From positions 61,571 to 125,570 of the IMG/VR virus record IMGVR_UViG_3300030419_005456: a stretch of DNA of 64,000 nucleotides; one strand, 5' to 3'. The notes under the pieces are model-generated. The model made no database searches. It saw nothing but the letters and a program-made list of their open reading frames with translations, and was not told the origin of the DNA. Of the stretch, positions 1 to 64,000 are shown piece after piece; the first letter of the stretch is position 1; the number at the start of each line of letters is the position of its first letter. The translations under genes and the position numbers were made by a program. This DNA comes from a virus.

Positions 1-697
1 CTAAAGCTTCTAGTAAATCCTCTATGTGGCAAAAGGGTTTATTTGAACCGGGGTAGCTTCCCAAAACTTCTAGATATGGATTTTCACTACGTAGCTTTCT
101 AATAAAGTCTTTAACTACGCCGTGAGTTAACCCACCACCAACCGTGGCACAAAGTCTGGCAGAAGCCGCCTTAATTCTTCCCATGTTGGCATATGTTTCC
201 AAGATGCTCTCAGAAGCCCTTTTTGTCATCCCGTAAACAGAAGTCGGACGAGTGTTATGCTTTTCTTTGTAGATGAGATTATCTGGAGAACGATCAGAAT
301 TAAATAACCAGTCGCCGTAAACAATTACGGAAGAGGCCAGTACGACCTTACAGCCTTCAGGAGCGTAATGAGCCACTTTTTGGGTGCTAACCATATTATC
401 TAATATGATTTGATGTGGATTTTCCTCGTCTATTTTTACTAAAGGGTTGCTAGCTAAATGAAATATTACTTCTGGCTTATGTTCTTTACACAGATTTTCA
501 AAGTTAAAGTATGTGTACCTAGATTGATCCGTTTCTCCCAAGTCTATGGCGTAATGTCTTTGTTCTACCCTTCTGTCCCTTTTGTTAACTAGTATTGGTC
601 TGCGGGATAGGGTTATGACATCGTGGCCAAGTAGTCTTAGTTTGACAACTAAATGACTACCTATAAAACCTGTTGCACCTGTAACGAGTATTTTCAT
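1..697 (-). CDS. NAD-dependent sugar epimerase/dehydratase, 3' end beyond window
   Basis: The reading frame is open to the left edge, so the C-terminus is missing; about 232 codons are visible. The start ATG at 697 overlaps the stop of the upstream gene (TAATG). The N-terminus carries the Rossmann motif GATGFIG and a later YGMTK segment matches the SDR catalytic Tyr-x3-Lys, so this is an extended short-chain dehydrogenase acting on a nucleotide sugar. Its place at the end of a run of glycosyltransferase genes suggests it makes an activated sugar for them. The exact substrate cannot be read from sequence. Confidence 0.85.
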   Translation of the reverse strand, partial: MKILVTGATGFIGSHLVVKLRLLGHDVITLSRRPILVNKRDRRVEQRHYAIDLGETDQSRYTYFNFENLCKEHKPEVIFHLASNPLVKIDEENPHQIILDNMVSTQKVAHYAPEGCKVVLASSVIVYGDWLFNSDRSPDNLIYKEKHNTRPTSVYGMTKRASESILETYANMGRIKAASARLCATVGGGLTHGVVKDFIRKLRSENPYLEVLGSYPGSNKPFCHIEDLLEAL

Positions 698-1743
698 TAT
701 TCTCTTATCATGCTATTAAGAAAGTTTATACATTTTTCTGCTTCTTGTGGCATTTCTAGTTCTTCAAAAATTTTGGCAACCCTGTGAAAGTATGTGTGGT
801 TGTTCAAAACACAATCATGGCCACGTTGTATGTAGGGAATTCTCTCTTCGGGGTTATTTATGTAATATTCGATTAGTTTCTCAAATTCTTCCGGCGTTTT
901 TGCAAACACCATTTCGTCATTAGTAAACACATCATTCGCCATAGATTCTACATAGTCTGACACACAGAAACCACCGCTCATTAGTATCTTAAATGGTCTT
1001 TCGATGATGTCGTATCCAAAGTCTTGAGAGTGAGGCTCACTAACATTAGGACAAACAGTAGCCGATCTAAAAACGTGCTTGACATTTTCGTTCTGAATAC
1101 GACCCATATATTGAATAACAGGCCAGTTGGAGCCGCCAAATATTTTGACATTAAACTTCCCTACCGGATGACAAAGCCTAAGCAAGTACTTATCCAAACA
1201 CCGCGCTTTATACGGCCAATAGCCACCAACAAAAGCAACATCAGACTTTAAAAAATCAACCTCTCCGGCTTCGGCATAATCAAACACGTCCGCCCCGTGA
1301 ATGAGAGAGACGGGTTTAATTCCAACCGTTTTCCATCGGTTGTGTGTTTCTTTTAGCCAGTTGTCGTGATAATGGTTGTGAACAAAGTTTGGCTTATCGT
1401 GTTCACGCTTGAGTCTTTCTATCCATACAATTTCTGCTTTATTTGCTGTTAATATTGGATATTTTTCACTGTCTATGTGATTTTGCATATCGCCCCAGTC
1501 AGAAGCTCTCATAACAACTTTTAGATGAGGTCTTTCGGCTATGCAGTTAAATACAGCCCTGTCTACGTTATATGTTTGACCCATAAAGATATCAGGTTCA
1601 AACTCGTCAAAAGCGTCATAGGCAGATTTGCTTTGAATATCCCATATAGCAACTTCATGCCCAATGGCTTGAAAAACTTTAGCCCACCCAAGTCTAATAT
1701 AGTAATGGGCGTGAGGACCGTCGTTGCTGATCATTATTTTCAT
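697..1743 (-). CDS. CgeB-like glycosyltransferase
   Basis: 348 aa. The C-terminal half holds a stretch around IIERPFKILMSGGFCVSDY followed by an acidic segment and HTYFHRVAKI, the pattern of the CgeB/Glyco_trans_1_2 family of GT-B glycosyltransferases. The N-terminus (ISNDGPHAHYYIRLGWAK) fits the first Rossmann domain. It probably transfers a sugar from a nucleotide donor to an unknown acceptor in the cytoplasm. Stop and start overlap with both neighbours, so it is co-translated with the epimerase and the nucleotidyltransferase. Confidence 0.75.
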   Translation of the reverse strand: MKIMISNDGPHAHYYIRLGWAKVFQAIGHEVAIWDIQSKSAYDAFDEFEPDIFMGQTYNVDRAVFNCIAERPHLKVVMRASDWGDMQNHIDSEKYPILTANKAEIVWIERLKREHDKPNFVHNHYHDNWLKETHNRWKTVGIKPVSLIHGADVFDYAEAGEVDFLKSDVAFVGGYWPYKARCLDKYLLRLCHPVGKFNVKIFGGSNWPVIQYMGRIQNENVKHVFRSATVCPNVSEPHSQDFGYDIIERPFKILMSGGFCVSDYVESMANDVFTNDEMVFAKTPEEFEKLIEYYINNPEERIPYIQRGHDCVLNNHTYFHRVAKIFEELEMPQEAEKCINFLNSMIRE

Positions 1744-2456
1744 TGTTCTAAATCTCTAAGAGAGTTTATTTCTCGTATGCTCATACCTTCTGGTTCAAGA
1801 GCTTTGATTTTCGCACCTCTGTTTAGCATTGTGTTAAATAGCTCAAAGGGATACATCTTGTTTCGTTTTCTGTCCAAACATAAACTTTTAAACGTTTCTA
1901 ATTCTTTTCCTTCTAGGTAAATTATCTGCGCCCATTTTGTCTCTAACCCATAAGAAAAGTTAGTTACTACGCCGTCTATTACAGTTACGCCCACGCTTTC
2001 TTCTTTAAATCTACCTTGGGAGTCAACTAGAATACAAGACCCATCCTTTGTGATGTCTTTTATTGACTTGGGGTTGAAAATTAAGTCTCCGTATATAATT
2101 AAAATTCGATCATGTATAGAATTATTAATCGCCAGTCTAAGGCTCTCTACTATGTTGGTTTGATCGTAAAGTTGATTTTCTATAACCCTAGCTTGCTTTG
2201 GTAAAACTTTAATTATTTTATCAGCCTCAAACCCAACGACTGTAATTATTTCAGAAAAGGGAAAAAGGTTTTTTGTATCGTTAATAATTTTTGTAATTAT
2301 AACATCTTCATGATTAAGGGGCAGCAAGCATTTAGGGCCATAGGATTTCATTCTATGGCCCATTCCTGCTGCTGGTATAATTACGGTCAATTCTTTATCT
2401 CTTACCGTTCCAGCACCAGATTTTTTAGCTGACGTTATAAATCTGTTTTTAGACAT
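1740..2456 (-). CDS. Sugar-phosphate nucleotidyltransferase
   Basis: 238 aa. The motif VIIPAAGMGHRMKSYGPKCL is the nucleotide-binding signature of NTP_transferase enzymes (GxGxRM then a PK-L), and LIIYGDLIF is the metal-binding Asp segment. It should join a sugar phosphate or similar molecule to an NTP to make an activated precursor. The first 20 residues before the core are basic and poorly conserved in appearance. It lies between two glycosyltransferase genes with 4-8 base overlaps, consistent with one sugar-modification operon. The sugar and nucleotide specificity is unknown. Confidence 0.8.
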   Translation of the reverse strand: MSKNRFITSAKKSGAGTVRDKELTVIIPAAGMGHRMKSYGPKCLLPLNHEDVIITKIINDTKNLFPFSEIITVVGFEADKIIKVLPKQARVIENQLYDQTNIVESLRLAINNSIHDRILIIYGDLIFNPKSIKDITKDGSCILVDSQGRFKEESVGVTVIDGVVTNFSYGLETKWAQIIYLEGKELETFKSLCLDRKRNKMYPFELFNTMLNRGAKIKALEPEGMSIREINSLRDLEQ

Positions 2457-3234
2457 TTGCCCTGCTGTGAAGTTTGTCTCTGACTCTAGCCCAGTTTTGT
2501 TCCCATACCGACTTGTTAACGACGAAACTGGAATTGTCTCCGGTTATTCTTACCTTCGTAAGAGACTCTGGGACGTGAGCGATGACGTATTTTTCGCTAA
2601 TTCTCATCCATAAGTCATAGTCTTCGCAAGTTCTCATGTTTATGTCATAGAATCCGGTGTCCTCTTGTGTGTCAGACAACGCCTGTTTGCTTATTAAAGA
2701 ACCACTATGAATTATACATTCTTCCAGAAGTCTTCTTCTGCTATACGGCTCTTTAAATTCTCTTATTGTCTTTTTTGTTTCAGTGTGGTATGTGTCATAG
2801 TCTGCATACACCACGCCAATGATTGACATGTCTTGTGACATAACATTAACACAAGCGGAAATTTTGTTCTCGTACATTTCATCGTCGGCATCAAGTATCG
2901 CATATACCTCTGCGTGAGGCCATGTATATCCTATGCCCCAGTTTCTAGCATCGCTGGGTCCGCCGTTTGGTTTTTGTATTACAACATATTTAATATTGCC
3001 GTTTTCACCCATGTTTTCTTGAAAAAACACGCGCTGGTCTTTATAAGTGTCGGAAAGTTCTTTGGTAAAGAAGGTTCTTGCTGTATCCAAAGACTTATCG
3101 GTTGATCCATCGTCGATCACACATATTGTCAATGGGCCTATATAATCTTGCTTAAAAGCACTCTCTATAGACTTGCTTATATACTCTTCGTCGTTATAAC
3201 AGGCTATAAGTACAACGACTGTTGGACTACTCAT
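2449..3234 (-). CDS. GT2 family glycosyltransferase
   Basis: 261 aa. Typical GT-A fold: N-terminal VVVLIACYNDEEYISKSIESA, then a CVIDDGSTDKS loop, a NGGPSDARNWG segment and the metal-binding DADDE motif in place of DxD. An ED-x-D-x-W segment (CEDYDLWMRI) matches the catalytic-base region of GT2 enzymes. It should transfer a sugar from a nucleotide donor in the cytoplasm. It overlaps the nucleotidyltransferase below and the gene above by 8 bases each. Confidence 0.88.
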   Translation of the reverse strand: MSSPTVVVLIACYNDEEYISKSIESAFKQDYIGPLTICVIDDGSTDKSLDTARTFFTKELSDTYKDQRVFFQENMGENGNIKYVVIQKPNGGPSDARNWGIGYTWPHAEVYAILDADDEMYENKISACVNVMSQDMSIIGVVYADYDTYHTETKKTIREFKEPYSRRRLLEECIIHSGSLISKQALSDTQEDTGFYDINMRTCEDYDLWMRISEKYVIAHVPESLTKVRITGDNSSFVVNKSVWEQNWARVRDKLHSRANV

Positions 3235-4033
3235 TTTCCATTTGTTCCCATGTACGAACTACGTCCATTCCAGAATCTCCAAAGTCAGAGTCCTTTTGGA
3301 TGGCTTCTATCTTAGATAACAGGGGGTTTGTCTGATTTCCGTTCAAGAACTTATGCATAACGCACTGAACTGTAGTTCCATTAATTCCGTCATCGCCTTT
3401 AATGTATCCTACAGAATCTAACTCATAGTTAACTTTATGGTTAATCAATGTGATAATATCTTTTCTGGGCGTCTTGCCAGCCTTTAGCACAGAATAGTAG
3501 CCATTTTTGAAGTTAGAAAAAACCAAGTCTATGCACTCAAGTTCTGTAAGATCATCATCAAGAATGTTAGACACCTTGAAATCTACATCAAAATCTTCCA
3601 AGCTGTCTTGGGCTTTTTGGATAACGTCGAAGTGAGGTATGGAGGAGTTGTTTGCGATTAATATATGGCTTGGCTCACCATCTATTTCTTTAATCCCATC
3701 AAAGGTTGATTCCAAGTCAGCCAAGGCGGTTTCTTTGTCAAGATCTTTATTTGCACCGTCGCCTAGAATTACAACAAACCCAAGAGGCGTTACCAACTCG
3801 TTATTAACCTGTTCTATGGGGTTTTCGTATTCGCTAGCCCAATCGCTTTCTCTATAGGCGTTACACCAAGCTTCAAGAACATAGAATTCATTTTCTTCCA
3901 AATCTTCGGCTTCGATAATATCAACGCCTTTTGATCTGAACTTTTCTATTCTTCCCAGTTTGCAATCAGTTTGGGTTTTTCCTATATAATTAGCAAAGAC
4001 ACAATCCTTGCAAGCTGTAGTTAGGTCGTTCAC
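3227..4033 (-). CDS. Conserved phage protein with Cys motif, in glycosyltransferase cluster
   Basis: I place the start at a GTG at 4033. It overlaps the upstream stop (GTGA) and has a strong GGAAGGAG ribosome site, giving 268 aa; an ATG 41 codons further up would lie entirely inside the upstream gene. The N-terminus has CKDC and a third Cys (TDC) within about 20 residues, a possible metal site. The centre (VVILGDGANKD, a run of alternating strands and helices) is vaguely like a GT-A fold, but no DxD or family signature is clear. Function unknown; context suggests sugar transfer. Confidence 0.65.
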   Translation of the reverse strand: MNDLTTACKDCVFANYIGKTQTDCKLGRIEKFRSKGVDIIEAEDLEENEFYVLEAWCNAYRESDWASEYENPIEQVNNELVTPLGFVVILGDGANKDLDKETALADLESTFDGIKEIDGEPSHILIANNSSIPHFDVIQKAQDSLEDFDVDFKVSNILDDDLTELECIDLVFSNFKNGYYSVLKAGKTPRKDIITLINHKVNYELDSVGYIKGDDGINGTTVQCVMHKFLNGNQTNPLLSKIEAIQKDSDFGDSGMDVVRTWEQMENE

Positions 4034-4539
4034 GGCCTTTCTCCTTCCACTATCATTTTGAAGCCTTTGATTCTTTGCTTGGTAACTCTGATGCCTTGAG
4101 ATTCTAGAAAGGTTTTTAAGTCTTCCATCGTTGAATGACCCATTTTGACATCCCAAGCTTGACTAAACTCTCCGTGTATTAAAGAGTTAAGTGTTTTTAG
4201 ATCTATTGCTTGTTTATAAAAAAGACGACACACTTCAAGTATGTCGGTTCCACCAACAGTAATTTTTCCACCATGACGTAGTTTTGATATCCAATGAGCC
4301 AAAACATGTCTAGACTCTGACCACTCTAAAAAATCTAAAACATCTATTGCCACCAATTCTTTACACTCGGAATTAGAGACAATATCGTCAATATTTCTTA
4401 TATCGCACTTAACAATGTTTGTTTGTTCTTGATTTGCATTCTCTAGAGAAACAGTTTCGCTTTTTCTCTGCAACGTAGGATCTATATTTACATATCCGCT
4501 TTTGTAGTTTTCGCTACCTATTGCTATATTTACTTTCAT
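4030..4539 (-). CDS. Predicted SAM-dependent methyltransferase
   Basis: With the ATG at 4539 (MKVNIAIGSENY) the protein has 169 aa; a longer frame starts 20 codons earlier but sits in the end of the upstream gene. IAIGSENYKSGYVNID, CDIRNIDD and LVAIDVLDFLEWSE followed by KLRHGGKITVGGTD resemble the strand order of small class I methyltransferases found in glycan clusters. The glycine-rich SAM loop is degenerate, so the assignment is moderate. It may methylate a sugar made by neighbouring glycosyltransferases. Confidence 0.6.
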   Translation of the reverse strand: MKVNIAIGSENYKSGYVNIDPTLQRKSETVSLENANQEQTNIVKCDIRNIDDIVSNSECKELVAIDVLDFLEWSESRHVLAHWISKLRHGGKITVGGTDILEVCRLFYKQAIDLKTLNSLIHGEFSQAWDVKMGHSTMEDLKTFLESQGIRVTKQRIKGFKMIVEGERP

Positions 4540-4540
4540 C

Positions 4541-5557
4541 TTAACCCCTAAAACACATTTTTGCCGCCCTTTGGAACAATGAGTCCCAGTTGCCAACAAA
4601 ATTTTCTTGAGAAAAATTGTCCACTATGGTCTTCCTTGCCGCTTCACCCATCTTCTTTGCTAGATCTTCGTCATTTAACAAATCAACGAGATATTGCTTT
4701 AATTCGGCCTCATCGTTGCTGATAAAACCGTTTACTCCATTTTCTACAATTTCTGGTATCATGCACGTAGATGTAGTAACAACGGCGCATCCACACGACA
4801 TGGCTTCCAGCAGCGCTGTAGGTACAGGCGATATAGTAGAAGTGTTTAGGAATATCCTACTGGACTGATATTCTTTTACCAAATCTTCTGTGCTTTTTGC
4901 TGCTTCTGATAACCCCGGAGTATCGCCAACAACATGAATTGGTAGACCCGAAGAGACCCTTTGCCATATACCAAACCCACAACACCAGTCACGATTAATC
5001 CAATCATTCACAACAGAAAGAATTCTATTTTCTTTTTGTATAGAATTATCTGCATAAAATAGGTTGCTATCTACGCCATGGGTAATTACTATAGTATCAT
5101 TTCTTGACTCCCATTGCCAGTCGTTAATGCTATAGTTTGAAATAAACACATTTACGTCGCCTCTCATGTGTCTTGTTTGAAACTTTACATCTTCGCTCCA
5201 ATAAGGAACTGGCAGAGTATGTTCTAGGCTGACCAAAGGAAGTTGCAGGCTTCTTGATATTGGGTGAGCAACTTGAAACTGGCCAAATTTATTTTGGGAA
5301 AGCACCAAATCAAAGTCTACGTCTAGCGGAAGTTGACCTTCACCTAGCTCTTTGTTTAGAAGATGGTAATTGTCTGGAAGAGGAGCGTGCGTAGTATTCC
5401 AGTCTTTTATGCCTTCTGCTCTGTATGCATAAAAATTGTGTCCTGTTTTAGCTAACGAAGTTTCATACCTCTCATGTGTAGGAAAGGTAAGTATGTTTAA
5501 TGGCTCGTTAAACTTTCTAGTGGCCGCTCTGGTTATAGATGCTACTGGATTAGTCAT
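4541..5557 (-). CDS. GT4 family glycosyltransferase
   Basis: 338 aa. The C-terminal domain contains VVNDWINRDWCCGFGIW, then STISPVPTALLEAMSCGCAVVTTSTCMIPEIVENGVNGF, which is the donor-binding E-x7-E region of GT-B glycosyltransferases. Residues before this form the acceptor domain. The stop is next to the methyltransferase start and the start overlaps the next GT4 gene by 8 bases. Donor and acceptor are unknown. Confidence 0.85.
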   Translation of the reverse strand: MTNPVASITRAATRKFNEPLNILTFPTHERYETSLAKTGHNFYAYRAEGIKDWNTTHAPLPDNYHLLNKELGEGQLPLDVDFDLVLSQNKFGQFQVAHPISRSLQLPLVSLEHTLPVPYWSEDVKFQTRHMRGDVNVFISNYSINDWQWESRNDTIVITHGVDSNLFYADNSIQKENRILSVVNDWINRDWCCGFGIWQRVSSGLPIHVVGDTPGLSEAAKSTEDLVKEYQSSRIFLNTSTISPVPTALLEAMSCGCAVVTTSTCMIPEIVENGVNGFISNDEAELKQYLVDLLNDEDLAKKMGEAARKTIVDNFSQENFVGNWDSLFQRAAKMCFRG

Positions 5558-6674
5558 TTAATAGCTCTTTGATTCTATTTCCTATGTTTTCGTGAGAATA
5601 CTCGAAGGCTCTCAGCAACCCTTGCTGTCTCATCTTTGAATATTTGGGATCGCTGTCATTGTGCATATCGTACACTCTTCTCATGGCTTGTCGCAGTTCG
5701 TTAATATCAATCGAACACCAATTTTCTTCTGAGGTAAACAAATCTGCAAATGTCTCTGTCATTCCGAATACTGGCTCTTGTCTCCCAGACACCAAGACAC
5801 CAGCATCTCCAACAAAATCAGCCATTCCTCCCACATTTGTACAAATCGGAGTATTTCCAAAGCCCATCGCGTCAAATGCTGGTATACACCAAGCTTCTCC
5901 GTAGCTGGGCATGACAAAACAATTACAGCTTTTATGTAGTCGCAACATGTCATTTTCAGACAAAAAGTCCGAGATGATTAAATCCTCTTTATAATCGTCA
6001 ATAGAGGGATACTTTTTAAGACCTTCTTTAATGGAATTGCATAAGTGTTGAATTTCAAGGGCGCATTGTTCCCCGTCTAATCCCGGCTTAGTGGATTTAA
6101 TCAGAATAGACACGGGTTCGTGCGAATCAAACTCTAAATGAAAAGCCTTTACAAAAGCTTCAAGATTTTTTCTTTTATTTAACTCACCTATAAAATAGAA
6201 TACAAAATTATTCTCTATGTTTGGTATACCTAGTTTTTTATATCCAGACTCAAACTTTGAGAAGTTTGTTGCATGGGGTACAACATTTATTGGTATTGTT
6301 ACCCCGCTGTCTTTAGAAGCTTGAACCATTTGATTATTTATAACCCAAGCTTCATCCATGCAGTTGATTTTTCTGTGCCAATTAGAATTGGTAAAGTTGC
6401 TTGTTTCTGTTGCATATAAAGCTATGTTTTTATCAAACCTACCGTTGTAATCCATCATATGAGGAAGGACGTGCTGTATGCATATATCACTCCCTAAGCT
6501 ATCTTTGCTTTCTAGTTCTAATATTCTTTGGGGAAGATCGGGTTGGTTGTTATTAAGCTTGATAGCTCTAGGAACAACATCAATTCCAGCGGCATCCATT
6601 GACAGAATGTAATCAACGGCTGCCTGTCCCCATCCAGTACCTTCTCTGTAACAACCTATGTATAAGACTTTCAT
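5550..6674 (-). CDS. GT4 family glycosyltransferase
   Basis: 374 aa with both GT-B domains. The N-terminus YIGCYREGTGWGQAAVDYIL is the first Rossmann unit. FVFYFIGELNKRKNLEAFVKAF opens the second, and EAWCIPAFDAMGFGNTPICTNVGG is the nucleotide-sugar site with the conserved glutamate. It lies in a tandem of three GT-B genes with 4-8 base overlaps, so the three are likely made together and may build one oligosaccharide. Confidence 0.88.
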   Translation of the reverse strand: MKVLYIGCYREGTGWGQAAVDYILSMDAAGIDVVPRAIKLNNNQPDLPQRILELESKDSLGSDICIQHVLPHMMDYNGRFDKNIALYATETSNFTNSNWHRKINCMDEAWVINNQMVQASKDSGVTIPINVVPHATNFSKFESGYKKLGIPNIENNFVFYFIGELNKRKNLEAFVKAFHLEFDSHEPVSILIKSTKPGLDGEQCALEIQHLCNSIKEGLKKYPSIDDYKEDLIISDFLSENDMLRLHKSCNCFVMPSYGEAWCIPAFDAMGFGNTPICTNVGGMADFVGDAGVLVSGRQEPVFGMTETFADLFTSEENWCSIDINELRQAMRRVYDMHNDSDPKYSKMRQQGLLRAFEYSHENIGNRIKELLND

Positions 6675-8299
6675 TTAATTAATTCTTTTCTTTTCATTTC
6701 CCATGTGTTTCTTCTTTGGCAAAGGTCGGCCATCATTTGATAGGCAATTTCAATATCAAAAGGTTTAAACTCTGGTCTTACAAATTTATAAGAATCTTCA
6801 TTTAAGTACATCTCGCCAGCGCCCTCGATATACATACCATACTGCAAGTCTCTTACCATGCGAGCGTGCATGTAGGTGTTCAACCGCTCTGGTTCTCCAA
6901 GAACATTTACAATTAACCACTCCACATATTCTTTTGGGGGTAAATGACCCGGAACATCTGTAGGCGGATGGTGTATTCTTGGGGGAGATTTCCAAGTCTG
7001 TTCTTCTGGTAGAACTTCTACGCTGTCAAAATATTCTTGCCATTTTTGTGCGGTTTGATCGTAGGAATAGTGTTTCTTAAAGTTGTTGTATACTTTTTCT
7101 CCAAACTTTTGTCTTTCTGCTTCAGGAAGTTCAAAGAATTCTTTTATTGCATTGGCTGTATAGTCATTGTCTGGAATAGCTCTGTTACAGCCTGTCTCCA
7201 ATTCGTTGTATAGAGCTTTAACTTTTAGGGGTATCCCCCCAAGTTTTCTGACTACGCTGCTCATAGCAGAATAGTCCACACTCATTACGGGTACGGCACA
7301 CGCGGCAGCTTCCACTTGTGGTAAACCAAAGCCTTCACTGTTGGCGTATTGTATGTAAAGATCAAAGGTGTTCATTATGCTAGAAAGAAATTCGTAGCTA
7401 ACGCCATTCTTGACGCTGGCTAGACCTGCTGAATTACCACCGCATCTTGAACATTTTGTACGAGCGTCGGCAAAGAAGGACGGAAAGGCATGACCACAAT
7501 CAGCACATACGTATGTAAAAATAACCTTGCTTGATAGTCCGTATTGATTAATAAGTTTGGGGATGTCCCAACCCAAGTCTGGATAACTAGTGTGGCAATA
7601 CAGGTAAACGTCTTGTCTACCACTTTGATCTATAAACTTTCTAAAAGAGTCGAATAGATCTGGAAACAGTTTGCGCCTTTGGTTACGCATGACCGTTCCA
7701 ACTATACTTATGTCCGAATCAAGACCCAAGCTTTCTTTGTGAGCCTTTTTATCTTCTACGGGTTGATAGGCAGCATCTGCTGATGGTGGAGCAGATCCCA
7801 AGCAATTAATCTTTCCGTTGGATTCTTTTTTGAGAATTTCGTATCCCCAGTCAGAATAATTAAAAACACCATTAGCATTAGAATAAGTGGCTACCCATTG
7901 TTCGTTTTGAGGGGCGGCATCAACTGTAGGCATAATAGCCCAGTTAAAAAACTGCCTGAAAGGAGATCTTTCTTGATATTCAAGCATCCAGAAATCTCGA
8001 ATGTCAAAAACAATGTCTGGCCTAAATTCCAGCAAGGCTTCCTCAAATCGCCACTCGCCAAACTGGTTAGTCAGCTTTGAGTTGTACTCATCGACCTCCT
8101 GTTTATTTGTAGTGTCTGGCATGTTAGAATAAAAAGTCCAAGGAGCATTATTTTCGTGATGTTCGCCATAACTAGCAAACTCAGCTAATTCATATTTGCC
8201 GGATTCATAAAGTCTTTTCATTACCTCTCTACCATAAGTGGCATAACCGGTGTTTAGGTAAGTTGCTTCGCCGCAAAATAGTATTCGTTTTTTTCTCAT
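6671..8299 (-). CDS. GT4-like glycosyltransferase with an inserted zinc ribbon
   Basis: 542 aa, longer than usual for the family. The N-terminus ILFCGEATYLNTGYATYGRE and the later YIQYANSEGFGLPQVEAAACAVPV (about residues 316-339) are GT-B signatures. Between them, at residues 265-286, is a CADC...CSRC pair, an apparent treble-clef or zinc-ribbon insertion just before the donor-binding region. The last 110 residues are an extra domain of unknown role. The stop overlaps the next glycosyltransferase start (ATGA). Confidence 0.8.
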   Translation of the reverse strand: MRKKRILFCGEATYLNTGYATYGREVMKRLYESGKYELAEFASYGEHHENNAPWTFYSNMPDTTNKQEVDEYNSKLTNQFGEWRFEEALLEFRPDIVFDIRDFWMLEYQERSPFRQFFNWAIMPTVDAAPQNEQWVATYSNANGVFNYSDWGYEILKKESNGKINCLGSAPPSADAAYQPVEDKKAHKESLGLDSDISIVGTVMRNQRRKLFPDLFDSFRKFIDQSGRQDVYLYCHTSYPDLGWDIPKLINQYGLSSKVIFTYVCADCGHAFPSFFADARTKCSRCGGNSAGLASVKNGVSYEFLSSIMNTFDLYIQYANSEGFGLPQVEAAACAVPVMSVDYSAMSSVVRKLGGIPLKVKALYNELETGCNRAIPDNDYTANAIKEFFELPEAERQKFGEKVYNNFKKHYSYDQTAQKWQEYFDSVEVLPEEQTWKSPPRIHHPPTDVPGHLPPKEYVEWLIVNVLGEPERLNTYMHARMVRDLQYGMYIEGAGEMYLNEDSYKFVRPEFKPFDIEIAYQMMADLCQRRNTWEMKRKELIK

Positions 8300-8802
8300 T
8301 AGATATTAGCGTCTCTTAAAATTTCAATAATATCTCGTATTTTACTAGTTAGTTCTGCTTTGGTGCATGACAGGTATTCACAAATTTCTGCATTTGTAAA
8401 ATTAGATAGTTTCAGCTTCAGTATAAATTTCTGTTCGCTTGTTAGGTAGTCGGGTTCAATCTCAAAAAACGACCGCTTGTCTATAAAGTGCTTGCTAGCA
8501 GACTTCATAAGCTCGTTGTTGTAGAACAGCCTTAGTTTTTTACTGCTCTTCTCTTTTCTTTTTAAAGAAAGTATCTCATTTCTTATACAAACAGATGCGA
8601 ACGTTGAAAACTTCGCTTTGCTTTCGTCATGATTGCGTACAGCTTTTAGCAACCCTATCAATCCCACCTGCACGTAGTCTTCTATAACGCTATTGTCATC
8701 TAAAAAAGAAAGAGCTTGAGAAACAACTAATCCATAATGTTCACGAACCAGTCGATCCTCAAGCTCTTCTTTTTGTTTGCTTGAATCTATCTCATTTTTC
8801 AT
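8299..8802 (-). CDS. Small sigma-70 family RNA polymerase sigma factor
   Basis: 167 aa. Residues about 40-80 match sigma region 2: IEDYVQVGLIGLLKAVRNHDESKAKFSTFAS, with the polymerase-binding helix and the aromatic -10-reading segment. The C-terminal third (TNAEICEYLSCTKAELTSKIRDI) is a degenerate region-4 helix-turn-helix. Regions 1 and 3 are absent, as in T4 gp55 or ECF-like factors. It probably directs host polymerase to phage middle or late promoters; see the repeated GTATAATA box. It overlaps the SSB gene by 11 bases. Confidence 0.85.
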   Translation of the reverse strand: MKNEIDSSKQKEELEDRLVREHYGLVVSQALSFLDDNSVIEDYVQVGLIGLLKAVRNHDESKAKFSTFASVCIRNEILSLKRKEKSSKKLRLFYNNELMKSASKHFIDKRSFFEIEPDYLTSEQKFILKLKLSNFTNAEICEYLSCTKAELTSKIRDIIEILRDANI

Positions 8803-9175
8803 TTAGGACTGCTTGTTGTTTCTCTTCAACTTTATAACCCGTAGGCTCATTGTTGAAGAGTTTGAATTCTTTGACACGAAAACGGGTCTGAAGTCTTTTC
8901 TTTCCGTCTTTGTCTGTCCAAGATTTATTCTTAGCGGAGGTTACAACATCCACGATGTCCCCCTTCTTACAATGGTTTCCCAATGTAACAGCGCCAGAAT
9001 CCCAAGCCTCAAAATCGAAATAGTTTACCGTCTTCTTTTTGTCTCCACCCTTTTCTTTGCGGTATTCATTAATGGCCAGCGTAAATGTAACAAGCTGTGT
9101 GTTATCCAGATTGACCAATTTAGGGTCCGCAGTTAAACGGCCAATAAAGCGACAGTAATTTGAAATTGAATTCAT
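8792..9175 (-). CDS. ssb: Single-stranded DNA-binding protein (first copy)
   Basis: I start at the ATG at 9175 (MNSISNYCRFIGRLTADPKL), which has a GAGGGAG ribosome site; 127 aa. The OB fold is clear: FIGRLTADPKL, LVTFTLAINEY, NYFDFEAWDSGAVTLGNHCKKGD, and a strand ending in RFRVKEFKLF, the usual bacterial SSB order. The C-terminus lacks the acidic DDxPF tip. It should coat single-stranded DNA at the phage fork; it sits directly upstream of the sigma factor and downstream of the polymerase genes. A second SSB is at 56745-57128. Confidence 0.88.
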   Translation of the reverse strand: MNSISNYCRFIGRLTADPKLVNLDNTQLVTFTLAINEYRKEKGGDKKKTVNYFDFEAWDSGAVTLGNHCKKGDIVDVVTSAKNKSWTDKDGKKRLQTRFRVKEFKLFNNEPTGYKVEEKQQAVLNEK

Positions 9176-9255
9176 AGCTCCCTCGTCATTCAAGTGTTGG
9201 TAAAACAAATCCCTTTCATCCTTAATATACCGATCTTAGAAGAATTTTACAACAA

Positions 9256-10833
9256 CTAAAGTTCTAATATTTGATCGACTATTACTCCGTCACGTTCTCC
9301 CTGTACAGATTTTCCAATAATAAGAACATTGTTTCCTGTATATAATAAATTTTTGTAGTTTTCCCAAGGTTCATTAAATACGGTAATGTTTTCAAGAACT
9401 CCTGTTCCATCTTCTACTGCAAGAAAGCCCATCTCTTTACCCTTTTGCTTTCCTTTTTTAGTTATATACTTTCTTATATCTGTTAAGGTAACAGCCAATT
9501 TAACTGGCCCCTCTTTGCCTTGAACAACCTCCTTGCAGGTTGTGTCAGACCTACTTGTGTCGCAAGAATCAACTTTAGAATAAGTAAGGGTTACTCCAAA
9601 GTAGTTCTCTTCTGTACGGGTTATCCATTCTGGATCATCATCCAATGACGAATATGGTTTTTTAAGATGCTCTACAAGATCGCTTACTATTTCGGTGCGA
9701 TTCTTGTTTGCCACACCGCCACCTTCTTTCTTTGGTTTGGAAAGTGCTGTTAGTAGCTCTTGCAAGCTGTCCCAGTTTTTATAATTTTCCAAAGCCCAGT
9801 CAGTCTCTTTGCTGGTTATTTTTTGCCAAGTGTCAAACTCGTCCAGCATTAATTGTCGAGACATTCTTGTATGCGAGAGCATGCCAGTAGAAATTAAAGC
9901 CTTGACTGCTGTGCTTGTTACGTTCTTAGAAAAGCAAACCAAAAATTCATACCATGTCCAGTCGCATATTTTTTTACCGATAAATTCTTCAGCTTTTTTA
10001 ACTTCTGAACTAAGCTCTACGATTTTATTCTTACCAAGAGATTTGACATTACTTAACCCAAAGTGAATCTTGCCGTCAATTATCTCAGTATCCGCATTCA
10101 TATGAGATATGGATGGCGGGTGTATAAAAACATTGTGTATTTTAGCGTCGGATACTAGCTCTCTGACTTCTCTATGTGGGTCTTGTTTTCCGCCGGAGTA
10201 TCTAAGGTAGTTACAATAAAACTCTAGGGGAAAATGTGTTTTTGCGTATGCTGACCAGTATCCACATATGGCATATGAAACCGCATGCGATTTATTAAAA
10301 GCGTACCTGCTTGATTTTTCAATCCAAGAAAATATTTCCTCTGCGGACTCTTTTGAAACAACCTTTTGTTTAGAAGCACCTTCTATAAAGGACTTTTTTA
10401 TCTTTGCCATCAGGTCTGCTTTTTTCTTTCCGATAGCTTTGCGAAGATCGTCAGCTTCTTGTAGATTGAATCCAGCAATAGCCTGAGCTATTTTCATAGA
10501 CTGCTCTTGGTAGACCAGAACGCCCTGCGTATTCTTAAGAATAGGCTCTAGTGACAAATCAATGTAAGTTACACTGTCTTTGCCATTTTTTCTATCTACA
10601 TAGTGTTGCGTTAGGGATTTTTCATCCACAAAGGCTTTTAGGCATCCCGGTCGAATAATTGAAACAAGAGCGGCAAGCTCTTCAATATTTCTTGGCTTGG
10701 CTCGCTTTGCCCAAGACTTGCCGAGACTGCTCTCTAGTTGAAAAACACCCTTCGTTCTTCCAGAGCAGATTAAGTCCCAAGTCGCTTTGTCGTTGTAATT
10801 AATCTCTTTTACATTAAAGGTGGATGTTTCCAT
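9256..10833 (-). CDS. dnaE: DNA polymerase III alpha subunit, C-terminal half (split DnaE)
   Basis: Starting at the ATG at 10833 the protein has 525 aa. It begins just before GVFQLES (residues 29-35), the segment that follows the palm in bacterial DnaE, then runs through LVSIIRPG, VLVYQEQSMKIAQAIAGF, the DDLRKAIGKKK fingers helix and YAFNKSHAVSYA. The final 100 residues form an OB domain (VTLTDIRKYITKKG). The palm aspartates and the PHP domain are in a separate gene at 11702-13627. The two halves together give about 1,166 aa, close to full-length DnaE. It should act only when bound to the other half. Confidence 0.93.
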   Translation of the reverse strand: METSTFNVKEINYNDKATWDLICSGRTKGVFQLESSLGKSWAKRAKPRNIEELAALVSIIRPGCLKAFVDEKSLTQHYVDRKNGKDSVTYIDLSLEPILKNTQGVLVYQEQSMKIAQAIAGFNLQEADDLRKAIGKKKADLMAKIKKSFIEGASKQKVVSKESAEEIFSWIEKSSRYAFNKSHAVSYAICGYWSAYAKTHFPLEFYCNYLRYSGGKQDPHREVRELVSDAKIHNVFIHPPSISHMNADTEIIDGKIHFGLSNVKSLGKNKIVELSSEVKKAEEFIGKKICDWTWYEFLVCFSKNVTSTAVKALISTGMLSHTRMSRQLMLDEFDTWQKITSKETDWALENYKNWDSLQELLTALSKPKKEGGGVANKNRTEIVSDLVEHLKKPYSSLDDDPEWITRTEENYFGVTLTYSKVDSCDTSRSDTTCKEVVQGKEGPVKLAVTLTDIRKYITKKGKQKGKEMGFLAVEDGTGVLENITVFNEPWENYKNLLYTGNNVLIIGKSVQGERDGVIVDQILEL

Positions 10834-11494
10834 CTGCAAAAGCCTTTTCAAATTTAACCGTAGGAGCAAATTTTCTATACAACTTCATAAACCCTATGAG
10901 TAGGTTTGCTGTATCTTTCACATCTTGCAGGGCGTCATGGGCGTTTTCTTTGTCCATGCCAAGCAAGTCTCTCATAGAGTCCATGCTAAGAGACTTAACA
11001 TCTGGATTATTTTCAAACCACATCCATACAGTTTCCAGCAAATCAATCCTGTGAATTCTGTTGAAGATGGTCTGCCGACCCTGCTTGTCAGTAGGGCCGT
11101 ATGCCTCGCACATTCTCTGCACAATAGGCATATCAAAACCGTTGATATTGTAGCCCGCAGCTATCGGGGCAAAATAAGGGGTTTTCTTCCAGTTATACTT
11201 GTTAACAAAGTTGTTAAACTTGCCCCACACAGTTTTTGGAAGAGGGGCTTTTGCAAGCTTCTTCCTATCTTTTCTTGTAATGGCCAAAGCCTCATCTTCA
11301 ACTGGATCAAATCCAGCAGCAACGGCCTTCTCATCGTCCAGTATTGGGCGTATTTCACTATTAAAATACCCTCCCGGTTGCACTGTTAGCTTCCTTCCAT
11401 GAATAGCAACAGCGGCTATTTGCGTGGGTTGCGTTTTGAGAGGATCTCTAGAACCCGTTTCAAAGTCAAAAACAATAATATCTCTATAGTTCAT
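10814..11494 (-). CDS. DnaQ-like 3'-5' proofreading exonuclease (DEDD)
   Basis: 226 aa. Exo I is IIVFDFETGSRDP; Exo II lies in GYNINGFDMPIVQRM; Exo III is ENAHDALQDVKDTANLL with the HxxxxD pair of the DEDDh class. It removes mismatched 3' nucleotides. The gene is inserted between the two halves of the polymerase: its 3' end overlaps the C-half start by 20 bases and its 5' end overlaps a 74-aa gene. A likely proofreading subunit for the split polymerase. AAGGAAAATTAG before the ATG is a good ribosome site. Confidence 0.9.
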   Translation of the reverse strand: MNYRDIIVFDFETGSRDPLKTQPTQIAAVAIHGRKLTVQPGGYFNSEIRPILDDEKAVAAGFDPVEDEALAITRKDRKKLAKAPLPKTVWGKFNNFVNKYNWKKTPYFAPIAAGYNINGFDMPIVQRMCEAYGPTDKQGRQTIFNRIHRIDLLETVWMWFENNPDVKSLSMDSMRDLLGMDKENAHDALQDVKDTANLLIGFMKLYRKFAPTVKFEKAFADGNIHL

Positions 11495-11715
11495 CTAATT
11501 TTCCTTTTTAGATCAAAGAATTTATCTATAGCTTCGTCAACGTCTTCATACAGCACGCTAAATGAATATTTATGAGATTCATTATGAACCTGATATTTTA
11601 TTACATTGTCACGCATTCGATAGTAGTCATTAATTCTACAAATAGACAGAGATTTATATTGTTCATATCTTCCGTTATTAATTTTGTCTTTAATTCTTTG
11701 TCTATGCGTGGACAC
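11491..11715 (-). CDS. Small basic protein between polymerase N-half and exonuclease
   Basis: 74 aa beginning at a GTG (MSTHRQRIKDKINNGRYEQY). It overlaps the stop of the polymerase N-half by 14 bases and the start of the exonuclease by 4. It is rich in Lys, Arg, Asp and Tyr, with a predicted C-terminal helix (DVDEAIDKFFDLKRKI). I recognise no family. Its position suggests it may belong with the replisome, but this is inference only. Confidence 0.6.
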   Translation of the reverse strand: MSTHRQRIKDKINNGRYEQYKSLSICRINDYYRMRDNVIKYQVHNESHKYSFSVLYEDVDEAIDKFFDLKRKIR

Positions 11716-13627
11716 TATTATCTCCCTCTAATTGGTCCCTAATTCCCATAACTTTGTCTAGTAAAGATATACCAAGTATATCAAACTTTACATGACCCAT
11801 TGATTCAAGATCTCCCATTTCCATACCGGCTATTTTTTCTGTTCCTCTCTTGTCTCTAACCATTGGACAGACAGTGTTCAAATTATGTGACGAAATAACA
11901 ACTCCAGCAGCATGCTTACCCTGAGACTTAAACGTACCCTCAAGTCTCATTGCTTGCTCGAACATTTTCGAGTATTCACCCTCTAGAGATCCGTCATCAT
12001 TTAGTCGGCAGTAATCTCTTAATATTTCTGGTTGATTTATTAAAGTCCACTGAATAACTGAGGGGTTATCCATGTCTGCAAGCTGGTCAGAAATTTCATG
12101 CTCATACGGAAGGCTTTTTGTGATCATGTTCATCTCTTCGTATCCACAAGCCTCATTCATTCGCAAGACTTCTTTTATGGCACTTCTACCTTGCAAGCGA
12201 CCAAAAGTTACCATTTGGCTTACTTTTTCATTTCCATACTTCTGTCTAATGTAATTTATTACATCGTCTCGTTTAGAAGCCGGAACATCAATGTCTATAT
12301 CAGGCAAAGATACATGATCTTTAGTGTTTCTTCCGGCGTTGTAAAATCTTTCAAAGATAAGACCATGCTCAATGGGATCAACCTGAGTAACGCCAATTAA
12401 CCATGATATTAAACAGCCAGCAGCAGAACCTCTTCCCGGCCCCGGTATCCAACCATTATCTTTGACTTGGTTTACAATGTCTCTAACTATTAAGAAATAG
12501 CCCGACAGATTGGCTTCCTCTATGACCTTTAGTTCGTTTTTTACACGCTCTCCATACAAGCTCTTTTTGTCGGGAGAATCTATCTTGCTGGTGTTTTGTA
12601 ATTTTGACATCCAGCCTTCTCTGCATAGAGATTTAAGATATTCCTCCTCCGAACCGTGTTTCTCTGGATATTCAAACTCTGGAAGCATAGGGCTTCCTAG
12701 AATATCATAATGCTCACACATGTCAGCTATGTTGGCAGCATTTTCTATTTCGCTTGGTGTGTTGACTCTTTGTATTTCTTCTAAAGAAGGTATGTGAAAA
12801 TTGTGAGATCTCATAAAACCGCTAAAGCCGACATCTTCATTATTTGCGATTTTCGATTTAATTTTCCTGAGCGTGGTCTTCATGGCTGAACACAGAAGTA
12901 ACAGATGATCTCCAGCATCATTTTTTCTTGGGTAATGAGAGTCAGCAGTTGCCACTGTTGCTATCTTTAGTTTTTTCGCTATATACCTCAAACCTTGAGC
13001 TACTAATTTTGCGGCAGGAGAATTTTCTTCGTCGATAGCTTGTATTTCAATAAGAAAATTGTCTTTTCCAAAAGCATCTAAATATATGTAAACCATCTGC
13101 GTTACATTCTCTACCCAGTTTGGGTCGATAAATTTCTTAACGCCAACCTCTGTGTCTTGGTTGTATGCCTGTTTATAATCTGTAAAGATGGCATTTGCTA
13201 AGTCGCTACCAAGATGCCCACTAAACGCAATCAGATTTCCGTTGGCATATTCAGAAAGTCTATTTAGATCAATGCGTGGTTTATAATAGTACAAGTCTTC
13301 ATCGTTACTTCTAGAAACAGCCTCGATTAGACTGTGCCATCCCTTTGCATTTTTTGACAGAACAACCAAATGGCTCAATGATCGGTTCTCTGGACTTTGT
13401 ATAGTGGCGTCCTGTTCGGTAAGATAAAATTCACACCCTAATATTGGCTTGATATTTTTATTCTTACAGGCTTGAGTAAAAGCTACAGCACCAGCCACAG
13501 TTCCATGATCTGTAAGGGCGCAAGATTCATAACCAAGTTCTGAACAACGTTCAGCTATTTGTGAAGGCTTGCTGAGTCCATCGAGAAGAGAGTAGTGCGA
13601 GTGTAGGTGTAGAGGAGTCCAATTCAT
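11702..13627 (-). CDS. dnaE: DNA polymerase III alpha subunit, N-terminal half with PHP and palm (split DnaE)
   Basis: 641 aa. The PHP domain is intact in its metal-binding motifs (LHLHSHYSLLDG at 6-17, ALTDHG). The palm has GPGRGSAAG at 396-404, PDIDIDVP at 442-449 with the two catalytic aspartates, HAAGVVIS at 572-579 and VKFDILGISLLDK at 613-625 with the third aspartate. It ends about 16 residues later, where normal DnaE continues into the fingers. That part is encoded at 9256-10833. No intein residues are visible at the break. It overlaps the nuclease gene upstream by 4 bases. Confidence 0.94.
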   Translation of the reverse strand: MNWTPLHLHSHYSLLDGLSKPSQIAERCSELGYESCALTDHGTVAGAVAFTQACKNKNIKPILGCEFYLTEQDATIQSPENRSLSHLVVLSKNAKGWHSLIEAVSRSNDEDLYYYKPRIDLNRLSEYANGNLIAFSGHLGSDLANAIFTDYKQAYNQDTEVGVKKFIDPNWVENVTQMVYIYLDAFGKDNFLIEIQAIDEENSPAAKLVAQGLRYIAKKLKIATVATADSHYPRKNDAGDHLLLLCSAMKTTLRKIKSKIANNEDVGFSGFMRSHNFHIPSLEEIQRVNTPSEIENAANIADMCEHYDILGSPMLPEFEYPEKHGSEEEYLKSLCREGWMSKLQNTSKIDSPDKKSLYGERVKNELKVIEEANLSGYFLIVRDIVNQVKDNGWIPGPGRGSAAGCLISWLIGVTQVDPIEHGLIFERFYNAGRNTKDHVSLPDIDIDVPASKRDDVINYIRQKYGNEKVSQMVTFGRLQGRSAIKEVLRMNEACGYEEMNMITKSLPYEHEISDQLADMDNPSVIQWTLINQPEILRDYCRLNDDGSLEGEYSKMFEQAMRLEGTFKSQGKHAAGVVISSHNLNTVCPMVRDKRGTEKIAGMEMGDLESMGHVKFDILGISLLDKVMGIRDQLEGDNSVHA

Positions 13628-14637
13628 TTCTTTTTCTCTGCTAAACGGCCACCGCCGTCGCCATAGTTAGAGATATTATCAACATTGCCATATTCAGCAA
13701 CAACTTTATTTATGCCCTTGCGCCTTATCTCATCTCTCATATGTTGACAAACGCTTTTCTTGGAACCCTCTTTATAGGGTTCGCTAAACAGACATAACTT
13801 TCTACATTTCCAATGTGAGTTTTCATTGGATAGCAATCTGGGGTGTTCTTTATTTTTAATATACTGAAACTTCTTCTTCAGTATTTGCTCTGCCTTTTTG
13901 TAATCATCTTCATCAAATACGAGAGAAAAGACTCCACCGTCGTTGATATAAAATATGCTTACATAGAATTCTGCTTCTGGGTACATATTTTTTAGCGCGT
14001 AGTAGTAAAGCAAGAGTTGCGTGTCTTTTTGCAACGCTTCTGGAGTCTTTTCTTCGCCTGTTGCCCAGTTAATTCTCTTTCCGGTTTTATAATCAAGTAT
14101 CTCGTAGTAATTTTCGTCATGCTTGATTATTAGGTCAACAGTACCTTTAATAGAAAGGTTCCCTGTTATTCTTTCTTTACCAATTCTGTAATCGTATTTT
14201 GCCCAAGGTTTATCAATTTCTATGTCGAAAAACTGTTCTGTAGAAAAGACGTTTTGATTTCTTGGATCAAACGATCCGTCACTATATGCTACGGCTTTTT
14301 CTGTCCACTTTATACAAGTTTTTAACTCCGCTTTTCCTAAAACAACATCTGGAAAATTTTCAGTATAAAAGTTAAACGCCCTCTCTGTTAGCTTTGGAAG
14401 ATCATCACATTGTTTTAATGTGAATTTGCCAAGCTCATCATCAGTAAAGCTTTTGTTGCCACGCTGCATGCACAGATTCTTGTCCCCCAATATCTGAAGG
14501 GCTTTGTGTACAATCGTACCCATCAAGGCTTTTTTATTTGTTCTATCCTTGAGAGACAAATTGTATTGCAGAAAATATTTCTGTTCGCAGAATTCTAGAG
14601 TGCCTAGACTACTGCTTCTGTGGTAACAAACTATCAT
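13624..14637 (-). CDS. RecB/Cas4-like PD-(D/E)XK exonuclease with likely Fe-S cluster
   Basis: 337 aa. YHRSSSLGTLEFCEQKYFLQYNL is the N-terminal Cys segment of RecB/AddB-type nucleases; ALMGTIVHKALQIL gives the conserved His; YYEILDYKTGKRINW holds the catalytic D-x-K core. Near the C-terminus WKCRKLC and VCQHM supply three more cysteines, so four cysteines could bind a 4Fe-4S cluster as in Cas4 and AddB. It should degrade or trim DNA ends in phage recombination. Overlaps neighbours on both sides. Confidence 0.85.
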   Translation of the reverse strand: MIVCYHRSSSLGTLEFCEQKYFLQYNLSLKDRTNKKALMGTIVHKALQILGDKNLCMQRGNKSFTDDELGKFTLKQCDDLPKLTERAFNFYTENFPDVVLGKAELKTCIKWTEKAVAYSDGSFDPRNQNVFSTEQFFDIEIDKPWAKYDYRIGKERITGNLSIKGTVDLIIKHDENYYEILDYKTGKRINWATGEEKTPEALQKDTQLLLYYYALKNMYPEAEFYVSIFYINDGGVFSLVFDEDDYKKAEQILKKKFQYIKNKEHPRLLSNENSHWKCRKLCLFSEPYKEGSKKSVCQHMRDEIRRKGINKVVAEYGNVDNISNYGDGGGRLAEKKK

Positions 14638-15154
14638 CTATAGGGTCCAAATCTTTAACTTGTAAATTATACATGTCCTGATGCGTTACGAAATTATTGC
14701 TTTTGTCAACATCACCCTTTTTCCAAAGAGTGGCTTCTTTAAAATATTCATCCCTGCTTTTCTGTCCTAGCACCCAAATTGCTCTAGGGGTTGCACCTTG
14801 AAATTGTATGCTTGTAAAGATATACAGGTCTGGTTGTTGGTGTGCGCTGGTTTTTGCCACAGAAACATCATAGTAGTCACGAGGAGCGACCGTGCGGCGT
14901 TTAGTTTTAACCTCTATACGTTTGCCATTCTTGAAGAGATCATAGTTGTATTTTTCTGACCCCTCATCGTTGCTTATAATTTCGGCATCAATAAAATGAG
15001 CAACAGCCTCTTCACCGAGATAACCCGCAAAGTTACCTACACCTCCCAATATGGAGTTTCTGATTTTCCCAAGAGACTTCGCTTTCTTATGGGATGATTC
15101 AACCATCTCTTTAGTAAATGGTATATTGATTATTAGATCTTTGCTTTTAGCCAT
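14609..15154 (-). CDS. Putative PD-(D/E)XK nuclease-fold protein
   Basis: 181 aa from the ATG at 15154, which has AAAGGA at a good distance; an ATG two codons upstream is poorly placed. GYLGEEAVAHFIDAE, YDLFKNGKRIEVKTKRR (D-x(n)-EVK) and later DLYIFTSIQF follow the order of the PD-(D/E)XK fold seen in restriction-like nucleases. No specific subfamily is recognised. It lies beside the RecB-like nuclease and the dNMP kinase, so a role in DNA processing is likely but not proven. Confidence 0.6.
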   Translation of the reverse strand: MAKSKDLIINIPFTKEMVESSHKKAKSLGKIRNSILGGVGNFAGYLGEEAVAHFIDAEIISNDEGSEKYNYDLFKNGKRIEVKTKRRTVAPRDYYDVSVAKTSAHQQPDLYIFTSIQFQGATPRAIWVLGQKSRDEYFKEATLWKKGDVDKSNNFVTHQDMYNLQVKDLDPIDDSLLPQKQ

Positions 15155-15909
15155 TCCCATTCCTTTAGCTGTGCCAGTATTGCTCTGTTTGTTTCGTCTA
15201 TATTCATATCTTGATTGTCTATCACACAGTCAAAGCCTTCGTAATCTTTTAGTGCTGTTTCACTTGCATGCTCGTCTTCATGGGGCGTGCGGGTAAGCTT
15301 TATAACTTTTCCACCAGCTTTCTTAATTGCCTTTGCTTCATTCGGAAAACGAACGTCAGGAATTATCGCAAGCTCTGTGTTGGACTGCCTAATTCTTTTA
15401 ATACACGCAGAAACCCACACGTCAGATTTTAATGTTCTGCATATATCAGTACCAAAATACTGGAGAAACTCTCGTCCAGTAAGATGACCCTCTGCTGCTT
15501 GGTCTGGGCCAGAGATTAGCCTAGACATGTCATGAGTCTTAATGTTAGTCAAAGAATTCTTTTCTTTGTCAGTTCCATAACACTGTTCTTCCGATAATCC
15601 AAAAAGCTCTATAGCGATTATCTTTAGCGGGTCTGCAAAACTAAAATGCCTAACATAAGGCCAGATAGACATGGATGCATAGTCTATAAAGTCTTGATCT
15701 CGCCTTTCTACATCGAGAATCCCAATCTCTTCTATTTCTTTTCCGCTTTCGTCCATCATGGTTGCGTTAACAAGAAGTTGACCGCTCTCATTCATCAAGA
15801 ACTTTGTTATTACTTCGTTGACACGCATTTGAAATCCATAAAGAAAATTCATGGAGGTCGTTTTGCCGCTCTGCTTTACACCTGAAAGTCCAAGTATTTT
15901 CTGGGACAT
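15133..15909 (-). CDS. Deoxynucleoside monophosphate kinase (T4 gp1-like)
   Basis: 258 aa. The P-loop is ILGLSGVKQSGKTTSM near the N-terminus; LTGREFLQYFGTDICR, IIPDVRFPNEAKAIKKAGG and LTRTPHEDEHASE match the phage dNMP kinase family, which phosphorylates dTMP, dGMP and related nucleotides. Works with the dUTPase, dCMP deaminase and ribonucleotide reductase further along to supply dNTPs. Separate from the primase gene by 13 bases. Confidence 0.88.
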   Translation of the reverse strand: MSQKILGLSGVKQSGKTTSMNFLYGFQMRVNEVITKFLMNESGQLLVNATMMDESGKEIEEIGILDVERRDQDFIDYASMSIWPYVRHFSFADPLKIIAIELFGLSEEQCYGTDKEKNSLTNIKTHDMSRLISGPDQAAEGHLTGREFLQYFGTDICRTLKSDVWVSACIKRIRQSNTELAIIPDVRFPNEAKAIKKAGGKVIKLTRTPHEDEHASETALKDYEGFDCVIDNQDMNIDETNRAILAQLKEWEWLKAKI

Positions 15910-15922
15910 GGGTTTTCTTCTC

Positions 15923-16936
15923 CTATATCTGGTGCTTAATTTCGTTTGAAATCTGATCTATTGTCATTTCGCCTACATCCTTGAAGGAAAAGACAGGTTC
16001 ATTAATCATAAACAATGTTTGACATTTTTGCTTAATGGAACTCTTAGCCTTTTGGCCAGCCTCGTCGTTGTCGGTAAGGACGACCAGAGTGTGTGCGCCT
16101 GACATTTGTAATAATCCCGACTGAGTATCGCTTAAGCTGGAACCAAATATTCCAACCGCATTTTTTATTCCGGCCTCCCACAACTTCCAAACATCGCCCT
16201 GCCCTTCAACTAGAACGGCAGTCTTTGTTTCTCTTATACTGTCTTTCGACAGCCATAAGCCGTACAAATATGATCCTGTGTTAAAACCTTTTGAATTGAC
16301 CCATTTGTAACCGTTGTGTTTTTCATGCGGTGTTCTCCCCACACAACCAACGTATTGGTAGTTCTCATCGTATACAGGAGCAACCACTCTTCCAAACATT
16401 GGTTTTCCTTTTGTTTTGCAGAGACCAACGTCAAAAGCATCTAAAGCCTCCTCAGAAAAGCCTCTTTTTAGGTAGTATTCAACCGGTCTGTGTAGATTTT
16501 TTCGCACCTCTTCTCTTGATATGTTTAGTGCTGGTTTTCTTTTTTTCTTTCTGGACATTCTATCAATTGATTTAGAGATAGAAGCGTGCCTTTCTTCAAG
16601 ATCTTTTTCTGACACCTCCAAAAAATTCAAACAAAACTCAACCGTTTCTGAGAATGTAACCTCTCTATCTTTTGATAGTACGGCTCTTACAAAACCAAGT
16701 ATAGAAGGCATGTGTTTCTTTTCGCAGCTTCTTGTCCAGCATTTCCACACCCCGCTAAACTCACCCTCTGTTGTAATGGTACAGCCATTAGGATTGTCAG
16801 CACCTTCATGTATGGGGCATACAAAAGATAAATAGTCCTCGTGATCTTGATACTCTATGTCAAGAACACCAAATAGCTCTCTTATTTTGCTACCTAGTAT
16901 ACCACACAAAGCTACTGTGTCAACCTTCTTATTCAA
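15923..16936 (-). CDS. DnaG-type DNA primase
   Basis: 337 aa from a TTG start preceded by AGAGAGG and overlapping the helicase stop. The N-terminal zinc finger is CPIHEGADN...WKCWTRSCEKKH. The Toprim domain contains AVLVEGQGDVWKLWEAG with the catalytic glutamate and LVVLTDNDEAGQKA with the DxD-like metal site. It is shorter than bacterial DnaG and lacks a helicase-binding domain of normal size. It makes RNA primers for the phage fork together with the DnaB-like helicase encoded next to it. Confidence 0.9.
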   Translation of the reverse strand: MNKKVDTVALCGILGSKIRELFGVLDIEYQDHEDYLSFVCPIHEGADNPNGCTITTEGEFSGVWKCWTRSCEKKHMPSILGFVRAVLSKDREVTFSETVEFCLNFLEVSEKDLEERHASISKSIDRMSRKKKRKPALNISREEVRKNLHRPVEYYLKRGFSEEALDAFDVGLCKTKGKPMFGRVVAPVYDENYQYVGCVGRTPHEKHNGYKWVNSKGFNTGSYLYGLWLSKDSIRETKTAVLVEGQGDVWKLWEAGIKNAVGIFGSSLSDTQSGLLQMSGAHTLVVLTDNDEAGQKAKSSIKQKCQTLFMINEPVFSFKDVGEMTIDQISNEIKHQI

Positions 16937-18393
16937 AATGGCCTCTCTTCATCAACAACTTCTGCTTCAACAACAAAGCCTTCTTTTTGTCTTTTGGTTT
17001 GTTGCATCAGTTCTGCTTTTGTTCCCTTTTCGGTAAGCGTAGCTATGCTACCTTCCATATTCATATTAACATAGTCATAGTCTTCCATACCCGAACCATG
17101 ACGAGAAACTATAGGTATTAATTTTCTGTTACCGCTCTCTCCGTTGTCTTCTGCAATTTCTTCGTCGGATTTTTTCTTAAAGATAGAAAAGCTGCTACAA
17201 AGCCATATCAATCTGTCCGAACCGCTCACAACGTCTGTAGACTCTTTTGTAATACCATCCCTGTTTAATTGCACAAAGCTGAGACAAGGGCAATCGTACT
17301 GTACGCAAAAATTGTGGAGCTTTGTGATTTGAAATCCTAAAACTTGAAACTCTTTCATGCTGTCATTGATTTCGTCCGAAGCCATTAATTTCAAGTAATC
17401 ATATATAATCATGCAGTCATTGAGTCGTCCGTTTTCGTCATAACCAACCTTTTTGATTAACCACCTTCTTATAATGGATAAAGTTTCTTCAAAAGGCTTT
17501 CCGGCAATAGCGATGTAATCCAAAGGCATTTCTTGTATTTTGTTACTAGCCTGAGAAATCCTTTCTTTGCCGTTTACCATTTTGGTGAATTTTCCAGTGG
17601 AGATATCGTTTATATCAACCTTGCTGTATCTTGCCAGAAGTCTATTAAAATGATCTTCTTTTGACATTTCCGTATCTAGGACTAACACTGGTATGTTTAA
17701 TTCACCAGCAATATGCGCACCTATATTGTCAGCAAGCATACTCTTGCCAGTTTTTGGGCGTGCCGCAATTAAGTCTACGCATTTTCGACGAAAGCCACCT
17801 CCAATAGCCGCATCAAAAGAAGCAAACCCGCTACTTATGCCAAGCATATCGCAAGGATTTGTTTCTAGGTGTTCAACATAATCACCTATTTCATCACCAA
17901 GAGTAATCGGTTTGTCTTCCACAGACCCTTGAAGGGTTGCTGAAAGCTCAAAGAATGGAGACTCACCAACACTAATTATTTTGTCTATTGTTTCATCGCC
18001 GGTAACATCATTGATGTCTGAAATGACCCTTTTGGCTCTAAGCCTTACGTCTCTAGCGATTTCTAGTTTCTTTATTTTTACAGCGTGGGTTCTTACGTTT
18101 TCTAGTTGTACGTCACAGTTTACGACCCCAGCCATATGACTGTCAGGTATCTTTTCAGAAAACGTTTTTTCTAGACCCAAGTCTGAAGCGGCACTTAGCA
18201 AAGAGGGCAGGTCTATAGTGGAAGTGTTTTCTAACGCCTTCTTAAGGCAAGAGTAAATTATCTGATTTTCTGGCAGTACGAAACTGTTTGTATTTATTAT
18301 ATCATCAACATCTATAAACGCTTCTTCTCCATATTTCATGATACCGGCTATCACTACTCTTTCGGAGGCGGGATTAGATATTGACTCTTGCAT
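16933..18393 (-). CDS. DnaB-like replicative DNA helicase
   Basis: The ATG at 18393 (MQESISNPASERVVIAGI) lies 3 bases after the upstream stop and uses AGGTGG as ribosome site; 486 aa. The N-terminal domain is DnaB-like; the RecA-like motor has Walker A ARPKTGKSMLAD, Walker B MIIYDYLKL, QLNRDG (H4-like) and SGSDRLIWL. It unwinds DNA 5' to 3' at the fork. The gene is translationally linked to the primase, which overlaps its stop by 4 bases. Confidence 0.93.
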   Translation of the reverse strand: MQESISNPASERVVIAGIMKYGEEAFIDVDDIINTNSFVLPENQIIYSCLKKALENTSTIDLPSLLSAASDLGLEKTFSEKIPDSHMAGVVNCDVQLENVRTHAVKIKKLEIARDVRLRAKRVISDINDVTGDETIDKIISVGESPFFELSATLQGSVEDKPITLGDEIGDYVEHLETNPCDMLGISSGFASFDAAIGGGFRRKCVDLIAARPKTGKSMLADNIGAHIAGELNIPVLVLDTEMSKEDHFNRLLARYSKVDINDISTGKFTKMVNGKERISQASNKIQEMPLDYIAIAGKPFEETLSIIRRWLIKKVGYDENGRLNDCMIIYDYLKLMASDEINDSMKEFQVLGFQITKLHNFCVQYDCPCLSFVQLNRDGITKESTDVVSGSDRLIWLCSSFSIFKKKSDEEIAEDNGESGNRKLIPIVSRHGSGMEDYDYVNMNMEGSIATLTEKGTKAELMQQTKRQKEGFVVEAEVVDEERPF

Positions 18394-18395
18394 TT

Positions 18396-18818
18396 TTAAC
18401 CACCTACGCAACTATCACAACGAAAAAATTGTCCCTGTGCCAAGATCGGATTTACTTCACTCTCTTTTCCGCATACATGACATTGAACTTTTACGGTTGT
18501 TGAACCCTCTCTTTTTCGAGGGCTGGGGGTGTATTCTGGAGTTACAACATCTTTATGGTCTGCTCCATCGTCCACAAATGTATTTCCATCAGCCTGCACA
18601 GGGGATTTGCTGGCTAGTCTTTTGTTGTCTCGCTTTGCTGGTTTTGTTGAGAAATCCATTTCTCCTGATTTTTGCATCTGCACCGGTGCAGGTTTTGACA
18701 CTTCTGGTACTCCATCTTCTGGTCGGACTTCTTCTCCCGTGAGGGCCATATACCCTTGAATAATTTCTTCCATATCATTGTTTAGTATTCCCTTTTTGAT
18801 AGATTCTAATGGACTCAT
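18396..18818 (-). CDS. Small protein with C-terminal zinc ribbon
   Basis: 140 aa. The first 110 residues are charged and proline-rich, looking unstructured, with a short N-terminal helix (SPLESIKKGILNNDMEEIIQGYMAL). The end has VQCHVCGKES and FFRCDSC, a four-cysteine zinc ribbon. It sits between the helicase and a coiled-coil gene in the replication operon, with a 4-base overlap at its start. It may bind nucleic acid or a replisome partner; function unknown. Confidence 0.65.
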   Translation of the reverse strand: MSPLESIKKGILNNDMEEIIQGYMALTGEEVRPEDGVPEVSKPAPVQMQKSGEMDFSTKPAKRDNKRLASKSPVQADGNTFVDDGADHKDVVTPEYTPSPRKREGSTTVKVQCHVCGKESEVNPILAQGQFFRCDSCVGG

Positions 18819-19300
18819 CTTCTGTTCCTTTTAACATAAGCAAGCTTTTTCAAAACATCAACTTGGTCTTGCATGTAAGATATCTTTTCTTTTAACATAT
18901 CTACTCTAGATTTAGCCACCCCTTTTGCCTCTGATATGGTTCTGGCGGTTTCGTTGTTCGATATTAGAATAGGCAACTTAAGTTCCCATTTTGTGTACTG
19001 TGGATACTGATACTCAGACATCATCTTACTAAGAGCGTTATTGCACCAGTCTAATTTGATCTGCTCTTTTGTGTGTAATATATGAATGTAATCACAATAC
19101 CCCGTTAAGCAGAAAGATTTTTCTAGACATTCTTGTTCTGTAAGGTCTCTGAGTCCAGCCTCTGTTAGATTAAGTATATCTCTAACTTCATAGTTTACCT
19201 CTGTAACTTCTATAGACTTATTGTTTATATAGTCTTCTAGGTTATCTACGAGGCGTGCGTAATCGTTAGAGGACTCCGGCAAGTTCTTTTTTCCATTCAT
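18815..19300 (-). CDS. Helical protein in recombination module, possible UvsY-type mediator
   Basis: 161 aa, mostly alpha-helical by composition, with a strongly charged C-terminal coiled-coil (VAKSRVDMLKEKISYMQDQVDVLKKL) and a central KWELKLPILI. The start lies within the last 35 bases of the upstream nuclease gene and lacks a clear ribosome site, so the exact start is uncertain. Size, helical character and place two genes from the RecA/UvsX gene recall UvsY-type recombinase loaders, but I see no definite family motif. Confidence 0.5.
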   Translation of the reverse strand: MNGKKNLPESSNDYARLVDNLEDYINNKSIEVTEVNYEVRDILNLTEAGLRDLTEQECLEKSFCLTGYCDYIHILHTKEQIKLDWCNNALSKMMSEYQYPQYTKWELKLPILISNNETARTISEAKGVAKSRVDMLKEKISYMQDQVDVLKKLAYVKRNRR

Positions 19301-19691
19301 CGTCTGTGTCTGAATACTTTAGAATTACTAAGTTAAGAGAATTGAGTTGACACCATTCTTGTTTGTCTCTGTCTCGCTTTTGAGATCTAAAGAAATCAAG
19401 TTTGTTCCCGTGGAAGTGTTTTACAAATTCATAGTGCTGGCGACCATGAACTTCCACCACAAGCGAGCGAGAAGATAAAAAGAAGTCTGCACGAAGGACA
19501 TTTCTTACCGATCCGTGGCTAGATCCCGGCAGGGGAACTTCCTCGTATAATGTATCACGGGGGAATACGTATTGCAAGACTTTTTTTGCTCTTTGGTGCA
19601 AATTTGATCTGGATTTATTATCAACACCTCGAACAAAATATTTTGAAAAATTGAAATTCCTTTCCCTGCCGTCAAATCCGATTACTTTCAT
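19266..19691 (-). CDS. Vsr/DUF559-like endonuclease-fold protein
   Basis: 141 aa. RADFFLSSRSLVVEVHGRQHYEF followed by DKQEWCQLNSLNLVILKYSD has the D...E-x-H/Q arrangement and the helix-strand ending of the Vsr/DUF559 branch of the PD-(D/E)XK nucleases. It follows RecA/UvsX directly: the stop of the recombinase and the start of this gene share one base. A role in DNA repair or recombination is likely; cleavage specificity is unknown. Confidence 0.7.
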   Translation of the reverse strand: MKVIGFDGRERNFNFSKYFVRGVDNKSRSNLHQRAKKVLQYVFPRDTLYEEVPLPGSSHGSVRNVLRADFFLSSRSLVVEVHGRQHYEFVKHFHGNKLDFFRSQKRDRDKQEWCQLNSLNLVILKYSDTDDEWKKELAGVL

Positions 19692-20749
19692 TAGCCGTAC
19701 AACTCTTTATAATATTTGTTTTGCAGGACATCCCAAAGGTCGTTGTCAGTAAGATACTGACACAACTTTAGGGAACCTTGTACTTTTACTGGGTTTTCAT
19801 TTGATTCCTCTAAAAAGCTTAACGTATACCAAGAACTACTTGCAGGCTTATCAAGGATGGTAGGAATCTCTGAGCATTTTTCTATAATTTCTTGTTTCCA
19901 GTCTAGTCCAATTCCATACCTAAGATAGCTAACCACTTCGGTGTTGGGAAATCCTCCAGACGCAGATGTTACTATTTTCCAATGTATCTTTTGCCCTACT
20001 TGCTTTTCTTGTTCGTCCCAAGGCTGAGTGTAAGCTATCTCCATAATATAATCGCATTGATAGCGAATCTTACGTCCACCATCTACCATCTTGCTCTTTC
20101 TGCTAGGACTAGTGTCTGCTATCATATGGTTGATAAAAATAACTATAGCTCTTTGTGCAGGAACAACTTGGCAGATCTTGCTGGTAAACAAGCCCATGAT
20201 TCTTGGAACGCCAGCCCTAAATCCACTCTTGTCAAATTTGTAGTCCAACTCATCTCTGGTGGCCAAAGCTGATACCGAGTCGATGATTATTACAGCGTTC
20301 GGAACGGCATCAAGCACGTCTTCTACAGAGTTAACTACATCCTCTGCTGGCCAACCTTTGGCTTTTTTATAGACGGTTAACTTTTCTCTGTCTAATCCTT
20401 CAATTCCATCGAGCGCGTTAGTTCCAAATCTACCCTCAACGTCATAATAGTATATAGGTCTAGAGCCATATTCTTCTTTTTGACAGTTAGCTGCAAATTG
20501 AACAGCCGTGGTGGTTTTTCCAGATTTAGGGTCACCAGCCATTTGTACAAATGACCCCTCTCTAATTCCGCCACCAAGACCCAAATCCAACGAAGGGCTT
20601 ACAGGAATAACCTGTCTATTAGTAACGTCTTCAAACAGAGCTTCCCCAGTCCAAGCTTGAATACCGTAGCGTTTTTCTTGAGACTGATTGACTTGCCCCT
20701 GAGAAACAGCCGTGATTACATTTCCTTCTTTTGCTTTTTTCTTAGCCAT
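19691..20749 (-). CDS. RecA/UvsX-type recombinase
   Basis: 352 aa. SLDLGLGGGIREGSFVQMAGDPKSGKTTTA covers the RecA glycine-rich entry and Walker A; YYYDVEGRFG holds the catalytic glutamate segment; VIIIDSVSAL is Walker B; VIFINHMIAD and KMVDGGRKIRYQCDYIMEI fit the L1/L2 and Walker-like strand regions. It forms filaments on single-stranded DNA for strand exchange and recombination-dependent replication. It overlaps the next gene by 8 bases. Confidence 0.92.
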   Translation of the reverse strand: MAKKKAKEGNVITAVSQGQVNQSQEKRYGIQAWTGEALFEDVTNRQVIPVSPSLDLGLGGGIREGSFVQMAGDPKSGKTTTAVQFAANCQKEEYGSRPIYYYDVEGRFGTNALDGIEGLDREKLTVYKKAKGWPAEDVVNSVEDVLDAVPNAVIIIDSVSALATRDELDYKFDKSGFRAGVPRIMGLFTSKICQVVPAQRAIVIFINHMIADTSPSRKSKMVDGGRKIRYQCDYIMEIAYTQPWDEQEKQVGQKIHWKIVTSASGGFPNTEVVSYLRYGIGLDWKQEIIEKCSEIPTILDKPASSSWYTLSFLEESNENPVKVQGSLKLCQYLTDNDLWDVLQNKYYKELYG

Positions 20750-21146
20750 CTAATTTCCTAATAAAGCTTTTCTGTCCATAGGGTTTGGATGGACGAGACT
20801 GAGTATGGTCTTCATAGTGAGAACCTTTTATGTCAATCTTATCCAACTTGTTCTGTTCTTTTTGAATGAGTTTTTCAAGCGTCTTAACTCTGAGAGAATA
20901 AATAGACTTACCCTGATAAGAGTTCAGGGCGTTTATGATCGCTTTGTCTTGGTATTTTTTTAACAACTGATATGCTTTTGTAACTTGGCTTTGAAATTTC
21001 TTTTGCCATTTCTTTGTGTTCCACAGAGCATAAGCAGGTCTACCGACATTTTCTTTTTCTGCTTCTCTAAGGCATACCAATTCAGCTATGTACTGAGCGG
21101 CATTACACTCCTGTCCCGTTGTCTTGTGTTTGTAACCCTTGTTCAT
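20742..21146 (-). CDS. Unrecognised helical, basic protein
   Basis: 134 aa with a good GGAG ribosome site; its start lies 44 bases inside the upstream gene. The sequence is highly charged and Gln/Lys/Tyr-rich (KKFQSQVTKAYQLLKKYQDK, TLEKLIQKEQNKLDKID), suggesting long helices. No known family. Being immediately upstream of RecA/UvsX, it may serve DNA metabolism, but no motif proves this. Confidence 0.6.
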   Translation of the reverse strand: MNKGYKHKTTGQECNAAQYIAELVCLREAEKENVGRPAYALWNTKKWQKKFQSQVTKAYQLLKKYQDKAIINALNSYQGKSIYSLRVKTLEKLIQKEQNKLDKIDIKGSHYEDHTQSRPSKPYGQKSFIRKLDG

Positions 21147-21585
21147 TCAATACTCCATTCTTTGTTATCAAATATTCTAGAGATTCACTAATGTTTCTCT
21201 CTTCAATAGCTTCCGGTATAACTTCAGGCATTCTCCATTTGCGGGCATAAAGTTTTCCTTCGCTGAGTCTACCAACAACAAAAGAATGTACTGTTTCATC
21301 CCCAAAAAGAAAAGCACCCGCAGCTTTACAGAAAAAATATCCGTCATCCCCTTCACCAACAGTTTCTAGGTGAGAACGGTTTTTGAAGCTCATTTTTGTG
21401 ATGTGCAAGTCGTTGGCATCACAGTATATTTTCAATCTTTCCCACGCGCTTGGAGGGGTGATTCCCGGTCTGCCGTCATCTTGATAGACCGTTTCTCCAT
21501 TAGATAGCTCTACTATCCACATAGGGTTAGTATCGCCGTACACGTTTACGTAAGAATCCAGTTGTCTAGAAACAAATGCGTTCAT
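21103..21585 (-). CDS. Unrecognised phage protein, beta-rich
   Basis: 160 aa. The N-terminal part (NPMWIVELSNGETVYQDDGRPGITPPSAWERLKIYC) and the central DDGYFFCKAAGAFLFGDETVHSFVVGRL look like a small mixed alpha/beta domain. I do not recognise the family. It overlaps its upstream neighbour by 4 bases and its downstream neighbour by 44, so it belongs to the same operon. Confidence 0.6.
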   Translation of the reverse strand: MNAFVSRQLDSYVNVYGDTNPMWIVELSNGETVYQDDGRPGITPPSAWERLKIYCDANDLHITKMSFKNRSHLETVGEGDDGYFFCKAAGAFLFGDETVHSFVVGRLSEGKLYARKWRMPEVIPEAIEERNISESLEYLITKNGVLNEQGLQTQDNGTGV

Positions 21586-21905
21586 TTTTCTTTGTTGATT
21601 ATATATATAGAATTTTTGTGGGTTGCGCTTAAGTTTATTCTATCTGATCGAGTTTCATCGGCGGCCTGAGAAGCGTTGGGGGTCATTATAGTCACCCCTC
21701 TATCTTCCCTCCTTGCCATAAGATCGCCAACGGGTGAACCTTTTTCTTCAGGTTCGTCGTCTCTACCAAGCTCTTCAGATATGTACTTTTTAACACAGTT
21801 TACCGTCCTGTTAAGATCTGTCGCTATATCAGCGGCTGCTCTGTCAGGATTGTTTTCTATATAAAACTTTTCAACCTTATTAAGCTTTCCTGTTTTTTTA
21901 GCCAT
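21582..21905 (-). CDS. Small protein with helix-turn-helix-like N-terminus
   Basis: 107 aa. KLNKVEKFYIENNPDRAAADIATDLNRTVNCVKKYI at residues about 7-42 reads like a helix-turn-helix of the type that discriminates a DNA site, with an A-x-D-L-x-R-T pattern. The rest is polar and probably disordered. It may be a DNA-binding regulator or small terminase-like accessory protein. No family is firmly recognised. Overlaps neighbours by 4-8 bases. Confidence 0.55.
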   Translation of the reverse strand: MAKKTGKLNKVEKFYIENNPDRAAADIATDLNRTVNCVKKYISEELGRDDEPEEKGSPVGDLMARREDRGVTIMTPNASQAADETRSDRINLSATHKNSIYIINKEK

Positions 21906-22221
21906 CCAAACATTTCCTTTCTGCTCTTAAAAACATTTCCCGTTTACTTGTCTTTAAGTATTCAGTGTACAAATCAAAAGTGTCTTTTGATACTTTTCTG
22001 TAATCGGTTTGTACTGAGTTTATTTTATTTGCGTCTGCGCCTTTAGGATCAAACAGTCTAGACCTAAAAAATTTAATATAATATTGTTCAGAATTATCTA
22101 GGCTGATTTCGTAAGCGCAAGAGTTGAGACCCTCTTCTTCAGCGGTAGTCCCGTCTGTTTGCAAATAGGTACGTTCTCTCTTTGGTTCTTTAACAAAGTC
22201 TTCGGCTGTCGGTGAAATCAT
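21898..22221 (-). CDS. Unrecognised small phage protein
   Basis: 107 aa. Rich in aromatic and charged residues (AYEISLDNSEQYYIKFFRSRLFDPKGAD), no transmembrane segment and no cysteine cluster beyond two separate cysteines. Overlaps the next gene upstream by 4 bases. No function can be inferred. Confidence 0.6.
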   Translation of the reverse strand: MISPTAEDFVKEPKRERTYLQTDGTTAEEEGLNSCAYEISLDNSEQYYIKFFRSRLFDPKGADANKINSVQTDYRKVSKDTFDLYTEYLKTSKREMFLRAERKCLDG

Positions 22222-22532
22222 TCTTTGTCCATTTCTATAATCATTGTTCCATCTTCTTCATACATGGCTGACACTACGTCTCTTGATTTTATTGTAGAGT
22301 GAAAGTACTGACCAGTCAATGTATGAGTCCAGCTTTCACCCCGTTCGCCATCATTACATCTTTTATTTATGCACCTAACCTTGACCTTATGGGAGTCCCC
22401 AGTATCACGAACTTTTAGCATATTAAGTAGAGGTCTACCGCAATCTGCACAAGAAATCAGGGTCACTCCCATATCAACGGCTGGGGCTAACTCTTCTTCT
22501 TCATTTTCAAGATCTTGTATTTCTTCATTCAT
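22218..22532 (-). CDS. Small zinc-ribbon protein
   Basis: 104 aa. After an acidic N-terminus (EEIQDLENEEEELAP), LISCADCGRPLLNM and VRCINKRCNDG form a four-cysteine zinc ribbon, followed by WTHTLTGQYFHS. It may bind DNA or RNA polymerase or another nucleic-acid partner. No named family recognised. Four bases separate it from the downstream-lying end of the next gene. Confidence 0.6.
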   Translation of the reverse strand: MNEEIQDLENEEEELAPAVDMGVTLISCADCGRPLLNMLKVRDTGDSHKVKVRCINKRCNDGERGESWTHTLTGQYFHSTIKSRDVVSAMYEEDGTMIIEMDKE

Positions 22533-22536
22533 TATA

Positions 22537-22980
22537 TTACCACATTTTGCAAGACCAATATCTTGCCTTCCATTTAGGGCCGGGGTTATCGCAATTATGT
22601 CTAGCTCTAAAACTCTTGCGTCTTGCCGGATCGTTTTTCTTAATTTTCATATTAGGATCTCCGAAGTTAACTTTAACTACGTTACCCTTTTCATTTTTAA
22701 CATATACAGAACGCTTCTTTGGCCCGTCAGGAGTCAAGAAAGGTTTGTTAAGTGTTACCTTTCTTCCTTGATACTCGGCGGCTTCAGCGTATTCTGTCCA
22801 TTCTTCATTCCAGTTGTCTTCTAAAGAGCCTTTGCTAGAGCCGATTTTGCGACAGCTTCCGGGTTCGCCCTTTCTGGTGTTAGGAACTCTTTCGTAACCC
22901 TTCCAGCAAGCGCCCGTTTTTGGATCGCTAGTCGTAGCGTCTTGAGAATATTGGTTCATTGCGTCTATATATTTTTTCAT
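22537..22980 (-). CDS. Phage protein with conserved Cys/Trp C-terminal motif
   Basis: 147 aa. KTGACWKGYERVPNTRKGEPGSCRKI at the front and, at the C-terminus, RRKSFRARHNC and KARYWSCKMW. I recall this C-terminal signature from hypothetical or structural proteins of large marine phages, but I cannot name a function. Four bases overlap with the small basic gene upstream. The motif pair could bind metal through its cysteines. Confidence 0.6.
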   Translation of the reverse strand: MKKYIDAMNQYSQDATTSDPKTGACWKGYERVPNTRKGEPGSCRKIGSSKGSLEDNWNEEWTEYAEAAEYQGRKVTLNKPFLTPDGPKKRSVYVKNEKGNVVKVNFGDPNMKIKKNDPARRKSFRARHNCDNPGPKWKARYWSCKMW

Positions 22981-23189
22981 TTTTTACCCTCCCTTATGTA
23001 TCTTTGCTTTTGTTGTGGACTCATTTTTTGAATTTCCTTTGGAGTAGCGTCTCCCGCTTTCTCTTTCCACGTTTTCTTCTTTAAATTTCCCTTGGCTTGC
23101 TGTTCTCTTCTTTTGCTTAGTTCATAGCTTCCCATTTTTTTGGTGTTGTTTTCTGCTAATTGACCTAAAGTTTTTGCCTCCCCCTTCAC
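22977..23189 (-). CDS. Small basic protein
   Basis: 70 aa, about one third Lys/Arg (SKRREQQAKGNLKKKTWKEK, ending YIREGKK). No hydrophobic segment. Likely disordered or nucleic-acid binding. The start is 5 bases beyond the stop of the membrane protein upstream. No family recognised. Confidence 0.55.
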   Translation of the reverse strand: MKGEAKTLGQLAENNTKKMGSYELSKRREQQAKGNLKKKTWKEKAGDATPKEIQKMSPQQKQRYIREGKK

Positions 23190-23194
23190 GAAAA

Positions 23195-23698
23195 CTAGGG
23201 GCGGGTTGTCGTAGACTTGTTGGAGATCTCGCTTTCCACACTTTGTGCATGGTTCTGGCTGTTCGTGAAATCTGTGGAACGTTTCAAAAACGTGTCCGCA
23301 GGCATTACAGGAGTAATCGTAGGTTGGAATTTTAATAGCTCCGTTTCTCTTTGTTTTTTATATTTTTCGGCTTTTTGCAGAGAAGATGTTCCCGCTGCGT
23401 TTAGATACCACAAAAGCCAAAACTGAAAGGCAGCAACGCCTAGTATGGCATACCAAGCCAGCTTTCTTTTGTAATTATATAATATCGTTAAAACACCCAA
23501 AACGACAACAAGACCCATAACTTTACAAAGCATAAAAAGTGCTACCTGACCGTCCGAAGCCCTTATCAAGTATCTACCAATAGGGTTAACTTCTGTGTCA
23601 ATCAGAACATCCTGTAAAACTATAGACCAGTAAACGTCTATGGCGGAAATAAAACCTATGCTAATCCACAAAAAACCATATATTATTCTCTTAATCAT
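23195..23698 (-). CDS. Multi-pass membrane protein
   Basis: The ATG at 23698 overlaps the PhoH stop (GATGATTAA); 167 aa. Three or more hydrophobic segments are visible: IIYGFLWISIGFISAIDVYWSIVL, ALFMLCKVMGLVVVLGVLTILY and LAWYAILGVAAFQFWLLWYL. The C-terminal 55 residues are polar. The pattern resembles small DUF5658-like membrane proteins, but the role in the phage is unknown. Co-translated with PhoH. Confidence 0.65.
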   Translation of the reverse strand: MIKRIIYGFLWISIGFISAIDVYWSIVLQDVLIDTEVNPIGRYLIRASDGQVALFMLCKVMGLVVVLGVLTILYNYKRKLAWYAILGVAAFQFWLLWYLNAAGTSSLQKAEKYKKQRETELLKFQPTITPVMPADTFLKRSTDFTNSQNHAQSVESEISNKSTTTRP

Positions 23699-24365
23699 CT
23701 GACAATCTAGATAGTATTCTGGCGATGACATCGTTTCTAATAATATCATCTGTCGTAAGTTCACAAATTCCTACGCCTTCCACGTCTTCTAATCTGTCCA
23801 AACAATTTTCAAGTCCTCCCCTAAGATTATAGGGCAAATCGCTTTGATCAATATCGCCGTTTATTACGGCTTTTGAGTTCCTTCCAATTCTAGTGAGAAA
23901 CATTTTTATTTGTTCGTAGGTACAGTTTTGTGCTTCGTCTAATATCATGAAGGCATTATGAAAATTTCTTCCCCTCATGTATTCCAAAGGACACACCTCA
24001 ATCAAGTTCATAGTGCGAAGAGAATTAACCTTGTCTGGCAAAAGGTATTGATTTAGCTCTTCTAGTACTGGCACTAAATACGGATGTATTTTTTCTGTAA
24101 AAGTTCCGGGCAGGTAGCCTAAACCCCTGCCAGATTCAACGACAGGTCTTGTGACTATAATCTTGTCTATTTTTTTATCTAAAATATGCTCAGAAGCTAA
24201 CCCTACGGCAACTGCTGTTTTTCCAGTTCCCGCTGGACCGATACATAATGTAACATCTTCTTCAGCCATTGTTCTGATATAATCTGCTTGATTATCTGTT
24301 TTTGGCTTTAGTGGTTTTCGTTTTCTTGTGTTTTGGTTTTGTTTTCTTTGTTTGCGTCTTGTCAT
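23691..24365 (-). CDS. phoH: PhoH-like ATPase
   Basis: 224 aa. Walker A is CIGPAGTGKTAVAVGLA, IIVTRPVVESGRGLGYLPG is the PhoH signature, FMILDEAQNCT is Walker B, and INGDIDQSDLP follows the usual sensor. PhoH proteins are RNA helicase/ATPase-related and common in marine phages; the exact role is unsettled. The first 20 residues are basic. The gene sits between dUTPase and the membrane protein. Confidence 0.92.
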   Translation of the reverse strand: MTRRKQRKQNQNTRKRKPLKPKTDNQADYIRTMAEEDVTLCIGPAGTGKTAVAVGLASEHILDKKIDKIIVTRPVVESGRGLGYLPGTFTEKIHPYLVPVLEELNQYLLPDKVNSLRTMNLIEVCPLEYMRGRNFHNAFMILDEAQNCTYEQIKMFLTRIGRNSKAVINGDIDQSDLPYNLRGGLENCLDRLEDVEGVGICELTTDDIIRNDVIARILSRLSDD

Positions 24366-24368
24366 GTA

Positions 24369-24839
24369 TTATTTGCCCGACGAACCAAAACCTCCAGAAC
24401 CTCTGGCTGTGGAGGATAGTTCTTGTATTTCTTCTAGTCTAAATAAAGGAACTTCTTGAAGGAGGATTTGCGCTATGCGATCCCCCTGAGAAACGATAAA
24501 TCCTGAGCCTGATTTTTTTGTGTTGTGAAGGCAAACTTTAACCTCACCTCTATAGCCAGAATCTATAACTCCAGCATGTCTATGAACGCCTTTGACGCCA
24601 AGAGAAGATCTATCCCAAATTAATCCAACGTAGCCATCTGGTATTTCTAGTGAAATTCCGGTACTAATTAAGGTTATGTCTCCGGGCAATAGTTCTACAT
24701 GCTGATCTGCATATATGTCCCAACCCGCATCGGTTAAGTTTGCTTTAGTTGGAATGATAGCTGTTTCTGTTAATCTTTTTACCCCAAACTTCAAGTACTC
24801 TCCGTACTTATTGTATTTCCGTGGTGGTGTTATTGCCAT
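24369..24839 (-). CDS. dut: dUTP diphosphatase
   Basis: 156 aa, normal for trimeric dUTPases. All five motifs are visible: AGWDIYAD, IWDRSSLGVKG, GVIDSGYRGEVKV, GDRIAQILL and RGSGGFGSSG. Hydrolyses dUTP to dUMP and PPi, keeping uracil out of phage DNA and feeding dTMP synthesis. Lies between ribonucleotide reductase and PhoH with short gaps. Confidence 0.95.
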   Translation of the reverse strand: MAITPPRKYNKYGEYLKFGVKRLTETAIIPTKANLTDAGWDIYADQHVELLPGDITLISTGISLEIPDGYVGLIWDRSSLGVKGVHRHAGVIDSGYRGEVKVCLHNTKKSGSGFIVSQGDRIAQILLQEVPLFRLEEIQELSSTARGSGGFGSSGK

Positions 24840-24852
24840 GGTATTATTTTCC

Positions 24853-27048
24853 TTAGACTAATTCACATGCTCCTCCAGAACAAGCCCATTCCTGTTCGGG
24901 CTTGACATTATCCTGTTCTTCTATAACGTCTGTATAATTTACCTCTTTATACTCTCGTTTTAAATCCACCCATTCTTTCCAGTTGTACACATCTTTCATG
25001 CAATATGTCAACTTTTTCATATCTCCTTCCATATATTTATCTGCAAACTTTGCGCATCTCTTCATCCAGTTTCTCTTGGCTCCACCTCTGACTGACTTGC
25101 CAATACCAAGAAGTGAGTCGCAAGCAGCCCAAAGGTTATCTTCCCATAGGTCTAGGGCAACTTCTATGAGTCCGCTAACCCATAGTGAAGCGTCACCGTA
25201 ATGAGCAACCTGTTCGCTTGGTAGATATATGGTAGTAAATGGGGCTTGTGGATAATCCTTATCTCCAGTTACTGGCAGTAAAGAAATTCCACAAAAGTAT
25301 TCTCTGTTCTTGTATATAAACTCTTCGACTTCATCCCATTCGTCTGGCTTTACGTTTATAGTGTTTGAAACATTGTGATTTAACCACGGCTTGGTACACA
25401 AGGAGTCGGTCTTACCTATCATAACCCAATTCTGCTGTGTGCTTCTCACGTATTCCAACAGATCTATAGCACCTATTTGATTTTTAGTCTTTGACCCCGC
25501 TGGAACTTCTATGCAAAAAGATACTACTTCATCACTATCATTTGCAGACCAAACAGACTCTTCACAAGCTGTAGGGTTTATTGTTTTAAAGTGCTGGTAA
25601 ATGTCTTCCATCTTATTGGCTTGTACACGCCGTATATATCGTTTGGCGTGGTGGGGATGTATCCCACTACTAGTGCCAAGAACGCAACTGGAAGTACCTT
25701 CCGGTTTAATACAGGTAGCCCTAGCCGCTGGATTAATTCCAATTTCTTTCGCTAGTTCTTTATTAACCTTTTTTACCAGTCTAGCACCTTTCTTTTGGAT
25801 GGCTGGATTTAAGCAAATTTCGTGACTTTCCATCATGCCTGTCATCGACACGCCAAGAAGAGATTCTCTCTTCAAGATGCGTTCGCTCACCTCGCCCAAA
25901 TAAGGAAGCTCTATAAAACCAGCCTGTAAGGTTCCGATGATAGCTGCTGCTCGGCAAGACTCATAAAAGTCTTCTTCTGTTTTTATTTTAGCGCAATTAA
26001 TGGTGCTGAGATTACACGCCTGCCAGCCTGATTCTCCGGTTTTTACATCAACCGGATACATGCCAATTTCAACACAGGGATTTACTATAAGATCTCTATG
26101 ATCTGACCAGACAAATCCCGGCTCTCCAAATTCACGAACGGATTGCATTAACTCGTGGAATTTTTTAGCGGAGGTTTTATTCCGAATGAGAAGTGCTGAG
26201 TTGTTAGACCTTCCTCTTTGCGGGTTTTCGTGAAACCAGTTGCCGGTTTTAGCCTTGGCCATATCCTCGTCGTCAGGAGAAAACAAGCATATCGTTGCTG
26301 AACGTCTAACACCACCAGATATAACGGCGTCGGCGGCATGCATAATTATATCGTATGCTTCGATTGGGTTTAGTTTTCTTAGTTCTTGAGAGCAAAAATC
26401 TGCGTTTTTAATAGCCTTTTCTAATATCTTTCTTATATTTGTTAAGGCTTTTTTTAGGGGTTCTGGGCCGGGAGCTTTACCAGCACTAGAACTTAAATAA
26501 GATCCTGCGGGTCTAATTTTAGAAAAATCAAACTGAACACTTTTACCTGTGTATTCTGGAAAAAGTTCTTCTTGCTCAAAGTAGCTAGAAATCAAGACGC
26601 CAACAGCGTCCGACCAACCTTCTATACTGTCTTCAACAACAAACTTTTTGTTAGTTCTTTTTGTTCCTTTTATAAAGTATGGAAGTTTAGCGATATGGTG
26701 TTTCTGAACAGAAAAGCCAGTGCCACAACCACACAGTAGAAGATACATGCACTCTTGAAAAAATCTAAGTCGATCACAATAAGAAGAAATGCAGTTATAG
26801 ATTCTTGCATTATGTTTTAAGATTGGCTTGCCGCCAAACTGAAGCGCTCTTTGAGAACCCAGAATACGCTTCTTGTACATCATGTCATAAGCCCATGCTA
26901 TATCACCGTTCTGATCGGGATATTTTTCGTGCATCATATTCATAACACGATCTACAGATTCACGCCATGTTTCTCTCCTTTTTTTCTCTGGAATCCATCT
27001 TGCGTATTTAGAAACAAAAGCGTAGTTCTGTAGTTCACTGGCTGACAT
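24853..27048 (-). CDS. nrdJ: Adenosylcobalamin-dependent (class II) ribonucleotide reductase
   Basis: 731 aa, close to monomeric class II reductases (about 740). LQFGGKPILKHNARIYNCISSYC holds an active-site cysteine; GGVRRSATICLFS, PCVEIGMYP, CNLSTINC and RATCIKPEGTSS are family motifs; the C-terminal CSGGACELV carries the redox cysteine pair that regenerates the active site. It reduces ribonucleotides using B12, so the host must supply cobalamin. The upstream gap holds a structured RNA and a terminator-like hairpin. Confidence 0.95.
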   Translation of the reverse strand: MSASELQNYAFVSKYARWIPEKKRRETWRESVDRVMNMMHEKYPDQNGDIAWAYDMMYKKRILGSQRALQFGGKPILKHNARIYNCISSYCDRLRFFQECMYLLLCGCGTGFSVQKHHIAKLPYFIKGTKRTNKKFVVEDSIEGWSDAVGVLISSYFEQEELFPEYTGKSVQFDFSKIRPAGSYLSSSAGKAPGPEPLKKALTNIRKILEKAIKNADFCSQELRKLNPIEAYDIIMHAADAVISGGVRRSATICLFSPDDEDMAKAKTGNWFHENPQRGRSNNSALLIRNKTSAKKFHELMQSVREFGEPGFVWSDHRDLIVNPCVEIGMYPVDVKTGESGWQACNLSTINCAKIKTEEDFYESCRAAAIIGTLQAGFIELPYLGEVSERILKRESLLGVSMTGMMESHEICLNPAIQKKGARLVKKVNKELAKEIGINPAARATCIKPEGTSSCVLGTSSGIHPHHAKRYIRRVQANKMEDIYQHFKTINPTACEESVWSANDSDEVVSFCIEVPAGSKTKNQIGAIDLLEYVRSTQQNWVMIGKTDSLCTKPWLNHNVSNTINVKPDEWDEVEEFIYKNREYFCGISLLPVTGDKDYPQAPFTTIYLPSEQVAHYGDASLWVSGLIEVALDLWEDNLWAACDSLLGIGKSVRGGAKRNWMKRCAKFADKYMEGDMKKLTYCMKDVYNWKEWVDLKREYKEVNYTDVIEEQDNVKPEQEWACSGGACELV

Positions 27049-27069
27049 TCATGTTGATCCGTCTGTTAG

Positions 27070-27278
27070 ATATAATAGAAAATCCGCAAGCCAAGGCGTG
27101 CGGATTGGTTTGTTTTATTAAGAGCGACACGGGGTTAATTCAAGCATTTTGTTACAGTGGGGTTTGATGTTTTATTTACTTAGGATACATGGTTGAACTA
27201 AAATACTTGAAGCGTTTGCGTGTCGAGGGAGTGTCGCCCCAGCCCTAGTCGTGTACTGCTCTTTAATCCCCGACAAAC
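27070..27278 (-). ncRNA. Candidate rod-shaped structured RNA upstream of the ribonucleotide reductase
   Basis: No gene fits the 240-base gap 27049-27288. The minus-strand sequence can fold into a long rod. GTTTGT near 27278 pairs with ACAAAC, ATTAAAGAGC pairs with GCTCTTAAT, and ACACG...GGG pairs with CCC-CGTGT. An inner helix of about 15 pairs joins TTCAAGTATTTTAGTT to AACAAAATGCTTGAA with one bulge and one G-U. A TATAAT box lies just before it and a terminator-like hairpin just after. Size (about 190-200 nt) and shape recall 6S RNA, but no family is established; a 5'-UTR attenuator is an alternative. Confidence 0.45.
27081..27106 (-). terminator. Terminator-like hairpin before the ribonucleotide reductase
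   Basis: On the minus strand an 8-pair stem (AATCCGCA/TGCGGATT) plus a GCC/GGC extension is followed by TTTTCTATTATAT. This could end the structured RNA above or act as an attenuator, since the reductase ATG lies only 33 bases further on. Confidence 0.6.
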
Positions 27279-27286
27279 TATTATAC
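27279..27286 (-). promoter_or_regulatory. GTATAATA box before the structured RNA
   Basis: The minus strand reads GTGTATAATAG directly after the dCMP deaminase stop. No good -35 box is seen 16-18 bases upstream. The same core recurs before other genes (35142, 42864, 46664, 61907), so I read it as a candidate phage promoter. Confidence 0.5.
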
Positions 27287-27288
27287 AC

Positions 27289-27780
27289 CTAAAATAGTAT
27301 GCCTTGCTCTTCTTTATTTTTTTTGTCTTTTATGTTTTTTAGGTAAGACAGGTCGGGTAGCATTGTTATAATCTCTAACCCGTTTTCTACGAGATGATTG
27401 TAGACAATTTGATCGTCAATATTGCGACCGTGAACCACACTGTCTATTGGTACATACCATGTTCTGATGTTGTTTTGCCAAAGAAGTTTGGCGCACCTGT
27501 GACAAGGCATGTGTGTTATATAGGCTACCGCTGAAGGGGGGTGGATTACCATATTGCTTATGGCGTTTTCTTCAGCGTGTACCATATAAGGGTATTTATG
27601 AGGTCTCTTACTGGGTAAAGAGTCATCGTCTACCCCAGAGCAAAAACCGTTGTAGCCTATTGATATGACTTTTTTATCAGAAACTAATACGCAGCCCACT
27701 TTGGTTTGGGCGTCGTGGCTTCGAGAGGAGGCTAGATAAGCAAACCCCATAAAATAATCATGCCAAGTCGGTTTTTCCAT
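27289..27780 (-). CDS. dCMP deaminase-family protein
   Basis: 163 aa. The zinc site is complete: VHAEENAI supplies His and Glu and ITHMPCHRCAKLL gives the Cys pair. HDAQTKVGCVLVSDKK and GYNGFCSGVDD are typical of phage dCMP deaminases, which make dUMP for dTMP synthesis. It works with the adjacent reductase and dUTPase. The last 15 residues are Lys-rich. Confidence 0.9.
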   Translation of the reverse strand: MEKPTWHDYFMGFAYLASSRSHDAQTKVGCVLVSDKKVISIGYNGFCSGVDDDSLPSKRPHKYPYMVHAEENAISNMVIHPPSAVAYITHMPCHRCAKLLWQNNIRTWYVPIDSVVHGRNIDDQIVYNHLVENGLEIITMLPDLSYLKNIKDKKNKEEQGILF

Positions 27781-27833
27781 CGCGTCTTTTCGTCCTTGAT
27801 CGACGTTGTTTCTTTAGTCGTTTCTTGTCTCTT

Positions 27834-28022
27834 TTACTTTTTCTTCTTATCGTTCTTCCCATTTTTAAATTCAGGATGCACCCAAGCCCAAGTGCCGCCT
27901 CTGGACAGAGCTACTAGTTTACGAAAGTTTTGAATCTGCGGCAAGACCCAAGCTGAAGTTTTTTCGTCAATCTCGAAAAGTTCACAGCCTTTTTCTTCGA
28001 GAGTTTTAATGTCCGGTTGCAT
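27834..28022 (-). CDS. Unrecognised small protein
   Basis: 62 aa ending in a Lys-rich tail (GKNDKKKK). Contains TSAWVLPQIQNFRKLVALSRGG and WAWVHPEF, with several Trp. Overlaps the beta-propeller-like gene upstream by 17 bases. No family is recognised and no function can be inferred. Confidence 0.55.
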   Translation of the reverse strand: MQPDIKTLEEKGCELFEIDEKTSAWVLPQIQNFRKLVALSRGGTWAWVHPEFKNGKNDKKKK

Positions 28023-28992
28023 CTAGCACCTCCAATCCATGAATAGAATGACGTATGTCATTTTCCAGTTGTATCTCTTTTACAAAATCCGAAAGAAACA
28101 GATCGTAAACCAATATTCTTGCGGGCGAAGAGCCAACAAAAAGAAGGTTTTTGTGTTTAGCTAAACCTCTGTTCCAGTTGTTTACTGCTATGTCGTCAAC
28201 ACAGAATTTCGTATCCTTTGCTCTAGGAATCTGAGCAACGTCAAACCTTAATCCACCAAGCTGTTTTGTAGCTATACCCAAAGAACTAAACGTAGTGAAG
28301 TTCGTTACGATGCAGTCCTCGTACTCATAAAAGTTATGTATAAAACTAGAAGCCTTGGAAACTACCGCTCCCGGTTTTGCTATACCGAACTCTTTAAGAA
28401 CTTCGCCAGATACGTATGGCATTGGAATGTAGCTTTCACTCATGTCGTGAAAATCATACAAGCCGGTTAGCAGTCCAGAAAAAAGAAGCCTGCCGTTATG
28501 CTCGCATATAGAATTTATGTGGTAATTGTCATTTTCAGATTTGTCTTTTGGGTCTATTTCTCGCAAACCCGTCAACACCTTGTGATCCGATTTACTTTCT
28601 CCAAGGACTTCCCAAAAACCTTTCACATTAAAGTCTAAGTCAACTTTTACTATTGCATCATAGGCTGTAGAAGTAGCCCACAGATGATCATCAAAATAGC
28701 ATATCTCGTGAATAGACTTGAAGACTTCTGGATCTTTGTGTGTTCTTTTTATTTCATATGTATGTTTATCTAATTCAATAAACCCAGCAGAATCAGATAC
28801 GATAATGCGATCAGGAAGAACGCAAATGCCACGAAGACCTCTTTCTCCTCCACGCTCATTATCGTTAACAAAATCTCTTTCATAAGGCGCATAGTGCAAG
28901 ACCTCCTCTGTATCAAGGTCTATTACATAAAGGCCGCCGTGAACATCGCCTTGCTTGGCGGCTCTAACCACCGTTGTGCAAATTATCTTCAT
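28006..28992 (-). CDS. Beta-propeller-like protein
   Basis: I choose the ATG at 28992 (MKIICTTVVRAAKQGD), giving 328 aa; a longer frame would run deep inside the upstream gene. Repeating units such as GGLYVIDLDTEEVLHY, RGICVLPDRIIVSDSAGFIELD, EICYFDDHLWATSTAYDAIVKVDLD and NLLFVGSSPARILVYDL look like propeller blades, as in DUF4915-type proteins. Neighbours are glycosyltransferase-like and sugar epimerase genes. Role unknown; a glycan-related or binding function is possible. Confidence 0.6.
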   Translation of the reverse strand: MKIICTTVVRAAKQGDVHGGLYVIDLDTEEVLHYAPYERDFVNDNERGGERGLRGICVLPDRIIVSDSAGFIELDKHTYEIKRTHKDPEVFKSIHEICYFDDHLWATSTAYDAIVKVDLDFNVKGFWEVLGESKSDHKVLTGLREIDPKDKSENDNYHINSICEHNGRLLFSGLLTGLYDFHDMSESYIPMPYVSGEVLKEFGIAKPGAVVSKASSFIHNFYEYEDCIVTNFTTFSSLGIATKQLGGLRFDVAQIPRAKDTKFCVDDIAVNNWNRGLAKHKNLLFVGSSPARILVYDLFLSDFVKEIQLENDIRHSIHGLEVLDATGH

Positions 28993-29845
28993 TATAAAAG
29001 CTTGCTGTAAAGTCCTGATAGGGTTTAGAAACGTGAGTAAAATCAAAAGCATGATAGTCTATGATGTTACCTTTTAGGTATCTAGCATTAACGGTATCTA
29101 TAGATATATCAAGGTTGCTTGGTACTGTTTCCGTTAATTTTACCATAGAGTTATGTAATACCACACTGTATTCTGGAGACGCCATCAGTGGCGAAGTCCC
29201 AGAAAAGTTACCGCTGTATAAATTGTCTTGCATTATTTTTTCAAAGTACTCTGGGTCTTTAACTTCTGATTTTTTTAGTGCATTAATAAGTATGTTCTTG
29301 TGATAAATATGGCCATTGGTTGAAAAAGGCATGCTAAAGTTTGTGTAATTTTCTACTTTTGTGGCATCCCACAACAAAAATTTATCGAATACAAATTCAC
29401 CCTCTGTTGGAATTGGTGAAAAATATTCTTCTCTTTCGTAAGGGTTTTGTATTACAGTATTGTTTCCCAGTCTTAGCGACAGGGAGGACAAAACGTAGGT
29501 TTTAAAGAGTTTCTTTATTAACCGATAAGACCCAACTCTTTCAAAAAGAATGTTCTCGTCATTAAATAAGCAGCATAAGTCTCTACCTTTGGATACACAC
29601 TTGTAGATATCTTCATTTATATTTGTTGAGTTTCTCAACTTCCATTTGATTGGAAAGTTAACGTTAAACATATGTTTGTTGTAGAAGTGGTTTTGCGTCT
29701 TTATATAACCACGAGCAAACAGATCGTCAGTATAATCATACAGGACGGTTATGTCGAATAGATTGCCACCATTTATTTGTAAGCTATCTAATAAAAGTCT
29801 AAGCTGTGCGGGTCTATCTTTTGAAAGAATTACAGTGGTAATCAT
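28964..29845 (-). CDS. Glycosyltransferase-like protein, paralogue of 38607-39443
   Basis: 293 aa. It opens with ITTVILSKDRPAQLRLLLDSL, very similar to the gene at 38607-39443 (INALVLSKDRACQLRLLLES). Both also share SLRLG-NT--Q, a DGH/NGHI segment and a C-terminal N-RYL-G-IIDY motif. The fold resembles GT2/GT-A enzymes, though the classical DxD is replaced by something like LFNDENI. Probably a sugar transferase; acceptor unknown. Overlaps the epimerase start by 4 bases. Confidence 0.65.
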   Translation of the reverse strand: MITTVILSKDRPAQLRLLLDSLQINGGNLFDITVLYDYTDDLFARGYIKTQNHFYNKHMFNVNFPIKWKLRNSTNINEDIYKCVSKGRDLCCLFNDENILFERVGSYRLIKKLFKTYVLSSLSLRLGNNTVIQNPYEREEYFSPIPTEGEFVFDKFLLWDATKVENYTNFSMPFSTNGHIYHKNILINALKKSEVKDPEYFEKIMQDNLYSGNFSGTSPLMASPEYSVVLHNSMVKLTETVPSNLDISIDTVNARYLKGNIIDYHAFDFTHVSKPYQDFTASFYNEDNLHNGG

Positions 29846-30837
29846 CTAAGTGCGCTCATACTTGGCGGTAGATCGTTTGAACTATACATTTGCGGAGCGG
29901 GTTGGGTCTCATAAAACCATCTAGCAGTAACATCCAGCCCGTCTTCAAGAGATACGGACGGTGTAAAACCAAGAACCGTCTTTGCTCTGGACGTATCTAA
30001 AGATCTTCTTTTCTGACCGTAAGCTGCCTCTAGCTTCCATTCTATACTACCTTTATAATCAAGCATAAGGCACACTTTGTCCAACAAGTCTTTTGTGGAT
30101 ATTTCTGTATCAGAGCCAACATTAATGATAGAAGGGGCTGTTGGTTTTTCTAAAGCTAGTGTGATTGCGTCAGCCGCATCGTCTACAAATAATAGATCTC
30201 TAGTAGAGCTTGAATCACCCCACACTTCAAGAGGTGATAATCCCCGTCCAACACAGTATCTAACTTTAGTGAGAAAAGATGGTATCATTTTGTTGGTGTG
30301 TGGATCGAAGTTATCTTCAGGACCGTAAAGATCCGCTAAAATAAGAGTTGTAGAATCTATACCAAACTGTTTTTTATAACCATCTAAAAGCGTTACGATA
30401 GCTTTTTTTGCAATCGCATAATGTGATTTGACTGGATGTGGTTGACCGTTCCAAAAATCTTCTTCTTTAAAGGGAACGGGACAATTAGAAGGGTAGGCAC
30501 AGACATCGCAAACGTTGACAATTTTTTTACAGTTATATTGTCGCGCTTCTTCTACCACCATTAGACCCATGTTGAGATTTTCGTACATGAGTCCACCGGG
30601 ATATTTTGCGTTTGCTCTTATTCCACCGTGTTTTGCTGCTAGATGTATCACGGCGTCTGGCTTTGTAGAATCGAACAGCCAGCCAATGTTAGCCTTTTCC
30701 CCTAAGTCTAACCCCTGCCTGAGACCGCCAGCAGTAAAGACATGTTCGTAACCCTTTTCCCTTAAGGCTCTTTCTACGGCTTTTCCGAGAAAACCTTGAC
30801 CGCCTGTAATTAATACGCGGCTACGGTTTGTAATCAT
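29842..30837 (-). CDS. GDP-L-fucose synthase-like NAD-dependent epimerase
   Basis: 331 aa. VLITGGQGFLGKAVERAL is the Rossmann motif, HLAAKHGGI the active-site loop seen in GDP-fucose synthases, and SHYAIAKKA the catalytic Tyr-x3-Lys. STRDLLFVDDAADAI and NVGSDTEISTKDL complete the extended SDR domain. The family epimerises and reduces GDP-sugars. It overlaps the thioredoxin stop by one base and a glycosyltransferase by 4 bases, so it likely supplies an activated sugar. Confidence 0.85.
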   Translation of the reverse strand: MITNRSRVLITGGQGFLGKAVERALREKGYEHVFTAGGLRQGLDLGEKANIGWLFDSTKPDAVIHLAAKHGGIRANAKYPGGLMYENLNMGLMVVEEARQYNCKKIVNVCDVCAYPSNCPVPFKEEDFWNGQPHPVKSHYAIAKKAIVTLLDGYKKQFGIDSTTLILADLYGPEDNFDPHTNKMIPSFLTKVRYCVGRGLSPLEVWGDSSSTRDLLFVDDAADAITLALEKPTAPSIINVGSDTEISTKDLLDKVCLMLDYKGSIEWKLEAAYGQKRRSLDTSRAKTVLGFTPSVSLEDGLDVTARWFYETQPAPQMYSSNDLPPSMSALR

Positions 30838-31136
30838 TATTCTAGCTCTTCTAAAAATTCCACAAGAGTTTCTACGTCCATATTATTGGCGCTTTTTTTG
30901 ACGTTATGATCTTCGTCCATGATTACAACCATTGGGTATTTTTCTATACCGAATTCTTGCACAAGATGCCTATTCTGAGGCTTATTGCAAGTTACGAAAG
31001 CTGGTTTTCCACCATGATAAGGTTTAACAGCTTTTAAGACTTGATCATTAGTCCATGCATGCTCTTTCATTTGCACGCAAAATGGACACCAGTCCGTCAT
31101 AAACACCACTACTTGATGTGTTTCCTTCTTTACCAT
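30837..31136 (-). CDS. Thioredoxin-fold protein with CPFC active site
   Basis: I start at the ATG at 31136, which has GGAG at 8 bases; 99 aa. An earlier ATG at 31196 would run through a stable hairpin. VVVFMTDWCPFCVQMKEHAW is the thioredoxin or glutaredoxin active site and EKYPMVVIMDE the cis-proline loop. It could reduce disulphides in phage or host proteins, but class II reductase uses its own C-terminal pair plus thioredoxin, so it may serve that enzyme. Confidence 0.8.
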   Translation of the reverse strand: MVKKETHQVVVFMTDWCPFCVQMKEHAWTNDQVLKAVKPYHGGKPAFVTCNKPQNRHLVQEFGIEKYPMVVIMDEDHNVKKSANNMDVETLVEFLEELE

Positions 31137-31157
31137 TTTTAAACTCCAAGGTAAAAT

Positions 31158-31187
31158 CCAGAACCTCCAGTCCTTTAGAGGCTCTGG
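31158..31187 (-). terminator. Hairpin resembling a weak terminator
   Basis: Minus strand CCAGAGCCTC pairs with GAGGTTCTGG over 10 bases with one G-U, loop of 10, followed by ATTTTA. It lies between the small membrane gene 31205-31393 and the thioredoxin start. Confidence 0.5.
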
Positions 31188-31204
31188 ATAGTGCATACCG
31201 CTAA

Positions 31205-31393
31205 CTATTTACCCATAAAGGGCAAAAGGTTTTTAATAGACTCAGGAGTCCACCAACCTTGGCTCACTCCTAAGAAGAACACTCCAGTACCGACCGTAAG
31301 TAAAAACATTATAGGCTTTTCTCTTGCCATTTTTAATGGGTGAGTAATGCCATAGATAAGGTTTTTAATTGGTCTACCCTTTACAAAGCTCAT
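31205..31393 (-). CDS. Small membrane protein
   Basis: 62 aa with one hydrophobic stretch (IMFLLTVGTGVFFLGVSQGW) after a basic N-terminus. No signal-peptidase site. It lies in a run of small membrane genes beside hydrolases, so a holin-like or envelope role is possible. A GTATAATA box touches its ATG, with a ribosome-like AGAAGGGG before it. No family recognised. Confidence 0.55.
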   Translation of the reverse strand: MSFVKGRPIKNLIYGITHPLKMAREKPIMFLLTVGTGVFFLGVSQGWWTPESIKNLLPFMGK

Positions 31394-31416
31394 ATTATAC
31401 CCCTTCTAAAAAAGAA

Positions 31417-31596
31417 TTAAGAAGTCTCTCGGAGACTATCTCCCACAATCCATGCACCCGCCAATAAGGTGACTTGCATGACTGTATCTGGGTTAACTGT
31501 ACCTTCACCAAAAATAGTGTCAGCACACACAACTACCATGCCAGCTACAGCGACCCAAAATCGTCGTGAACTGACCATCGACTTTAACTTTGTCAT
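31417..31596 (-). CDS. Small holin-like membrane protein
   Basis: 59 aa with GGAG before the ATG. RRFWVAVAGMVVVCADTIF and VMQVTLLAGAWIVGDSL form two hydrophobic segments linked by a short polar loop. This resembles small two-segment proteins of marine phages often annotated as holin-like. It sits among membrane proteins, an M19 dipeptidase and a metalloprotease. Role is inferred from shape and position only. Confidence 0.6.
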   Translation of the reverse strand: MTKLKSMVSSRRFWVAVAGMVVVCADTIFGEGTVNPDTVMQVTLLAGAWIVGDSLRETS

Positions 31597-31620
31597 TTAA
31601 AATCTCCATTTAAAAACAAG

Positions 31621-32016
31621 TTAGAAAAAACCTTTTACTTTATCCAGTATACCACCAAAGCTACTGAAACCGCCACCGGAAACGATAAAATAAATAATAA
31701 TACCTAATCCTAAGAGCGCTACCAACCATTTTCTTTTTGCAGCGACAGCATAAGCCTTTTGAGTTATTAGACTTATCCTTTCCAGCCTAAAGTTACGTCT
31801 TTCTCCACGCTTGGCTTGTCTCTTTTGTTTTTTTGAGACTACCTTTTGGTTGTATTCCGCAATCTGATTTATTCTGTTCATGTAAAAATCACTTAAACCT
31901 CTTGTAATTGAGCAGCCCAATTGCTTGAGCAGCATCCCAATAATTATTATACCAAAAACAAACCCTCCAGCCAACACGCCTAGTATAAGTTGAAGGGTTT
32001 TTTTTATGAATATCAT
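31621..32016 (-). CDS. Two-segment membrane protein with basic middle
   Basis: 131 aa. Hydrophobic segment 1 is LQLILGVLAGGFVFGIIIIGMLL and segment 2 LVALLGLGIIIYFIVSGGG. Between them is a very basic helix (KQKRQAKRGERRNFRLERI). Both ends may be on the same side of the membrane. It could be a holin, anchor or envelope protein. No family recognised. It starts 5 bases after the dipeptidase stop. Confidence 0.55.
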   Translation of the reverse strand: MIFIKKTLQLILGVLAGGFVFGIIIIGMLLKQLGCSITRGLSDFYMNRINQIAEYNQKVVSKKQKRQAKRGERRNFRLERISLITQKAYAVAAKRKWLVALLGLGIIIYFIVSGGGFSSFGGILDKVKGFF

Positions 32017-32021
32017 TAAAG

Positions 32022-33275
32022 TTACTCGACGGGGCTACGTTTTCCCCACCCCTGTCTTAGAGTCCTTAAAGCGTTAGCCCCTAAAAACCCCTCAACCTGA
32101 ACGTCTGTGTACCCAAGAGATGTCAAGTATTTGGTTATTCTTGGAAGTTCGGACAAATCTGAAATTTCATCTGGAGGATCAGTAAAGCCATCATAGTCTG
32201 TACCAATACCAACACATCCAGAACCACCTACATTAATCATGTGGTTCATTGTTTGTTCTATGTGTTTTAATCCTAATCCACTATCTACTGGGGACAACCA
32301 ATAGTTCATAAATATAATACCTATAACACCACCGTTGTCTCCAATCCACTTTATTTCTTTGTCTGTAAGATTGTATGGGTCTCTATGTATTTCAAATGCT
32401 CCAGCATGACTAGCAATAATACAATTACCTTTTTTATGGTGACTGGCTATCTCTAGTATTCTAGATTTTGCTTTTGGCGTACAGTGACAGATGTCTATCA
32501 GCATGCCTAGCTCTAGCATTTTTTCTACAACTTTTTCTCCAGTTAAAGTTAGACCTTTGTTCATGTCCCATTTGCCTAAAGCTTTTTTCCATTTCATATG
32601 GCTCATTGCATATTCTGGATAAGGAAAAACTGGGTATGCTATTCTATTGGGATAGAAGTGGGCCAATGTTAAATAAGCTACACCCCTGTTAAAGAAGTGT
32701 TCTAGATTGGCTAGTATCTCTTCTTCAACATCTTTAGGTGAAGACATGATTTCATCTTCCAAACTTTTTCCTGCTTCGTGACCATGAAGAGAGTGACCTC
32801 CTTCTAAGGAGTGAACTACGCACATATCTCCATTAGCGAGACCTGTGTTTAAAGAATCAACAGAATTAGCAAAACACGCTCGTCTAGCATTAACCCCACG
32901 AGTCATGTTATAAGCGTGAATTTGTCTTTCCATTTCGTCGAGCATGCTATTAGTTGCATCAAAATACGTCGGATCAACCAAAGCCTTTCGCACGCTTGGG
33001 AAGAGCCAAAACAAAAACTTAATTAGTTTTATGTCGTCTATCCATCCTTGTTCTAGGATGTAGGAGGTGGACAACATAACGTCAACACCTCCAGCATCCA
33101 TTTTGGGAAAAGTAACCCTATCGCTAAAAGGCCAAAACTTTCTTTCAAAAAACTTCATAAGAGGTCGTCTCTTTTTAGAGCTTAAGTCTCTATCAAAAGT
33201 TACAGCCTTAAGAGCAGGGTGAGTATGCAGGTCTACCAATGTAGACTTATGGTGAAGTTCTTCCCAATTTTCCAT
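32022..33275 (-). CDS. M19 family (renal-dipeptidase-like) metallopeptidase
   Basis: 417 aa from the ATG at 33275, right after the metalloprotease stop. VDLHTHPA is the first metal ligand segment, LEGGHSLHGHEAG and MLIDICHCTPKAKSRI the second, IIASHAGAF the histidine segment and VGIGTDYDGF the Asp. Family members split dipeptides, especially those with a D-residue, and some act on beta-lactams. No signal peptide is seen at this start. It could act on peptidoglycan peptides or host peptides. Confidence 0.85.
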   Translation of the reverse strand: MENWEELHHKSTLVDLHTHPALKAVTFDRDLSSKKRRPLMKFFERKFWPFSDRVTFPKMDAGGVDVMLSTSYILEQGWIDDIKLIKFLFWLFPSVRKALVDPTYFDATNSMLDEMERQIHAYNMTRGVNARRACFANSVDSLNTGLANGDMCVVHSLEGGHSLHGHEAGKSLEDEIMSSPKDVEEEILANLEHFFNRGVAYLTLAHFYPNRIAYPVFPYPEYAMSHMKWKKALGKWDMNKGLTLTGEKVVEKMLELGMLIDICHCTPKAKSRILEIASHHKKGNCIIASHAGAFEIHRDPYNLTDKEIKWIGDNGGVIGIIFMNYWLSPVDSGLGLKHIEQTMNHMINVGGSGCVGIGTDYDGFTDPPDEISDLSELPRITKYLTSLGYTDVQVEGFLGANALRTLRQGWGKRSPVE

Positions 33276-33276
33276 T

Positions 33277-33951
33277 TTATTTGACCTTTCCATATAGTCT
33301 TTGTATTCTAGGAATATCATCCTGCATTTGAGGTACTTCAATGTTACTATTGTAATAGGGATACATTAAAGCGGTATCAAAGGCCGAATGACCTAAACCT
33401 AATAAATGTCCAATTTCATGGGCGCAGACAGCACGAAACAGTGTTCCTGCTTCTTCCGGTGCTAATGTCCAGTTTTCTGCGGAATCGAACATAGACCACA
33501 ACTGACCGTCATAGTCACGACTAGAGGGTAGCTGCGCCCAAGCTAAAACCCCTCCGCTTTTTCCAAAGCTACTTCTTCTTCTTCCGCTAGATCCAATAAT
33601 AATATCAGATTCTTCTATTTTATCGGTCATTTCAAACGATAAATTTGTAACTTTAGTCCAGCAATCAAAAGATTTTTTGATTTCTCTGTCCCAAACAGAA
33701 GGTACAAAATCGTTATCTCTGTTGAAAATGTGATAAGTCAGATGAGTATGACCATCCACAGTGTTTGGTCCACCCCACCTGTCAGGGCGAAATTTCTTAA
33801 CGTCTTGACTAGCAAGTGTAGAACACTCTATTCCACACTTTGTAACTAAGTCTCTTCTAAATAAACCCTTTCCTTCAACCTTCTCCGTGTATCCAAAAGT
33901 AATACCAAGCATAGAAGCTATGCTGGCCTTCAATATGTCACGGCGATGCAT
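33277..33951 (-). CDS. Matrixin-like zinc metalloprotease with Tat-like leader
   Basis: 224 aa. CAHEIGHLLGLGHS is the HExxHxxGxxH zinc site, and DTALMYPYYN supplies the Met-turn, as in matrixin/metzincin proteases (M10). The N-terminus MHRRDILKASIASMLGITFGY carries an RRD plus hydrophobic stretch, like a twin-arginine signal. Probably exported, cleaving host envelope proteins. Unusual in a phage. Next to an M19 dipeptidase gene. Confidence 0.8.
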   Translation of the reverse strand: MHRRDILKASIASMLGITFGYTEKVEGKGLFRRDLVTKCGIECSTLASQDVKKFRPDRWGGPNTVDGHTHLTYHIFNRDNDFVPSVWDREIKKSFDCWTKVTNLSFEMTDKIEESDIIIGSSGRRRSSFGKSGGVLAWAQLPSSRDYDGQLWSMFDSAENWTLAPEEAGTLFRAVCAHEIGHLLGLGHSAFDTALMYPYYNSNIEVPQMQDDIPRIQRLYGKVK

Positions 33952-33970
33952 GAGTACCCCTTTCTGTAAA

Positions 33971-34279
33971 TTAATTGTTCAGCTTCTTATCAATCCTTTC
34001 CAAAATATCTGCTATTCTTCTTTGGTCTGTTACTATTTTTGTCATGACATGTTGCATGTCTTTTTGTATTTCAGCCCAACTGCGAGGAACATAAACTAAT
34101 GGGGTTCCATCTGTATCACATTTTTCGTGAAGATCATGTAAACCTTTTAGCCAAGTCCTTTCTTCTTGTGTTAGCACTGAACCCTTCGAGTTCGTCTTTG
34201 ATATTAACATTTCAATAACCTTTATGAGTCCCATGGTAATAGCAATTACGGCTACTAAAGCTGGCATTTCTGAAGTCAT
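33971..34279 (-). CDS. Membrane-anchored coiled-coil protein
   Basis: I start at the ATG at 34279, with AAGGGT before it; an upstream ATG would place the terminator at 34305-34337 inside the gene. 102 aa. One hydrophobic segment (MPALVAVIAITMGLIKVIEML) is followed by a charged C-terminal helix (MTKIVTDQRRIADILERIDKKL). The shape is like XhlA-type haemolysin or spanin-like proteins. It sits beside the protease and dipeptidase. Role unknown. Confidence 0.55.
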   Translation of the reverse strand: MTSEMPALVAVIAITMGLIKVIEMLISKTNSKGSVLTQEERTWLKGLHDLHEKCDTDGTPLVYVPRSWAEIQKDMQHVMTKIVTDQRRIADILERIDKKLNN

Positions 34280-34304
34280 AATATTACCCTTCTGGGAAAA
34301 AGAA

Positions 34305-34337
34305 ACGGGGGATCTGGCTATTTCCAGAATCCCCCGT
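34305..34337 (-). terminator. Strong intrinsic terminator
   Basis: Minus strand ACGGGGGAT..CTGG pairs with CCAG.ATCCCCCGT around the loop AAATAG, followed by TTTCTTTTT. It ends the Gly/Ser/Thr-rich gene at 34358-35071. Confidence 0.9.
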
Positions 34338-34357
34338 CCCATATAGAAAATCAACAA

Positions 34358-35071
34358 TTAGCCCGTGATGGCGCTATAATCCATCATAGTTTCGCTTACA
34401 CTACCGTCGCCACTAGTGGACGTACCGGTATAGCTTACGAAGTTAGTTAGAATTACAAACTCACCCGGAATCGCACGAGTTACACGAGCAGCGTTATCAG
34501 TAGCATTGCTGTTGTTGTCAATAGCATTATGCTTCTGCTTAGATCCTCTGCTGGTAATACCAGCCTTGGCCGTACCATCGCTTTGCAACAAACCATGATT
34601 GTTTGTTGATGCAGCGGTTGGATCTCGGAACAAGTTGAAGATTCTCGTAGCCCACGTACCTTTTTGGTAACGAGATTCGGTAAAGTGAATCGAGCGTCGA
34701 GTTCCAAGGTCGGAACCAGCGATAGCAAGAATATCACCCGTAGATGCTTGTCCACCAATAAGCGTTGGAGAACCGCCACGAATCAAAAAGCCCGTATCGG
34801 TTGCAGAACGAGTAACAGCACGAGAGTTGGGATTGTATGCAAATGTACCACTGGAATTAGCGCTTGTAATTCCGGGCTGACCACTCAAATCGTCGGTGTT
34901 CTCAAAGATTTTTGAGCCAGCTAGTTTAATACCTTGAACAATCTCAATTAAAGATTTGGCTTGAAATGCGCTACCGGCGATATTACCGCCATGTAGAACT
35001 GTTCCACCATTCTTTCCGTCGTCGATACCGCCACTACCTTTGGCGGTTGTTTTGTGCGTACTTACAGTCAT
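34358..35071 (-). CDS. Gly/Ser/Thr-rich protein, probably structural and highly expressed
   Basis: 237 aa with no hydrophobic segment and many Gly, Ser, Thr and Asn. SLIEIVQGIKLAGSKIFENTDDLSG and GEFVILTNFVSYTGTST look like beta-rich virion protein. No family signature is recognised. It stands alone between a GTATAATA promoter box about 70 bases upstream and a strong terminator downstream. This layout fits a capsid, decoration or tail protein made in quantity late in infection. Evidence is positional. Confidence 0.6.
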   Translation of the reverse strand: MTVSTHKTTAKGSGGIDDGKNGGTVLHGGNIAGSAFQAKSLIEIVQGIKLAGSKIFENTDDLSGQPGITSANSSGTFAYNPNSRAVTRSATDTGFLIRGGSPTLIGGQASTGDILAIAGSDLGTRRSIHFTESRYQKGTWATRIFNLFRDPTAASTNNHGLLQSDGTAKAGITSRGSKQKHNAIDNNSNATDNAARVTRAIPGEFVILTNFVSYTGTSTSGDGSVSETMMDYSAITG

Positions 35072-35141
35072 TAGATTTACCTCATATAGAATTTACGCAC
35101 CGTTTTCCTTTGGCTCCTAAAATAATATTCCATTCCTAATA

Positions 35142-35149
35142 TATTATAC
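35142..35149 (-). promoter_or_regulatory. GTATAATA box before the structural-like gene
   Basis: Minus strand GGTGTATAATATATT lies 71 bases upstream of the ATG at 35071, just past the stop of the aldolase-like gene. No good -35 is seen. It matches the repeated box described in the findings. Confidence 0.6.
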
Positions 35150-35788
35150 ACCATTTTTGAGTATAATTTCTGCCATTTTTGGAGAAGTAAATCTAATACC
35201 GTGTATTCCCATGCTGGAAAATAACTTAAAGTATTTTTTATTTATTAGTTTACTGCATGCGGTTACTAATAAACCTGTTTTTGTTTGTATGTCGTGACAC
35301 ATAATGATGTTATCATCCATGTCATCTGGAAAAGAGCCGGTGCAGTTTATCAAATGGTTGATATTCATATCGTGTAAAATTTCACAAAGCAGCAAAACCG
35401 TTTTCGGAGAAAATAGTCTATATTCCACAATCGGCCTAAGCTCCACATTGTTTTCCCTGCAAACCGTCAAACAAGCTTTTAGGTCTTCTTTAATTTTTCT
35501 CCAGTTGTTTTCTTTGATAAGACTGCTATTTAACACCAAGTCTATAAAAACAGCACCCTGCCTTATAGCTAAAATAATTTCATGAAGCCTGACCTGAGAT
35601 ATGCTTAAACCATAAGGAAAGTCAATAGCCGCAGCAAACTGTTGGTTGTTTAAGAACTCATTAACTTTCGACATAAGGCCAGAAGGCAAGGACACACAGT
35701 GCATGTCTTGTTCGGCAGAAATAAAGATTGTCTCTAGTATATCGTTGTGAGTACAATCTTGATTTGTACAAGCTAATTCGGTAAGCAT
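35144..35788 (-). CDS. Deoxyribose-phosphate aldolase-fold protein, catalytic lysine apparently missing
   Basis: 214 aa. AAIDFPYGLSISQVRLHEIILAIRQGAVFIDLVLN aligns by eye with DeoC (FP-G-s---K--E---AI--GA-EID-V-N), keeping the Asp. The later segment HLINCTGSF falls where DeoC has FVKTSTGF, so the Schiff-base Lys seems replaced by Ile or Asn. Either activity is lost, or the protein does something else. Start overlaps the sigma factor by 16 bases. Confidence 0.6.
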   Translation of the reverse strand: MLTELACTNQDCTHNDILETIFISAEQDMHCVSLPSGLMSKVNEFLNNQQFAAAIDFPYGLSISQVRLHEIILAIRQGAVFIDLVLNSSLIKENNWRKIKEDLKACLTVCRENNVELRPIVEYRLFSPKTVLLLCEILHDMNINHLINCTGSFPDDMDDNIIMCHDIQTKTGLLVTACSKLINKKYFKLFSSMGIHGIRFTSPKMAEIILKNGV

Positions 35789-36294
35789 TCTCTTAGTTTT
35801 TTAAGTGCGTTGATTATATGTCTTCTAGCGGTTTCCCTGCTGTAGTTATTGGATCTTGCAATTTCTTCCATTGTTAGCTTTTCAAAAAATCTCTGATGGA
35901 TAACCTTTTGAAATTCATCTGGTAGCAACTTTATCGTGTCTTTGATGTCAATTTCATTAAAAACTTTGCCATCAATTTTTCCTATGATGGGAAATATCTC
36001 ATCATTTACCTGTGTGTGTCTGGTCTTGTGTTTTATTATGTCAGCGACTTGTTTTTTACACTCCCAGTCAACCCTCGTATAAAGAAAAGATGTAAACTTT
36101 TTGCCACCATTTGGATCAAAAGCTTTCATTGCTTCCCACAGGGATATTAATTTGCATCTTTGAAGATCTTCTGTTGGTATAATATTTCTATATTTTTTAC
36201 ATGCTGAATTGATTATGCGTATATTGTCAATATTTTCCAACGCATCCTCAAACTCAGATTCCGTTATCGTATTTTGCGTGCGCGCTTTTTTCAT
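35773..36294 (-). CDS. Second sigma-70 family sigma factor
   Basis: 173 aa. The first two thirds carry a region-2-like segment (LISLWEAMKAFDPNGGKKFTSFLYTRVDWECKKQ), and FFEKLTMEEIARSNNYSRETARRHIINALKKLR is a clear region-4 helix-turn-helix. It resembles the small sigma factors of large phages. Two phage sigma factors in one window fits staged transcription. It overlaps its upstream neighbour by 41 bases, so the start is a little uncertain. Confidence 0.85.
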   Translation of the reverse strand: MKKARTQNTITESEFEDALENIDNIRIINSACKKYRNIIPTEDLQRCKLISLWEAMKAFDPNGGKKFTSFLYTRVDWECKKQVADIIKHKTRHTQVNDEIFPIIGKIDGKVFNEIDIKDTIKLLPDEFQKVIHQRFFEKLTMEEIARSNNYSRETARRHIINALKKLRECLPN

Positions 36295-36646
36295 CTCGAT
36301 TTTCGTCCTTGATAATCTCTCTTTTTTCCTTTTGGCACTCAGGACAATTTGGATAAAAACTGTCGGAATGAGGTTCTATGAAGTGGTGTAAACGCAACTG
36401 ACCTATAGAAATTATTGCTTGGTTTGAGGTTAGCTGCGCTTGCCCCGCCATCAACGAGCCAAGAGCTTTGAAAACGTTTTCTCTATAATCCTTGTCTGAT
36501 TTACTGATAATATTTGGTTCAAAAGACAACGCACTTTTTACTGATGATAATTGCACATCAATTTTGTTGTTTATTTTGTAGCCGATGTATCCTGTAAAAG
36601 CCATATTCAAAATTAGTAAGAAATAAAAAAATTTGTTGGACATCAA
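36254..36646 (-). CDS. Membrane-anchored protein with CxxC
   Basis: 130 aa. The N-terminal segment FFYFLLILNMAFTGYIGYKI is a membrane anchor or uncleaved signal. The rest is polar, with NCPECQKEKREI near the C-terminus. The start may be the second Met. No family recognised; could be an inner-membrane phage protein. Overlaps the sigma-factor gene by 41 bases. Confidence 0.5.
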   Translation of the reverse strand: MMSNKFFYFLLILNMAFTGYIGYKINNKIDVQLSSVKSALSFEPNIISKSDKDYRENVFKALGSLMAGQAQLTSNQAIISIGQLRLHHFIEPHSDSFYPNCPECQKEKREIIKDENRDEKSAHAKYDNGI

Positions 36647-36670
36647 TATACCCCTAGAATAAGTTTTGTA

Positions 36671-37291
36671 TTATCCAACTATTCCATCGGCAAAGCCGTA
36701 AAGAACGGCTTCTTCGGCGGATAGATACCAATCCCCCCTACTTTTCATTTTCCTAGTTATGTAACGCTTCACCTTTTCTCTGGTGACAGACTTGTAATGT
36801 TCCTTAAAAAACTTTCCTTGCATGCAAACATCTGTATAAATTTCCAGCATACGATTGTTTAGTCGTTTTTCGTATTCGCTGCCAGAAATAACAGATAGCG
36901 AATAACCTTCAGAAGAACTTTCTCCGAAGTGTGTCATAAAATCTGTATCTGGCATTAGCAGTCGTTTGTCGGCTGCTTGAAGTATGATGCTACTCATTGA
37001 GCATACACTTGCGTATCCTATAATAGTTATGTAGCAAGGAGATAGAGCAATGGAATTGTATATAGCCATTCCGTCATTCCAGTCGCCACCAACCGTATGC
37101 ATATGTATTGTTATTTTTTCGTCATTTCTACTTTGAAGGAGGTGCAAGTTTTTAATAAACGTTGTCGCCATCCTAAATTCTACTCCGGGTTCTTCTTCTT
37201 CTCCCTGTCCATAGTGTCCGTGTAGATATAACTCTCTTTTTGTAGAATTTATTCCGTATGTATGTATTTCATGTAGAGAGTCGTTAGGCAT
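36671..37291 (-). CDS. ClpP-like serine protease
   Basis: 206 aa. HTVGGDWNDGMAIYNSI is the ClpP G-G-x-x substrate strand, GYASVCSMSSIILQAAD has the catalytic Ser, and FMTHFGES the catalytic His. LYGFADGI closes the domain. Phage ClpP-like enzymes often mature the prohead, and neighbours look like virion proteins, but it could also act on host proteins. AGGGAGA lies before the ATG. Confidence 0.85.
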   Translation of the reverse strand: MPNDSLHEIHTYGINSTKRELYLHGHYGQGEEEEPGVEFRMATTFIKNLHLLQSRNDEKITIHMHTVGGDWNDGMAIYNSIALSPCYITIIGYASVCSMSSIILQAADKRLLMPDTDFMTHFGESSSEGYSLSVISGSEYEKRLNNRMLEIYTDVCMQGKFFKEHYKSVTREKVKRYITRKMKSRGDWYLSAEEAVLYGFADGIVG

Positions 37292-37302
37292 ATACGGTCT
37301 CC

Positions 37303-37920
37303 CTAATCTAGGTTATTAAAAAGCACACCGCCGTTTTTTTGCTTTATTTTTTCGTATCTCATTAGTTTTTTGATATACGTTTCGTCTTCGTCATCATTTG
37401 TGCTGGCGTATTCAATTTTTCCTGCCGGAGAAACGAATATAGCCCAGTATTTATCCTCAGAAATCATTTCCTTTATTAAGGTTACGCTTTCTCTGGTATC
37501 GTCATCTAGCTGCTCACCAATTAAGGCACTTTCAATATTTGTTCTGACATTTCTAAAATCAAAAAGTTGACCAACACCAATAAAAAATCGGTATCTACTA
37601 ATAATAATCAGCATTTCCACGCCATCTGATTTTTCTATCAGATCTTTTACAGATTGGGTGATGTCAAAATTCGTATGACCCATCCAGCAGTCAAACTGGT
37701 TAAGCACATTCATTTTGTCATGCATCTGGAATACGCCAGCCGGAGTAGTTACCAATTTGGGTATTCTGCTCATAAGATCCAGAGCTTCTTCTATTAGCTC
37801 TATGTCTTCGCCATCTTCGCTCGATGTTTCAATCACATCGTCAATCATGTCTTGTTCTAATAGGTCTGTGTCCCATTTTTCCCAAGCTATTTTTCTTTGT
37901 TTAGGGGGATCATTGAACAT
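37303..37920 (-). CDS. Unrecognised protein next to the ClpP-like protease
   Basis: 205 aa. Central part (MLIIISRYRFFIGVGQLFDFRN, then KYWAIFVSPAGKIEYAS) looks like a mixed alpha/beta domain. N-terminal 60 residues are acidic. No motif is recognised. Starts within the last 11 bases of the upstream gene, with AAGGAAT before it, so these two are translated together. Confidence 0.6.
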   Translation of the reverse strand: MFNDPPKQRKIAWEKWDTDLLEQDMIDDVIETSSEDGEDIELIEEALDLMSRIPKLVTTPAGVFQMHDKMNVLNQFDCWMGHTNFDITQSVKDLIEKSDGVEMLIIISRYRFFIGVGQLFDFRNVRTNIESALIGEQLDDDTRESVTLIKEMISEDKYWAIFVSPAGKIEYASTNDDEDETYIKKLMRYEKIKQKNGGVLFNNLD

Positions 37921-38350
37921 GAGGATGATTCCTTAATATATCACTAGGTTTTACAACTAAAGAGTCCTCTACGTTCCCCTGCCCTCCATCGCCAGTCATC
38001 ATCATATTGGCAAAAGTTGCAGTAAGTCTTTCTTTGTGGGCGTCTAACATGAATTTCATGATGTCCTCCAACTCTTCTAGACGACCCTCAGATTCTAAGC
38101 CATCTCGTACATAGTTAAGAGCATCGTCTAATGTTTCTCCAGAGCATACTTTGTCTAAAAGCTCTGCAAAATATAGGTGCGCAGAACTTTTTACTTCGGA
38201 ATTCCACGTACACTCGACCCAAGTATCTCCTTCTTTATCAACGGTATAAATTAATTCTGCAACAGCTTCTGGTTTTTCTTCTTCGGGAGTTTCTATTTGT
38301 TGTTCTTCAGGTTGAGTGTCTTGTTGTTTTTTCTTAAAGAAATTAAACAT
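37910..38350 (-). CDS. Unrecognised acidic protein
   Basis: 146 aa. A short basic start (FNFFKKKQQD) is followed by a Glu/Gln/Pro-rich linker and then a domain with IYTVDKEGDTWVECTWN and a long helix (LEELEDIMKFMLDAHKERL). Good AGAAGGG ribosome site. Possibly a virion or scaffold-associated protein given the ClpP-like gene nearby. No family is recognised. Confidence 0.58.
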   Translation of the reverse strand: MFNFFKKKQQDTQPEEQQIETPEEEKPEAVAELIYTVDKEGDTWVECTWNSEVKSSAHLYFAELLDKVCSGETLDDALNYVRDGLESEGRLEELEDIMKFMLDAHKERLTATFANMMMTGDGGQGNVEDSLVVKPSDILRNHPHVQ

Positions 38351-38606
38351 CTGACCCTTCTGGAAAGTATTCTCGAAGCACTTCTAGTCTGTCTGTAGCA
38401 TCTACTAAGACATCTAGAGCTTCGTCTAAATTTTTGTAATAATCTTCTGTTGAATGATCCCCTATTCCAACACCATTATCTAATAGCAGCGATAGAGAAC
38501 CAAGAGCTTTTTGTTTGTCTGACTCGGCTTTGTTACGAAGGTATGAAATCATGTGGTCTTTTTGCGGCATGCCCTTTTGTCCTATTAAAGATTCTGTAAT
38601 ATTCAT
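38343..38606 (-). CDS. Small helical protein
   Basis: 87 aa, mostly helical, with KNLDEALDVLVDATDRLEVLREYF near the end. GAGGGAATAA before the ATG is a good ribosome site. It directly abuts the glycosyltransferase-like gene. No family recognised. Confidence 0.55.
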   Translation of the reverse strand: MNITESLIGQKGMPQKDHMISYLRNKAESDKQKALGSLSLLLDNGVGIGDHSTEDYYKNLDEALDVLVDATDRLEVLREYFPEGSDV

Positions 38607-39443
38607 TTATTCCCTCTTGAAAGGTAATGGCGTTTCATTGTGACACCAGACAACATTCTGAAACGCAAATTCCATTGCGCTAAAATCAATCACTTCTCCG
38701 TTTATGTATCTGTTGTTTAAGTTTTCCTCTGTGTAGGGGAAGACCTGCCCCGCAATTAATGGCGGGTCTTGAACGCAGTTTGATGGTATGCTAAACAAAA
38801 CACTTTGTCTGCATGCTATCATTTTATCCCTGTGTGTATCCTCTCTTGATTTTCCTGCAAGCACGCCTTCCCACTGTCTTAAGTATGAGAATTTGTGTTT
38901 ATTGCTAAGATCTCTGAGTTCTTCTGTCCTGAAAATGTGACCATCTAAGGAAATTGGATACCCGTAATTTTGAGTGGAATCCCACTCCTTCCAGTTCCAT
39001 TTGACGAGATATGGATTAGTAACAAAATCCTCTAAAACATATCTCCTTTCGGGGTCTAAGTAATACTGCATGGTCGTATTTAGTCCCAGTCTTAGGGACA
39101 TGCAGAATACCTCGTCTTCAAATGCTGCTTCGGCTTGTTGCCAAGTTATAGGTATTTGTTTATAAAATATACAATCGTCTACAATTCCGCATATGTACTG
39201 ACTCTTGCAAGAATTCAACGCTTCTAAAAAGTCAGAAACAAAATCTTTTTCTTCCTGCCACACAACGTTGTGTAAAATTTCTTCTGACTGAAGTTTTCTG
39301 TACCCCTCTCTGTACAATTCGTTGGAGCCTACGTGTATTACACGTATCTCGTTAAAAAAACCGTTTGCGTATTTTTTTATGCTTTCCAGTAAAAGTCTTA
39401 ACTGGCAAGCTCTGTCCTTAGATAAAACCAGTGCGTTTATCAT
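38607..39443 (-). CDS. Glycosyltransferase-like protein, paralogue of 28964-29845
   Basis: 278 aa. Starts INALVLSKDRACQLRLLLES, with CGIVDDCIFY in the position of a DxD-like site and SLRLGLNTTMQYY, SLDGHIF and NNRYINGEVIDFSAMEF shared with its paralogue nearly 10 kb to the left. Likely a GT-A sugar transferase. Duplicated copies suggest that two related linkages or acceptors are handled. Acceptor unknown. Confidence 0.65.
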   Translation of the reverse strand: MINALVLSKDRACQLRLLLESIKKYANGFFNEIRVIHVGSNELYREGYRKLQSEEILHNVVWQEEKDFVSDFLEALNSCKSQYICGIVDDCIFYKQIPITWQQAEAAFEDEVFCMSLRLGLNTTMQYYLDPERRYVLEDFVTNPYLVKWNWKEWDSTQNYGYPISLDGHIFRTEELRDLSNKHKFSYLRQWEGVLAGKSREDTHRDKMIACRQSVLFSIPSNCVQDPPLIAGQVFPYTEENLNNRYINGEVIDFSAMEFAFQNVVWCHNETPLPFKRE

Positions 39444-39469
39444 TTTTGTCTTCTAATTAAAAGTCCTGT

Positions 39470-39964
39470 TCATTCTGGTGATTTTGAAAGTGTTTCATGA
39501 CCCCAAGGACACCTCATGACATAAAAGGTTTTAGCAAGTTTTATTTCAACTTCGCCTGTCCATATAGTATCTAAATCATCATACGGGCATTTGTATTTAG
39601 ATGCCTCTGTCTTATCTGAATGTTTTCTATACCAGTCATTAAACTCTTTCATGTTCCTTCCCGGCATCCAAAGCGTTTTTCCGTCTCCGGTCTTATGTGG
39701 ATGAACGCCTTTAAGACCTATCTTCTTAGCCATTTTTATGGCTTCTTCTTTTGACTCAAAGACATACTCGTTCATTGGGCCAGCATCGTGACCAGCGTAA
39801 GAGTCCTCTACTTTGTTTAATATATGTTCAGCGTGACCGGTTGTTTTACCGTTACAAAACGCATACCGCTGATCTATATCTGGAAAACTTTTTTTGGACT
39901 TTTCGCTAGACATGCATCTCTTGATGAAATCTTTTCTCTTTTCATTCTTGCGTGGAGAAGGCAT
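39470..39964 (-). CDS. Phage protein with MPSPRKNE...RCM head-type motif
   Basis: Starting at the ATG at 39964, which has AAGGAG before it, 164 aa. The opening PSPRKNEKRKDFIKRCM and later DQRYAFCNGK match a motif I have seen at the front of many phage head-related proteins. The middle, EYVFESKEEAIKMAKKIGL through FNDWYRKHSDK, looks like a second small domain. Function is not known; likely structural or packaging related. Confidence 0.55.
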   Translation of the reverse strand: MPSPRKNEKRKDFIKRCMSSEKSKKSFPDIDQRYAFCNGKTTGHAEHILNKVEDSYAGHDAGPMNEYVFESKEEAIKMAKKIGLKGVHPHKTGDGKTLWMPGRNMKEFNDWYRKHSDKTEASKYKCPYDDLDTIWTGEVEIKLAKTFYVMRCPWGHETLSKSPE

Positions 39965-39975
39965 GTTAAGACTCC

Positions 39976-41085
39976 TTAGTCTGAAACAGCCTTTACTATC
40001 GCTTTTGCAGAGTTCTGCCAACTGAACTTTTTAGATGTGTCTATTCCAGCTTGGTTGACATTTAGGCTGTCTGATTTCTTTAATTCATGAATTGCTCTCA
40101 TGTGTTCTACTAACTGGTCAATTTGCGGTTCCCCAATATGCGCCCATTGGCCCTGACCGTGAAACCACTTACCGTCCTTAGCGTCTTCTAAGTCGGTTAT
40201 TTCTACAAGTTTACAATTTTCTTCATTACAAAATTCTGTATGACCAGCGTAATCTGTGGCGATTACGTGTTTGCCACAACTCATCATTTCTAGCAGTTCA
40301 AGGTTCCACCCTTCTGCTCTAGCTGGAAAAACTCCACAATCTGCTTGTGACATAATATTATACACTTCTTTTTGCGATTCTTGACGTGGAATAGAGCGTA
40401 TTTTATCACCTAAACCAGACCCCTTATACAGCCTTTCCCACTGAAAATTCTCTTCATCTGTATAGAATGGATTATCGCACATCATCCACAATTCTACGTT
40501 ATCATCAGGCGTAAAAGCCTTATTAAAAGCTTCTACTAATACATCGTGGCCCTTGCGAACCTCCCATTTTCCACAGTTAAAAAACACCGTATTTGGCCTA
40601 TCTGAGAATTTTTCTCTAAAAATAGACCTGTCAACACCTAAAGGTATTACGTGAATTTTGTCGTCTAGGTCTTTTAATCCATATCTTTCTTCCAAAGCGC
40701 CCTTCAGAACGTCTTTAGCCCACTGAGAGCATACGAATAATTCGTCTGGATTAGAAAGTTGGTGCAGTTCCTGTTCTGTGAATTTATTTAGTTCAAAAAT
40801 AGGAAAGCCGATTTTCTTGCCTTTACCTACAAATTCTGCCATGTCATGCTGATGCCAGATGCGGATACAGGGAGCGTTAAAGTCAGGCATCCTAGAATTT
40901 TCAAATAAACCCTTTATTAATTCATTCTGCTCCGGCTGTGTTTGTATTGGCCCCATACCATATAACGCCACAGTATGACCTAGCTTGGATAGAGCGTTAA
41001 TTATATTGTAGCCTGCAACACCATAGCCTAGAGAGTTAAGCGGTGTGATGACGTTGAAGTTTTGGGTGGAATCTAAAAAGGACAT
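39976..41085 (-). CDS. GT4 family glycosyltransferase
   Basis: 369 aa. NVITPLNSLGYGVAGYNIINAL is the N-terminal Rossmann unit, FFNCGKWEVRKGHDVLVEAFNKAF starts the second and PARAEGWNLELLEMMSCGKHVIATDYAGH the donor site with its glutamates. It acts on nucleotide sugars. It lies 11 bases from the exostosin-like gene and is a few bases upstream of the head-type gene. Confidence 0.87.
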   Translation of the reverse strand: MSFLDSTQNFNVITPLNSLGYGVAGYNIINALSKLGHTVALYGMGPIQTQPEQNELIKGLFENSRMPDFNAPCIRIWHQHDMAEFVGKGKKIGFPIFELNKFTEQELHQLSNPDELFVCSQWAKDVLKGALEERYGLKDLDDKIHVIPLGVDRSIFREKFSDRPNTVFFNCGKWEVRKGHDVLVEAFNKAFTPDDNVELWMMCDNPFYTDEENFQWERLYKGSGLGDKIRSIPRQESQKEVYNIMSQADCGVFPARAEGWNLELLEMMSCGKHVIATDYAGHTEFCNEENCKLVEITDLEDAKDGKWFHGQGQWAHIGEPQIDQLVEHMRAIHELKKSDSLNVNQAGIDTSKKFSWQNSAKAIVKAVSD

Positions 41086-41096
41086 TTATTTCTCCG

Positions 41097-42056
41097 TTAC
41101 AAAAGTTTCCTAGCTTCTTCTATTTGATTGGCCCAGTAAGATAATCTCGCCTTATCTAAGCTATAAGTTTTGTCTGTAATAATTTCTGCGTATTTCTCTT
41201 TCAGAAATGACTGACTGAGTTCGTTCCAGTCGTCAATAACCAATATTGGCAACCCTTCCATATAATTGGTTACTGGAGAGCGTTTTACAATCGGTATACA
41301 TCCTAAGTATAACGCTTCTAGTATCCTATAGCAATCTGTTCCGTTACCTTCTGGACAAACGACCATTATATGCTTAGAAAGTTCGTCTAGATAATCTCTA
41401 TAACTTTTTGGTTCCAAGACAATGGTGGCCCAAGGCGGATCAAAATCAAGAAAAGCCTGTTTAATCAATCCTCTTTCCAGAGTATGGTCTTGCCAATTCA
41501 CATAGGCAATATTGATTTTGTCATCAACATCATATGCTTTTGTTTCAAAAATATCACGGGGCGCATCCTTGCCTACGCCTAGTGGTATTCCTTGTATTCT
41601 ATCATCTTCGATAAGAGGATTTACTGTGAACCATTTAACAACATTGTCTGGTATCTTGTTAAAAGTGGAGTAAGTGTGTGCATAGCATCTTACCGAATAT
41701 TTATCTTCTATGTTGCATTTTTCTCTGTCGCACCTGCTCGGTATTAGGAGATCCTCATATCCTATCATTGGTATTTGGTCTTTGAGCATTGCAAGCCATG
41801 TTATCATGTCCATTGCAACAGGATGTTCTTCTTGGTATGCAACCCCGTAATCGCTAAATCCGCTAATTACAATGTACCTGTTGTCAGTTCTTTCGCATTT
41901 TTTGAAGAACTTGTGTATGTGTTCTATGTTGCAGTATACTACCCCAGAGTCGGGTATTGAATCGTCGTCGTGGTCAATCTCGTAGTTGCAGTCCCCCAAG
42001 TCCATCCAAGACTTGACGTGTATCATGTATTCTGGTTTTATCTTTATCAAGACCAA
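41097..42056 (-). CDS. Exostosin-like glycosyltransferase
   Basis: 319 aa from a TTG start with GAGGAAAGG; an ATG 10 codons in is an alternative. IMVVCPEGNGTDCYRILEALYLGCIPIVKRSPVTNYMEGLPILVIDDWNEL matches the C-terminal donor domain of exostosin/GT47-like enzymes. GIPLGVGKDAPRDIFE and NIAYVNWQDHTLERGL fit the preceding region. Overlaps the Kdo-8-P synthase stop by 10 bases, pointing to one operon for sugar synthesis and transfer. Confidence 0.7.
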   Translation of the reverse strand: MVLIKIKPEYMIHVKSWMDLGDCNYEIDHDDDSIPDSGVVYCNIEHIHKFFKKCERTDNRYIVISGFSDYGVAYQEEHPVAMDMITWLAMLKDQIPMIGYEDLLIPSRCDREKCNIEDKYSVRCYAHTYSTFNKIPDNVVKWFTVNPLIEDDRIQGIPLGVGKDAPRDIFETKAYDVDDKINIAYVNWQDHTLERGLIKQAFLDFDPPWATIVLEPKSYRDYLDELSKHIMVVCPEGNGTDCYRILEALYLGCIPIVKRSPVTNYMEGLPILVIDDWNELSQSFLKEKYAEIITDKTYSLDKARLSYWANQIEEARKLL

Positions 42057-42841
42057 TGCCTTTCCTCGAACAGGCTGTGTTTTAGAACTCTACTCAAAAC
42101 GCCCTCAAACTCGTTTAATCTAAGCGTGTTTGGCCCATCACTTAGGGCGTTGTCTGGGTCGGGGTGTACCTCAAAGAACAGACCATCTGCTCCTATCGCC
42201 GTAGCCGCCTTTGCCAAAGGTTCTACAAACTCCCGGTTTCCTCCTGTGGAAGTTCCAAGACCTCCCGGTTTTTGAACGCTATGTGTTGCGTCAAATATGA
42301 CTGGACAACCAAAGGATTGCATAATTGGTATCGAGGTCATGTCGTTCACCAATCTACCATAACCAAAAAAAGTACCCCTTTCAGTTAAATAGATTTTACT
42401 GGAATCACATCCACCAGCTTTTAATTTGTTGACAACGTTTTTCATTTCCTCTGGGGATAGAAACTGTCCCTTTTTTACATTAACGATCTTGCCGGTTTTA
42501 GCAGCAGCTACAAGAAGGTCTGTTTGTCTACACAGAAAGGCTGGGATTTGGATTATGTCTACAAATTGAGCTACGCTGCTGGCTTGCCAAGGTTCGTGTA
42601 TATCAGTCGTTGTCTTTAAGCCTATTTGTTTGACAGAATTAAAGATCTTTTTAACTAAATATATACCATCGTTCAGACCGAGACTTCTGTAAGAATCAAT
42701 ACTGGAACGGTTAGCTTTATCAAAAGAGGCTTTAAATATAATCTCTAAGCCTAAATTGTCACTTATTTCACGGAGTTTTTCCGCTATCAATAGAGTGGTT
42801 TCTTCTGATTCTATTGAGCATGGGCCAGCAATTACTATCAT
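42047..42841 (-). CDS. kdsA: 3-deoxy-D-manno-octulosonate 8-phosphate synthase
   Basis: 264 aa. IAGPCSIESEETTL, FKASFDKANRSS, IIQIPAFLCRQTDLL, TERGTFFGYGRLVNDM and FDATHSVQKPGG are the KdsA signatures. It condenses PEP with arabinose-5-phosphate to give Kdo-8-P, the lipopolysaccharide inner-core precursor. A phage copy suggests modification of lipopolysaccharide or another Kdo-containing glycan. A good AGGAGA site lies before the ATG. Two promoter-like elements lie upstream. Confidence 0.95.
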   Translation of the reverse strand: MIVIAGPCSIESEETTLLIAEKLREISDNLGLEIIFKASFDKANRSSIDSYRSLGLNDGIYLVKKIFNSVKQIGLKTTTDIHEPWQASSVAQFVDIIQIPAFLCRQTDLLVAAAKTGKIVNVKKGQFLSPEEMKNVVNKLKAGGCDSSKIYLTERGTFFGYGRLVNDMTSIPIMQSFGCPVIFDATHSVQKPGGLGTSTGGNREFVEPLAKAATAIGADGLFFEVHPDPDNALSDGPNTLRLNEFEGVLSRVLKHSLFEERHWS

Positions 42842-42863
42842 AAAAATCTCCTATCTGATGATA

Positions 42864-42871
42864 TATTATAC
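42864..42871 (-). promoter_or_regulatory. GTATAATA box before kdsA
   Basis: Minus strand AAGCGTATAATATATCA lies 22 bases before the ATG, with the AGGAGA ribosome site between them. Confidence 0.6.
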
Positions 42872-42886
42872 GCTTATGTTTGCAAA

Positions 42887-42915
42887 ATTACAAAACGTAT
42901 AATTCACTCGGTCAA
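42887..42915 (-). promoter_or_regulatory. Sigma70-like promoter before kdsA
   Basis: Minus strand TTGACC (42910-42915), 17 bases, TGTAAT (42887-42892). The -10 is embedded in ATTATACGTTTTGTAAT, a near-palindrome nearly identical to the perfect palindrome at 61905-61929. It stands upstream of the GTATAATA box in tandem. Confidence 0.5.
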
Positions 42916-42972
42916 GGGGGATTTACGATAATCTGGACTGTTCAGCAAAAACAAGAAATCAATACAGGATAT

Positions 42973-44646
42973 TTATATTGATATTTTGAAGAGCTTGCGC
43001 CATATCTCAAATGATATAGGCGCAATGAAAGACTGTAATTCTCTATAAGAAGAAGCAGATAGAAATTGTTTATGTTTATCCTTGGGTAGTATTTCTCCTG
43101 CCCAAGCCTTGAACTCAGGATTGAAAAGAAAGCTCTTGGGAATTGACCATCCTGTTTTGTGCTTATCCAAAACAAAGTCTGGCATTATGCCCCTATAACT
43201 TTCCCTTAGTATGACTTTTGTTTGGTTGCTTCTTATTTTGTACATTGAAGGTATGCTATAAGCAAAGTCTCTGATCTTATTTGTTGTTAGAGGAAATCTA
43301 GCCTCCATTGAAAAGTTCATCCCAAGATTGTCGTTTCTTATCAGGAAGTTTTCTGCAACGCGACATATAAACTCTTTGTACATAACGTTATTAAGGTAGT
43401 CTTTAGATAAACAGTCCACTGGAAACCAATTAGTTTCTAACCACTTCTCTATGAACTCTTTTTGTAGGTTTGCTTTTTCTTGTAACGATTTATTATGTAT
43501 TGCTAGATGTTTTTTGTATCCAGTAAATAGCTCATCGCCGCCGTCACCAGACAAAGTTACTACAACACCATTCTCTGATACAGTTTTATTTAGAGCATAG
43601 TACGCAGGTGTGCTTTTGTTTGAGAAGGGTTCCTCTAAAGCCCATACAGCATCCTCAAAGCATTTAATGTAATCCTGCTCAGTAACTAACAGTTCTGTAT
43701 GGTCAGTTCCGTAATGTTTGCTAAGTTTGTAGGCGACATCGGCATCGCTGTTACAATCGGTTTCTTTCTCTACCTTCCATCTGGTTGTGAAAGTTTTAGG
43801 TTTATTTCTATACTGTACGAGTTCGTGTAATATGGTTGAAGAGTCTAATCCCCCACTAAGATAAAGCCCTATTGGTCTTCTTCCCATTAGGCATGATCTT
43901 ACAGATTCGGAAATAACTTTCCTGCAAGTGCTGTGAAGTCTCGGATAAAGGTCTACTTTTATTATCGGAGATGTATCAAACAGTTCGGCTTTTTTGTGTA
44001 CATGCTCATCTGATTCTTTACTTAGATTGTGAAGCCTGTATTTAATTATCTGGCCGGGATATAGTTTAGATATATTGTGGTAAACGGTTGTTGTGCCACT
44101 TATAGAACCTCTTTCAATTCGTTCTTGTATATCTTCTTTTGTTATTTGAAGGGAAATACCATAAGCCATTAAAGACTTAATGCTAGAAGAAAAAACTAGA
44201 GTTTCATTTTCTCTATAAACAAATAGGGGTTTTGCGCCAGCCGCATCTCTAGCGAAAACTAGAGTTTGGTCTAGCTTGTCATACCAAGCTATCGCATACA
44301 TACCATCTAGCTTATGTATAAAATCTTTGCCATGCCTTCTTAACCCCTTAGCTAAAACCTCGGTGTCAGACTCAGTAGCAAAGCTCTCGCCCGCCTTTTC
44401 AAGATTAGATTTTAACTCAAGGTAGTTATAGATTTCCCCATTAAAAGACAAGACCCACCTATCATCTAGCACCCAAGGCTGTTTAGATGATGATGGGTCT
44501 TCGGTTATAGCTAATAGGTTGTGTCCTAGAGTAATAGACTTATCAGAATAAATGCCATTACCATCCGGCCCTCTATACTTAGAGGCTTCAAGCATGCGAT
44601 CCATTCTAGCTTTGTCTAAATGATTAAAGCCGTATATTCCACACAT
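42973..44646 (-). CDS. asnB: Asparagine synthetase (glutamine-hydrolysing)
   Basis: 557 aa, as in bacterial AsnB (about 554). MCGIYGF gives the N-terminal cysteine nucleophile of the glutaminase; LSGGLDSSTI is the ATP-pyrophosphatase P-loop; SGDGGDELFTGY and MEARFPL are family motifs. Makes asparagine, or may amidate a sugar or peptide, as similar enzymes do in glycan clusters. Neighbours are Kdo and glycosyltransferase genes on one side and exported proteins on the other. Confidence 0.92.
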   Translation of the reverse strand: MCGIYGFNHLDKARMDRMLEASKYRGPDGNGIYSDKSITLGHNLLAITEDPSSSKQPWVLDDRWVLSFNGEIYNYLELKSNLEKAGESFATESDTEVLAKGLRRHGKDFIHKLDGMYAIAWYDKLDQTLVFARDAAGAKPLFVYRENETLVFSSSIKSLMAYGISLQITKEDIQERIERGSISGTTTVYHNISKLYPGQIIKYRLHNLSKESDEHVHKKAELFDTSPIIKVDLYPRLHSTCRKVISESVRSCLMGRRPIGLYLSGGLDSSTILHELVQYRNKPKTFTTRWKVEKETDCNSDADVAYKLSKHYGTDHTELLVTEQDYIKCFEDAVWALEEPFSNKSTPAYYALNKTVSENGVVVTLSGDGGDELFTGYKKHLAIHNKSLQEKANLQKEFIEKWLETNWFPVDCLSKDYLNNVMYKEFICRVAENFLIRNDNLGMNFSMEARFPLTTNKIRDFAYSIPSMYKIRSNQTKVILRESYRGIMPDFVLDKHKTGWSIPKSFLFNPEFKAWAGEILPKDKHKQFLSASSYRELQSFIAPISFEIWRKLFKISI

Positions 44647-44665
44647 ATGCTATTTGTCGATTGTG

Positions 44666-44830
44666 TTAAACTTTGCATCCATCGCAGTCGCAATTAGCAT
44701 CACAGGAACATACGTCCCCACAAGCACAAACTTCAGCACAGTCGCAGTTGGAATTGTTAGAATTGCATCCAATCAAAAATGCTGTGGTAAACATTAAAAA
44801 AACTGATAGTATTAAAGAGATTGTTTTCAT
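44666..44830 (-). CDS. Small cysteine-rich lipoprotein
   Basis: 54 aa. Codons 1-21 form a signal (MKTISLILSVFLMFTTAFLIG) ending in the lipobox-like FLIGC, so Cys22 would be the lipidated residue. The mature part is NSNNSNCDCAEVCACG... with 10 further cysteines in 24 residues, mostly as CxC. It may bind metals as in metallothioneins. AAAGG sits before the ATG. The DUF1501 gene ends 21 bases upstream, so the two are likely one operon. Confidence 0.7.
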   Translation of the reverse strand: MKTISLILSVFLMFTTAFLIGCNSNNSNCDCAEVCACGDVCSCDANCDCDGCKV

Positions 44831-44851
44831 CGTATTGCCTTTCTTTAGCGT

Positions 44852-46105
44852 TTATAAAATTGATTTAGTGCCAACATCCAAGAAATATCTTGGTCGCCCA
44901 TTCATGTCAACCTTTTGGGTGTGTTGGTCAATACCAAAATGCTTAAACAGTGTTGCTGTAACATTTTGTGGTGTAATAGGATCAGTTTTTGGTTCTTCAG
45001 CTTTAGACGTAGATTGACCAATAACCCTACCCATTTCAAAATCACCACCGGCAAACATCAATGGGGATAGTCTAGGCCAGTGATCTCGCCCAGCATTTCC
45101 ATTAATCTTGTAGGTACGACCAAACTCACCAGTAACAACAAGCAGAACATTTTTGTCTATGCCCTTATTGTGGATGTCATTTATAAAAGCCTTCAAAGCT
45201 CTATCAATCGGAGGCACTCTACTCTTCAATGCTTTGGATATGTTACTGTGCATATCCCATCCACCATACTGTACTGTAACAAACTTGGTTCCATTTTGTA
45301 CGAGCCTACGGGCTAGTAGCATTTGCTCTCCAATTCCGCTACCGTATTCTTCTAGTAGTCTTGGGTCTTCTTTTTTAACGTCAAAGGCGTTGGCTATATT
45401 TCCAAGTATCATGCTATAGGACTGTTTTCGTAAATCTGCCCAAGCATCTGCCCCTTTATCAACACCGGCTTTAAGGGTGTCAAGATCGTTGAGTAAACCT
45501 TGGCGATTGAGAAGGCCATCTTTTTCTATTTTAAGTTTAAGGTTTTTAACGCCTTCGCCTGTAGCGTCGTATGGGTCGAACGAAGTTCCCAACCATGCTC
45601 CACCATCATAAGTTATGTTGTTTACTCTAACATAAGATGGCATACCCGTAAGGGGGTGGTTAGAACCGTAAGAGCTAGAAACCATAGCGCCATAAGACGG
45701 ATTGTAGGCTGGTGATTGTGGTGTATTATCTGTGCTGTTATAACCAGTCATTACCCAGTGTGTTCCAGTCCTGTGACTAGAGTTACCGTGAGCAAAAGAG
45801 CGAACGACTGTCATTTTATCGCCCACGCCAGCAAGACCCGTCCAGTCACCACCAATTAGATAGTCACCTTTAGTCATTACCGAACCATTGACTGCTCTTA
45901 CTTCAGCAGGTGCGTCCTGCTTTGGGTCAAATGTTTCTACTTGTGTTGCTCCACCCCCAAGCCACACCCAAACCACAGATTTATCATTGGGTAGTAAGCA
46001 ACTGTTCTCGGCGGCGTGAATGTCTGACAATCCCATAGAAGCGAATCCAGCACCAACGCTTCCAATTTGCATAAAGTCTCGTCTATTGAATTTGATATTT
46101 ATCAT
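44852..46105 (-). CDS. DUF1501 family protein with Tat-like leader
   Basis: 417 aa. NRRDFMQIGSVGAGFASMGLS is a twin-arginine export leader. VVWVWLGGGATQVETFDPK, GTHWVMTGYNS, FVTVQYGGWDMHSN and VTGEFGRT with GRDHWPR are DUF1501 marks. The family has a sulfatase/alkaline-phosphatase-like fold and is abundant in Planctomycetes and relatives, usually with DUF1549/DUF1553 partners, absent here. Likely exported. A rare phage gene; probable host acquisition. Ends 21 bases before the lipoprotein start. Confidence 0.85.
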   Translation of the reverse strand: MINIKFNRRDFMQIGSVGAGFASMGLSDIHAAENSCLLPNDKSVVWVWLGGGATQVETFDPKQDAPAEVRAVNGSVMTKGDYLIGGDWTGLAGVGDKMTVVRSFAHGNSSHRTGTHWVMTGYNSTDNTPQSPAYNPSYGAMVSSSYGSNHPLTGMPSYVRVNNITYDGGAWLGTSFDPYDATGEGVKNLKLKIEKDGLLNRQGLLNDLDTLKAGVDKGADAWADLRKQSYSMILGNIANAFDVKKEDPRLLEEYGSGIGEQMLLARRLVQNGTKFVTVQYGGWDMHSNISKALKSRVPPIDRALKAFINDIHNKGIDKNVLLVVTGEFGRTYKINGNAGRDHWPRLSPLMFAGGDFEMGRVIGQSTSKAEEPKTDPITPQNVTATLFKHFGIDQHTQKVDMNGRPRYFLDVGTKSIL

Positions 46106-46650
46106 TTTCCGTACACCTTATTAAAGTCAAAGAATCTCCAGCGGTTTAAGTGTTTGACATCTTCATCTTCGTTGATGTGATGTAAGTATTCAAGCACTTC
46201 GCTCCACGTTGAAAAAACCATCTGATGTGGGACAACACCAAACATCCAGTTGGGAAGATTCTTTTTCCCTTGCTTGCATCTTACAATCACAGGTTTCTTC
46301 TGGGTTACAGCAAGAAAAGCCTCATGGTAAGAACCGCATAAATGATTGTCCACATCTAGGTTCATAATAATAAAATGCGCTATGTCTACCATGCGTAAAT
46401 CAACAGCACAAATTGGTTTCATAACACTAGAAACTTCGTCGTACTTTTCTTGTTTCTTGTACTTCTCAACTAAGTTTCTAGTCTCTTCGTTTTCTGGCGC
46501 AAAATTACTAGGCTTAGAACATGGGTCAAAAACACCAATTCCAATGTCTTGTAACTTGGGAGTTAAGATACTTCTCCATAATTTACCCCCACCTTTAACC
46601 CTGTCCATCGGCCCACATAGATAGCAAGTTGTTCCTTTAAGCCTATTCAT
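46102..46650 (-). CDS. Nucleoside 2-deoxyribosyltransferase-like protein
   Basis: 182 aa. CYLCGPMDRVKGGGKLWRSIL is the opening of this family, VDLRMVDIAHFIIMNLD the substrate strand and CGSYHEAFLAVTQKKPVIV the glutamate-bearing segment. The family moves deoxyribose between bases or hydrolyses nucleosides or nucleotides, giving a possible role in nucleotide scavenging. A GTATAATA box is right upstream. Overlaps the DUF1501 start by 4 bases. Confidence 0.75.
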   Translation of the reverse strand: MNRLKGTTCYLCGPMDRVKGGGKLWRSILTPKLQDIGIGVFDPCSKPSNFAPENEETRNLVEKYKKQEKYDEVSSVMKPICAVDLRMVDIAHFIIMNLDVDNHLCGSYHEAFLAVTQKKPVIVRCKQGKKNLPNWMFGVVPHQMVFSTWSEVLEYLHHINEDEDVKHLNRWRFFDFNKVYGK

Positions 46651-46663
46651 ATTACACCTTTAT

Positions 46664-46671
46664 TATTATAC
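46664..46671 (-). promoter_or_regulatory. GTATAATA box before the deoxyribosyltransferase-like gene
   Basis: Minus strand TTAGTGTATAATAATAA lies 13 bases before the ATG, leaving a very short leader with AAAGGTG. Confidence 0.5.
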
Positions 46672-46683
46672 ACTAAATTGCGA

Positions 46684-47166
46684 CTATTTTGCGAAAGCAT
46701 CGGCAACCAAAGCTACTACATCAGTATAGGTCTTTGCTTTAACACGTTCTCTCACTATTTTTACAGCATCAGCTTTAGTATGACCAGATTTGCGCAGTAT
46801 GTCTACAGCGTCCTTAATTACTTGTTGTGAAGTACCACTAGAATTGGGGGTAGGCTTCTCGCTATTAGAGGGGTTCTCTATTACGTTTTTAGTAACCCAA
46901 TTTCTAGCATTTGAATCACCGGCTTTTGCTTTTTCTATAGCGGTTCTGCATATGACATTCCAATCTTCTTCGGTCATGGGGTCACTACCAATGGGTTCTT
47001 CATCAATGTAATCACCATCGTCATCGTCATCTATGGCTATATATTGATCTATTGGTTTTACATTTATATAAGAAATAACAAAAATTATAATCGCAAGTAA
47101 GCAAAACCAAAAGTATGCTGCACCTTCGTATGGTTCAAACCCGTTCATTTGTGCTAGTGTCAACAT
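46684..47166 (-). CDS. Membrane-anchored protein with acidic linker
   Basis: 160 aa. One segment (AAYFWFCLLAIIIFVISYINV) is followed by an Asp-rich run (IAIDDDDDGDYIDEE) and a C-terminal three-helix unit (VIKDAVDILRKSGHTKADAVKIVRERV) reminiscent of RuvA-type or UBA-like ends. AAAAGGAG precedes the ATG. A sigma70-type promoter lies upstream. Function unknown. Confidence 0.6.
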   Translation of the reverse strand: MLTLAQMNGFEPYEGAAYFWFCLLAIIIFVISYINVKPIDQYIAIDDDDDGDYIDEEPIGSDPMTEEDWNVICRTAIEKAKAGDSNARNWVTKNVIENPSNSEKPTPNSSGTSQQVIKDAVDILRKSGHTKADAVKIVRERVKAKTYTDVVALVADAFAK

Positions 47167-47239
47167 TCAATTCTCCTTTTGTTCCCATTCTTCAACTTCT
47201 TGCATCATCATCATCCATACAACATATTCTTCTTCGTTC

Positions 47240-47267
47240 ATTGTACCATACTCTGAGCATTTGTCAA
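47240..47267 (-). promoter_or_regulatory. Sigma70-like promoter with extended -10
   Basis: Minus strand TTGACA (47262-47267), 16 bases, TACAAT (47240-47245) preceded by TGG. Near-consensus and placed right after a terminator, so it starts the unit of 46684-47166. Confidence 0.75.
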
Positions 47268-47279
47268 GTACATAAAAAA

Positions 47280-47317
47280 GGGGGAGCAAGGCGAAAGCAC
47301 AAAAACCTCACTCCCCC
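47280..47317 (-). terminator. Strong intrinsic terminator after rIIB
   Basis: Minus strand GGGGGAGTGAGG pairs with CCTTGCTCCCCC across a loop rich in T, followed by TTTTTT. It ends the rIIA-rIIB unit and insulates the sigma70-like promoter downstream. Confidence 0.9.
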
Positions 47318-47336
47318 CACACCAACAATAACGCAC

Positions 47337-48170
47337 TTAGGCTGTTACCATTTCTCTGTTCATCATCTTAGAGAAAACGGCAATGCGTTCACGAATGTTA
47401 TCTTTCCATGCCTCGTCGTACTGTACGCTTTTGGCAGGGGCATCACCCATGAACACAGCCTTATCAAACGGATCAGTAAATAACGCTACTACTTCGTACT
47501 TACAACAGCGTAGTTTTTGATAGCGTGAGCAAGTTGGCACACTAACTACGTCTTGAGGATTGACCTTGACAATGATGAACTGATCTCCACCATCCTCACT
47601 TCCATATTCTTTAACATAGTCGTGTGAGCCAACATGAAGTCCATGACTACAACCGTTATTACGATTGTTGTCTACACCTTCACGATCAATTTCAACCGTG
47701 TTACCGATGGAGTTGTCAAATTGTCCAGACCACTTATCCTTAAAGTCCTTGTCAACCGCTTTGTACGCAAGGAAGTGACCATCGTCTGTAATAGGAAGAT
47801 GCTCATGTTGCATAAAATCAAACAGTTCAACAATAGCCTTATCGGAAGGATTGGTGCTAAGGTTGTCTAGAAAGTTTAGCATTGGCTCGAAGTTGAAGCC
47901 CTCTCTTTTCATCTGAACAATACGATCAGTGAAAAGCTCTGGCATTTCCTGTCCATCCCAATGGAGTGTGCCATTCTTAACATCTACAAACCCTTCGCAA
48001 TAATGTTCGATTGCAGATTGGATGTCATAGGATGCTTCAAAATGTTCAACATTGCCATTCTCTAAATAAGCTACCAGCTTATCGTAGTTAGGGTGGTTTT
48101 TGTCAAAGGTATAGGTTTTTGAATCGACTACACAATTCACCACACCTTTATTGCTGATGATAAATTTCAT
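47337..48170 (-). CDS. rIIB: rIIB-like protein
   Basis: 277 aa. The central LPITDDGHFLAYKAVD and CSHGLHVGSHDYVKEYG, then IIVKVNPQDVVSVP and RCCKYEVVALF, match the T4 rIIB family. Function in T4 is tied to lysis inhibition and membrane state, still unresolved; here it pairs with rIIA as in T4. The strong terminator downstream ends the unit. Confidence 0.88.
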   Translation of the reverse strand: MKFIISNKGVVNCVVDSKTYTFDKNHPNYDKLVAYLENGNVEHFEASYDIQSAIEHYCEGFVDVKNGTLHWDGQEMPELFTDRIVQMKREGFNFEPMLNFLDNLSTNPSDKAIVELFDFMQHEHLPITDDGHFLAYKAVDKDFKDKWSGQFDNSIGNTVEIDREGVDNNRNNGCSHGLHVGSHDYVKEYGSEDGGDQFIIVKVNPQDVVSVPTCSRYQKLRCCKYEVVALFTDPFDKAVFMGDAPAKSVQYDEAWKDNIRERIAVFSKMMNREMVTA

Positions 48171-48181
48171 TTTGTTTTTCC

Positions 48182-48412
48182 TTATTTAATTACTTCAAGA
48201 ACTTTTAGATCACTAATTTTTGATAGCGAAAACGATTTAACTACATCCTCGCTTTTTACCGTAACAAATGCTCCCTGCTGACCGAACCCAAAATCCACAA
48301 TAGTTCCAACCCTTGGTTTCTCATGGTAAGTAAATGACAGTTTTGCGTCATCTTGTAAAGCACGGCTAAGTAACGGTTTCAACTTACTAAAATTTTCTCC
48401 ACTAATTCTCAT
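48182..48412 (-). CDS. Small protein between rIIA and rIIB
   Basis: 76 aa. VGTIVDFGFGQQGAFVTVKSEDVVKSFSLSKI looks like a small beta-barrel (SH3-like), after a helix at the front. It overlaps the rIIA stop by 11 bases and precedes rIIB by 11. In T4 rIIA and rIIB adjoin directly, so this insertion is notable. No family recognised. Confidence 0.6.
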   Translation of the reverse strand: MRISGENFSKLKPLLSRALQDDAKLSFTYHEKPRVGTIVDFGFGQQGAFVTVKSEDVVKSFSLSKISDLKVLEVIK

Positions 48413-50549
48413 TCTTTTCTCCTATCATATCAACATACTTTGCTAGTTCAATAGTTTCTTCATCTTCCCAGTAGCCGTAAGACCTGTGTTCAACGTACAG
48501 CCCTACTAGTGGAATGGTCTCTAGCATTTGCTCATATTTTTTCTCCCAATCAAAAAGGTTCTCGTTTACTTCAATATCACGGTATTGTAACCTATTCATG
48601 CTGAGTTTACTACATGCCATTTGGTATTTGTCTGCTTCCTCTTGTTTATCAGAATATTTGCTGTACATATCAGCATACTCTTTGAACAATGTAGGAGGGC
48701 TAGAGCAAAGCACCATGATTTTATTTAGGTGCTTCCAAGTTCTATCCGTAGCATGATGATACCAATTCAAAAACTCAGGATACCAAGATTCAATATCGTC
48801 TAAGTATTTAGAGGCAACAACAGTCCTAGCAAAATCTAATGCGTTAATCCACTGTCCATTAGCGTTGAACTTCTTTTGATTAATCGTAGCACTTTTAATG
48901 CCATAGATTTTAATCTCTCCGTTTTCAAGCGCTTCCCTTAACTCATCGTTTCCATGAGACTTGAGAATATTTACCATAGACTGGCATCCTACATAAGCCT
49001 TCACTTTGTTACCATCTTTTCTCTCAAAGATTTCGTAGCGATGTATTTCGACATAGTATCCACCCTCTTGCATGTCAACTTCGGTGTCACGCCAATAACC
49101 TCTATTGCCATCTGTTTCCCAAACGGCAACCTTGCTTCTAGCTACACCACTACCACCACTACTACGCCTGTAAGAAGTTGTACTAGGTAGATCAGATGTC
49201 TTTTTAATTACTTCTGGATTACACCCTAAAACTTCACAGATGGCTTCAACAGTAGTATTCCTGAAGAGGTACATTTCATGCTCGTTCTCTCCATACTTTT
49301 CAGCAGGGATTAAACCTCTTACATACTCTCTACTTCGGCCTATTCCTCCACGCCCCAAGTCGTCGATATATACATGAATTTTCTTTTTGCTAGTAAAGAC
49401 CATTTTGCTTCTATCATCGGACGAGATACTAGTTTTGTAATCATCCTTATAAATATGTTTGACATTAGAACCTTCTGGAAAATTAACAGCCATGCTCCAA
49501 CCCCCGCCTTCCCAGAGGTCTTTATCTTTCCACTTCAACTCGGTATCATCAAAAATACCAGTTAGTTTATTGAGCCAATTACCTCTGTCAGTAAGCTGGC
49601 AGTATTTTATGCGGGCATCCCAGAGGGTTTCAGATGATTCAAAACTTTCGCTAACTACATCTACCATTTCTAATAGCATAGCCTTAACTTTGGACTCAAT
49701 GGCATCTTTCGTATACTTATTATAACTAAGTGCCTCACGACTTGGCGTTATATCTAATTCACCAATTTCAAAATAAATATTAATTGGTGCTTGGCAAATG
49801 GTAAAGATGTCACCTTCAAACACATCTGCCTCAATCGGATAAGCAACCTGCCCCATAATGGCTACGGAATGACCATACCTTTCTGATCTAACCTTCCAGA
49901 AATCACCCTCAACGGTATAGTCGAATTTTTCAACTTCCATTGGATGGCCTAAAAACTCTGGCTGAGTATTGAAGTATTTGTATACCTCTTCAGCTTCGTC
50001 ACAAAATTCACCGCAGTCATATTCATCTACGGCAAATGTTACTTCAACACCATTAGGTTCGGACGTATTACTTTCGTCAAGCAAAGCAAACACGGGTTGG
50101 TCATGCTCATTCTTATAAGCATTATAGGTACGTTTAACACCATTAAAATATGACGTAACAGAAAAGCTATCTGTATATGCAAAAGGGGATTTGCTACCTA
50201 AACCCAAACAGCCAACAGCGTCGTTGGTATTGGTTTTATTTGAACCAAAGTAAGTAGTGTAAAGATTCATACAATCTTCGTGAGACAGACCAGTGCCAAA
50301 GTCACGAATAGAAAAATATTGTTCCATGCGGTGCGGCATGTGGACGACAAAGGGTTTCTCAGGGCATCCAGCATCAACGTGAGAGTCATACGCATTGGTA
50401 GACAGTTCACGGACAACCGCCTTGATCTTATTGGCGTACAGGCCATCTGAGAGAATTGAGAACGCCTTAGCAGACGCTTCAATACTATAGTTAGATTCCT
50501 CGAAGGAACCGGAACGGACAATCGTGTTAGTGTTTTCTTGCAACTTCAT
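48402..50549 (-). CDS. rIIA: rIIA-like protein with GHKL ATPase fold
   Basis: I choose the ATG at 50549 (MKLQENTNTIVRSGSFEES), which has GGAGAG before it, for 715 aa, close to T4 rIIA (725). ELSTNAYDSHVDAG is the N-box, FSIRDFGTGLSHEDC the DxGxG loop and GCLGLGSKSPFAYT the G2 box of the GHKL ATPases. Together with rIIB it should affect the host envelope or lysis timing. A sigma70-like promoter lies upstream. Confidence 0.9.
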   Translation of the reverse strand: MKLQENTNTIVRSGSFEESNYSIEASAKAFSILSDGLYANKIKAVVRELSTNAYDSHVDAGCPEKPFVVHMPHRMEQYFSIRDFGTGLSHEDCMNLYTTYFGSNKTNTNDAVGCLGLGSKSPFAYTDSFSVTSYFNGVKRTYNAYKNEHDQPVFALLDESNTSEPNGVEVTFAVDEYDCGEFCDEAEEVYKYFNTQPEFLGHPMEVEKFDYTVEGDFWKVRSERYGHSVAIMGQVAYPIEADVFEGDIFTICQAPINIYFEIGELDITPSREALSYNKYTKDAIESKVKAMLLEMVDVVSESFESSETLWDARIKYCQLTDRGNWLNKLTGIFDDTELKWKDKDLWEGGGWSMAVNFPEGSNVKHIYKDDYKTSISSDDRSKMVFTSKKKIHVYIDDLGRGGIGRSREYVRGLIPAEKYGENEHEMYLFRNTTVEAICEVLGCNPEVIKKTSDLPSTTSYRRSSGGSGVARSKVAVWETDGNRGYWRDTEVDMQEGGYYVEIHRYEIFERKDGNKVKAYVGCQSMVNILKSHGNDELREALENGEIKIYGIKSATINQKKFNANGQWINALDFARTVVASKYLDDIESWYPEFLNWYHHATDRTWKHLNKIMVLCSSPPTLFKEYADMYSKYSDKQEEADKYQMACSKLSMNRLQYRDIEVNENLFDWEKKYEQMLETIPLVGLYVEHRSYGYWEDEETIELAKYVDMIGEKNEN

Positions 50550-50596
50550 GCTTTCGCTCTCCAAAAATAAATATGCTTTCAACAACCTTACCCCTA

Positions 50597-50624
50597 GTTT
50601 ATCGGCAGGTTCGCAGAAGTCAAT
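50597..50624 (-). promoter_or_regulatory. Sigma70-like promoter before rIIA
   Basis: Minus strand TTGACT (50619-50624), 16 bases, TAAACT (50597-50602). It lies about 50 bases from the rIIA ATG. The -10 is weak (4 of 6). Confidence 0.5.
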
Positions 50625-50667
50625 TACTTTTTTTTGAAATTTGGCGAAAACTTTTTGATTGGGTGTA

Positions 50668-50949
50668 TTATTTGTACTCTGGTAAAATGCCAAGCTCTAT
50701 CATTTGACTACCAACCACCATCATTATAATGTTAGGATTGCTGTTCCATTCACCATCTAAATTAACCTCGTTAAAAGGTAGACTGGTTACTGTACTAAAT
50801 GCTATATCTGTCATTTCGTCTAAATATTTTTCATCCTCTGTCTTATCAAATCTTTTTACTAAACCAACAAACTGTACTATCGCTTCTTGCAAATTTGGAT
50901 TATCATAGCATTTTTTTAATTCATCTACTGATATATCACTAATTTTCAT
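50668..50949 (-). CDS. Unrecognised small protein
   Basis: 93 aa of helices and polar loops (DELKKCYDNPNLQEAIVQFVGLVKRF). No motifs recognised. Overlaps the saccharopine-dehydrogenase-like gene by 4 bases and forms the end of the metabolic cassette. Confidence 0.55.
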   Translation of the reverse strand: MKISDISVDELKKCYDNPNLQEAIVQFVGLVKRFDKTEDEKYLDEMTDIAFSTVTSLPFNEVNLDGEWNSNPNIIMMVVGSQMIELGILPEYK

Positions 50950-52049
50950 AAAAGTTTATTTAATGTGTCATTAAACTCCTCATAGGGTATGTGGCTATAG
51001 GTTAAACGTCTGTCCAGACCAAATGCTCTGTCCAGAAGTCCTCTTGCCATTATATCAGCTACACTAGCGATTGAAAAGGCAGTTGCCTTCTGCATGGCGG
51101 TAAAGTTCTTCACATCTTCAAACGAGCCTTTATCGGCGTTGACTAGAATCTCTTTATTCCAACTTAGATCGCCTTTCGTAACAACAGTCTTTAGTATGAC
51201 TAAATCCCTTCGGTCAACACTGTGCCAGTAATTGTCTGCGCAACCTTTTTCAAATATATGCCTGAGACAATCTTCAGGAAGTTCGCACCTGTCTATCAGA
51301 AATTTTACTAGCTTACAGTGACCGGTATATCTGAGGGTTTTATAAGAACAATGCTTAACACCTCTATCTTTCATTGTATGAATAGTATGTGAGGAACCAC
51401 CGCTTGTATAAAATGCTTCTAGTTCTCCCAGATTCTCTGTCATTACAGATTGTAGACCATCCATTCCATAAACCTGTTCCAATTCTCCATTAATCAACAC
51501 TTCACAGTCATCTCTGTATTCATTTATTAAACCGTCTATAGACCAAGTAACAGTATAATTTAATGGATTGTTATTTTGTACAAGAGGAAGTCCACCAACC
51601 ATCATAGAAATTTCATCAGCACCACCTAGTTGCTGAAAACCCTGTTCGGCAAGTATATTAATCCAACCGGGAGCTAAACCTAAGTCTGTCATCACCGGCT
51701 TGGCAGCAATATCTTTTGCTCTATAATTAATTTCTTGACTTACAGGGACACTACCACCTAAGTCACAGTATCTAATACCATTATCCATGCAGTAATTTGC
51801 TACAATTTGGGTTTGATGGTACGGAAGTGCAGAGATAACTACGTTTGGTTTGTGTGCCAATACCCGATGGATTTCTGTTTCTAAATCATCAACGGCTTGT
51901 AGCTGATAATTGCTTATACCTAAGCCGCCTATATTATCCTTAAGAATTTTAATATCTTTATCTATAACAAACAAGCTATAGCCCATTTTATTCATGGCAT
52001 AGGCTATAGCTGTACCCATTCTTCCTGAACCAAATATTGCGGCTTTCAT
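50946..52049 (-). CDS. Saccharopine-dehydrogenase-like oxidoreductase
   Basis: 367 aa. AIFGSGRMGTAIAYAMNKMG binds the dinucleotide; VVISALPYHQTQIVANYCMD, YCDLGGSVPV and TDLGLAPGWINILAEQG follow the saccharopine dehydrogenase/lysine-6-dehydrogenase pattern. The second domain contains YTSGGSSHTIHTM and TLRYTGHCKLV. Family members act on lysine-derived substrates. With an aldehyde dehydrogenase nearby, it could belong to a lysine or amino-aldehyde pathway, but the substrate is not fixed by sequence. Confidence 0.8.
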   Translation of the reverse strand: MKAAIFGSGRMGTAIAYAMNKMGYSLFVIDKDIKILKDNIGGLGISNYQLQAVDDLETEIHRVLAHKPNVVISALPYHQTQIVANYCMDNGIRYCDLGGSVPVSQEINYRAKDIAAKPVMTDLGLAPGWINILAEQGFQQLGGADEISMMVGGLPLVQNNNPLNYTVTWSIDGLINEYRDDCEVLINGELEQVYGMDGLQSVMTENLGELEAFYTSGGSSHTIHTMKDRGVKHCSYKTLRYTGHCKLVKFLIDRCELPEDCLRHIFEKGCADNYWHSVDRRDLVILKTVVTKGDLSWNKEILVNADKGSFEDVKNFTAMQKATAFSIASVADIMARGLLDRAFGLDRRLTYSHIPYEEFNDTLNKLL

Positions 52050-52051
52050 TG

Positions 52052-53074
52052 TTACACCCTATATCTTGCGTTTGGATTTCTGTGATAACTTTCAATCCAT
52101 CTAACATCACCTTCGTCAGATTTCATAAAAACACTATTGGTATGGAGGTTCTTACCAAAACTACGAACGCCTCTTAGTATGCTCCCGTGTGTTATTCCTG
52201 TTGCGGCAAAAGCACAAGTGCCTGATATTAAATGTTCTGTTGGAATGATGTCACCAACAGCATACCACCGTTCGGATTCGTGAGAAAAAACGGGGTCTAA
52301 ATTTCCTGTCAAATCTTGGTCGTATATCTGTGCTTCAATTCCACCACCCAGTATTTTAATTGCGGCAGTAGAAATAACTGTTTCTGGTGAGCCACCAATA
52401 CCATATAAAAAATCTACATTGCTGTCTGGTAAACATGCGGCAACAGCACCAACAATATCACAATCCTGAAGGAGTTTTATTCTAACGCCTAAAATTCTTA
52501 ATTTTTGTATGATCTTACTGTGTCTTTCCCTGTTTAGAACACAAACCATCAATTCAGATATTGGTTTCTTAGTTGCTTCAGAAGCCAGCCTTAAATTTTC
52601 CTCTAGAGGATTTCTAAGTGATAATTCTGTTTTGTTTTTAATCTTACTTCCATATACTATTTTATTCATATAGAAGTGATCTGTATGAAACATACTACCC
52701 TTAGTGCCTACTGCTATAGCGGATATAGCTTCTGGCCCAGATGTTACAGTTGGTGTAGTTCCTTCTATTGGATCAACTGCAATATCATGCCAGATAATAG
52801 GCTTGTCTCCATATAGTTGTTTATATCTACTTGTATTTTTTGTCCATATGTCAGCTTCTTTTCCTACAACTTCACCATCAAATATACCAAAAGATTTATC
52901 CTTCTTTCCTTCTCCCATTACAACCTTCCCAGCAAAGTCTTGCTTGAGTAAGGCTTCTTTCATTGCTTCCGTAGCGGCTCTATCAGCTTCTTCTTTTTGT
53001 CCAGAGCCTATAAAATCAAAAGCCGCTATAGCGGCGGCTTCTGTAGATTTAATTAAGTCTATAGAAATGTTCAC
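52052..53074 (-). CDS. glpX: Class II fructose-1,6-bisphosphatase
   Basis: 340 aa, as usual for GlpX. VVMGEGKKDKS, HDIAVDPIEGTT (metal-binding DPIxG), LYGIGGSPETVIS and YAVGDI...EHLISGTCAFAATGITHG follow the family. It converts fructose-1,6-bisphosphate to fructose-6-phosphate, feeding pentose or sugar-nucleotide synthesis. As an auxiliary metabolic gene it may redirect carbon to nucleotides and surface sugars. Adjoins its neighbours by 2-3 bases. Confidence 0.9.
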   Translation of the reverse strand: MNISIDLIKSTEAAAIAAFDFIGSGQKEEADRAATEAMKEALLKQDFAGKVVMGEGKKDKSFGIFDGEVVGKEADIWTKNTSRYKQLYGDKPIIWHDIAVDPIEGTTPTVTSGPEAISAIAVGTKGSMFHTDHFYMNKIVYGSKIKNKTELSLRNPLEENLRLASEATKKPISELMVCVLNRERHSKIIQKLRILGVRIKLLQDCDIVGAVAACLPDSNVDFLYGIGGSPETVISTAAIKILGGGIEAQIYDQDLTGNLDPVFSHESERWYAVGDIIPTEHLISGTCAFAATGITHGSILRGVRSFGKNLHTNSVFMKSDEGDVRWIESYHRNPNARYRV

Positions 53075-53077
53075 TGT

Positions 53078-54556
53078 TTATTTCATCCCTTGTGGAAAAC
53101 TTAGCTTGTCGTCGTGATTAACAGTCCAAGATACTTCATGCGTTACTGCTCTAACGGTTCTAGCCGCAGAAGGATACCCATTACCAGATTTCTTTACGCC
53201 ACCGAACGCCATATGTGATTCAGCAGCGATAGAACCACCATTCCAATAGCACATACCATAGTCACAGCTATCACGACAAATTCTTGCCTTCTTAAAGTCT
53301 TCGGTGATAACTCCCACAGCCAAACCATAGTCAGTATCGTTATAAATTCTAATAGCATCGTCAATAGTATCAAAAGGAATAATGGCGACATGTGGCCCAA
53401 ATACCTCCTCTTTTAGATATGGAGCATCTCTCCATTCAGTAGCATATACTGTTGGGCTTACATACCAACCAGCATCTGATTTTTCTCCTTTAACAACAAC
53501 CCTAGCCTGTGGGTCATTAAATACTAATTCGTTATACTTTAGAACTCTATTTAACTGTTGTTCATTAATAAGTGGCCCCATGTATTCTGGTTGTTCAACA
53601 AAAGGGTCACCACCTTTTATATTAGAAGCAAAATGCTTAAACGACTCTACAAATCTATCGTATATTCCCCTCTGCACTATGATTCTACCAGCCGACACAC
53701 ATCTTTGGCCTGATAGCTTAAACGAACTGGCTAGACTAGCTGAAACAGCTAGATCGAAATTGGCATCATTAAATACTATAACAGCAGACTTGCTACCCAT
53801 TTCGCAAGAGCATGTTTTGTGCCAGCTATTAGCACAAACTCTTCTAATGTGTTGTCCAACTTCAGCGCTTCCGGTAAAGCATATATGGTCTACTAAATCA
53901 TTGTTAGCTAACCAATCGCCCACTTTGCCATCACCGTGTATTAAGTTAAATACACCTGCTGGTATACCGGCCTCTTCATAAATCTCTGTGGCTAGTTGTG
54001 ATGAGTAAGGTGCATCTTCGCTGGGCTTGAGTATGACCGTATTGCCTTCCACCAAAGCAGGAGCAGCACACCAATAAGCACCAATAGCAAGGGGAAAGTT
54101 CCAAGGACTAATAATCGCAACAAGTCCCTTCGGTTTTCGTAGCATGTACGAGTCTTTTTCAGAAATTTCGGACGCAATAGCTTCTCCATAGGGCATCCTC
54201 CCTAAAGAGAACGCATATTGAGCCATATGCAATGCTTCGTTTACTTCTGCAATAGACTCGTTGTAATTCTTGCCTGTTTCTAAAGATATGCACTCGGCAA
54301 GCTCCTCTTTTCTTCTTTCTATAATTTCAGCAACTTTAAGCATGTAGTCGGCACGCTTAAATCGACTGATGGATTTCCACTCCTTAAATGCTTCCTTAGC
54401 AATCTCACAAGTATGGTCTACTTCAGAGTGGCTTGTGTTTATATATAATCCTATTGTTTCACAATTACACGGGTTAATATTATTAAACGAACTTCTTGAT
54501 TCTGCTAAACGCCAGCTACCATCAACATAATTTTTTCCGGTTTGTTTTTTATTCAT
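53078..54556 (-). CDS. NAD(P)-dependent aldehyde dehydrogenase
   Basis: 492 aa, normal length. SPWNFPLAIGAYW, KPSEDAPYSS, FTGSAEVGQHI, the active-site Glu in CEMGSKSAVIV and catalytic Cys in SGQRCVSAGRI are all present; EEVFGPHVAI and NDTDYGLAVGV are later marks. It oxidises an aldehyde to an acid. Next to a saccharopine-dehydrogenase-like gene, an amino-acid semialdehyde is a plausible substrate, but not shown. Overlaps the VOC gene by 8 bases. Confidence 0.9.
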   Translation of the reverse strand: MNKKQTGKNYVDGSWRLAESRSSFNNINPCNCETIGLYINTSHSEVDHTCEIAKEAFKEWKSISRFKRADYMLKVAEIIERRKEELAECISLETGKNYNESIAEVNEALHMAQYAFSLGRMPYGEAIASEISEKDSYMLRKPKGLVAIISPWNFPLAIGAYWCAAPALVEGNTVILKPSEDAPYSSQLATEIYEEAGIPAGVFNLIHGDGKVGDWLANNDLVDHICFTGSAEVGQHIRRVCANSWHKTCSCEMGSKSAVIVFNDANFDLAVSASLASSFKLSGQRCVSAGRIIVQRGIYDRFVESFKHFASNIKGGDPFVEQPEYMGPLINEQQLNRVLKYNELVFNDPQARVVVKGEKSDAGWYVSPTVYATEWRDAPYLKEEVFGPHVAIIPFDTIDDAIRIYNDTDYGLAVGVITEDFKKARICRDSCDYGMCYWNGGSIAAESHMAFGGVKKSGNGYPSAARTVRAVTHEVSWTVNHDDKLSFPQGMK

Positions 54557-55085
54557 CTCGTTCCTCGCTAGATAGCATTAAGTCTTTTACATTATCTTGA
54601 CAGAACCCTTGAGCATCTCTATCTCTCTCTATAAACTCATAAACTACCCCCGTTAATTCAACAGGTTCAGTAAAGCACTGAATTAAACCGGGGCATGATA
54701 GTGGTTTTTCTGTTGTAAATTTAGCCCAACCTTTTTCTTTCCACTCTTTCATGGTATCTTTAACAGACTCGACTTGATAGGCTATATGGTGTATGCCTCC
54801 AATGTTATTTCTTTCCGCTACCCATTTTCCTACAATAGAATCAGGAGTACCATCAGAAACAAATATTTCGGGAGCCATGTGTAAATCCCAAACCCCCATG
54901 TGGATAAACCTGTGCGGCATAACTTTAATTTTTTCGGGGGGTGCTAAAGCAAAACACTTAGCTACTGAACCGTTATCAAAACTGATCTCAAAATCATCCT
55001 GCACCTTGTACTTCAAGGCTTCCGTAAAGAAAGAGACAGTTTTGTGCCTATCTTTGACCCTGTATGCTATGTGGTCTATTCGCAT
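54549..55085 (-). CDS. VOC superfamily protein (glyoxalase/dioxygenase fold)
   Basis: 178 aa. IDHIAYRVKDRHKTVSFFTEAL at the front and GGIHHIAYQVESVKDTMKEW in the middle are two beta-alpha-beta modules of the vicinal oxygen chelate fold, each giving an HHIAY or HIAY metal ligand. VYEFIERD supplies the terminal Glu. Resembles 4-hydroxyphenylpyruvate-dioxygenase or epimerase-type proteins but is too short for the dioxygenase. Probably processes a product in this cassette. Confidence 0.75.
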   Translation of the reverse strand: MRIDHIAYRVKDRHKTVSFFTEALKYKVQDDFEISFDNGSVAKCFALAPPEKIKVMPHRFIHMGVWDLHMAPEIFVSDGTPDSIVGKWVAERNNIGGIHHIAYQVESVKDTMKEWKEKGWAKFTTEKPLSCPGLIQCFTEPVELTGVVYEFIERDRDAQGFCQDNVKDLMLSSEERDE

Positions 55086-55107
55086 CGTGCTTCCCCCTTA
55101 TGTAATG

Positions 55108-55181
<74 letters not shown>

Positions 55182-55187
55182 GTATGT

Positions 55188-55442
55188 CTACACAATATCG
55201 TCTAGGTATGACAATATATCCTCTGTATCATATATTTTTTCTTGAGGAATTTCAATAGAAAAAGGCTCCCTATCAGAAAGGAAGCCTCTTTCGCTTACAA
55301 AGAAGGTATCTTCAAACTCAACCGCAGATAAATCGTCTATATTAGTAAGAACTTCTCTTCTGAGAGATTTTATGCAAGCCTTCATGGGATGGGTAGAGTC
55401 TATTACTGTTTTTAGGTTTCCACTTTCTACATAATATTTCAT
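55188..55442 (-). CDS. Unrecognised small acidic protein
   Basis: 84 aa. Contains VESGNLKTVIDSTHPMKACIKSL and EFEDTFFVSERGFL, ending in an acidic helix (DTEDILSYLDDIV). No motif or family recognised. It overlaps the small basic gene upstream by 4 bases. Confidence 0.6.
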   Translation of the reverse strand: MKYYVESGNLKTVIDSTHPMKACIKSLRREVLTNIDDLSAVEFEDTFFVSERGFLSDREPFSIEIPQEKIYDTEDILSYLDDIV

Positions 55443-55648
55443 TCTTTATTTTCTACCCCTTCTTCTTCATCTTTTTCTTTACGAAAAGGTTTTAGTTTAG
55501 TTCTATTTTGAAACTGTATCTTTTCAACCTCTCTTTTAAGTCTTGCTTCTTCTCTGATATTGGCACGCCTTCTTTTCATCTTATTGTCACGCGCTCTACG
55601 TTTCTTCACGGCTTTTTTATATGCTTTTTTATTCTTATAATCGCTCAT
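55439..55648 (-). CDS. Small, highly basic protein
   Basis: 69 aa, with about 45% Lys and Arg (KKRRARDNKMKRRRANIREEARLKRE by parts). Probably nucleic-acid binding or disordered. Lies just upstream of the tmRNA 3' end, 21 bases away. No family recognised. Confidence 0.6.
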   Translation of the reverse strand: MSDYKNKKAYKKAVKKRRARDNKMKRRRANIREEARLKREVEKIQFQNRTKLKPFRKEKDEEEGVENKE

Positions 55649-55669
55649 AGGCTTCCTTGCCGAATTAAG

Positions 55670-56005
55670 TGGAGGCGGCGGGAGTCGAACCCGCGTCCTG
55701 TATTACTTCCATACCAGTATCTACATTGTTATTCTATTGTATTAACACAATAGACAAAGCTATCCGATTATCGGAGTCAGGTTGAATACAACCATTTGGC
55801 ATATTAATTTAGGTTAGCCATCCCTATCCGAATTATCGGAGTCAATACAATTTGGTAATAAGGTTTGTATAACCCCAGACGACTAAGCCGCCATTGCGAA
55901 ACTATGTTCAGCAATTAAAAATATAATCGGTTTTTATACTGGCCTACCGATCAACCAGTCAATGCAACTAATACTTCCGCAACCAGTCGATGCCATTTCG
56001 CCCCC
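55670..56005 (-). ncRNA. ssrA: tmRNA (trans-translation RNA)
   Basis: About 336 nt. The 5' end GGGGGCG pairs with the 3' CGCCTCC, with a T-arm (CGGGTTCGACTCCCG) and the 5' ATCGACTGG segment typical of tmRNA. CCA is not encoded. The tag frame at 55883-55912 reads AEHSFAMAA and stop, with UAAUU just before the resume Ala codon. C-terminal MAA fits ClpXP/ClpAP recognition. Two near-identical pseudoknot-like elements (55760-55779 and 55824-55844) lie in the 3' half. It rescues stalled ribosomes and tags the product for proteolysis. Confidence 0.93.
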
Positions 56006-56041
56006 AATAAAAACTTTAATAGTTGTAACTTCTTTTGCAAC

Positions 56042-56085
56042 AAGGACTTACAGTTATGGCAAAATAGCCAAAACCATAAGTCCTT
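56042..56085 (-). other. Stable hairpin between the tRNA-like element and the tmRNA
   Basis: Minus strand AAGGACTTA pairs with TAAGTCCTT, with a competing inner TTATGG/CCATAA stem. It lies 37 bases before the tmRNA 5' end. It may guide processing of a tRNA-like/tmRNA precursor; it lacks a T-tract, so it is not an ordinary terminator. Confidence 0.4.
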
Positions 56086-56120
56086 TAACCGCAAGGGTTT
56101 GCAATGATTATCGTAATAAA

Positions 56121-56167
56121 TAGCCAGTTAGGAATCGAACCTAATAAATGACCGACTACATCTGGCT
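56121..56167 (-). other. tRNA-like element without an anticodon arm
   Basis: 47 nt. AGCCAG pairs with CTGGCT as an acceptor stem with discriminator A; ATG-TAGTCGGT-CAT is a D-arm-like hairpin; TTAGG-TTCGATT-CCTAA is a perfect T-arm with the conserved TTCGA loop. The T-arm follows the D-arm directly, so anticodon arm and variable loop are absent. It could be a relic of a deleted tRNA, or a tRNA mimic processed by RNase P. See findings. Confidence 0.5.
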
Positions 56168-56178
56168 TTTAGAAAGAG

Positions 56179-56733
56179 TTATTCTTTCTTATTCTCTTTT
56201 GTCTCGAACAGATTTTCAATCTTAGCATTAAGAATATCTACCTGTTCTTTGTTGTTAGGAACAGAACCTTCAACAGTCTTATCAAAATCAGGAGTCTTAA
56301 TAGCTTCTGTTTTGACTTCTCTTGGAGTTCTATTTACAAAATTAGGATGTTCGGGAAAGGTATCTTGCATCGCTGCATGATAGCCCTTCTGGTAATGGTT
56401 CTCTGCGATTGTGTCATATTCCCAATCAAGTTGAGAAAGACCTCTGGTGTAACCTTCATGCCAAAGATTGTCTAAGACATCTCGGTTGTCACCATCCAAA
56501 TAAGCTACCACTCCCTCAAGTCTCCCCTGAGCAATTAGCTGCTCTTTTGTCAACTCATGTATATCATTGAGTCTTAGTGACAAAAGCTCATTAGTCCACT
56601 CAGTATTAATGTTGGCTCTCATCTCGGCTAATTTAACCTGAGCATTGAGCTTGTCAATCTTCCACTGTTGCAGAAGCATAACATTAACAAACGTAAACAC
56701 AACGCCAAACAACAATAAAGCATACTTTTTCAT
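56179..56733 (-). CDS. Membrane-anchored coiled-coil protein
   Basis: 184 aa. The N-terminal segment YALLLFGVVFTFVNVMLL is a membrane anchor or uncleaved signal; the next 50 residues are a charged helix (WKIDKLNAQVKLAEMRANI). The C-terminal third is polar and ends KKE. It may project into the periplasm. No family recognised. It lies right upstream of the tRNA-like element. Confidence 0.6.
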   Translation of the reverse strand: MKKYALLLFGVVFTFVNVMLLQQWKIDKLNAQVKLAEMRANINTEWTNELLSLRLNDIHELTKEQLIAQGRLEGVVAYLDGDNRDVLDNLWHEGYTRGLSQLDWEYDTIAENHYQKGYHAAMQDTFPEHPNFVNRTPREVKTEAIKTPDFDKTVEGSVPNNKEQVDILNAKIENLFETKENKKE

Positions 56734-56744
56734 TTTATGTTTCC

Positions 56745-57128
56745 TTAAAATGCAACATCTTCTTTAGGTGTTTCAGTTTCAAAAACTTCTTCAGTGTTGG
56801 CAACATCGTTTTTGCCACCAAGGAATTGAACGGTGTTAGCCATAATTTCTGTTACATATCGCATTTCACCTTCCTTGTTCTCATAGCTTCTGCTCTTAAT
56901 TCGACCAGAAACTAAAACGCTTCGACCCTTTTTAAGATAGTCTCTGCAAGACTCTGCTTGTTTTCCGAAAACAACAGCGTCAATGTAAAGAGTCTCTTCG
57001 GATTCACCTCTGCGAGAATTAACAGCCAGTCGAAGGGTAGTTACACCACCTTTACCACTAGGCAAGTCCCTGTAAACAGGGTCTTTAGTTAAATTACCCA
57101 CTAAGATAGCTTCGTTAAAACTACTCAT
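56745..57128 (-). CDS. ssb: Single-stranded DNA-binding protein (second copy)
   Basis: 127 aa from the ATG at 57128, preceded by GGGAGA; an ATG five codons earlier is less well placed. FNEAILVGNLTKDPVYRDLPSG, TTLRLAVNSRR, LYIDAVVFGKQAESCRDYLKKGRSVLVSGRIKSRSY is the classic bacterial SSB order, nearer to host SSB than the copy at 8792. The C-terminus is EDVAF, loosely like the acidic tip. The two copies may be used at different times. Confidence 0.92.
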   Translation of the reverse strand: MSSFNEAILVGNLTKDPVYRDLPSGKGGVTTLRLAVNSRRGESEETLYIDAVVFGKQAESCRDYLKKGRSVLVSGRIKSRSYENKEGEMRYVTEIMANTVQFLGGKNDVANTEEVFETETPKEDVAF

Positions 57129-57160
57129 TAAAAAATCTCCCATACAAAATAAAAAAGTTA

Positions 57161-57185
57161 GCTGTGGGGGTTATACCCCCACAGC
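57161..57185 (-). terminator. Strong intrinsic terminator
   Basis: Minus strand GCTGTGGGGG and CCCCCACAGC form a perfect 10-pair stem with loop TATAA, followed by TAACTTTTTT. It ends the unit at 57205-57522, upstream of the SSB gene. Confidence 0.92.
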
Positions 57186-57204
57186 CAGACAGAGGCTTTC
57201 AAAT

Positions 57205-57522
57205 TTACAATCCAAGAACCTGTTTAATTTTACCTCTCAAAACCTGATAGTTACCTCTGTTTGAGGTAGCTTCTGTAGCATTAACCACACTGTTTGCGAG
57301 GGTTGGTGTAAGCTCATTGGCTTTGCCAGCGGCTTTTCGCCCACGTTGATTTACACCATAGTTGCCATGCCCGCTTGAACGAGCAACAGCAGTAATAGGG
57401 TCATATACTTTACCCTTGGTTTTTCCGTTGCGAGCCTTAGCTCTAATCTTATTTCCTTGTAAGTACCACTTGTAAGCCTTAGTGGTATCCGACAGTGCTA
57501 AAAGAAATTGAATCTCAGTCAT
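57205..57522 (-). CDS. Unrecognised small protein, basic
   Basis: 105 aa with many Lys, Arg, Gly and Asn; YKWYLQGNKIRAKARNGKTKG and HGNYGVNQRGRKAAGK. Probably binds DNA or RNA. The gene starts inside the end of the small coiled-coil gene upstream (ATGAC TGA overlap). The strong terminator follows. Confidence 0.6.
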   Translation of the reverse strand: MTEIQFLLALSDTTKAYKWYLQGNKIRAKARNGKTKGKVYDPITAVARSSGHGNYGVNQRGRKAAGKANELTPTLANSVVNATEATSNRGNYQVLRGKIKQVLGL

Positions 57523-57673
57523 TACTATCTTCTTCCTTATCTGTTTTAGTGTCTAGTTCATCCTTGCACTCTCTAATGTGCGCTTTCAATGCGTCAACTT
57601 GAGCTTCAAGTTCTTTCAATTTCTGTTCTACTTGTACAATGTAAGCCTCTGCCATTTCTTTTTGTGAAGGCAT
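57515..57673 (-). CDS. Small coiled-coil protein
   Basis: 52 aa. Heptad-like residues AEAYIVQVEQKLKELEAQV then ALKAHIRECKDELD. Strong single helix, likely dimeric. The stop overlaps the start of 57205-57522 by 8 bases. Shorter than 60 codons. No family recognised. Confidence 0.6.
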   Translation of the reverse strand: MPSQKEMAEAYIVQVEQKLKELEAQVDALKAHIRECKDELDTKTDKEEDSND

Positions 57674-57675
57674 GA

Positions 57676-57984
57676 TTAATACTCCTTTACTATCTCAGGG
57701 TCAGAATTTATAATTTCTCCGGTGTCGGAGGTGTGAATAAAATAACTATAATCAATTAGGTGTACTTCAACTTCAGATACATCTGCTTGTTGTATGTGGG
57801 TACACCATAAATTTACTCTCCACCTATTGTCCCACAGGTTTCTAGCTGTAATTTTATGTAAGTTTTTAGGTCTGCCAAGCAACTCCAATACTTGTTTCTT
57901 AACAGATTCTTCTAAGGAAATCTTGTTTTGCTTTTTAGGAGGTTGCTGTTTGACTTCTTTCTTCGGTAGTGATTCTGTCAACAT
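57676..57984 (-). CDS. Unrecognised small protein
   Basis: 102 aa. NLHKITARNLWDNRWRVNLW and VEVHLIDYSYFIHTSDTGEI look like an alpha/beta unit after a disordered Lys/Pro-rich front. Its ATG lies 50 bases inside the upstream gene, with AAAGGAAC before it. No family recognised. Confidence 0.55.
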   Translation of the reverse strand: MLTESLPKKEVKQQPPKKQNKISLEESVKKQVLELLGRPKNLHKITARNLWDNRWRVNLWCTHIQQADVSEVEVHLIDYSYFIHTSDTGEIINSDPEIVKEY

Positions 57985-58258
57985 TTTCGTTCCTTTCTAA
58001 GTGCTTATAAATATCAACTACGTTATGGTAACGCTTCAACTGAGCCGCTGTTTTTGCCGGTACTTTTTTAAGGAAGGATGCCAAGTCACATTCTGAACCT
58101 CTGGAAATACAAGCACTTAATAATAATATATCACTCGCCTTCAATTTATTCAAGGCCGTTATTAGTGGTTTTTTATCTTTTACTGTATAGCTCAATGTAG
58201 ACATAAAGCAGTCTATATATAATTCTTTGTCGCTGGGGCGACCAACTTGATTCTTCAT
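57935..58258 (-). CDS. Unrecognised small protein
   Basis: 107 aa from the ATG at 58258 with GGAG 8 bases before; four codons further upstream is another ATG. Helical (SILLLSACISRGSECDLASFLKKV-like middle), with two cysteines. The C-terminus overlaps the start of the next gene by 50 bases. No family recognised. Confidence 0.55.
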   Translation of the reverse strand: MKNQVGRPSDKELYIDCFMSTLSYTVKDKKPLITALNKLKASDILLLSACISRGSECDLASFLKKVPAKTAAQLKRYHNVVDIYKHLERNENVDRITTEERSQTATS

Positions 58259-58273
58259 CTCAAACTCCATACT

Positions 58274-58447
58274 CTAAAAAGGCCATCTAATCTTGTCCTG
58301 TATTTCTTCTGGAAGGTCTGCCAACATTTTTTCTACGTCAGGTTCGTCTGTTGTTCCATCGGCAGTTAGTTTTAGCACAACCTCATCGCTGTTTTCCAGA
58401 ATCTTTATGATTTCATCTGTGTTTATTTCTATTACGATCTTTTTCAT
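58274..58447 (-). CDS. Small acidic protein
   Basis: 57 aa: starts MKKIVIEINTDEIIKILENSDEVV and ends IRWPF. Fits a small beta-alpha unit with an acidic helix. It overlaps the membrane gene upstream by 35 bases. No family recognised. Confidence 0.55.
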   Translation of the reverse strand: MKKIVIEINTDEIIKILENSDEVVLKLTADGTTDEPDVEKMLADLPEEIQDKIRWPF

Positions 58448-58577
58448 CTAAGCTATGTTCATAAAGTATACAGGCAGCAAACAAAAACGCCATCCCTAAT
58501 CTAGTTGGTTCAAATCCATGTGAGGCAACTGTCAGCAAGGCCAACCAAGAAAGTAATCTAGCTGTTAGACTGCACAT
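58413..58577 (-). CDS. Small two-segment membrane protein
   Basis: 54 aa. Hydrophobic segments LLSWLALLTVASHG and GMAFLFAACILY are joined by a short polar loop, then a basic tail. The ATG overlaps the end of the upstream gene. Holin-like in shape; function unknown. Confidence 0.5.
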   Translation of the reverse strand: MCSLTARLLSWLALLTVASHGFEPTRLGMAFLFAACILYEHSLDEKDRNRNKHR

Positions 58578-58884
58578 TATAATCCGCTGGTTTAGGCATT
58601 ATCTCATTAAAATCTGGTAAATCAAAAGGGCTTATATCCTCACCTATAATTTCTTCTACAATAATAGCTTTTCTACCGTCTGTTTCTCCTGCCGGTAGAT
58701 GCCAAGTACGTTTAACTTCGGGTGTATATCTCTCGTATAGTTCTGTCAGCTTGACAACTCTATCCTGCATGAATTTACTGAGATTATCATTTTTTCCTCT
58801 TGGTGGGCTATGTTTATTTCTCTTAACATATTCATTCTTGTGAACCACCGTTAGGTGTTGTGTCATCTCTAAATCCATGTTCAT
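58558..58884 (-). CDS. Unrecognised small protein
   Basis: 108 aa. HSPPRGKNDNLSKFMQDRVVKLTELYERY is basic and likely a helix; KAIIVEEIIGEDISPFDLPDF is acidic. The start could be 2 or 6 codons later. It overlaps the upstream gene by 53 bases. No family recognised. Confidence 0.55.
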   Translation of the reverse strand: MNMDLEMTQHLTVVHKNEYVKRNKHSPPRGKNDNLSKFMQDRVVKLTELYERYTPEVKRTWHLPAGETDGRKAIIVEEIIGEDISPFDLPDFNEIMPKPADYNVQSNS

Positions 58885-59014
58885 GTTCCTTCAAGATAGC
58901 GAGAAAAAAATCGTACTCAATTTCAAACTCAACTTCTCCATGTTCATCTATTGTTACCTCGACAAGATCGGGGTCAGTAATAGAGAGCTTTTGGAGAGAG
59001 CTAAGTATGTCCAT
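58832..59014 (-). CDS. Small acidic protein
   Basis: 60 aa from the ATG at 59014, 4 bases after the stop of the membrane peptide gene. VEVTIDEHGEVEFEIEYDFFLAILKEHEHGF looks like a beta sheet plus helix. No family recognised. A longer start would overlap the membrane peptide gene fully. Confidence 0.5.
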   Translation of the reverse strand: MDILSSLQKLSITDPDLVEVTIDEHGEVEFEIEYDFFLAILKEHEHGFRDDTTPNGGSQE

Positions 59015-59018
59015 GATA

Positions 59019-59117
59019 TTAAGCCCATTGGGATAATAGTCTAAATAATGCAGCGACCACCAAACCAACAGAAGCCCAACCGAGAGCTACCGCCATGTTT
59101 TTGAATTGTTCTTTCAT
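59019..59117 (-). CDS. Tiny single-span membrane peptide
   Basis: 32 aa: MKEQFKNMAVALGWASVGL then VVAALFRLLSQWA. One hydrophobic span with a basic front. GGGAAAAG precedes the ATG and a sigma70-like promoter lies about 35 bases further up. Function unknown. Confidence 0.5.
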   Translation of the reverse strand: MKEQFKNMAVALGWASVGLVVAALFRLLSQWA

Positions 59118-59150
59118 TTTCTTTTCCCAAAAAAACTTAATATGTGATTC

Positions 59151-59178
59151 ATTCTACGACAAGCGAAAGAAAAATCAA
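59151..59178 (-). promoter_or_regulatory. Sigma70-like promoter
   Basis: Minus strand TTGATT (59173-59178), 16 bases, TAGAAT (59151-59156), about 34 bases before the ATG of the tiny membrane peptide. Five of six -10 positions match. Confidence 0.6.
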
Positions 59179-59193
59179 GCAAAAAACTGAATT

Positions 59194-59499
59194 TTAGTTG
59201 TTATAAGGCCATTTTTGAGCTAAAACCTTATTTACTCCATCTATCTCTACCAAGTAACGACCATACTTCCCTGTCTTTTCGGTTCGTATCAAAACGTGAC
59301 CATTTTCATCTGCCTGTGCAAGCAGTAGATTTTCCAGCATTAAGGTTGCTCTCTTGTAATCCTCATGCCCACGTTCGGGTGTGTCCACACCAATTAGTCT
59401 GGTTCTTATGCTTACAAAAATCTTAAATCCTAAGTCAACCTCAAAGTCAACGGTGTCGCCGTCTACACATCTTACGACCTTGGCCTTGTAGGTATACAT
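59194..59499 (-). CDS. Thermonuclease (SNase)-like protein
   Basis: 101 aa. VVRCVDGDTVDFEVD and RTRLIGVDTPERGHEDYK hold the Asp, Arg and Glu region of staphylococcal nuclease; RTEKTGKYGRYLVEI completes the OB-fold. Shorter than SNase (about 150 aa), so the C-terminal helix is missing. It may cut DNA or RNA. GAGGAAG before the ATG. No signal peptide, so a cytoplasmic role is likely. Confidence 0.82.
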   Translation of the reverse strand: MYTYKAKVVRCVDGDTVDFEVDLGFKIFVSIRTRLIGVDTPERGHEDYKRATLMLENLLLAQADENGHVLIRTEKTGKYGRYLVEIDGVNKVLAQKWPYNN

Positions 59500-59685
59500 C
59501 TATTTCTTCCTCATTTTTTTAATAGACTCATAGTGTTTAATGTGTTCTGTGTTGCTCGTAATCCTAAGAATTTCACAGTTGGGGTATTCTTCTTTTATCA
59601 CAGACTCGGCTTCTTTGCCTGTGATAGCCTCTATTATTTTGTTCTTTGTTTTTCCGTAAGCCATATAGTTTACTAAGTATTTCAT
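59500..59685 (-). CDS. Unrecognised small protein
   Basis: 61 aa from the ATG at 59685, with AGGAGAAGAAG before; a longer frame would lie over the membrane peptide. KNKIIEAITGKEAESVIKEEYPNCEILRIT is alpha/beta. Overlaps the small membrane peptide gene by 4 bases. No family recognised. Confidence 0.6.
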   Translation of the reverse strand: MKYLVNYMAYGKTKNKIIEAITGKEAESVIKEEYPNCEILRITSNTEHIKHYESIKKMRKK

Positions 59686-59795
59686 CTTCTTCTCCTGATG
59701 ACTTTTTGTTCTTCTCTTTTTACTACATATAAGAGAAGAATGGCTATAGATACTTCTATGCCCCAAGCCATAAGACCTGCTAAAACCGCTTCCAT
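59682..59795 (-). CDS. Tiny membrane peptide
   Basis: 37 aa: MEAVLAGLMAWGIEVSIAILL then LYVVKRE and a basic tail ending IRRRR. One span. The stop overlaps the next start (ATGA). Supports a small operon of membrane peptides here. Function unknown. Confidence 0.5.
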   Translation of the reverse strand: MEAVLAGLMAWGIEVSIAILLLYVVKREEQKVIRRRR

Positions 59796-59801
59796 GTTTA
59801 T

Positions 59802-59999
59802 TTATCCACAATCACTACGAGGTGGAAACTTCATTTCTTCTGTCATCCACTCTACCATTTCCGTATGGGAATCTGCCCACTGTTTCATTTCTGGGTGTAC
59901 AAGAAGCCATTTTTGATCCTCTATGTCCACCGCTGTTTTTGTTCTGTTAGCTTTTCTAATAAGCTCTTCGTATCTATTCATCTCCTTGCTTTCATTCAT
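59802..59999 (-). CDS. Unrecognised small acidic protein
   Basis: 65 aa. MNESKEMNRYEELIRKANRT starts the charged chain and WADSHTEMVEWMTEEM is a Trp- and Met-rich helix. It abuts the stop of the gene upstream. No family recognised. Confidence 0.55.
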   Translation of the reverse strand: MNESKEMNRYEELIRKANRTKTAVDIEDQKWLLVHPEMKQWADSHTEMVEWMTEEMKFPPRSDCG

Positions 60000-60230
60000 T
60001 TATCCTTCTCCACCTATATCTATCCTAAAAGGAACTTCCTTGTCTCTATGAGCCTCTAGCTCCTGATCGAAATGAATGACATCGTTGATGGCCTGCTGAA
60101 TAGAATCTTTCATACTAGAACGATACAACTTTCTCAGACTGAGTGCCAAGTAAGCCCTCTGGCTCCCATTAAGTTTTTCGTAGTTCTTAAATTCATTCCA
60201 GTCGTATCTAAATATTATTTGTTTACTCAT
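60000..60230 (-). CDS. Unrecognised small helical protein
   Basis: 76 aa: WNEFKNYEKLNGSQRAYLALSLRKLYRSS then a helix (IQQAINDVIHFDQELEAHRD). No motif. Twelve bases from the membrane gene upstream. Function unknown. Confidence 0.55.
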   Translation of the reverse strand: MSKQIIFRYDWNEFKNYEKLNGSQRAYLALSLRKLYRSSMKDSIQQAINDVIHFDQELEAHRDKEVPFRIDIGGEG

Positions 60231-60241
60231 ACAAATCTCCG

Positions 60242-60457
60242 CTAAATTAAACTAAAACAAAGTCCAATGGTAGCACCTATAAAACCAAAAAGTAAGCTAT
60301 AGGCATCACTAGCTCCACCATCTGCTTGAACAGTGTACTCTTTAATACAACATACTAACGCTAAACATGCACAGGTCGATGGAATAGATATAAACCACCC
60401 TAGAACTGATGACAAAATAAAATAGGACAATAAATAGGTGAAGTAGGTTCTGTTCAT
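60242..60457 (-). CDS. Small multi-span membrane protein
   Basis: 71 aa with two or three hydrophobic segments (YFTYLLSYFILSSVLGWFISI, TCACLALVCCI, LLFGFIGATIGLCFSLI). Overlaps the upstream gene stop by one base. Holin- or anchor-like in shape only. Confidence 0.55.
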   Translation of the reverse strand: MNRTYFTYLLSYFILSSVLGWFISIPSTCACLALVCCIKEYTVQADGGASDAYSLLFGFIGATIGLCFSLI

Positions 60458-60660
60458 TATATAATATTTAGCTTGTAATCGTGTCGTTTCAAGATACTTA
60501 GCTTTGTTCCTATATCATAATTCAATTCTTTTGCTCTACTCTTAATAGTTCTTTCGTTTCCGGTATAAAGCAATAATAGATTATTAAAAGTAGAGTCTGC
60601 CCACACACTAAGGGCGTATAAGCTACCATCATCAGATAGCATTGTTAGTCTAAACGTCAT
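60457..60660 (-). CDS. Unrecognised small protein
   Basis: 67 aa. MTFRLTMLSDDGSLYALSVW then DSTFNNLLLLYTGNERTIKSRAKEL; alpha/beta. Overlaps the membrane gene downstream by one base. No family recognised. About 47 bases upstream lies the next gene's stop. Confidence 0.55.
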   Translation of the reverse strand: MTFRLTMLSDDGSLYALSVWADSTFNNLLLLYTGNERTIKSRAKELNYDIGTKLSILKRHDYKLNII

Positions 60661-60707
60661 GTTATTTCGTCCGTAAAATTGTAATCCAGCTAGTTTGTGT
60701 GATACAT

Positions 60708-60875
60708 CTAGTGGCTAAATCCATCTTTCCATCTGTGCTTATCGGAGTCCCACCATTTTTTATATTTTTCTGCTATCTTCTTTGACTTCTCAGCAATTAT
60801 TCTTCGATGTTCTTTAGCTTCTTCTATATCCCAATCGTCATCTTCTCTCGGAGTATATTTTTTCTTCTTAGGCAT
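60708..60875 (-). CDS. Small charged protein
   Basis: 55 aa: MPKKKKYTPREDDDWDIEEA then a basic helix with several Trp near the end (KKWWDSDKHRWK). The ATG overlaps the end of the cytidylyltransferase by 8 bases. No family recognised. Confidence 0.55.
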   Translation of the reverse strand: MPKKKKYTPREDDDWDIEEAKEHRRIIAEKSKKIAEKYKKWWDSDKHRWKDGFSH

Positions 60876-61311
60876 GGTTATCAAACTGTTCTAAGAGTGA
60901 GCTAGAAGATTGTGTTTTTTTACCGCCTACATTATAGACGGTTTTAATTCCTCTCCATTCACAATATTCTTCTTCTGGGGAATTTCCTTTGGTTCTATCT
61001 CCACCGTTACAAAACGTCATGCTATCGAAGAAATAGTCAATAGCATTTTCATTGTATATAGCCTTGAGTGTTTCAACTACCGACTCGCTTTTATCAATAG
61101 AGAGAGTAACTTTGTCTACACCTTTTATTGCGCTGACGATTCTCATTCTTTCTATCTCATCCATAAAGGGTGTAGACCCCTTCAGTTTAACTTGATCGTC
61201 GTTGTTGACTATTACAATTAACCTGTCACCCAATTCAGATGCAGCCTTAATGTAGTCTAAGTGTCCTGTATGAATTGGATTAAAGTATCCTGATATAGCT
61301 ACTATTCTCAT
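60868..61311 (-). CDS. Cytidylyltransferase-like protein (HxGH)
   Basis: 147 aa. ISGYFNPIHTGHLDYIKAASELGD has the HxGH nucleotide site; VIVNNDDQVKLKGSTPFM and MRIVSAIKGVDKV are family marks; KKTQSSSSLLEQF is the terminal ISSS-like motif. It joins a nucleotide to a small phosphate compound such as glycerol-3-phosphate or a heptose phosphate. This could provide precursors for the sugar cluster. Substrate not fixed. Confidence 0.85.
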   Translation of the reverse strand: MRIVAISGYFNPIHTGHLDYIKAASELGDRLIVIVNNDDQVKLKGSTPFMDEIERMRIVSAIKGVDKVTLSIDKSESVVETLKAIYNENAIDYFFDSMTFCNGGDRTKGNSPEEEYCEWRGIKTVYNVGGKKTQSSSSLLEQFDNHA

Positions 61312-61315
61312 TTGT

Positions 61316-61444
61316 TTATCCTGCTATAATAATTTTGATTAAACTCCAAACAAATATAGCGAACAAAATAATGGTAGCTACAGCCATACCGTACAAAAAT
61401 AATGCCGCCCAAAAATCTTCTTTGATTCTATTCTTTTTGCTCAT
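61316..61444 (-). CDS. Tiny membrane protein
   Basis: 42 aa: MSKKNRIKEDFWAALFLYG then MAVATIILFAIFVWSLIKIII. One span with a basic start. It overlaps the upstream stop (ATGA) and ends just 4 bases from the cytidylyltransferase start. Function unknown. Confidence 0.5.
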   Translation of the reverse strand: MSKKNRIKEDFWAALFLYGMAVATIILFAIFVWSLIKIIIAG

Positions 61445-61902
61445 CGTGTGTCGCTCAGTTTGGTTCTACCTTGGATGCTCACCATTTGTCTGTTGTCCAT
61501 TTCAGGATCAAAGAGGGTGTGGGTGACTGTTTTCCAGCCGGAAGTTACCTCTCTTAACACTTTATCTTCTTTGTCAAAAAAAATACAAGACCAATTATTT
61601 TTATACCGCTTAGGAGTAATGCTATTTACATCTTCTGGGTCTGATGTTCTAGACCAGACTATCCGAAAATCCTTCACAACAAAGTCTGATATTGGATAGT
61701 TTAGACTTTCCCCTTTTCTGTTTACAAATAACCCACCTCTAAACTCCCACCAAATAATCTGAACAAAGTTCTTTTGGTAAACCTTATCCCCTTCATTGTA
61801 TTGGTAGTAGTGGTTGATCTCTACGAAATCAGAACTGTCTCGTATGATACCGTCGTGTGTAAGCGGTATTAATATAATTATGAAAATAATAAGAGTTCTC
61901 AT
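61441..61902 (-). CDS. Probable exported protein
   Basis: 153 aa. The N-terminus MRTLIIFIIILIPLTHDG is a signal-like segment. WWEFRGGLFVNRKG and WSCIFFDKEDKVL are aromatic-rich. No family recognised. The gene starts 5 bases after a GTATAATA box that is half of a perfect palindrome, so its mRNA may have almost no leader. Confidence 0.5.
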   Translation of the reverse strand: MRTLIIFIIILIPLTHDGIIRDSSDFVEINHYYQYNEGDKVYQKNFVQIIWWEFRGGLFVNRKGESLNYPISDFVVKDFRIVWSRTSDPEDVNSITPKRYKNNWSCIFFDKEDKVLREVTSGWKTVTHTLFDPEMDNRQMVSIQGRTKLSDTR

Positions 61903-61904
61903 AC

Positions 61905-61929
61905 TTTATTATACGTTTTGTATAATAAA
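61905..61929. promoter_or_regulatory. Perfect palindrome containing promoter boxes on both strands
   Basis: TTTATTATAC-GTTTT-GTATAATAAA: 10-base arms, 5-base centre. It carries GTATAATA on both strands. It may be an operator, a promoter or both. Confidence 0.55.
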
Positions 61930-61942
61930 ACAACAACCCGTC

Positions 61943-62212
61943 CTATTTTCTTTTGTTCCAGTTATCTCTGGCTTCCGCCCAATCACCACCAGACCCAGAT
62001 GAGGCTGTGCATTTGTCGCACTCATACCAATACATAGGTATTGAACCCAAACATTCTGCTGTAGGAGAACCACCGCAAAATGGACATGATAGCATTGTAT
62101 CTTCTGTAAACTCAATTACATCAACATCGTGAATACCACACTTGATGCACCACTTTGGCTTGTTGTCTAGATCAACAATTCTATTGCAACACTTAATTAG
62201 ATAGCTTGTCAT
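61943..62212 (-). CDS. Lar-like zinc protein (restriction-alleviation family)
   Basis: 89 aa. LSCPFCGGSPTAEC and YECDKCTASSGS, ending in AEARDNWNKR, match the Lar family of restriction-alleviation proteins (CPFCGG...CxxC...EA--WN-R). A second pair (WCIKCG) lies near the front. Lar-type proteins modulate type I restriction, which would help the phage; only sequence pattern supports this. Overlaps the cupin gene by 20 bases. Confidence 0.7.
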   Translation of the reverse strand: MTSYLIKCCNRIVDLDNKPKWCIKCGIHDVDVIEFTEDTMLSCPFCGGSPTAECLGSIPMYWYECDKCTASSGSGGDWAEARDNWNKRK

Positions 62213-62555
62213 CTTCTCTGCCGTATTTATCTTCTAATCTTACTATATCATCTTCCCTAGTGTCGCCCATTTGCATTTCATATATAACAAGAGGTTCTTC
62301 GGATATACACTCCATCTTATGCTTTTGCTCCTTGTTAATATAAACGGAGTCTCCAGCCGCCATCACAGCTTCATTATCGTCGAGGGTTAATTTACCCACA
62401 CCTCCTGTTACATGCCAAACCTCTTCTCTACCTTGGTGATACTGGTAGGATATGCTTTCACCACTAAGTATCATTATCTTCTTAAAAACTACATTGCTAC
62501 TTCTAAAATAGTCAACGTAACACCCCCAAGGTTTGTCTACTCTGTCCTTACTCAT
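62193..62555 (-). CDS. Cupin similar to mannose-6-phosphate isomerase
   Basis: 120 aa. KPWGCYVDYFRS at the front and YQYHQGREEVWHVTGGVGKLTLDD then GDSVYINKEQKHKMECIS give the cupin motifs of the C-terminal PMI/GMP domain. It could isomerise mannose-6-phosphate, or only bind sugar phosphate. Suits the surface-sugar theme. Overlaps its neighbours by 8-20 bases. Confidence 0.8.
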   Translation of the reverse strand: MSKDRVDKPWGCYVDYFRSSNVVFKKIMILSGESISYQYHQGREEVWHVTGGVGKLTLDDNEAVMAAGDSVYINKEQKHKMECISEEPLVIYEMQMGDTREDDIVRLEDKYGREDDKLSN

Positions 62556-62715
62556 TTAAGCAACCTTTCTCTGCTGATACAGCAGCGTTTCTTAGCTCTT
62601 CTTCATTGAGATTGACAAATGTTCCATCACCAAACCCCACCTGTACAAACTGTTGTTCCATATCGCCCTCATCAAATACGTCAGGCAATCCGACTACTTT
62701 GGCTGATATAATCAT
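62548..62715 (-). CDS. Unrecognised small protein
   Basis: 55 aa: starts MIISAKVVGLPDVFDEG, middle FVQVGFGDGTFVNLNEEEL. Looks like a small beta barrel with a C-terminal helix. The stop overlaps the cupin ATG by 8 bases. No family recognised. Confidence 0.55.
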   Translation of the reverse strand: MIISAKVVGLPDVFDEGDMEQQFVQVGFGDGTFVNLNEEELRNAAVSAEKGCLNE

Positions 62716-62804
62716 TTGTTCTTCCTTTTTGTTCTCGCATAAAATATTTCTATCAAGGCATAAACCAAAAAGACTAGGGGTATAACATACATTGGATTAG
62801 ACAT
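62712..62804 (-). CDS. Tiny membrane peptide
   Basis: 30 aa: MSNPMYVIPLVFLVYALIEI then FYARTKRKNK. One span, basic tail. The stop overlaps the next start by 4 bases, and the start overlaps the end of the upstream gene by 8 bases. Function unknown. Confidence 0.45.
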   Translation of the reverse strand: MSNPMYVIPLVFLVYALIEIFYARTKRKNK

Positions 62805-63135
62805 TAGTGCTTGCCGCCAAAAGTTCAGGTTCTTCTGACTGTTTCTCATCTTCATCTGGTATCATGTTCAATAACTCCGACTGTAGATCGTGAGCATAAT
62901 TCATCCAGTATTCAGCCTGATGATTAGCCAATTCTAGTTCTCTTTGTAGTCGAAGTTCTCTAATACTAACCCCATCCACAAGCTGTAGCTTTTCGGGTAA
63001 CTCCCAAACCATTCGGTCATGCGCCCAAATACTTAGCTTAACTAACCATCTAATATTCATTCTGGTTGTAATATCATGGAACCAAAAAACTGTTTGATTC
63101 CATTTCCTATTAACATAATTCAAAACTTTATACAT
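62797..63135 (-). CDS. Unrecognised helical protein
   Basis: 112 aa. VNRKWNQTVFWFHDITTRMNIRW is aromatic and may be amphipathic; then a heptad-like helix (LQRELELANHQAEYWMNYA). No clear membrane span. The tRNA-Met 3' end is 26 bases upstream. No family recognised. Confidence 0.55.
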   Translation of the reverse strand: MYKVLNYVNRKWNQTVFWFHDITTRMNIRWLVKLSIWAHDRMVWELPEKLQLVDGVSIRELRLQRELELANHQAEYWMNYAHDLQSELLNMIPDEDEKQSEEPELLAASTNV

Positions 63136-63161
63136 GATAATTTTCCTTAATTAAATGTTAG

Positions 63162-63235
63162 TAGACTCGGCAGGACTCGAACCTGCGACAAAGGGATTAT
63201 GAGTCCCCTGCTCTAACCAACTGAGCTACGAGTCC
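63162..63235 (-). tRNA. tRNA-Met (CAT), elongator type
   Basis: 74 nt on the minus strand. Acceptor GGACTCG/CGAGTCT with one G-U, D-arm with CAGTTGGTTAGAGC, anticodon loop CTCATAA giving CAT, T-arm CAGGTTCGAGTCCTG. First pair and D-arm are like elongator tRNA-Met; a tRNA-Ile2 with modified C34 is possible. CCA is not encoded. Its 5' end overlaps the last bases of the gene at 63226-63495. Confidence 0.93.
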
Positions 63236-63495
63236 TTAACTATCGAATGAGATAGGTGTATGTATATTGGTGTGTTTTTACCTACATATGCTCCTATAGT
63301 ATTGTATTCAATCCATTCAACACTATCTTCATATGTCATTCCAGCCTCTTGCATACATGCTTCTATCATTGCGTCGTAATCATATACAACTCTTGGTAGA
63401 TCATGACCACAAGCAACACCAATAATGGCTGAATCATAACCATCGGCAAATAGCAATTCGTCATATTGGTCTGTTAATTCTTCCCGTATGCTCAT
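63226..63495 (-). CDS. Unrecognised small protein whose stop lies in tRNA-Met
   Basis: 89 aa. EELTDQYDELLFADGYDSAIIGVACG and VEWIEYNTIGAYVGKNTPIYIHL resemble a small conserved family of T4-like phages, but I cannot name it. The stop codon TAG is formed by the first bases of the tRNA, an overlap of 10 bases. Confidence 0.6.
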   Translation of the reverse strand: MSIREELTDQYDELLFADGYDSAIIGVACGHDLPRVVYDYDAMIEACMQEAGMTYEDSVEWIEYNTIGAYVGKNTPIYIHLSHSIVKDS

Positions 63496-63652
63496 TAGAC
63501 TTCTCGGCTTTCTCTCGCATTTGATTGCCCAACTCTATTATCCTGCGTTCGATTTCTTCTCTGGTGGGCATTTTGCTGTACTCACCGCAATCATAACAAT
63601 ATCTCATGCCGTTGTCAATGAATATACAGTTTGAACAGGTGCAATCGGTCAT
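63461..63652 (-). CDS. Small Cys-rich zinc protein
   Basis: 63 aa from the ATG at 63652, preceded by GGGGAG. TDCTCSNCIFID and YCYDCGEYSK give four or five cysteines in the usual zinc arrangement. The C-terminus is a charged helix. Overlaps the next gene by 35 bases. No family recognised. Confidence 0.6.
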   Translation of the reverse strand: MTDCTCSNCIFIDNGMRYCYDCGEYSKMPTREEIERRIIELGNQMREKAEKSNEHTGRINRPI

Positions 63653-63783
63653 ATTACAGTAGTCTCCCCAAATTCCCAATCCAAAGACTCATTCTCCATG
63701 AGTTCTTTCAAATAGTTATATACATCTTCGTTGGTTACTTCGCTATTCTCAAACTCTAATTCAATAATTACTCGCTTACTCAT
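63649..63783 (-). CDS. Small acidic protein
   Basis: 44 aa: MSKRVIIELEFENSEVTNEDV then YNYLKELMENESLDWEFGE. One helix plus a strand; acidic. The stop overlaps the zinc-protein start. It begins ATGAGTAAG, as does its upstream neighbour, with a GAAGATG-like context. No family recognised. Confidence 0.5.
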   Translation of the reverse strand: MSKRVIIELEFENSEVTNEDVYNYLKELMENESLDWEFGETTVI

Positions 63784-63785
63784 CT

Positions 63786-63938
63786 TCAATGCCCCTCTGG
63801 TAAAGTAGAATCATGTATTAGTTTACTAACTCTTTTAGCCCGTGTCTTACTAAAAGGTCTGACTGCCCAGTAAGCTAATTCGCTAATAGGGTGTGAAAAC
63901 GTATTATGAACAAACCAACTTCTATATAACTTACTCAT
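63786..63938 (-). CDS. Small basic protein
   Basis: 50 aa: MSKLYRSWFVHNTFSHP then ELAYWAVRPFSKTRAKRVSKL. Basic, aromatic-rich. Its stop is 2 bases from the ATG of the next gene. No family recognised. Confidence 0.5.
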   Translation of the reverse strand: MSKLYRSWFVHNTFSHPISELAYWAVRPFSKTRAKRVSKLIHDSTLPEGH

Positions 63939-63940
63939 CT

Positions 63941-64000
63941 TCAATCTCCCTTAAATTTCTGGTCGGTTGCCTGATCTCTAGTGGTATCATAATCAACTTC
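63941..64000 (-). CDS. C-terminal end of a gene reaching beyond the window
   Basis: An open minus-strand frame enters from the right edge, encoding 19 residues (EVDYDTTRDQATDQKFKGD) before a TGA. It ends just before the next ATG, in the tight packing seen across the area. The rest is outside, so no identity can be given. Confidence 0.4.
   Translation of the reverse strand, partial: EVDYDTTRDQATDQKFKGD

What the first reader, a model, noticed from the sequence alone, without database searches (positions are those of the whole stretch)
9256..13627. Split DNA polymerase III alpha with a proofreading exonuclease gene placed in the gap
The N-half ends about 16 residues after the third palm aspartate (FDILG). 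The C-half starts a few residues before GVFQLES. The break thus falls in the short linker between palm and fingers. In between are a small 74-aa gene and a complete DEDDh exonuclease, all with 4-20 base overlaps. No intein splicing residues are visible at either edge, so the halves probably assemble without being joined, perhaps with the exonuclease. I know of intein-split DnaE in cyanobacteria, but not of this layout.
Basis: partly seen in the sequence, partly recalled or inferred. Interest (0 to 1): 0.75.

Follow-up and report, generated by a model that had tools for sequence, protein, structure and literature searches.

The report
Phage replicase in two gene pieces
A large, uncultured lineage of bacterial viruses makes its DNA-copying enzyme as two separate proteins instead of one and keeps the gene for a proofreading nuclease between the two halves; the layout is old, conserved and under selection, and probably marks a hand-over of proofreading from the polymerase's own domain to the nuclease.

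Summary
DNA polymerase III alpha (DnaE) is encoded as an N-half (PHP, palm, thumb) and a C-half (fingers, HhH, OB), with a 74-aa gene and a DEDDh exonuclease between. It is not an assembly error: 303 of 303 IMG/VR loci with both halves, from searches led by this clade, are split in the same order. Palm aspartates (180/180) and exonuclease residues (155/155) are invariant; all four genes are under strong purifying selection. No intein or missing residue is seen. A tree gives a ladder within one gene neighbourhood: unsplit (L404, L407), then split without exonuclease (L391: macro domain and uracil-DNA glycosylase in the gap), then split with exonuclease (all others). The PHP proofreading site has decayed repeatedly inside the exonuclease clade but is intact in the split relatives lacking it. 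Best reading: the halves assemble non-covalently and the exonuclease is the dedicated proofreader; both are inferred, not shown. Split phage polymerases, including a minimal Pol III alpha in jumbo phages, were already known, so this is a new variant of a known kind.

The parts
11702..13627 (-). N-half of DNA polymerase III alpha: PHP (complete metal motif HHDHEHHDH), palm (D443, D445, D616) and thumb; ends 22 residues after FDILG
11491..11715 (-). Small gene s (74 aa, GTG start); homologues in the same place throughout the window's subclade; AF2 pLDDT 90.9, alpha-4beta-alpha, no known fold match
   Evidence: dN/dS median 0.088
10814..11494 (-). DEDDh 3'-5' exonuclease X (226 aa; D10, E12, D121, H186, D191), the predicted proofreading subunit
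   Evidence: dN/dS median 0.017
9256..10833 (-). C-half of DNA polymerase III alpha: fingers, HhH and OB domains (525 aa from ATG 10833); AF2 pLDDT 86.9, best structural matches all Pol III alpha
10814..10833 (-). 20-nt overlap of exonuclease stop and C-half start, the commonest X-C junction in the clade (60 of 153 loci), suggesting translational coupling
11702..11715 (-). 14-nt overlap of N-half end and small-gene start
13624..14637 (-). Cas4-like PD-(D/E)XK nuclease, conserved upstream neighbour in unsplit and split relatives
8792..9208 (-). SSB, conserved downstream neighbour
8299..8802 (-). Sigma-70 region 2 protein, conserved downstream neighbour
   Evidence: same order read in L391 and L404

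Best explanation
This is a 'genes-in-pieces' replicative DNA polymerase III alpha with an embedded proofreading exonuclease gene. Shown: an ancestral single-chain DnaE in a conserved phage replication module was broken, with no loss of residues, in the loop between palm and fingers, and genes came to lie in the break; the exonuclease clade inherits N-half, exonuclease and C-half as one unit under strong selection. Inferred: the two halves fold separately and dock through the native palm-fingers interface without being ligated; overlapping stop/start codons couple translation of the exonuclease and C-half and favour matched amounts; the exonuclease is the epsilon/DnaQ-like proofreader of this polymerase and has taken over from the PHP site, which several branches have since lost. 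Mobile endonucleases that still enter these junctions, as in T4-like phages, are the likely but unproven cause of the original break.
For: 303 of 303 loci with both halves are split in the order N-(s)-X-C, none fused. Tree: L404+L407 unsplit, then L391 split with macro domain and UDG but no exonuclease, then split plus exonuclease, key nodes 100/100, in the same Cas4 - polymerase - SSB - sigma - glycosyltransferase order. Invariant palm DDD 180/180 and exonuclease DEDDh 155/155. Median dN/dS N 0.037, C 0.035, X 0.017, s 0.088. Co-inheritance: Mantel r N-C 0.88, X-C 0.81, 0/999 permutations. Linker conserved in length. PHP motif complete in all exonuclease-less relatives sampled but one (Pseudomonas Y1), complete in 102 of 180 N-halves of the exonuclease clade and lost in a 68-sequence subclade and several other branches. 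The 125,570-base record holds no family A or B polymerase. Precedent: phage 25 gp43A/43B co-purify with polymerase activity and Aeh1 split NrdA is fully functional (PMC2988022).
Against: No physical evidence that the halves or the exonuclease associate; complexes could not be modelled. No tau-binding C-terminal domain and no phage beta clamp were found, so the holoenzyme is unclear. The record may be incomplete, so another polymerase cannot be fully excluded. No endonuclease lies in the window's own gap, nor in that of the deepest split relative, so the cause of the break is inferred from other relatives.
Confidence: 0.78

Rival explanations
1. The halves are rejoined after all, by trans-splicing inteins, a split intron or programmed frameshifting.
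For: True inteins and endonuclease insertions occur in this gene in relatives: an HNH intein in the C-half of L071 and a LAGLIDADG insertion at the PDIDID site of L187. Gene overlaps could in principle allow frameshifting.
Against: N-half tail and C-half head together equal the normal linker, leaving no room for intein pieces; no intein residues at either edge; complete genes, often several, lie between the halves; the overlap region shows no unusual RNA structure (z -0.04).
Confidence: 0.06
2. The exonuclease is not a proofreader but a recombination, repair or host-DNA-degrading nuclease that shares the operon.
For: Its profile also matches CRN-4 and Exonuclease I; the gap also takes glycosylase, methyltransferase, sugar and endonuclease genes.
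Against: It is the only gap gene present in every member (303/303), the most constrained of the four, coupled to the C-half, matches PHROG 'DNA polymerase exonuclease subunit' (1e-21) and the PolC exonuclease domain best, and its clade is where PHP sites decay.
Confidence: 0.17
3. The split polymerase is a degenerate or accessory enzyme and the phage relies on the host replicase.
For: No own clamp or tau-binding domain was found.
Against: Catalytic residues invariant and dN/dS about 0.04 in both halves; located in a full replication module with SSB, DnaB-like helicase, Toprim primase and RecA-like protein; no other polymerase in the record.
Confidence: 0.04
4. Sequencing or assembly artefact that split one reading frame.
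For: None beyond the general risk in metagenome assemblies.
Against: 162 unique loci from many samples share it, with whole genes between the halves.
Confidence: 0.005

Closest known systems
Split 'minimal' DNA polymerase III alpha of group 2.2 jumbo phages (Iyer et al. 2021, PMC7824862)
   Same: Phage family C catalytic subunit in two proteins, thought to reconstitute one enzyme.
   Different: There it is minimal (core catalytic and template-binding parts only), encoded by distant genes, beside a family B polymerase; here it is full-length with PHP, in one tight cluster, with the exonuclease between and no other polymerase found.
Rossellomorea phage phiT1 (PV767480) gp20/gp19/gp18
   Same: DnaE broken at the same palm-fingers linker, with a small ORF (49 aa) in the gap, by annotation and sequence.
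   Different: No exonuclease in the gap; it sits elsewhere in the tree among unsplit enzymes, so an independent break.
Genes-in-pieces of T4-like phages: Aeh1 nrdA split by mobE, gp43A/gp43B of phages 25 and 44RR (PMC2988022)
   Same: One enzyme as two separate polypeptides that work together without splicing.
   Different: Different enzymes (RNR, family B polymerase); the gap holds an endonuclease or spacer, not a conserved replication gene.
Cyanobacterial intein-split DnaE
   Same: DnaE in two genes.
   Different: From general knowledge: break at KFAEY/CFN in the fingers, distant genes, halves ligated by a split intein; none of these holds here.
PolC and epsilon/DnaQ proofreading exonucleases
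   Same: DEDDh exonuclease tied to a family C polymerase; PHP inactive where the exonuclease proofreads (PMC12926913).
   Different: Encoded inside the broken alpha gene, neither fused into the PHP domain (PolC) nor at a separate locus (DnaQ).

Membership tests
Family C DNA polymerase III alpha (DnaE) | PHP, palm with three catalytic Asp, thumb, fingers, HhH, OB | tested here: met
   OB weak by Pfam, supported by the structural match of the C-half model to full-length alpha chains
Family C DNA polymerase III alpha (DnaE) | C-terminal tau-binding domain | tested here: not met
   C-half ends after the OB fold; the profile stops near Taq residue 1114 of 1220
Family C DNA polymerase III alpha (DnaE) | Polymerase activity | not testable with these tools
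   no bench assay
DnaQ/epsilon-type DEDDh proofreading exonuclease | DEDDh catalytic residues | tested here: met
   155 of 155
DnaQ/epsilon-type DEDDh proofreading exonuclease | Binding to alpha and proofreading activity | not testable with these tools
   inferred from linkage, coupling and PHP decay only
Split-intein DnaE (cyanobacterial) | Intein halves at the break | tested here: not met
   no intein-length extension or motif at either edge
Split-intein DnaE (cyanobacterial) | Break at the CFN site in the fingers | tested here: not met
   break lies between palm and fingers
Phage genes-in-pieces | Gene whole in relatives, broken here without loss of residues | tested here: met
Phage genes-in-pieces | Homing endonuclease in or near the break | tested here: inconclusive
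   absent in the window; Endonuclease VII, HNH or GIY-YIG-type genes in the gaps of several relatives (L056, L049, L012)
Phage genes-in-pieces | Pieces reassemble into an active enzyme | not testable with these tools
   by analogy only
Minimal split Pol III alpha of group 2.2 jumbo phages | No PHP, distant genes, coexists with a family B polymerase | tested here: not met
   PHP present, adjacent genes, no PF00136 match in the record

The most novel reading that the evidence does not exclude
The gap in the polymerase gene is a conserved 'fidelity cassette': N-half, exonuclease (and small protein) and C-half are made by coupled translation and co-assemble into an obligate multi-subunit core in which the exonuclease sits at or near the palm-fingers break, so that proofreading is built into the assembly of the enzyme; the break first held a uracil-DNA glycosylase and later acquired the exonuclease, after which the ancestral PHP proofreader became dispensable.
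Probability: 0.25. Interest if true: 0.8.

Novelty: new variant of a known kind. Interest (0 to 1): 0.6.

Why it matters
It gives a large natural experiment on how a replicative polymerase tolerates being cut in two, with unsplit, split, and split-plus-exonuclease stages preserved in one gene neighbourhood. It also makes testable how proofreading passes from the PHP domain to a DEDDh exonuclease, a central question for family C polymerases. The natural break point, reached at least three times independently, is a practical guide for building split polymerases. Gene callers and phylogenies that treat the two halves as separate or truncated genes will miss this lineage's replicase.

Tried and rejected
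Exonuclease relatives in cultured phages and in bacterial genomes: none close, so host unknown. Small gene s against Pfam, PHROGs, PDB and BFVD structures: no relative; a role as a theta-like partner or endonuclease remnant was considered and left open. Rfam scan of the L187 insertion: no group I intron. RNA structure at the exonuclease/C-half overlap: not unusual. Promoter and terminator scan: no excess over chance. Single-protein scans from L163, L170 and a fecal phage were too narrow to find intermediates; an alignment led by an unsplit phage succeeded. The idea of a missing linker was rejected by length.

Full report
What is there. On the - strand, in order: a 641-aa N-half of DNA polymerase III alpha (13627-11702), a 74-aa gene (11715-11491), a 226-aa DEDDh exonuclease (11494-10814) and a 525-aa C-half (10833-9256). 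Neighbouring genes overlap by 14, 4 and 20 nt. The N-half carries PHP, palm and thumb; the C-half fingers, HhH and a weak OB match. Small corrections: 22, not 16, residues follow FDILG, and the C-half has 28 residues before GVFQLES. From the third palm aspartate to the Q of FQLE the window has 25 + 32 = 57 residues, against 50-64 in five unsplit phage enzymes: the chain was cut, not shortened.

Not an artefact. Searches of IMG/VR with both halves and the exonuclease gave 303 loci holding both halves; all are split, all in the order N-(s)-X-C, none fused. After removing duplicates 162 loci remain with N, exonuclease and C. These searches were led by members of the clade, so they are biased towards it; a later search led by an unsplit phage gave 55 fused, 24 split with exonuclease and 2 split without.

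Evolutionary ladder. In a tree of 38 polymerases L404 and L407 (unsplit) are sisters to all others of the lineage (100/99), L391 (split, no exonuclease) branches next (100/100), then all split-plus-exonuclease members (100/100). L391 and L404 keep the window's gene order: Cas4-like nuclease, polymerase, SSB, sigma factor, two glycosyltransferases. In L391 the gap holds a macro-domain protein and a uracil-DNA glycosylase (Pfam 4e-12 and 2e-34). No exonuclease of this family was found in the records of L404, L407 or L391, but these are fragments. Glycosylases are also read in the gaps of L132 (Pfam-confirmed) and, by motif, of L165, L191, L214, L215, L217, L218, L221, L231 and L247. Gap content varies: the window-type small gene, two other unrelated small-protein types, glycosylase, or nothing but the exonuclease (L222, L230, L239, L251). 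Only the exonuclease is invariant.

Independent breaks. Cultured Rossellomorea phage phiT1 and the IMG/VR locus L401 are split at the same linker but lie among unsplit enzymes in another part of the tree, so this linker has been broken at least three times. It is a tolerant site.

Function of the pieces. The palm aspartates are invariant in 180 N-halves, the DEDDh residues in 155 exonucleases, and the main fingers residues nearly so in 149 C-halves. Median dN/dS is 0.037 (N), 0.035 (C), 0.017 (exonuclease) and 0.088 (small gene) over 30-38 close pairs. Distances of N, C and exonuclease are strongly correlated (Mantel r 0.78-0.88, 0 of 999 permutations), as expected of one inherited unit. AlphaFold2 gives the C-half pLDDT 86.9 and its 14 significant structural matches are all Pol III alpha. 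The record has no family A or B polymerase and no beta clamp, though it may be incomplete.

Proofreading. The published criterion for an active PHP site is HHDHEH[C/H]DH (PMC12926913). The window has HHDHEHHDH. Across the exonuclease clade 102 of 180 N-halves keep it; a 68-sequence subclade has lost it together with about 110 residues of the domain, and several other branches have lost it separately. All sampled relatives without the exonuclease keep it except Pseudomonas phage Y1. The exonuclease site is never lost. The simplest reading is that the exonuclease is the proofreader and the PHP site became dispensable. This matches what that paper reports for bacteria, where it is the PHP site and not DnaQ that decays.

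Coupling. The exonuclease stop and C-half start overlap by 20 nt in 60 of 153 loci, by 8 nt in 19 and by 4 nt in 12, which suggests translational coupling. RNA folding at this overlap is ordinary. In loci with a foreign gene between exonuclease and C-half, the inserted gene often begins with what looks like the C-half's own first codons (METSTY in L097 and L108, MQMETCTY in L056).

Mobile elements. Endonuclease VII, HNH and GIY-YIG-type genes sit in the gaps of several relatives (L056, L049, L012), a true HNH intein interrupts the C-half of L071 at RPG/C, and a LAGLIDADG gene interrupts the N-half of L187 at the PDIDID site. This locus attracts homing elements, and in T4-like phages such elements do break genes (PMC2988022). 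That they caused this break is plausible, not shown: in the deepest split relative the gap holds no endonuclease.

Comparison with what is known. Split phage polymerases are established: gp43A/43B of phage 25 co-purify and polymerise, and split NrdA of Aeh1 is fully functional (PMC2988022); split DNA polymerases with a small ORF occur in OM43 phages (PMC10580990); a split-intein PolB occurs in MIJ3 (PMC6892783); and a minimal Pol III alpha in two distant genes occurs in group 2.2 jumbo phages beside a family B enzyme (PMC7824862). The present system differs in being a full PHP-bearing alpha in one tight cluster with its exonuclease inside the break. I found no description of that layout in the papers searched, a library that lacks most subscription journals.

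What is shown and what is inferred. Shown: the layout, its conservation, the ladder, the selection, the absence of intein sequence, the PHP decay. Inferred: non-covalent assembly, coupling, the proofreading role, and the origin of the break.

Noticed in passing
L071:5911-8304: C-half carries an in-frame intein with HNH motif (Pfam Intein_splicing 1e-10) at RPG/C...HN/C in the fingers.
   Followed up: partly
L187:4330-5560 (also L180, L184, L188-L190): N-half is interrupted exactly at HIS/MPDIDID, the catalytic palm motif, by about 1 kb with a LAGLIDADG endonuclease; exons would join perfectly, but no Rfam intron model matches. Either an unrecognised intron or a three-piece polymerase.
   Followed up: partly
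L391:4882-5917: Macro-domain protein and uracil-DNA glycosylase in the polymerase gap of a deep-branching relative; its N-half also carries an in-frame insertion of about 100 aa just before PDID.
   Followed up: partly
C-half N-termini of L006, L008, L053, L079, L132, L172, L311, L391 and others: Conserved CGC motif (usually F-x-C-G-C-x-F) in a 25-45 aa extension at the start of most C-halves, lost in the window's own group; possibly metal-binding or a docking element.
   Followed up: no
L097:6665-7402, L108:6665-7420, L056:5625-5993, L050:5273-5968: Genes inserted between exonuclease and C-half begin with a copy of the C-half's first codons (METSTY, MQMETCTY, MANSTF), as if the insertion took over its start site.
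   Followed up: no
L049:5516-5986: HNH gene in the gap begins MNLKQLTLFELPE, which resembles a sliding-clamp binding motif.
   Followed up: no
L320 (Microbacterium phage Rachella) and L322 (Lysinibacillus phage LC76P1): DnaE broken at other points: near the PHP/palm border in Rachella and around the palm DxD motif in LC76P1.
   Followed up: partly
L023, L032, L037, L063: Nucleotide-sugar and glycosyltransferase-like genes inserted in the polymerase gap, read from sequence only.
   Followed up: no
window 48402-50693: 763-aa protein with no Pfam match.
   Followed up: no
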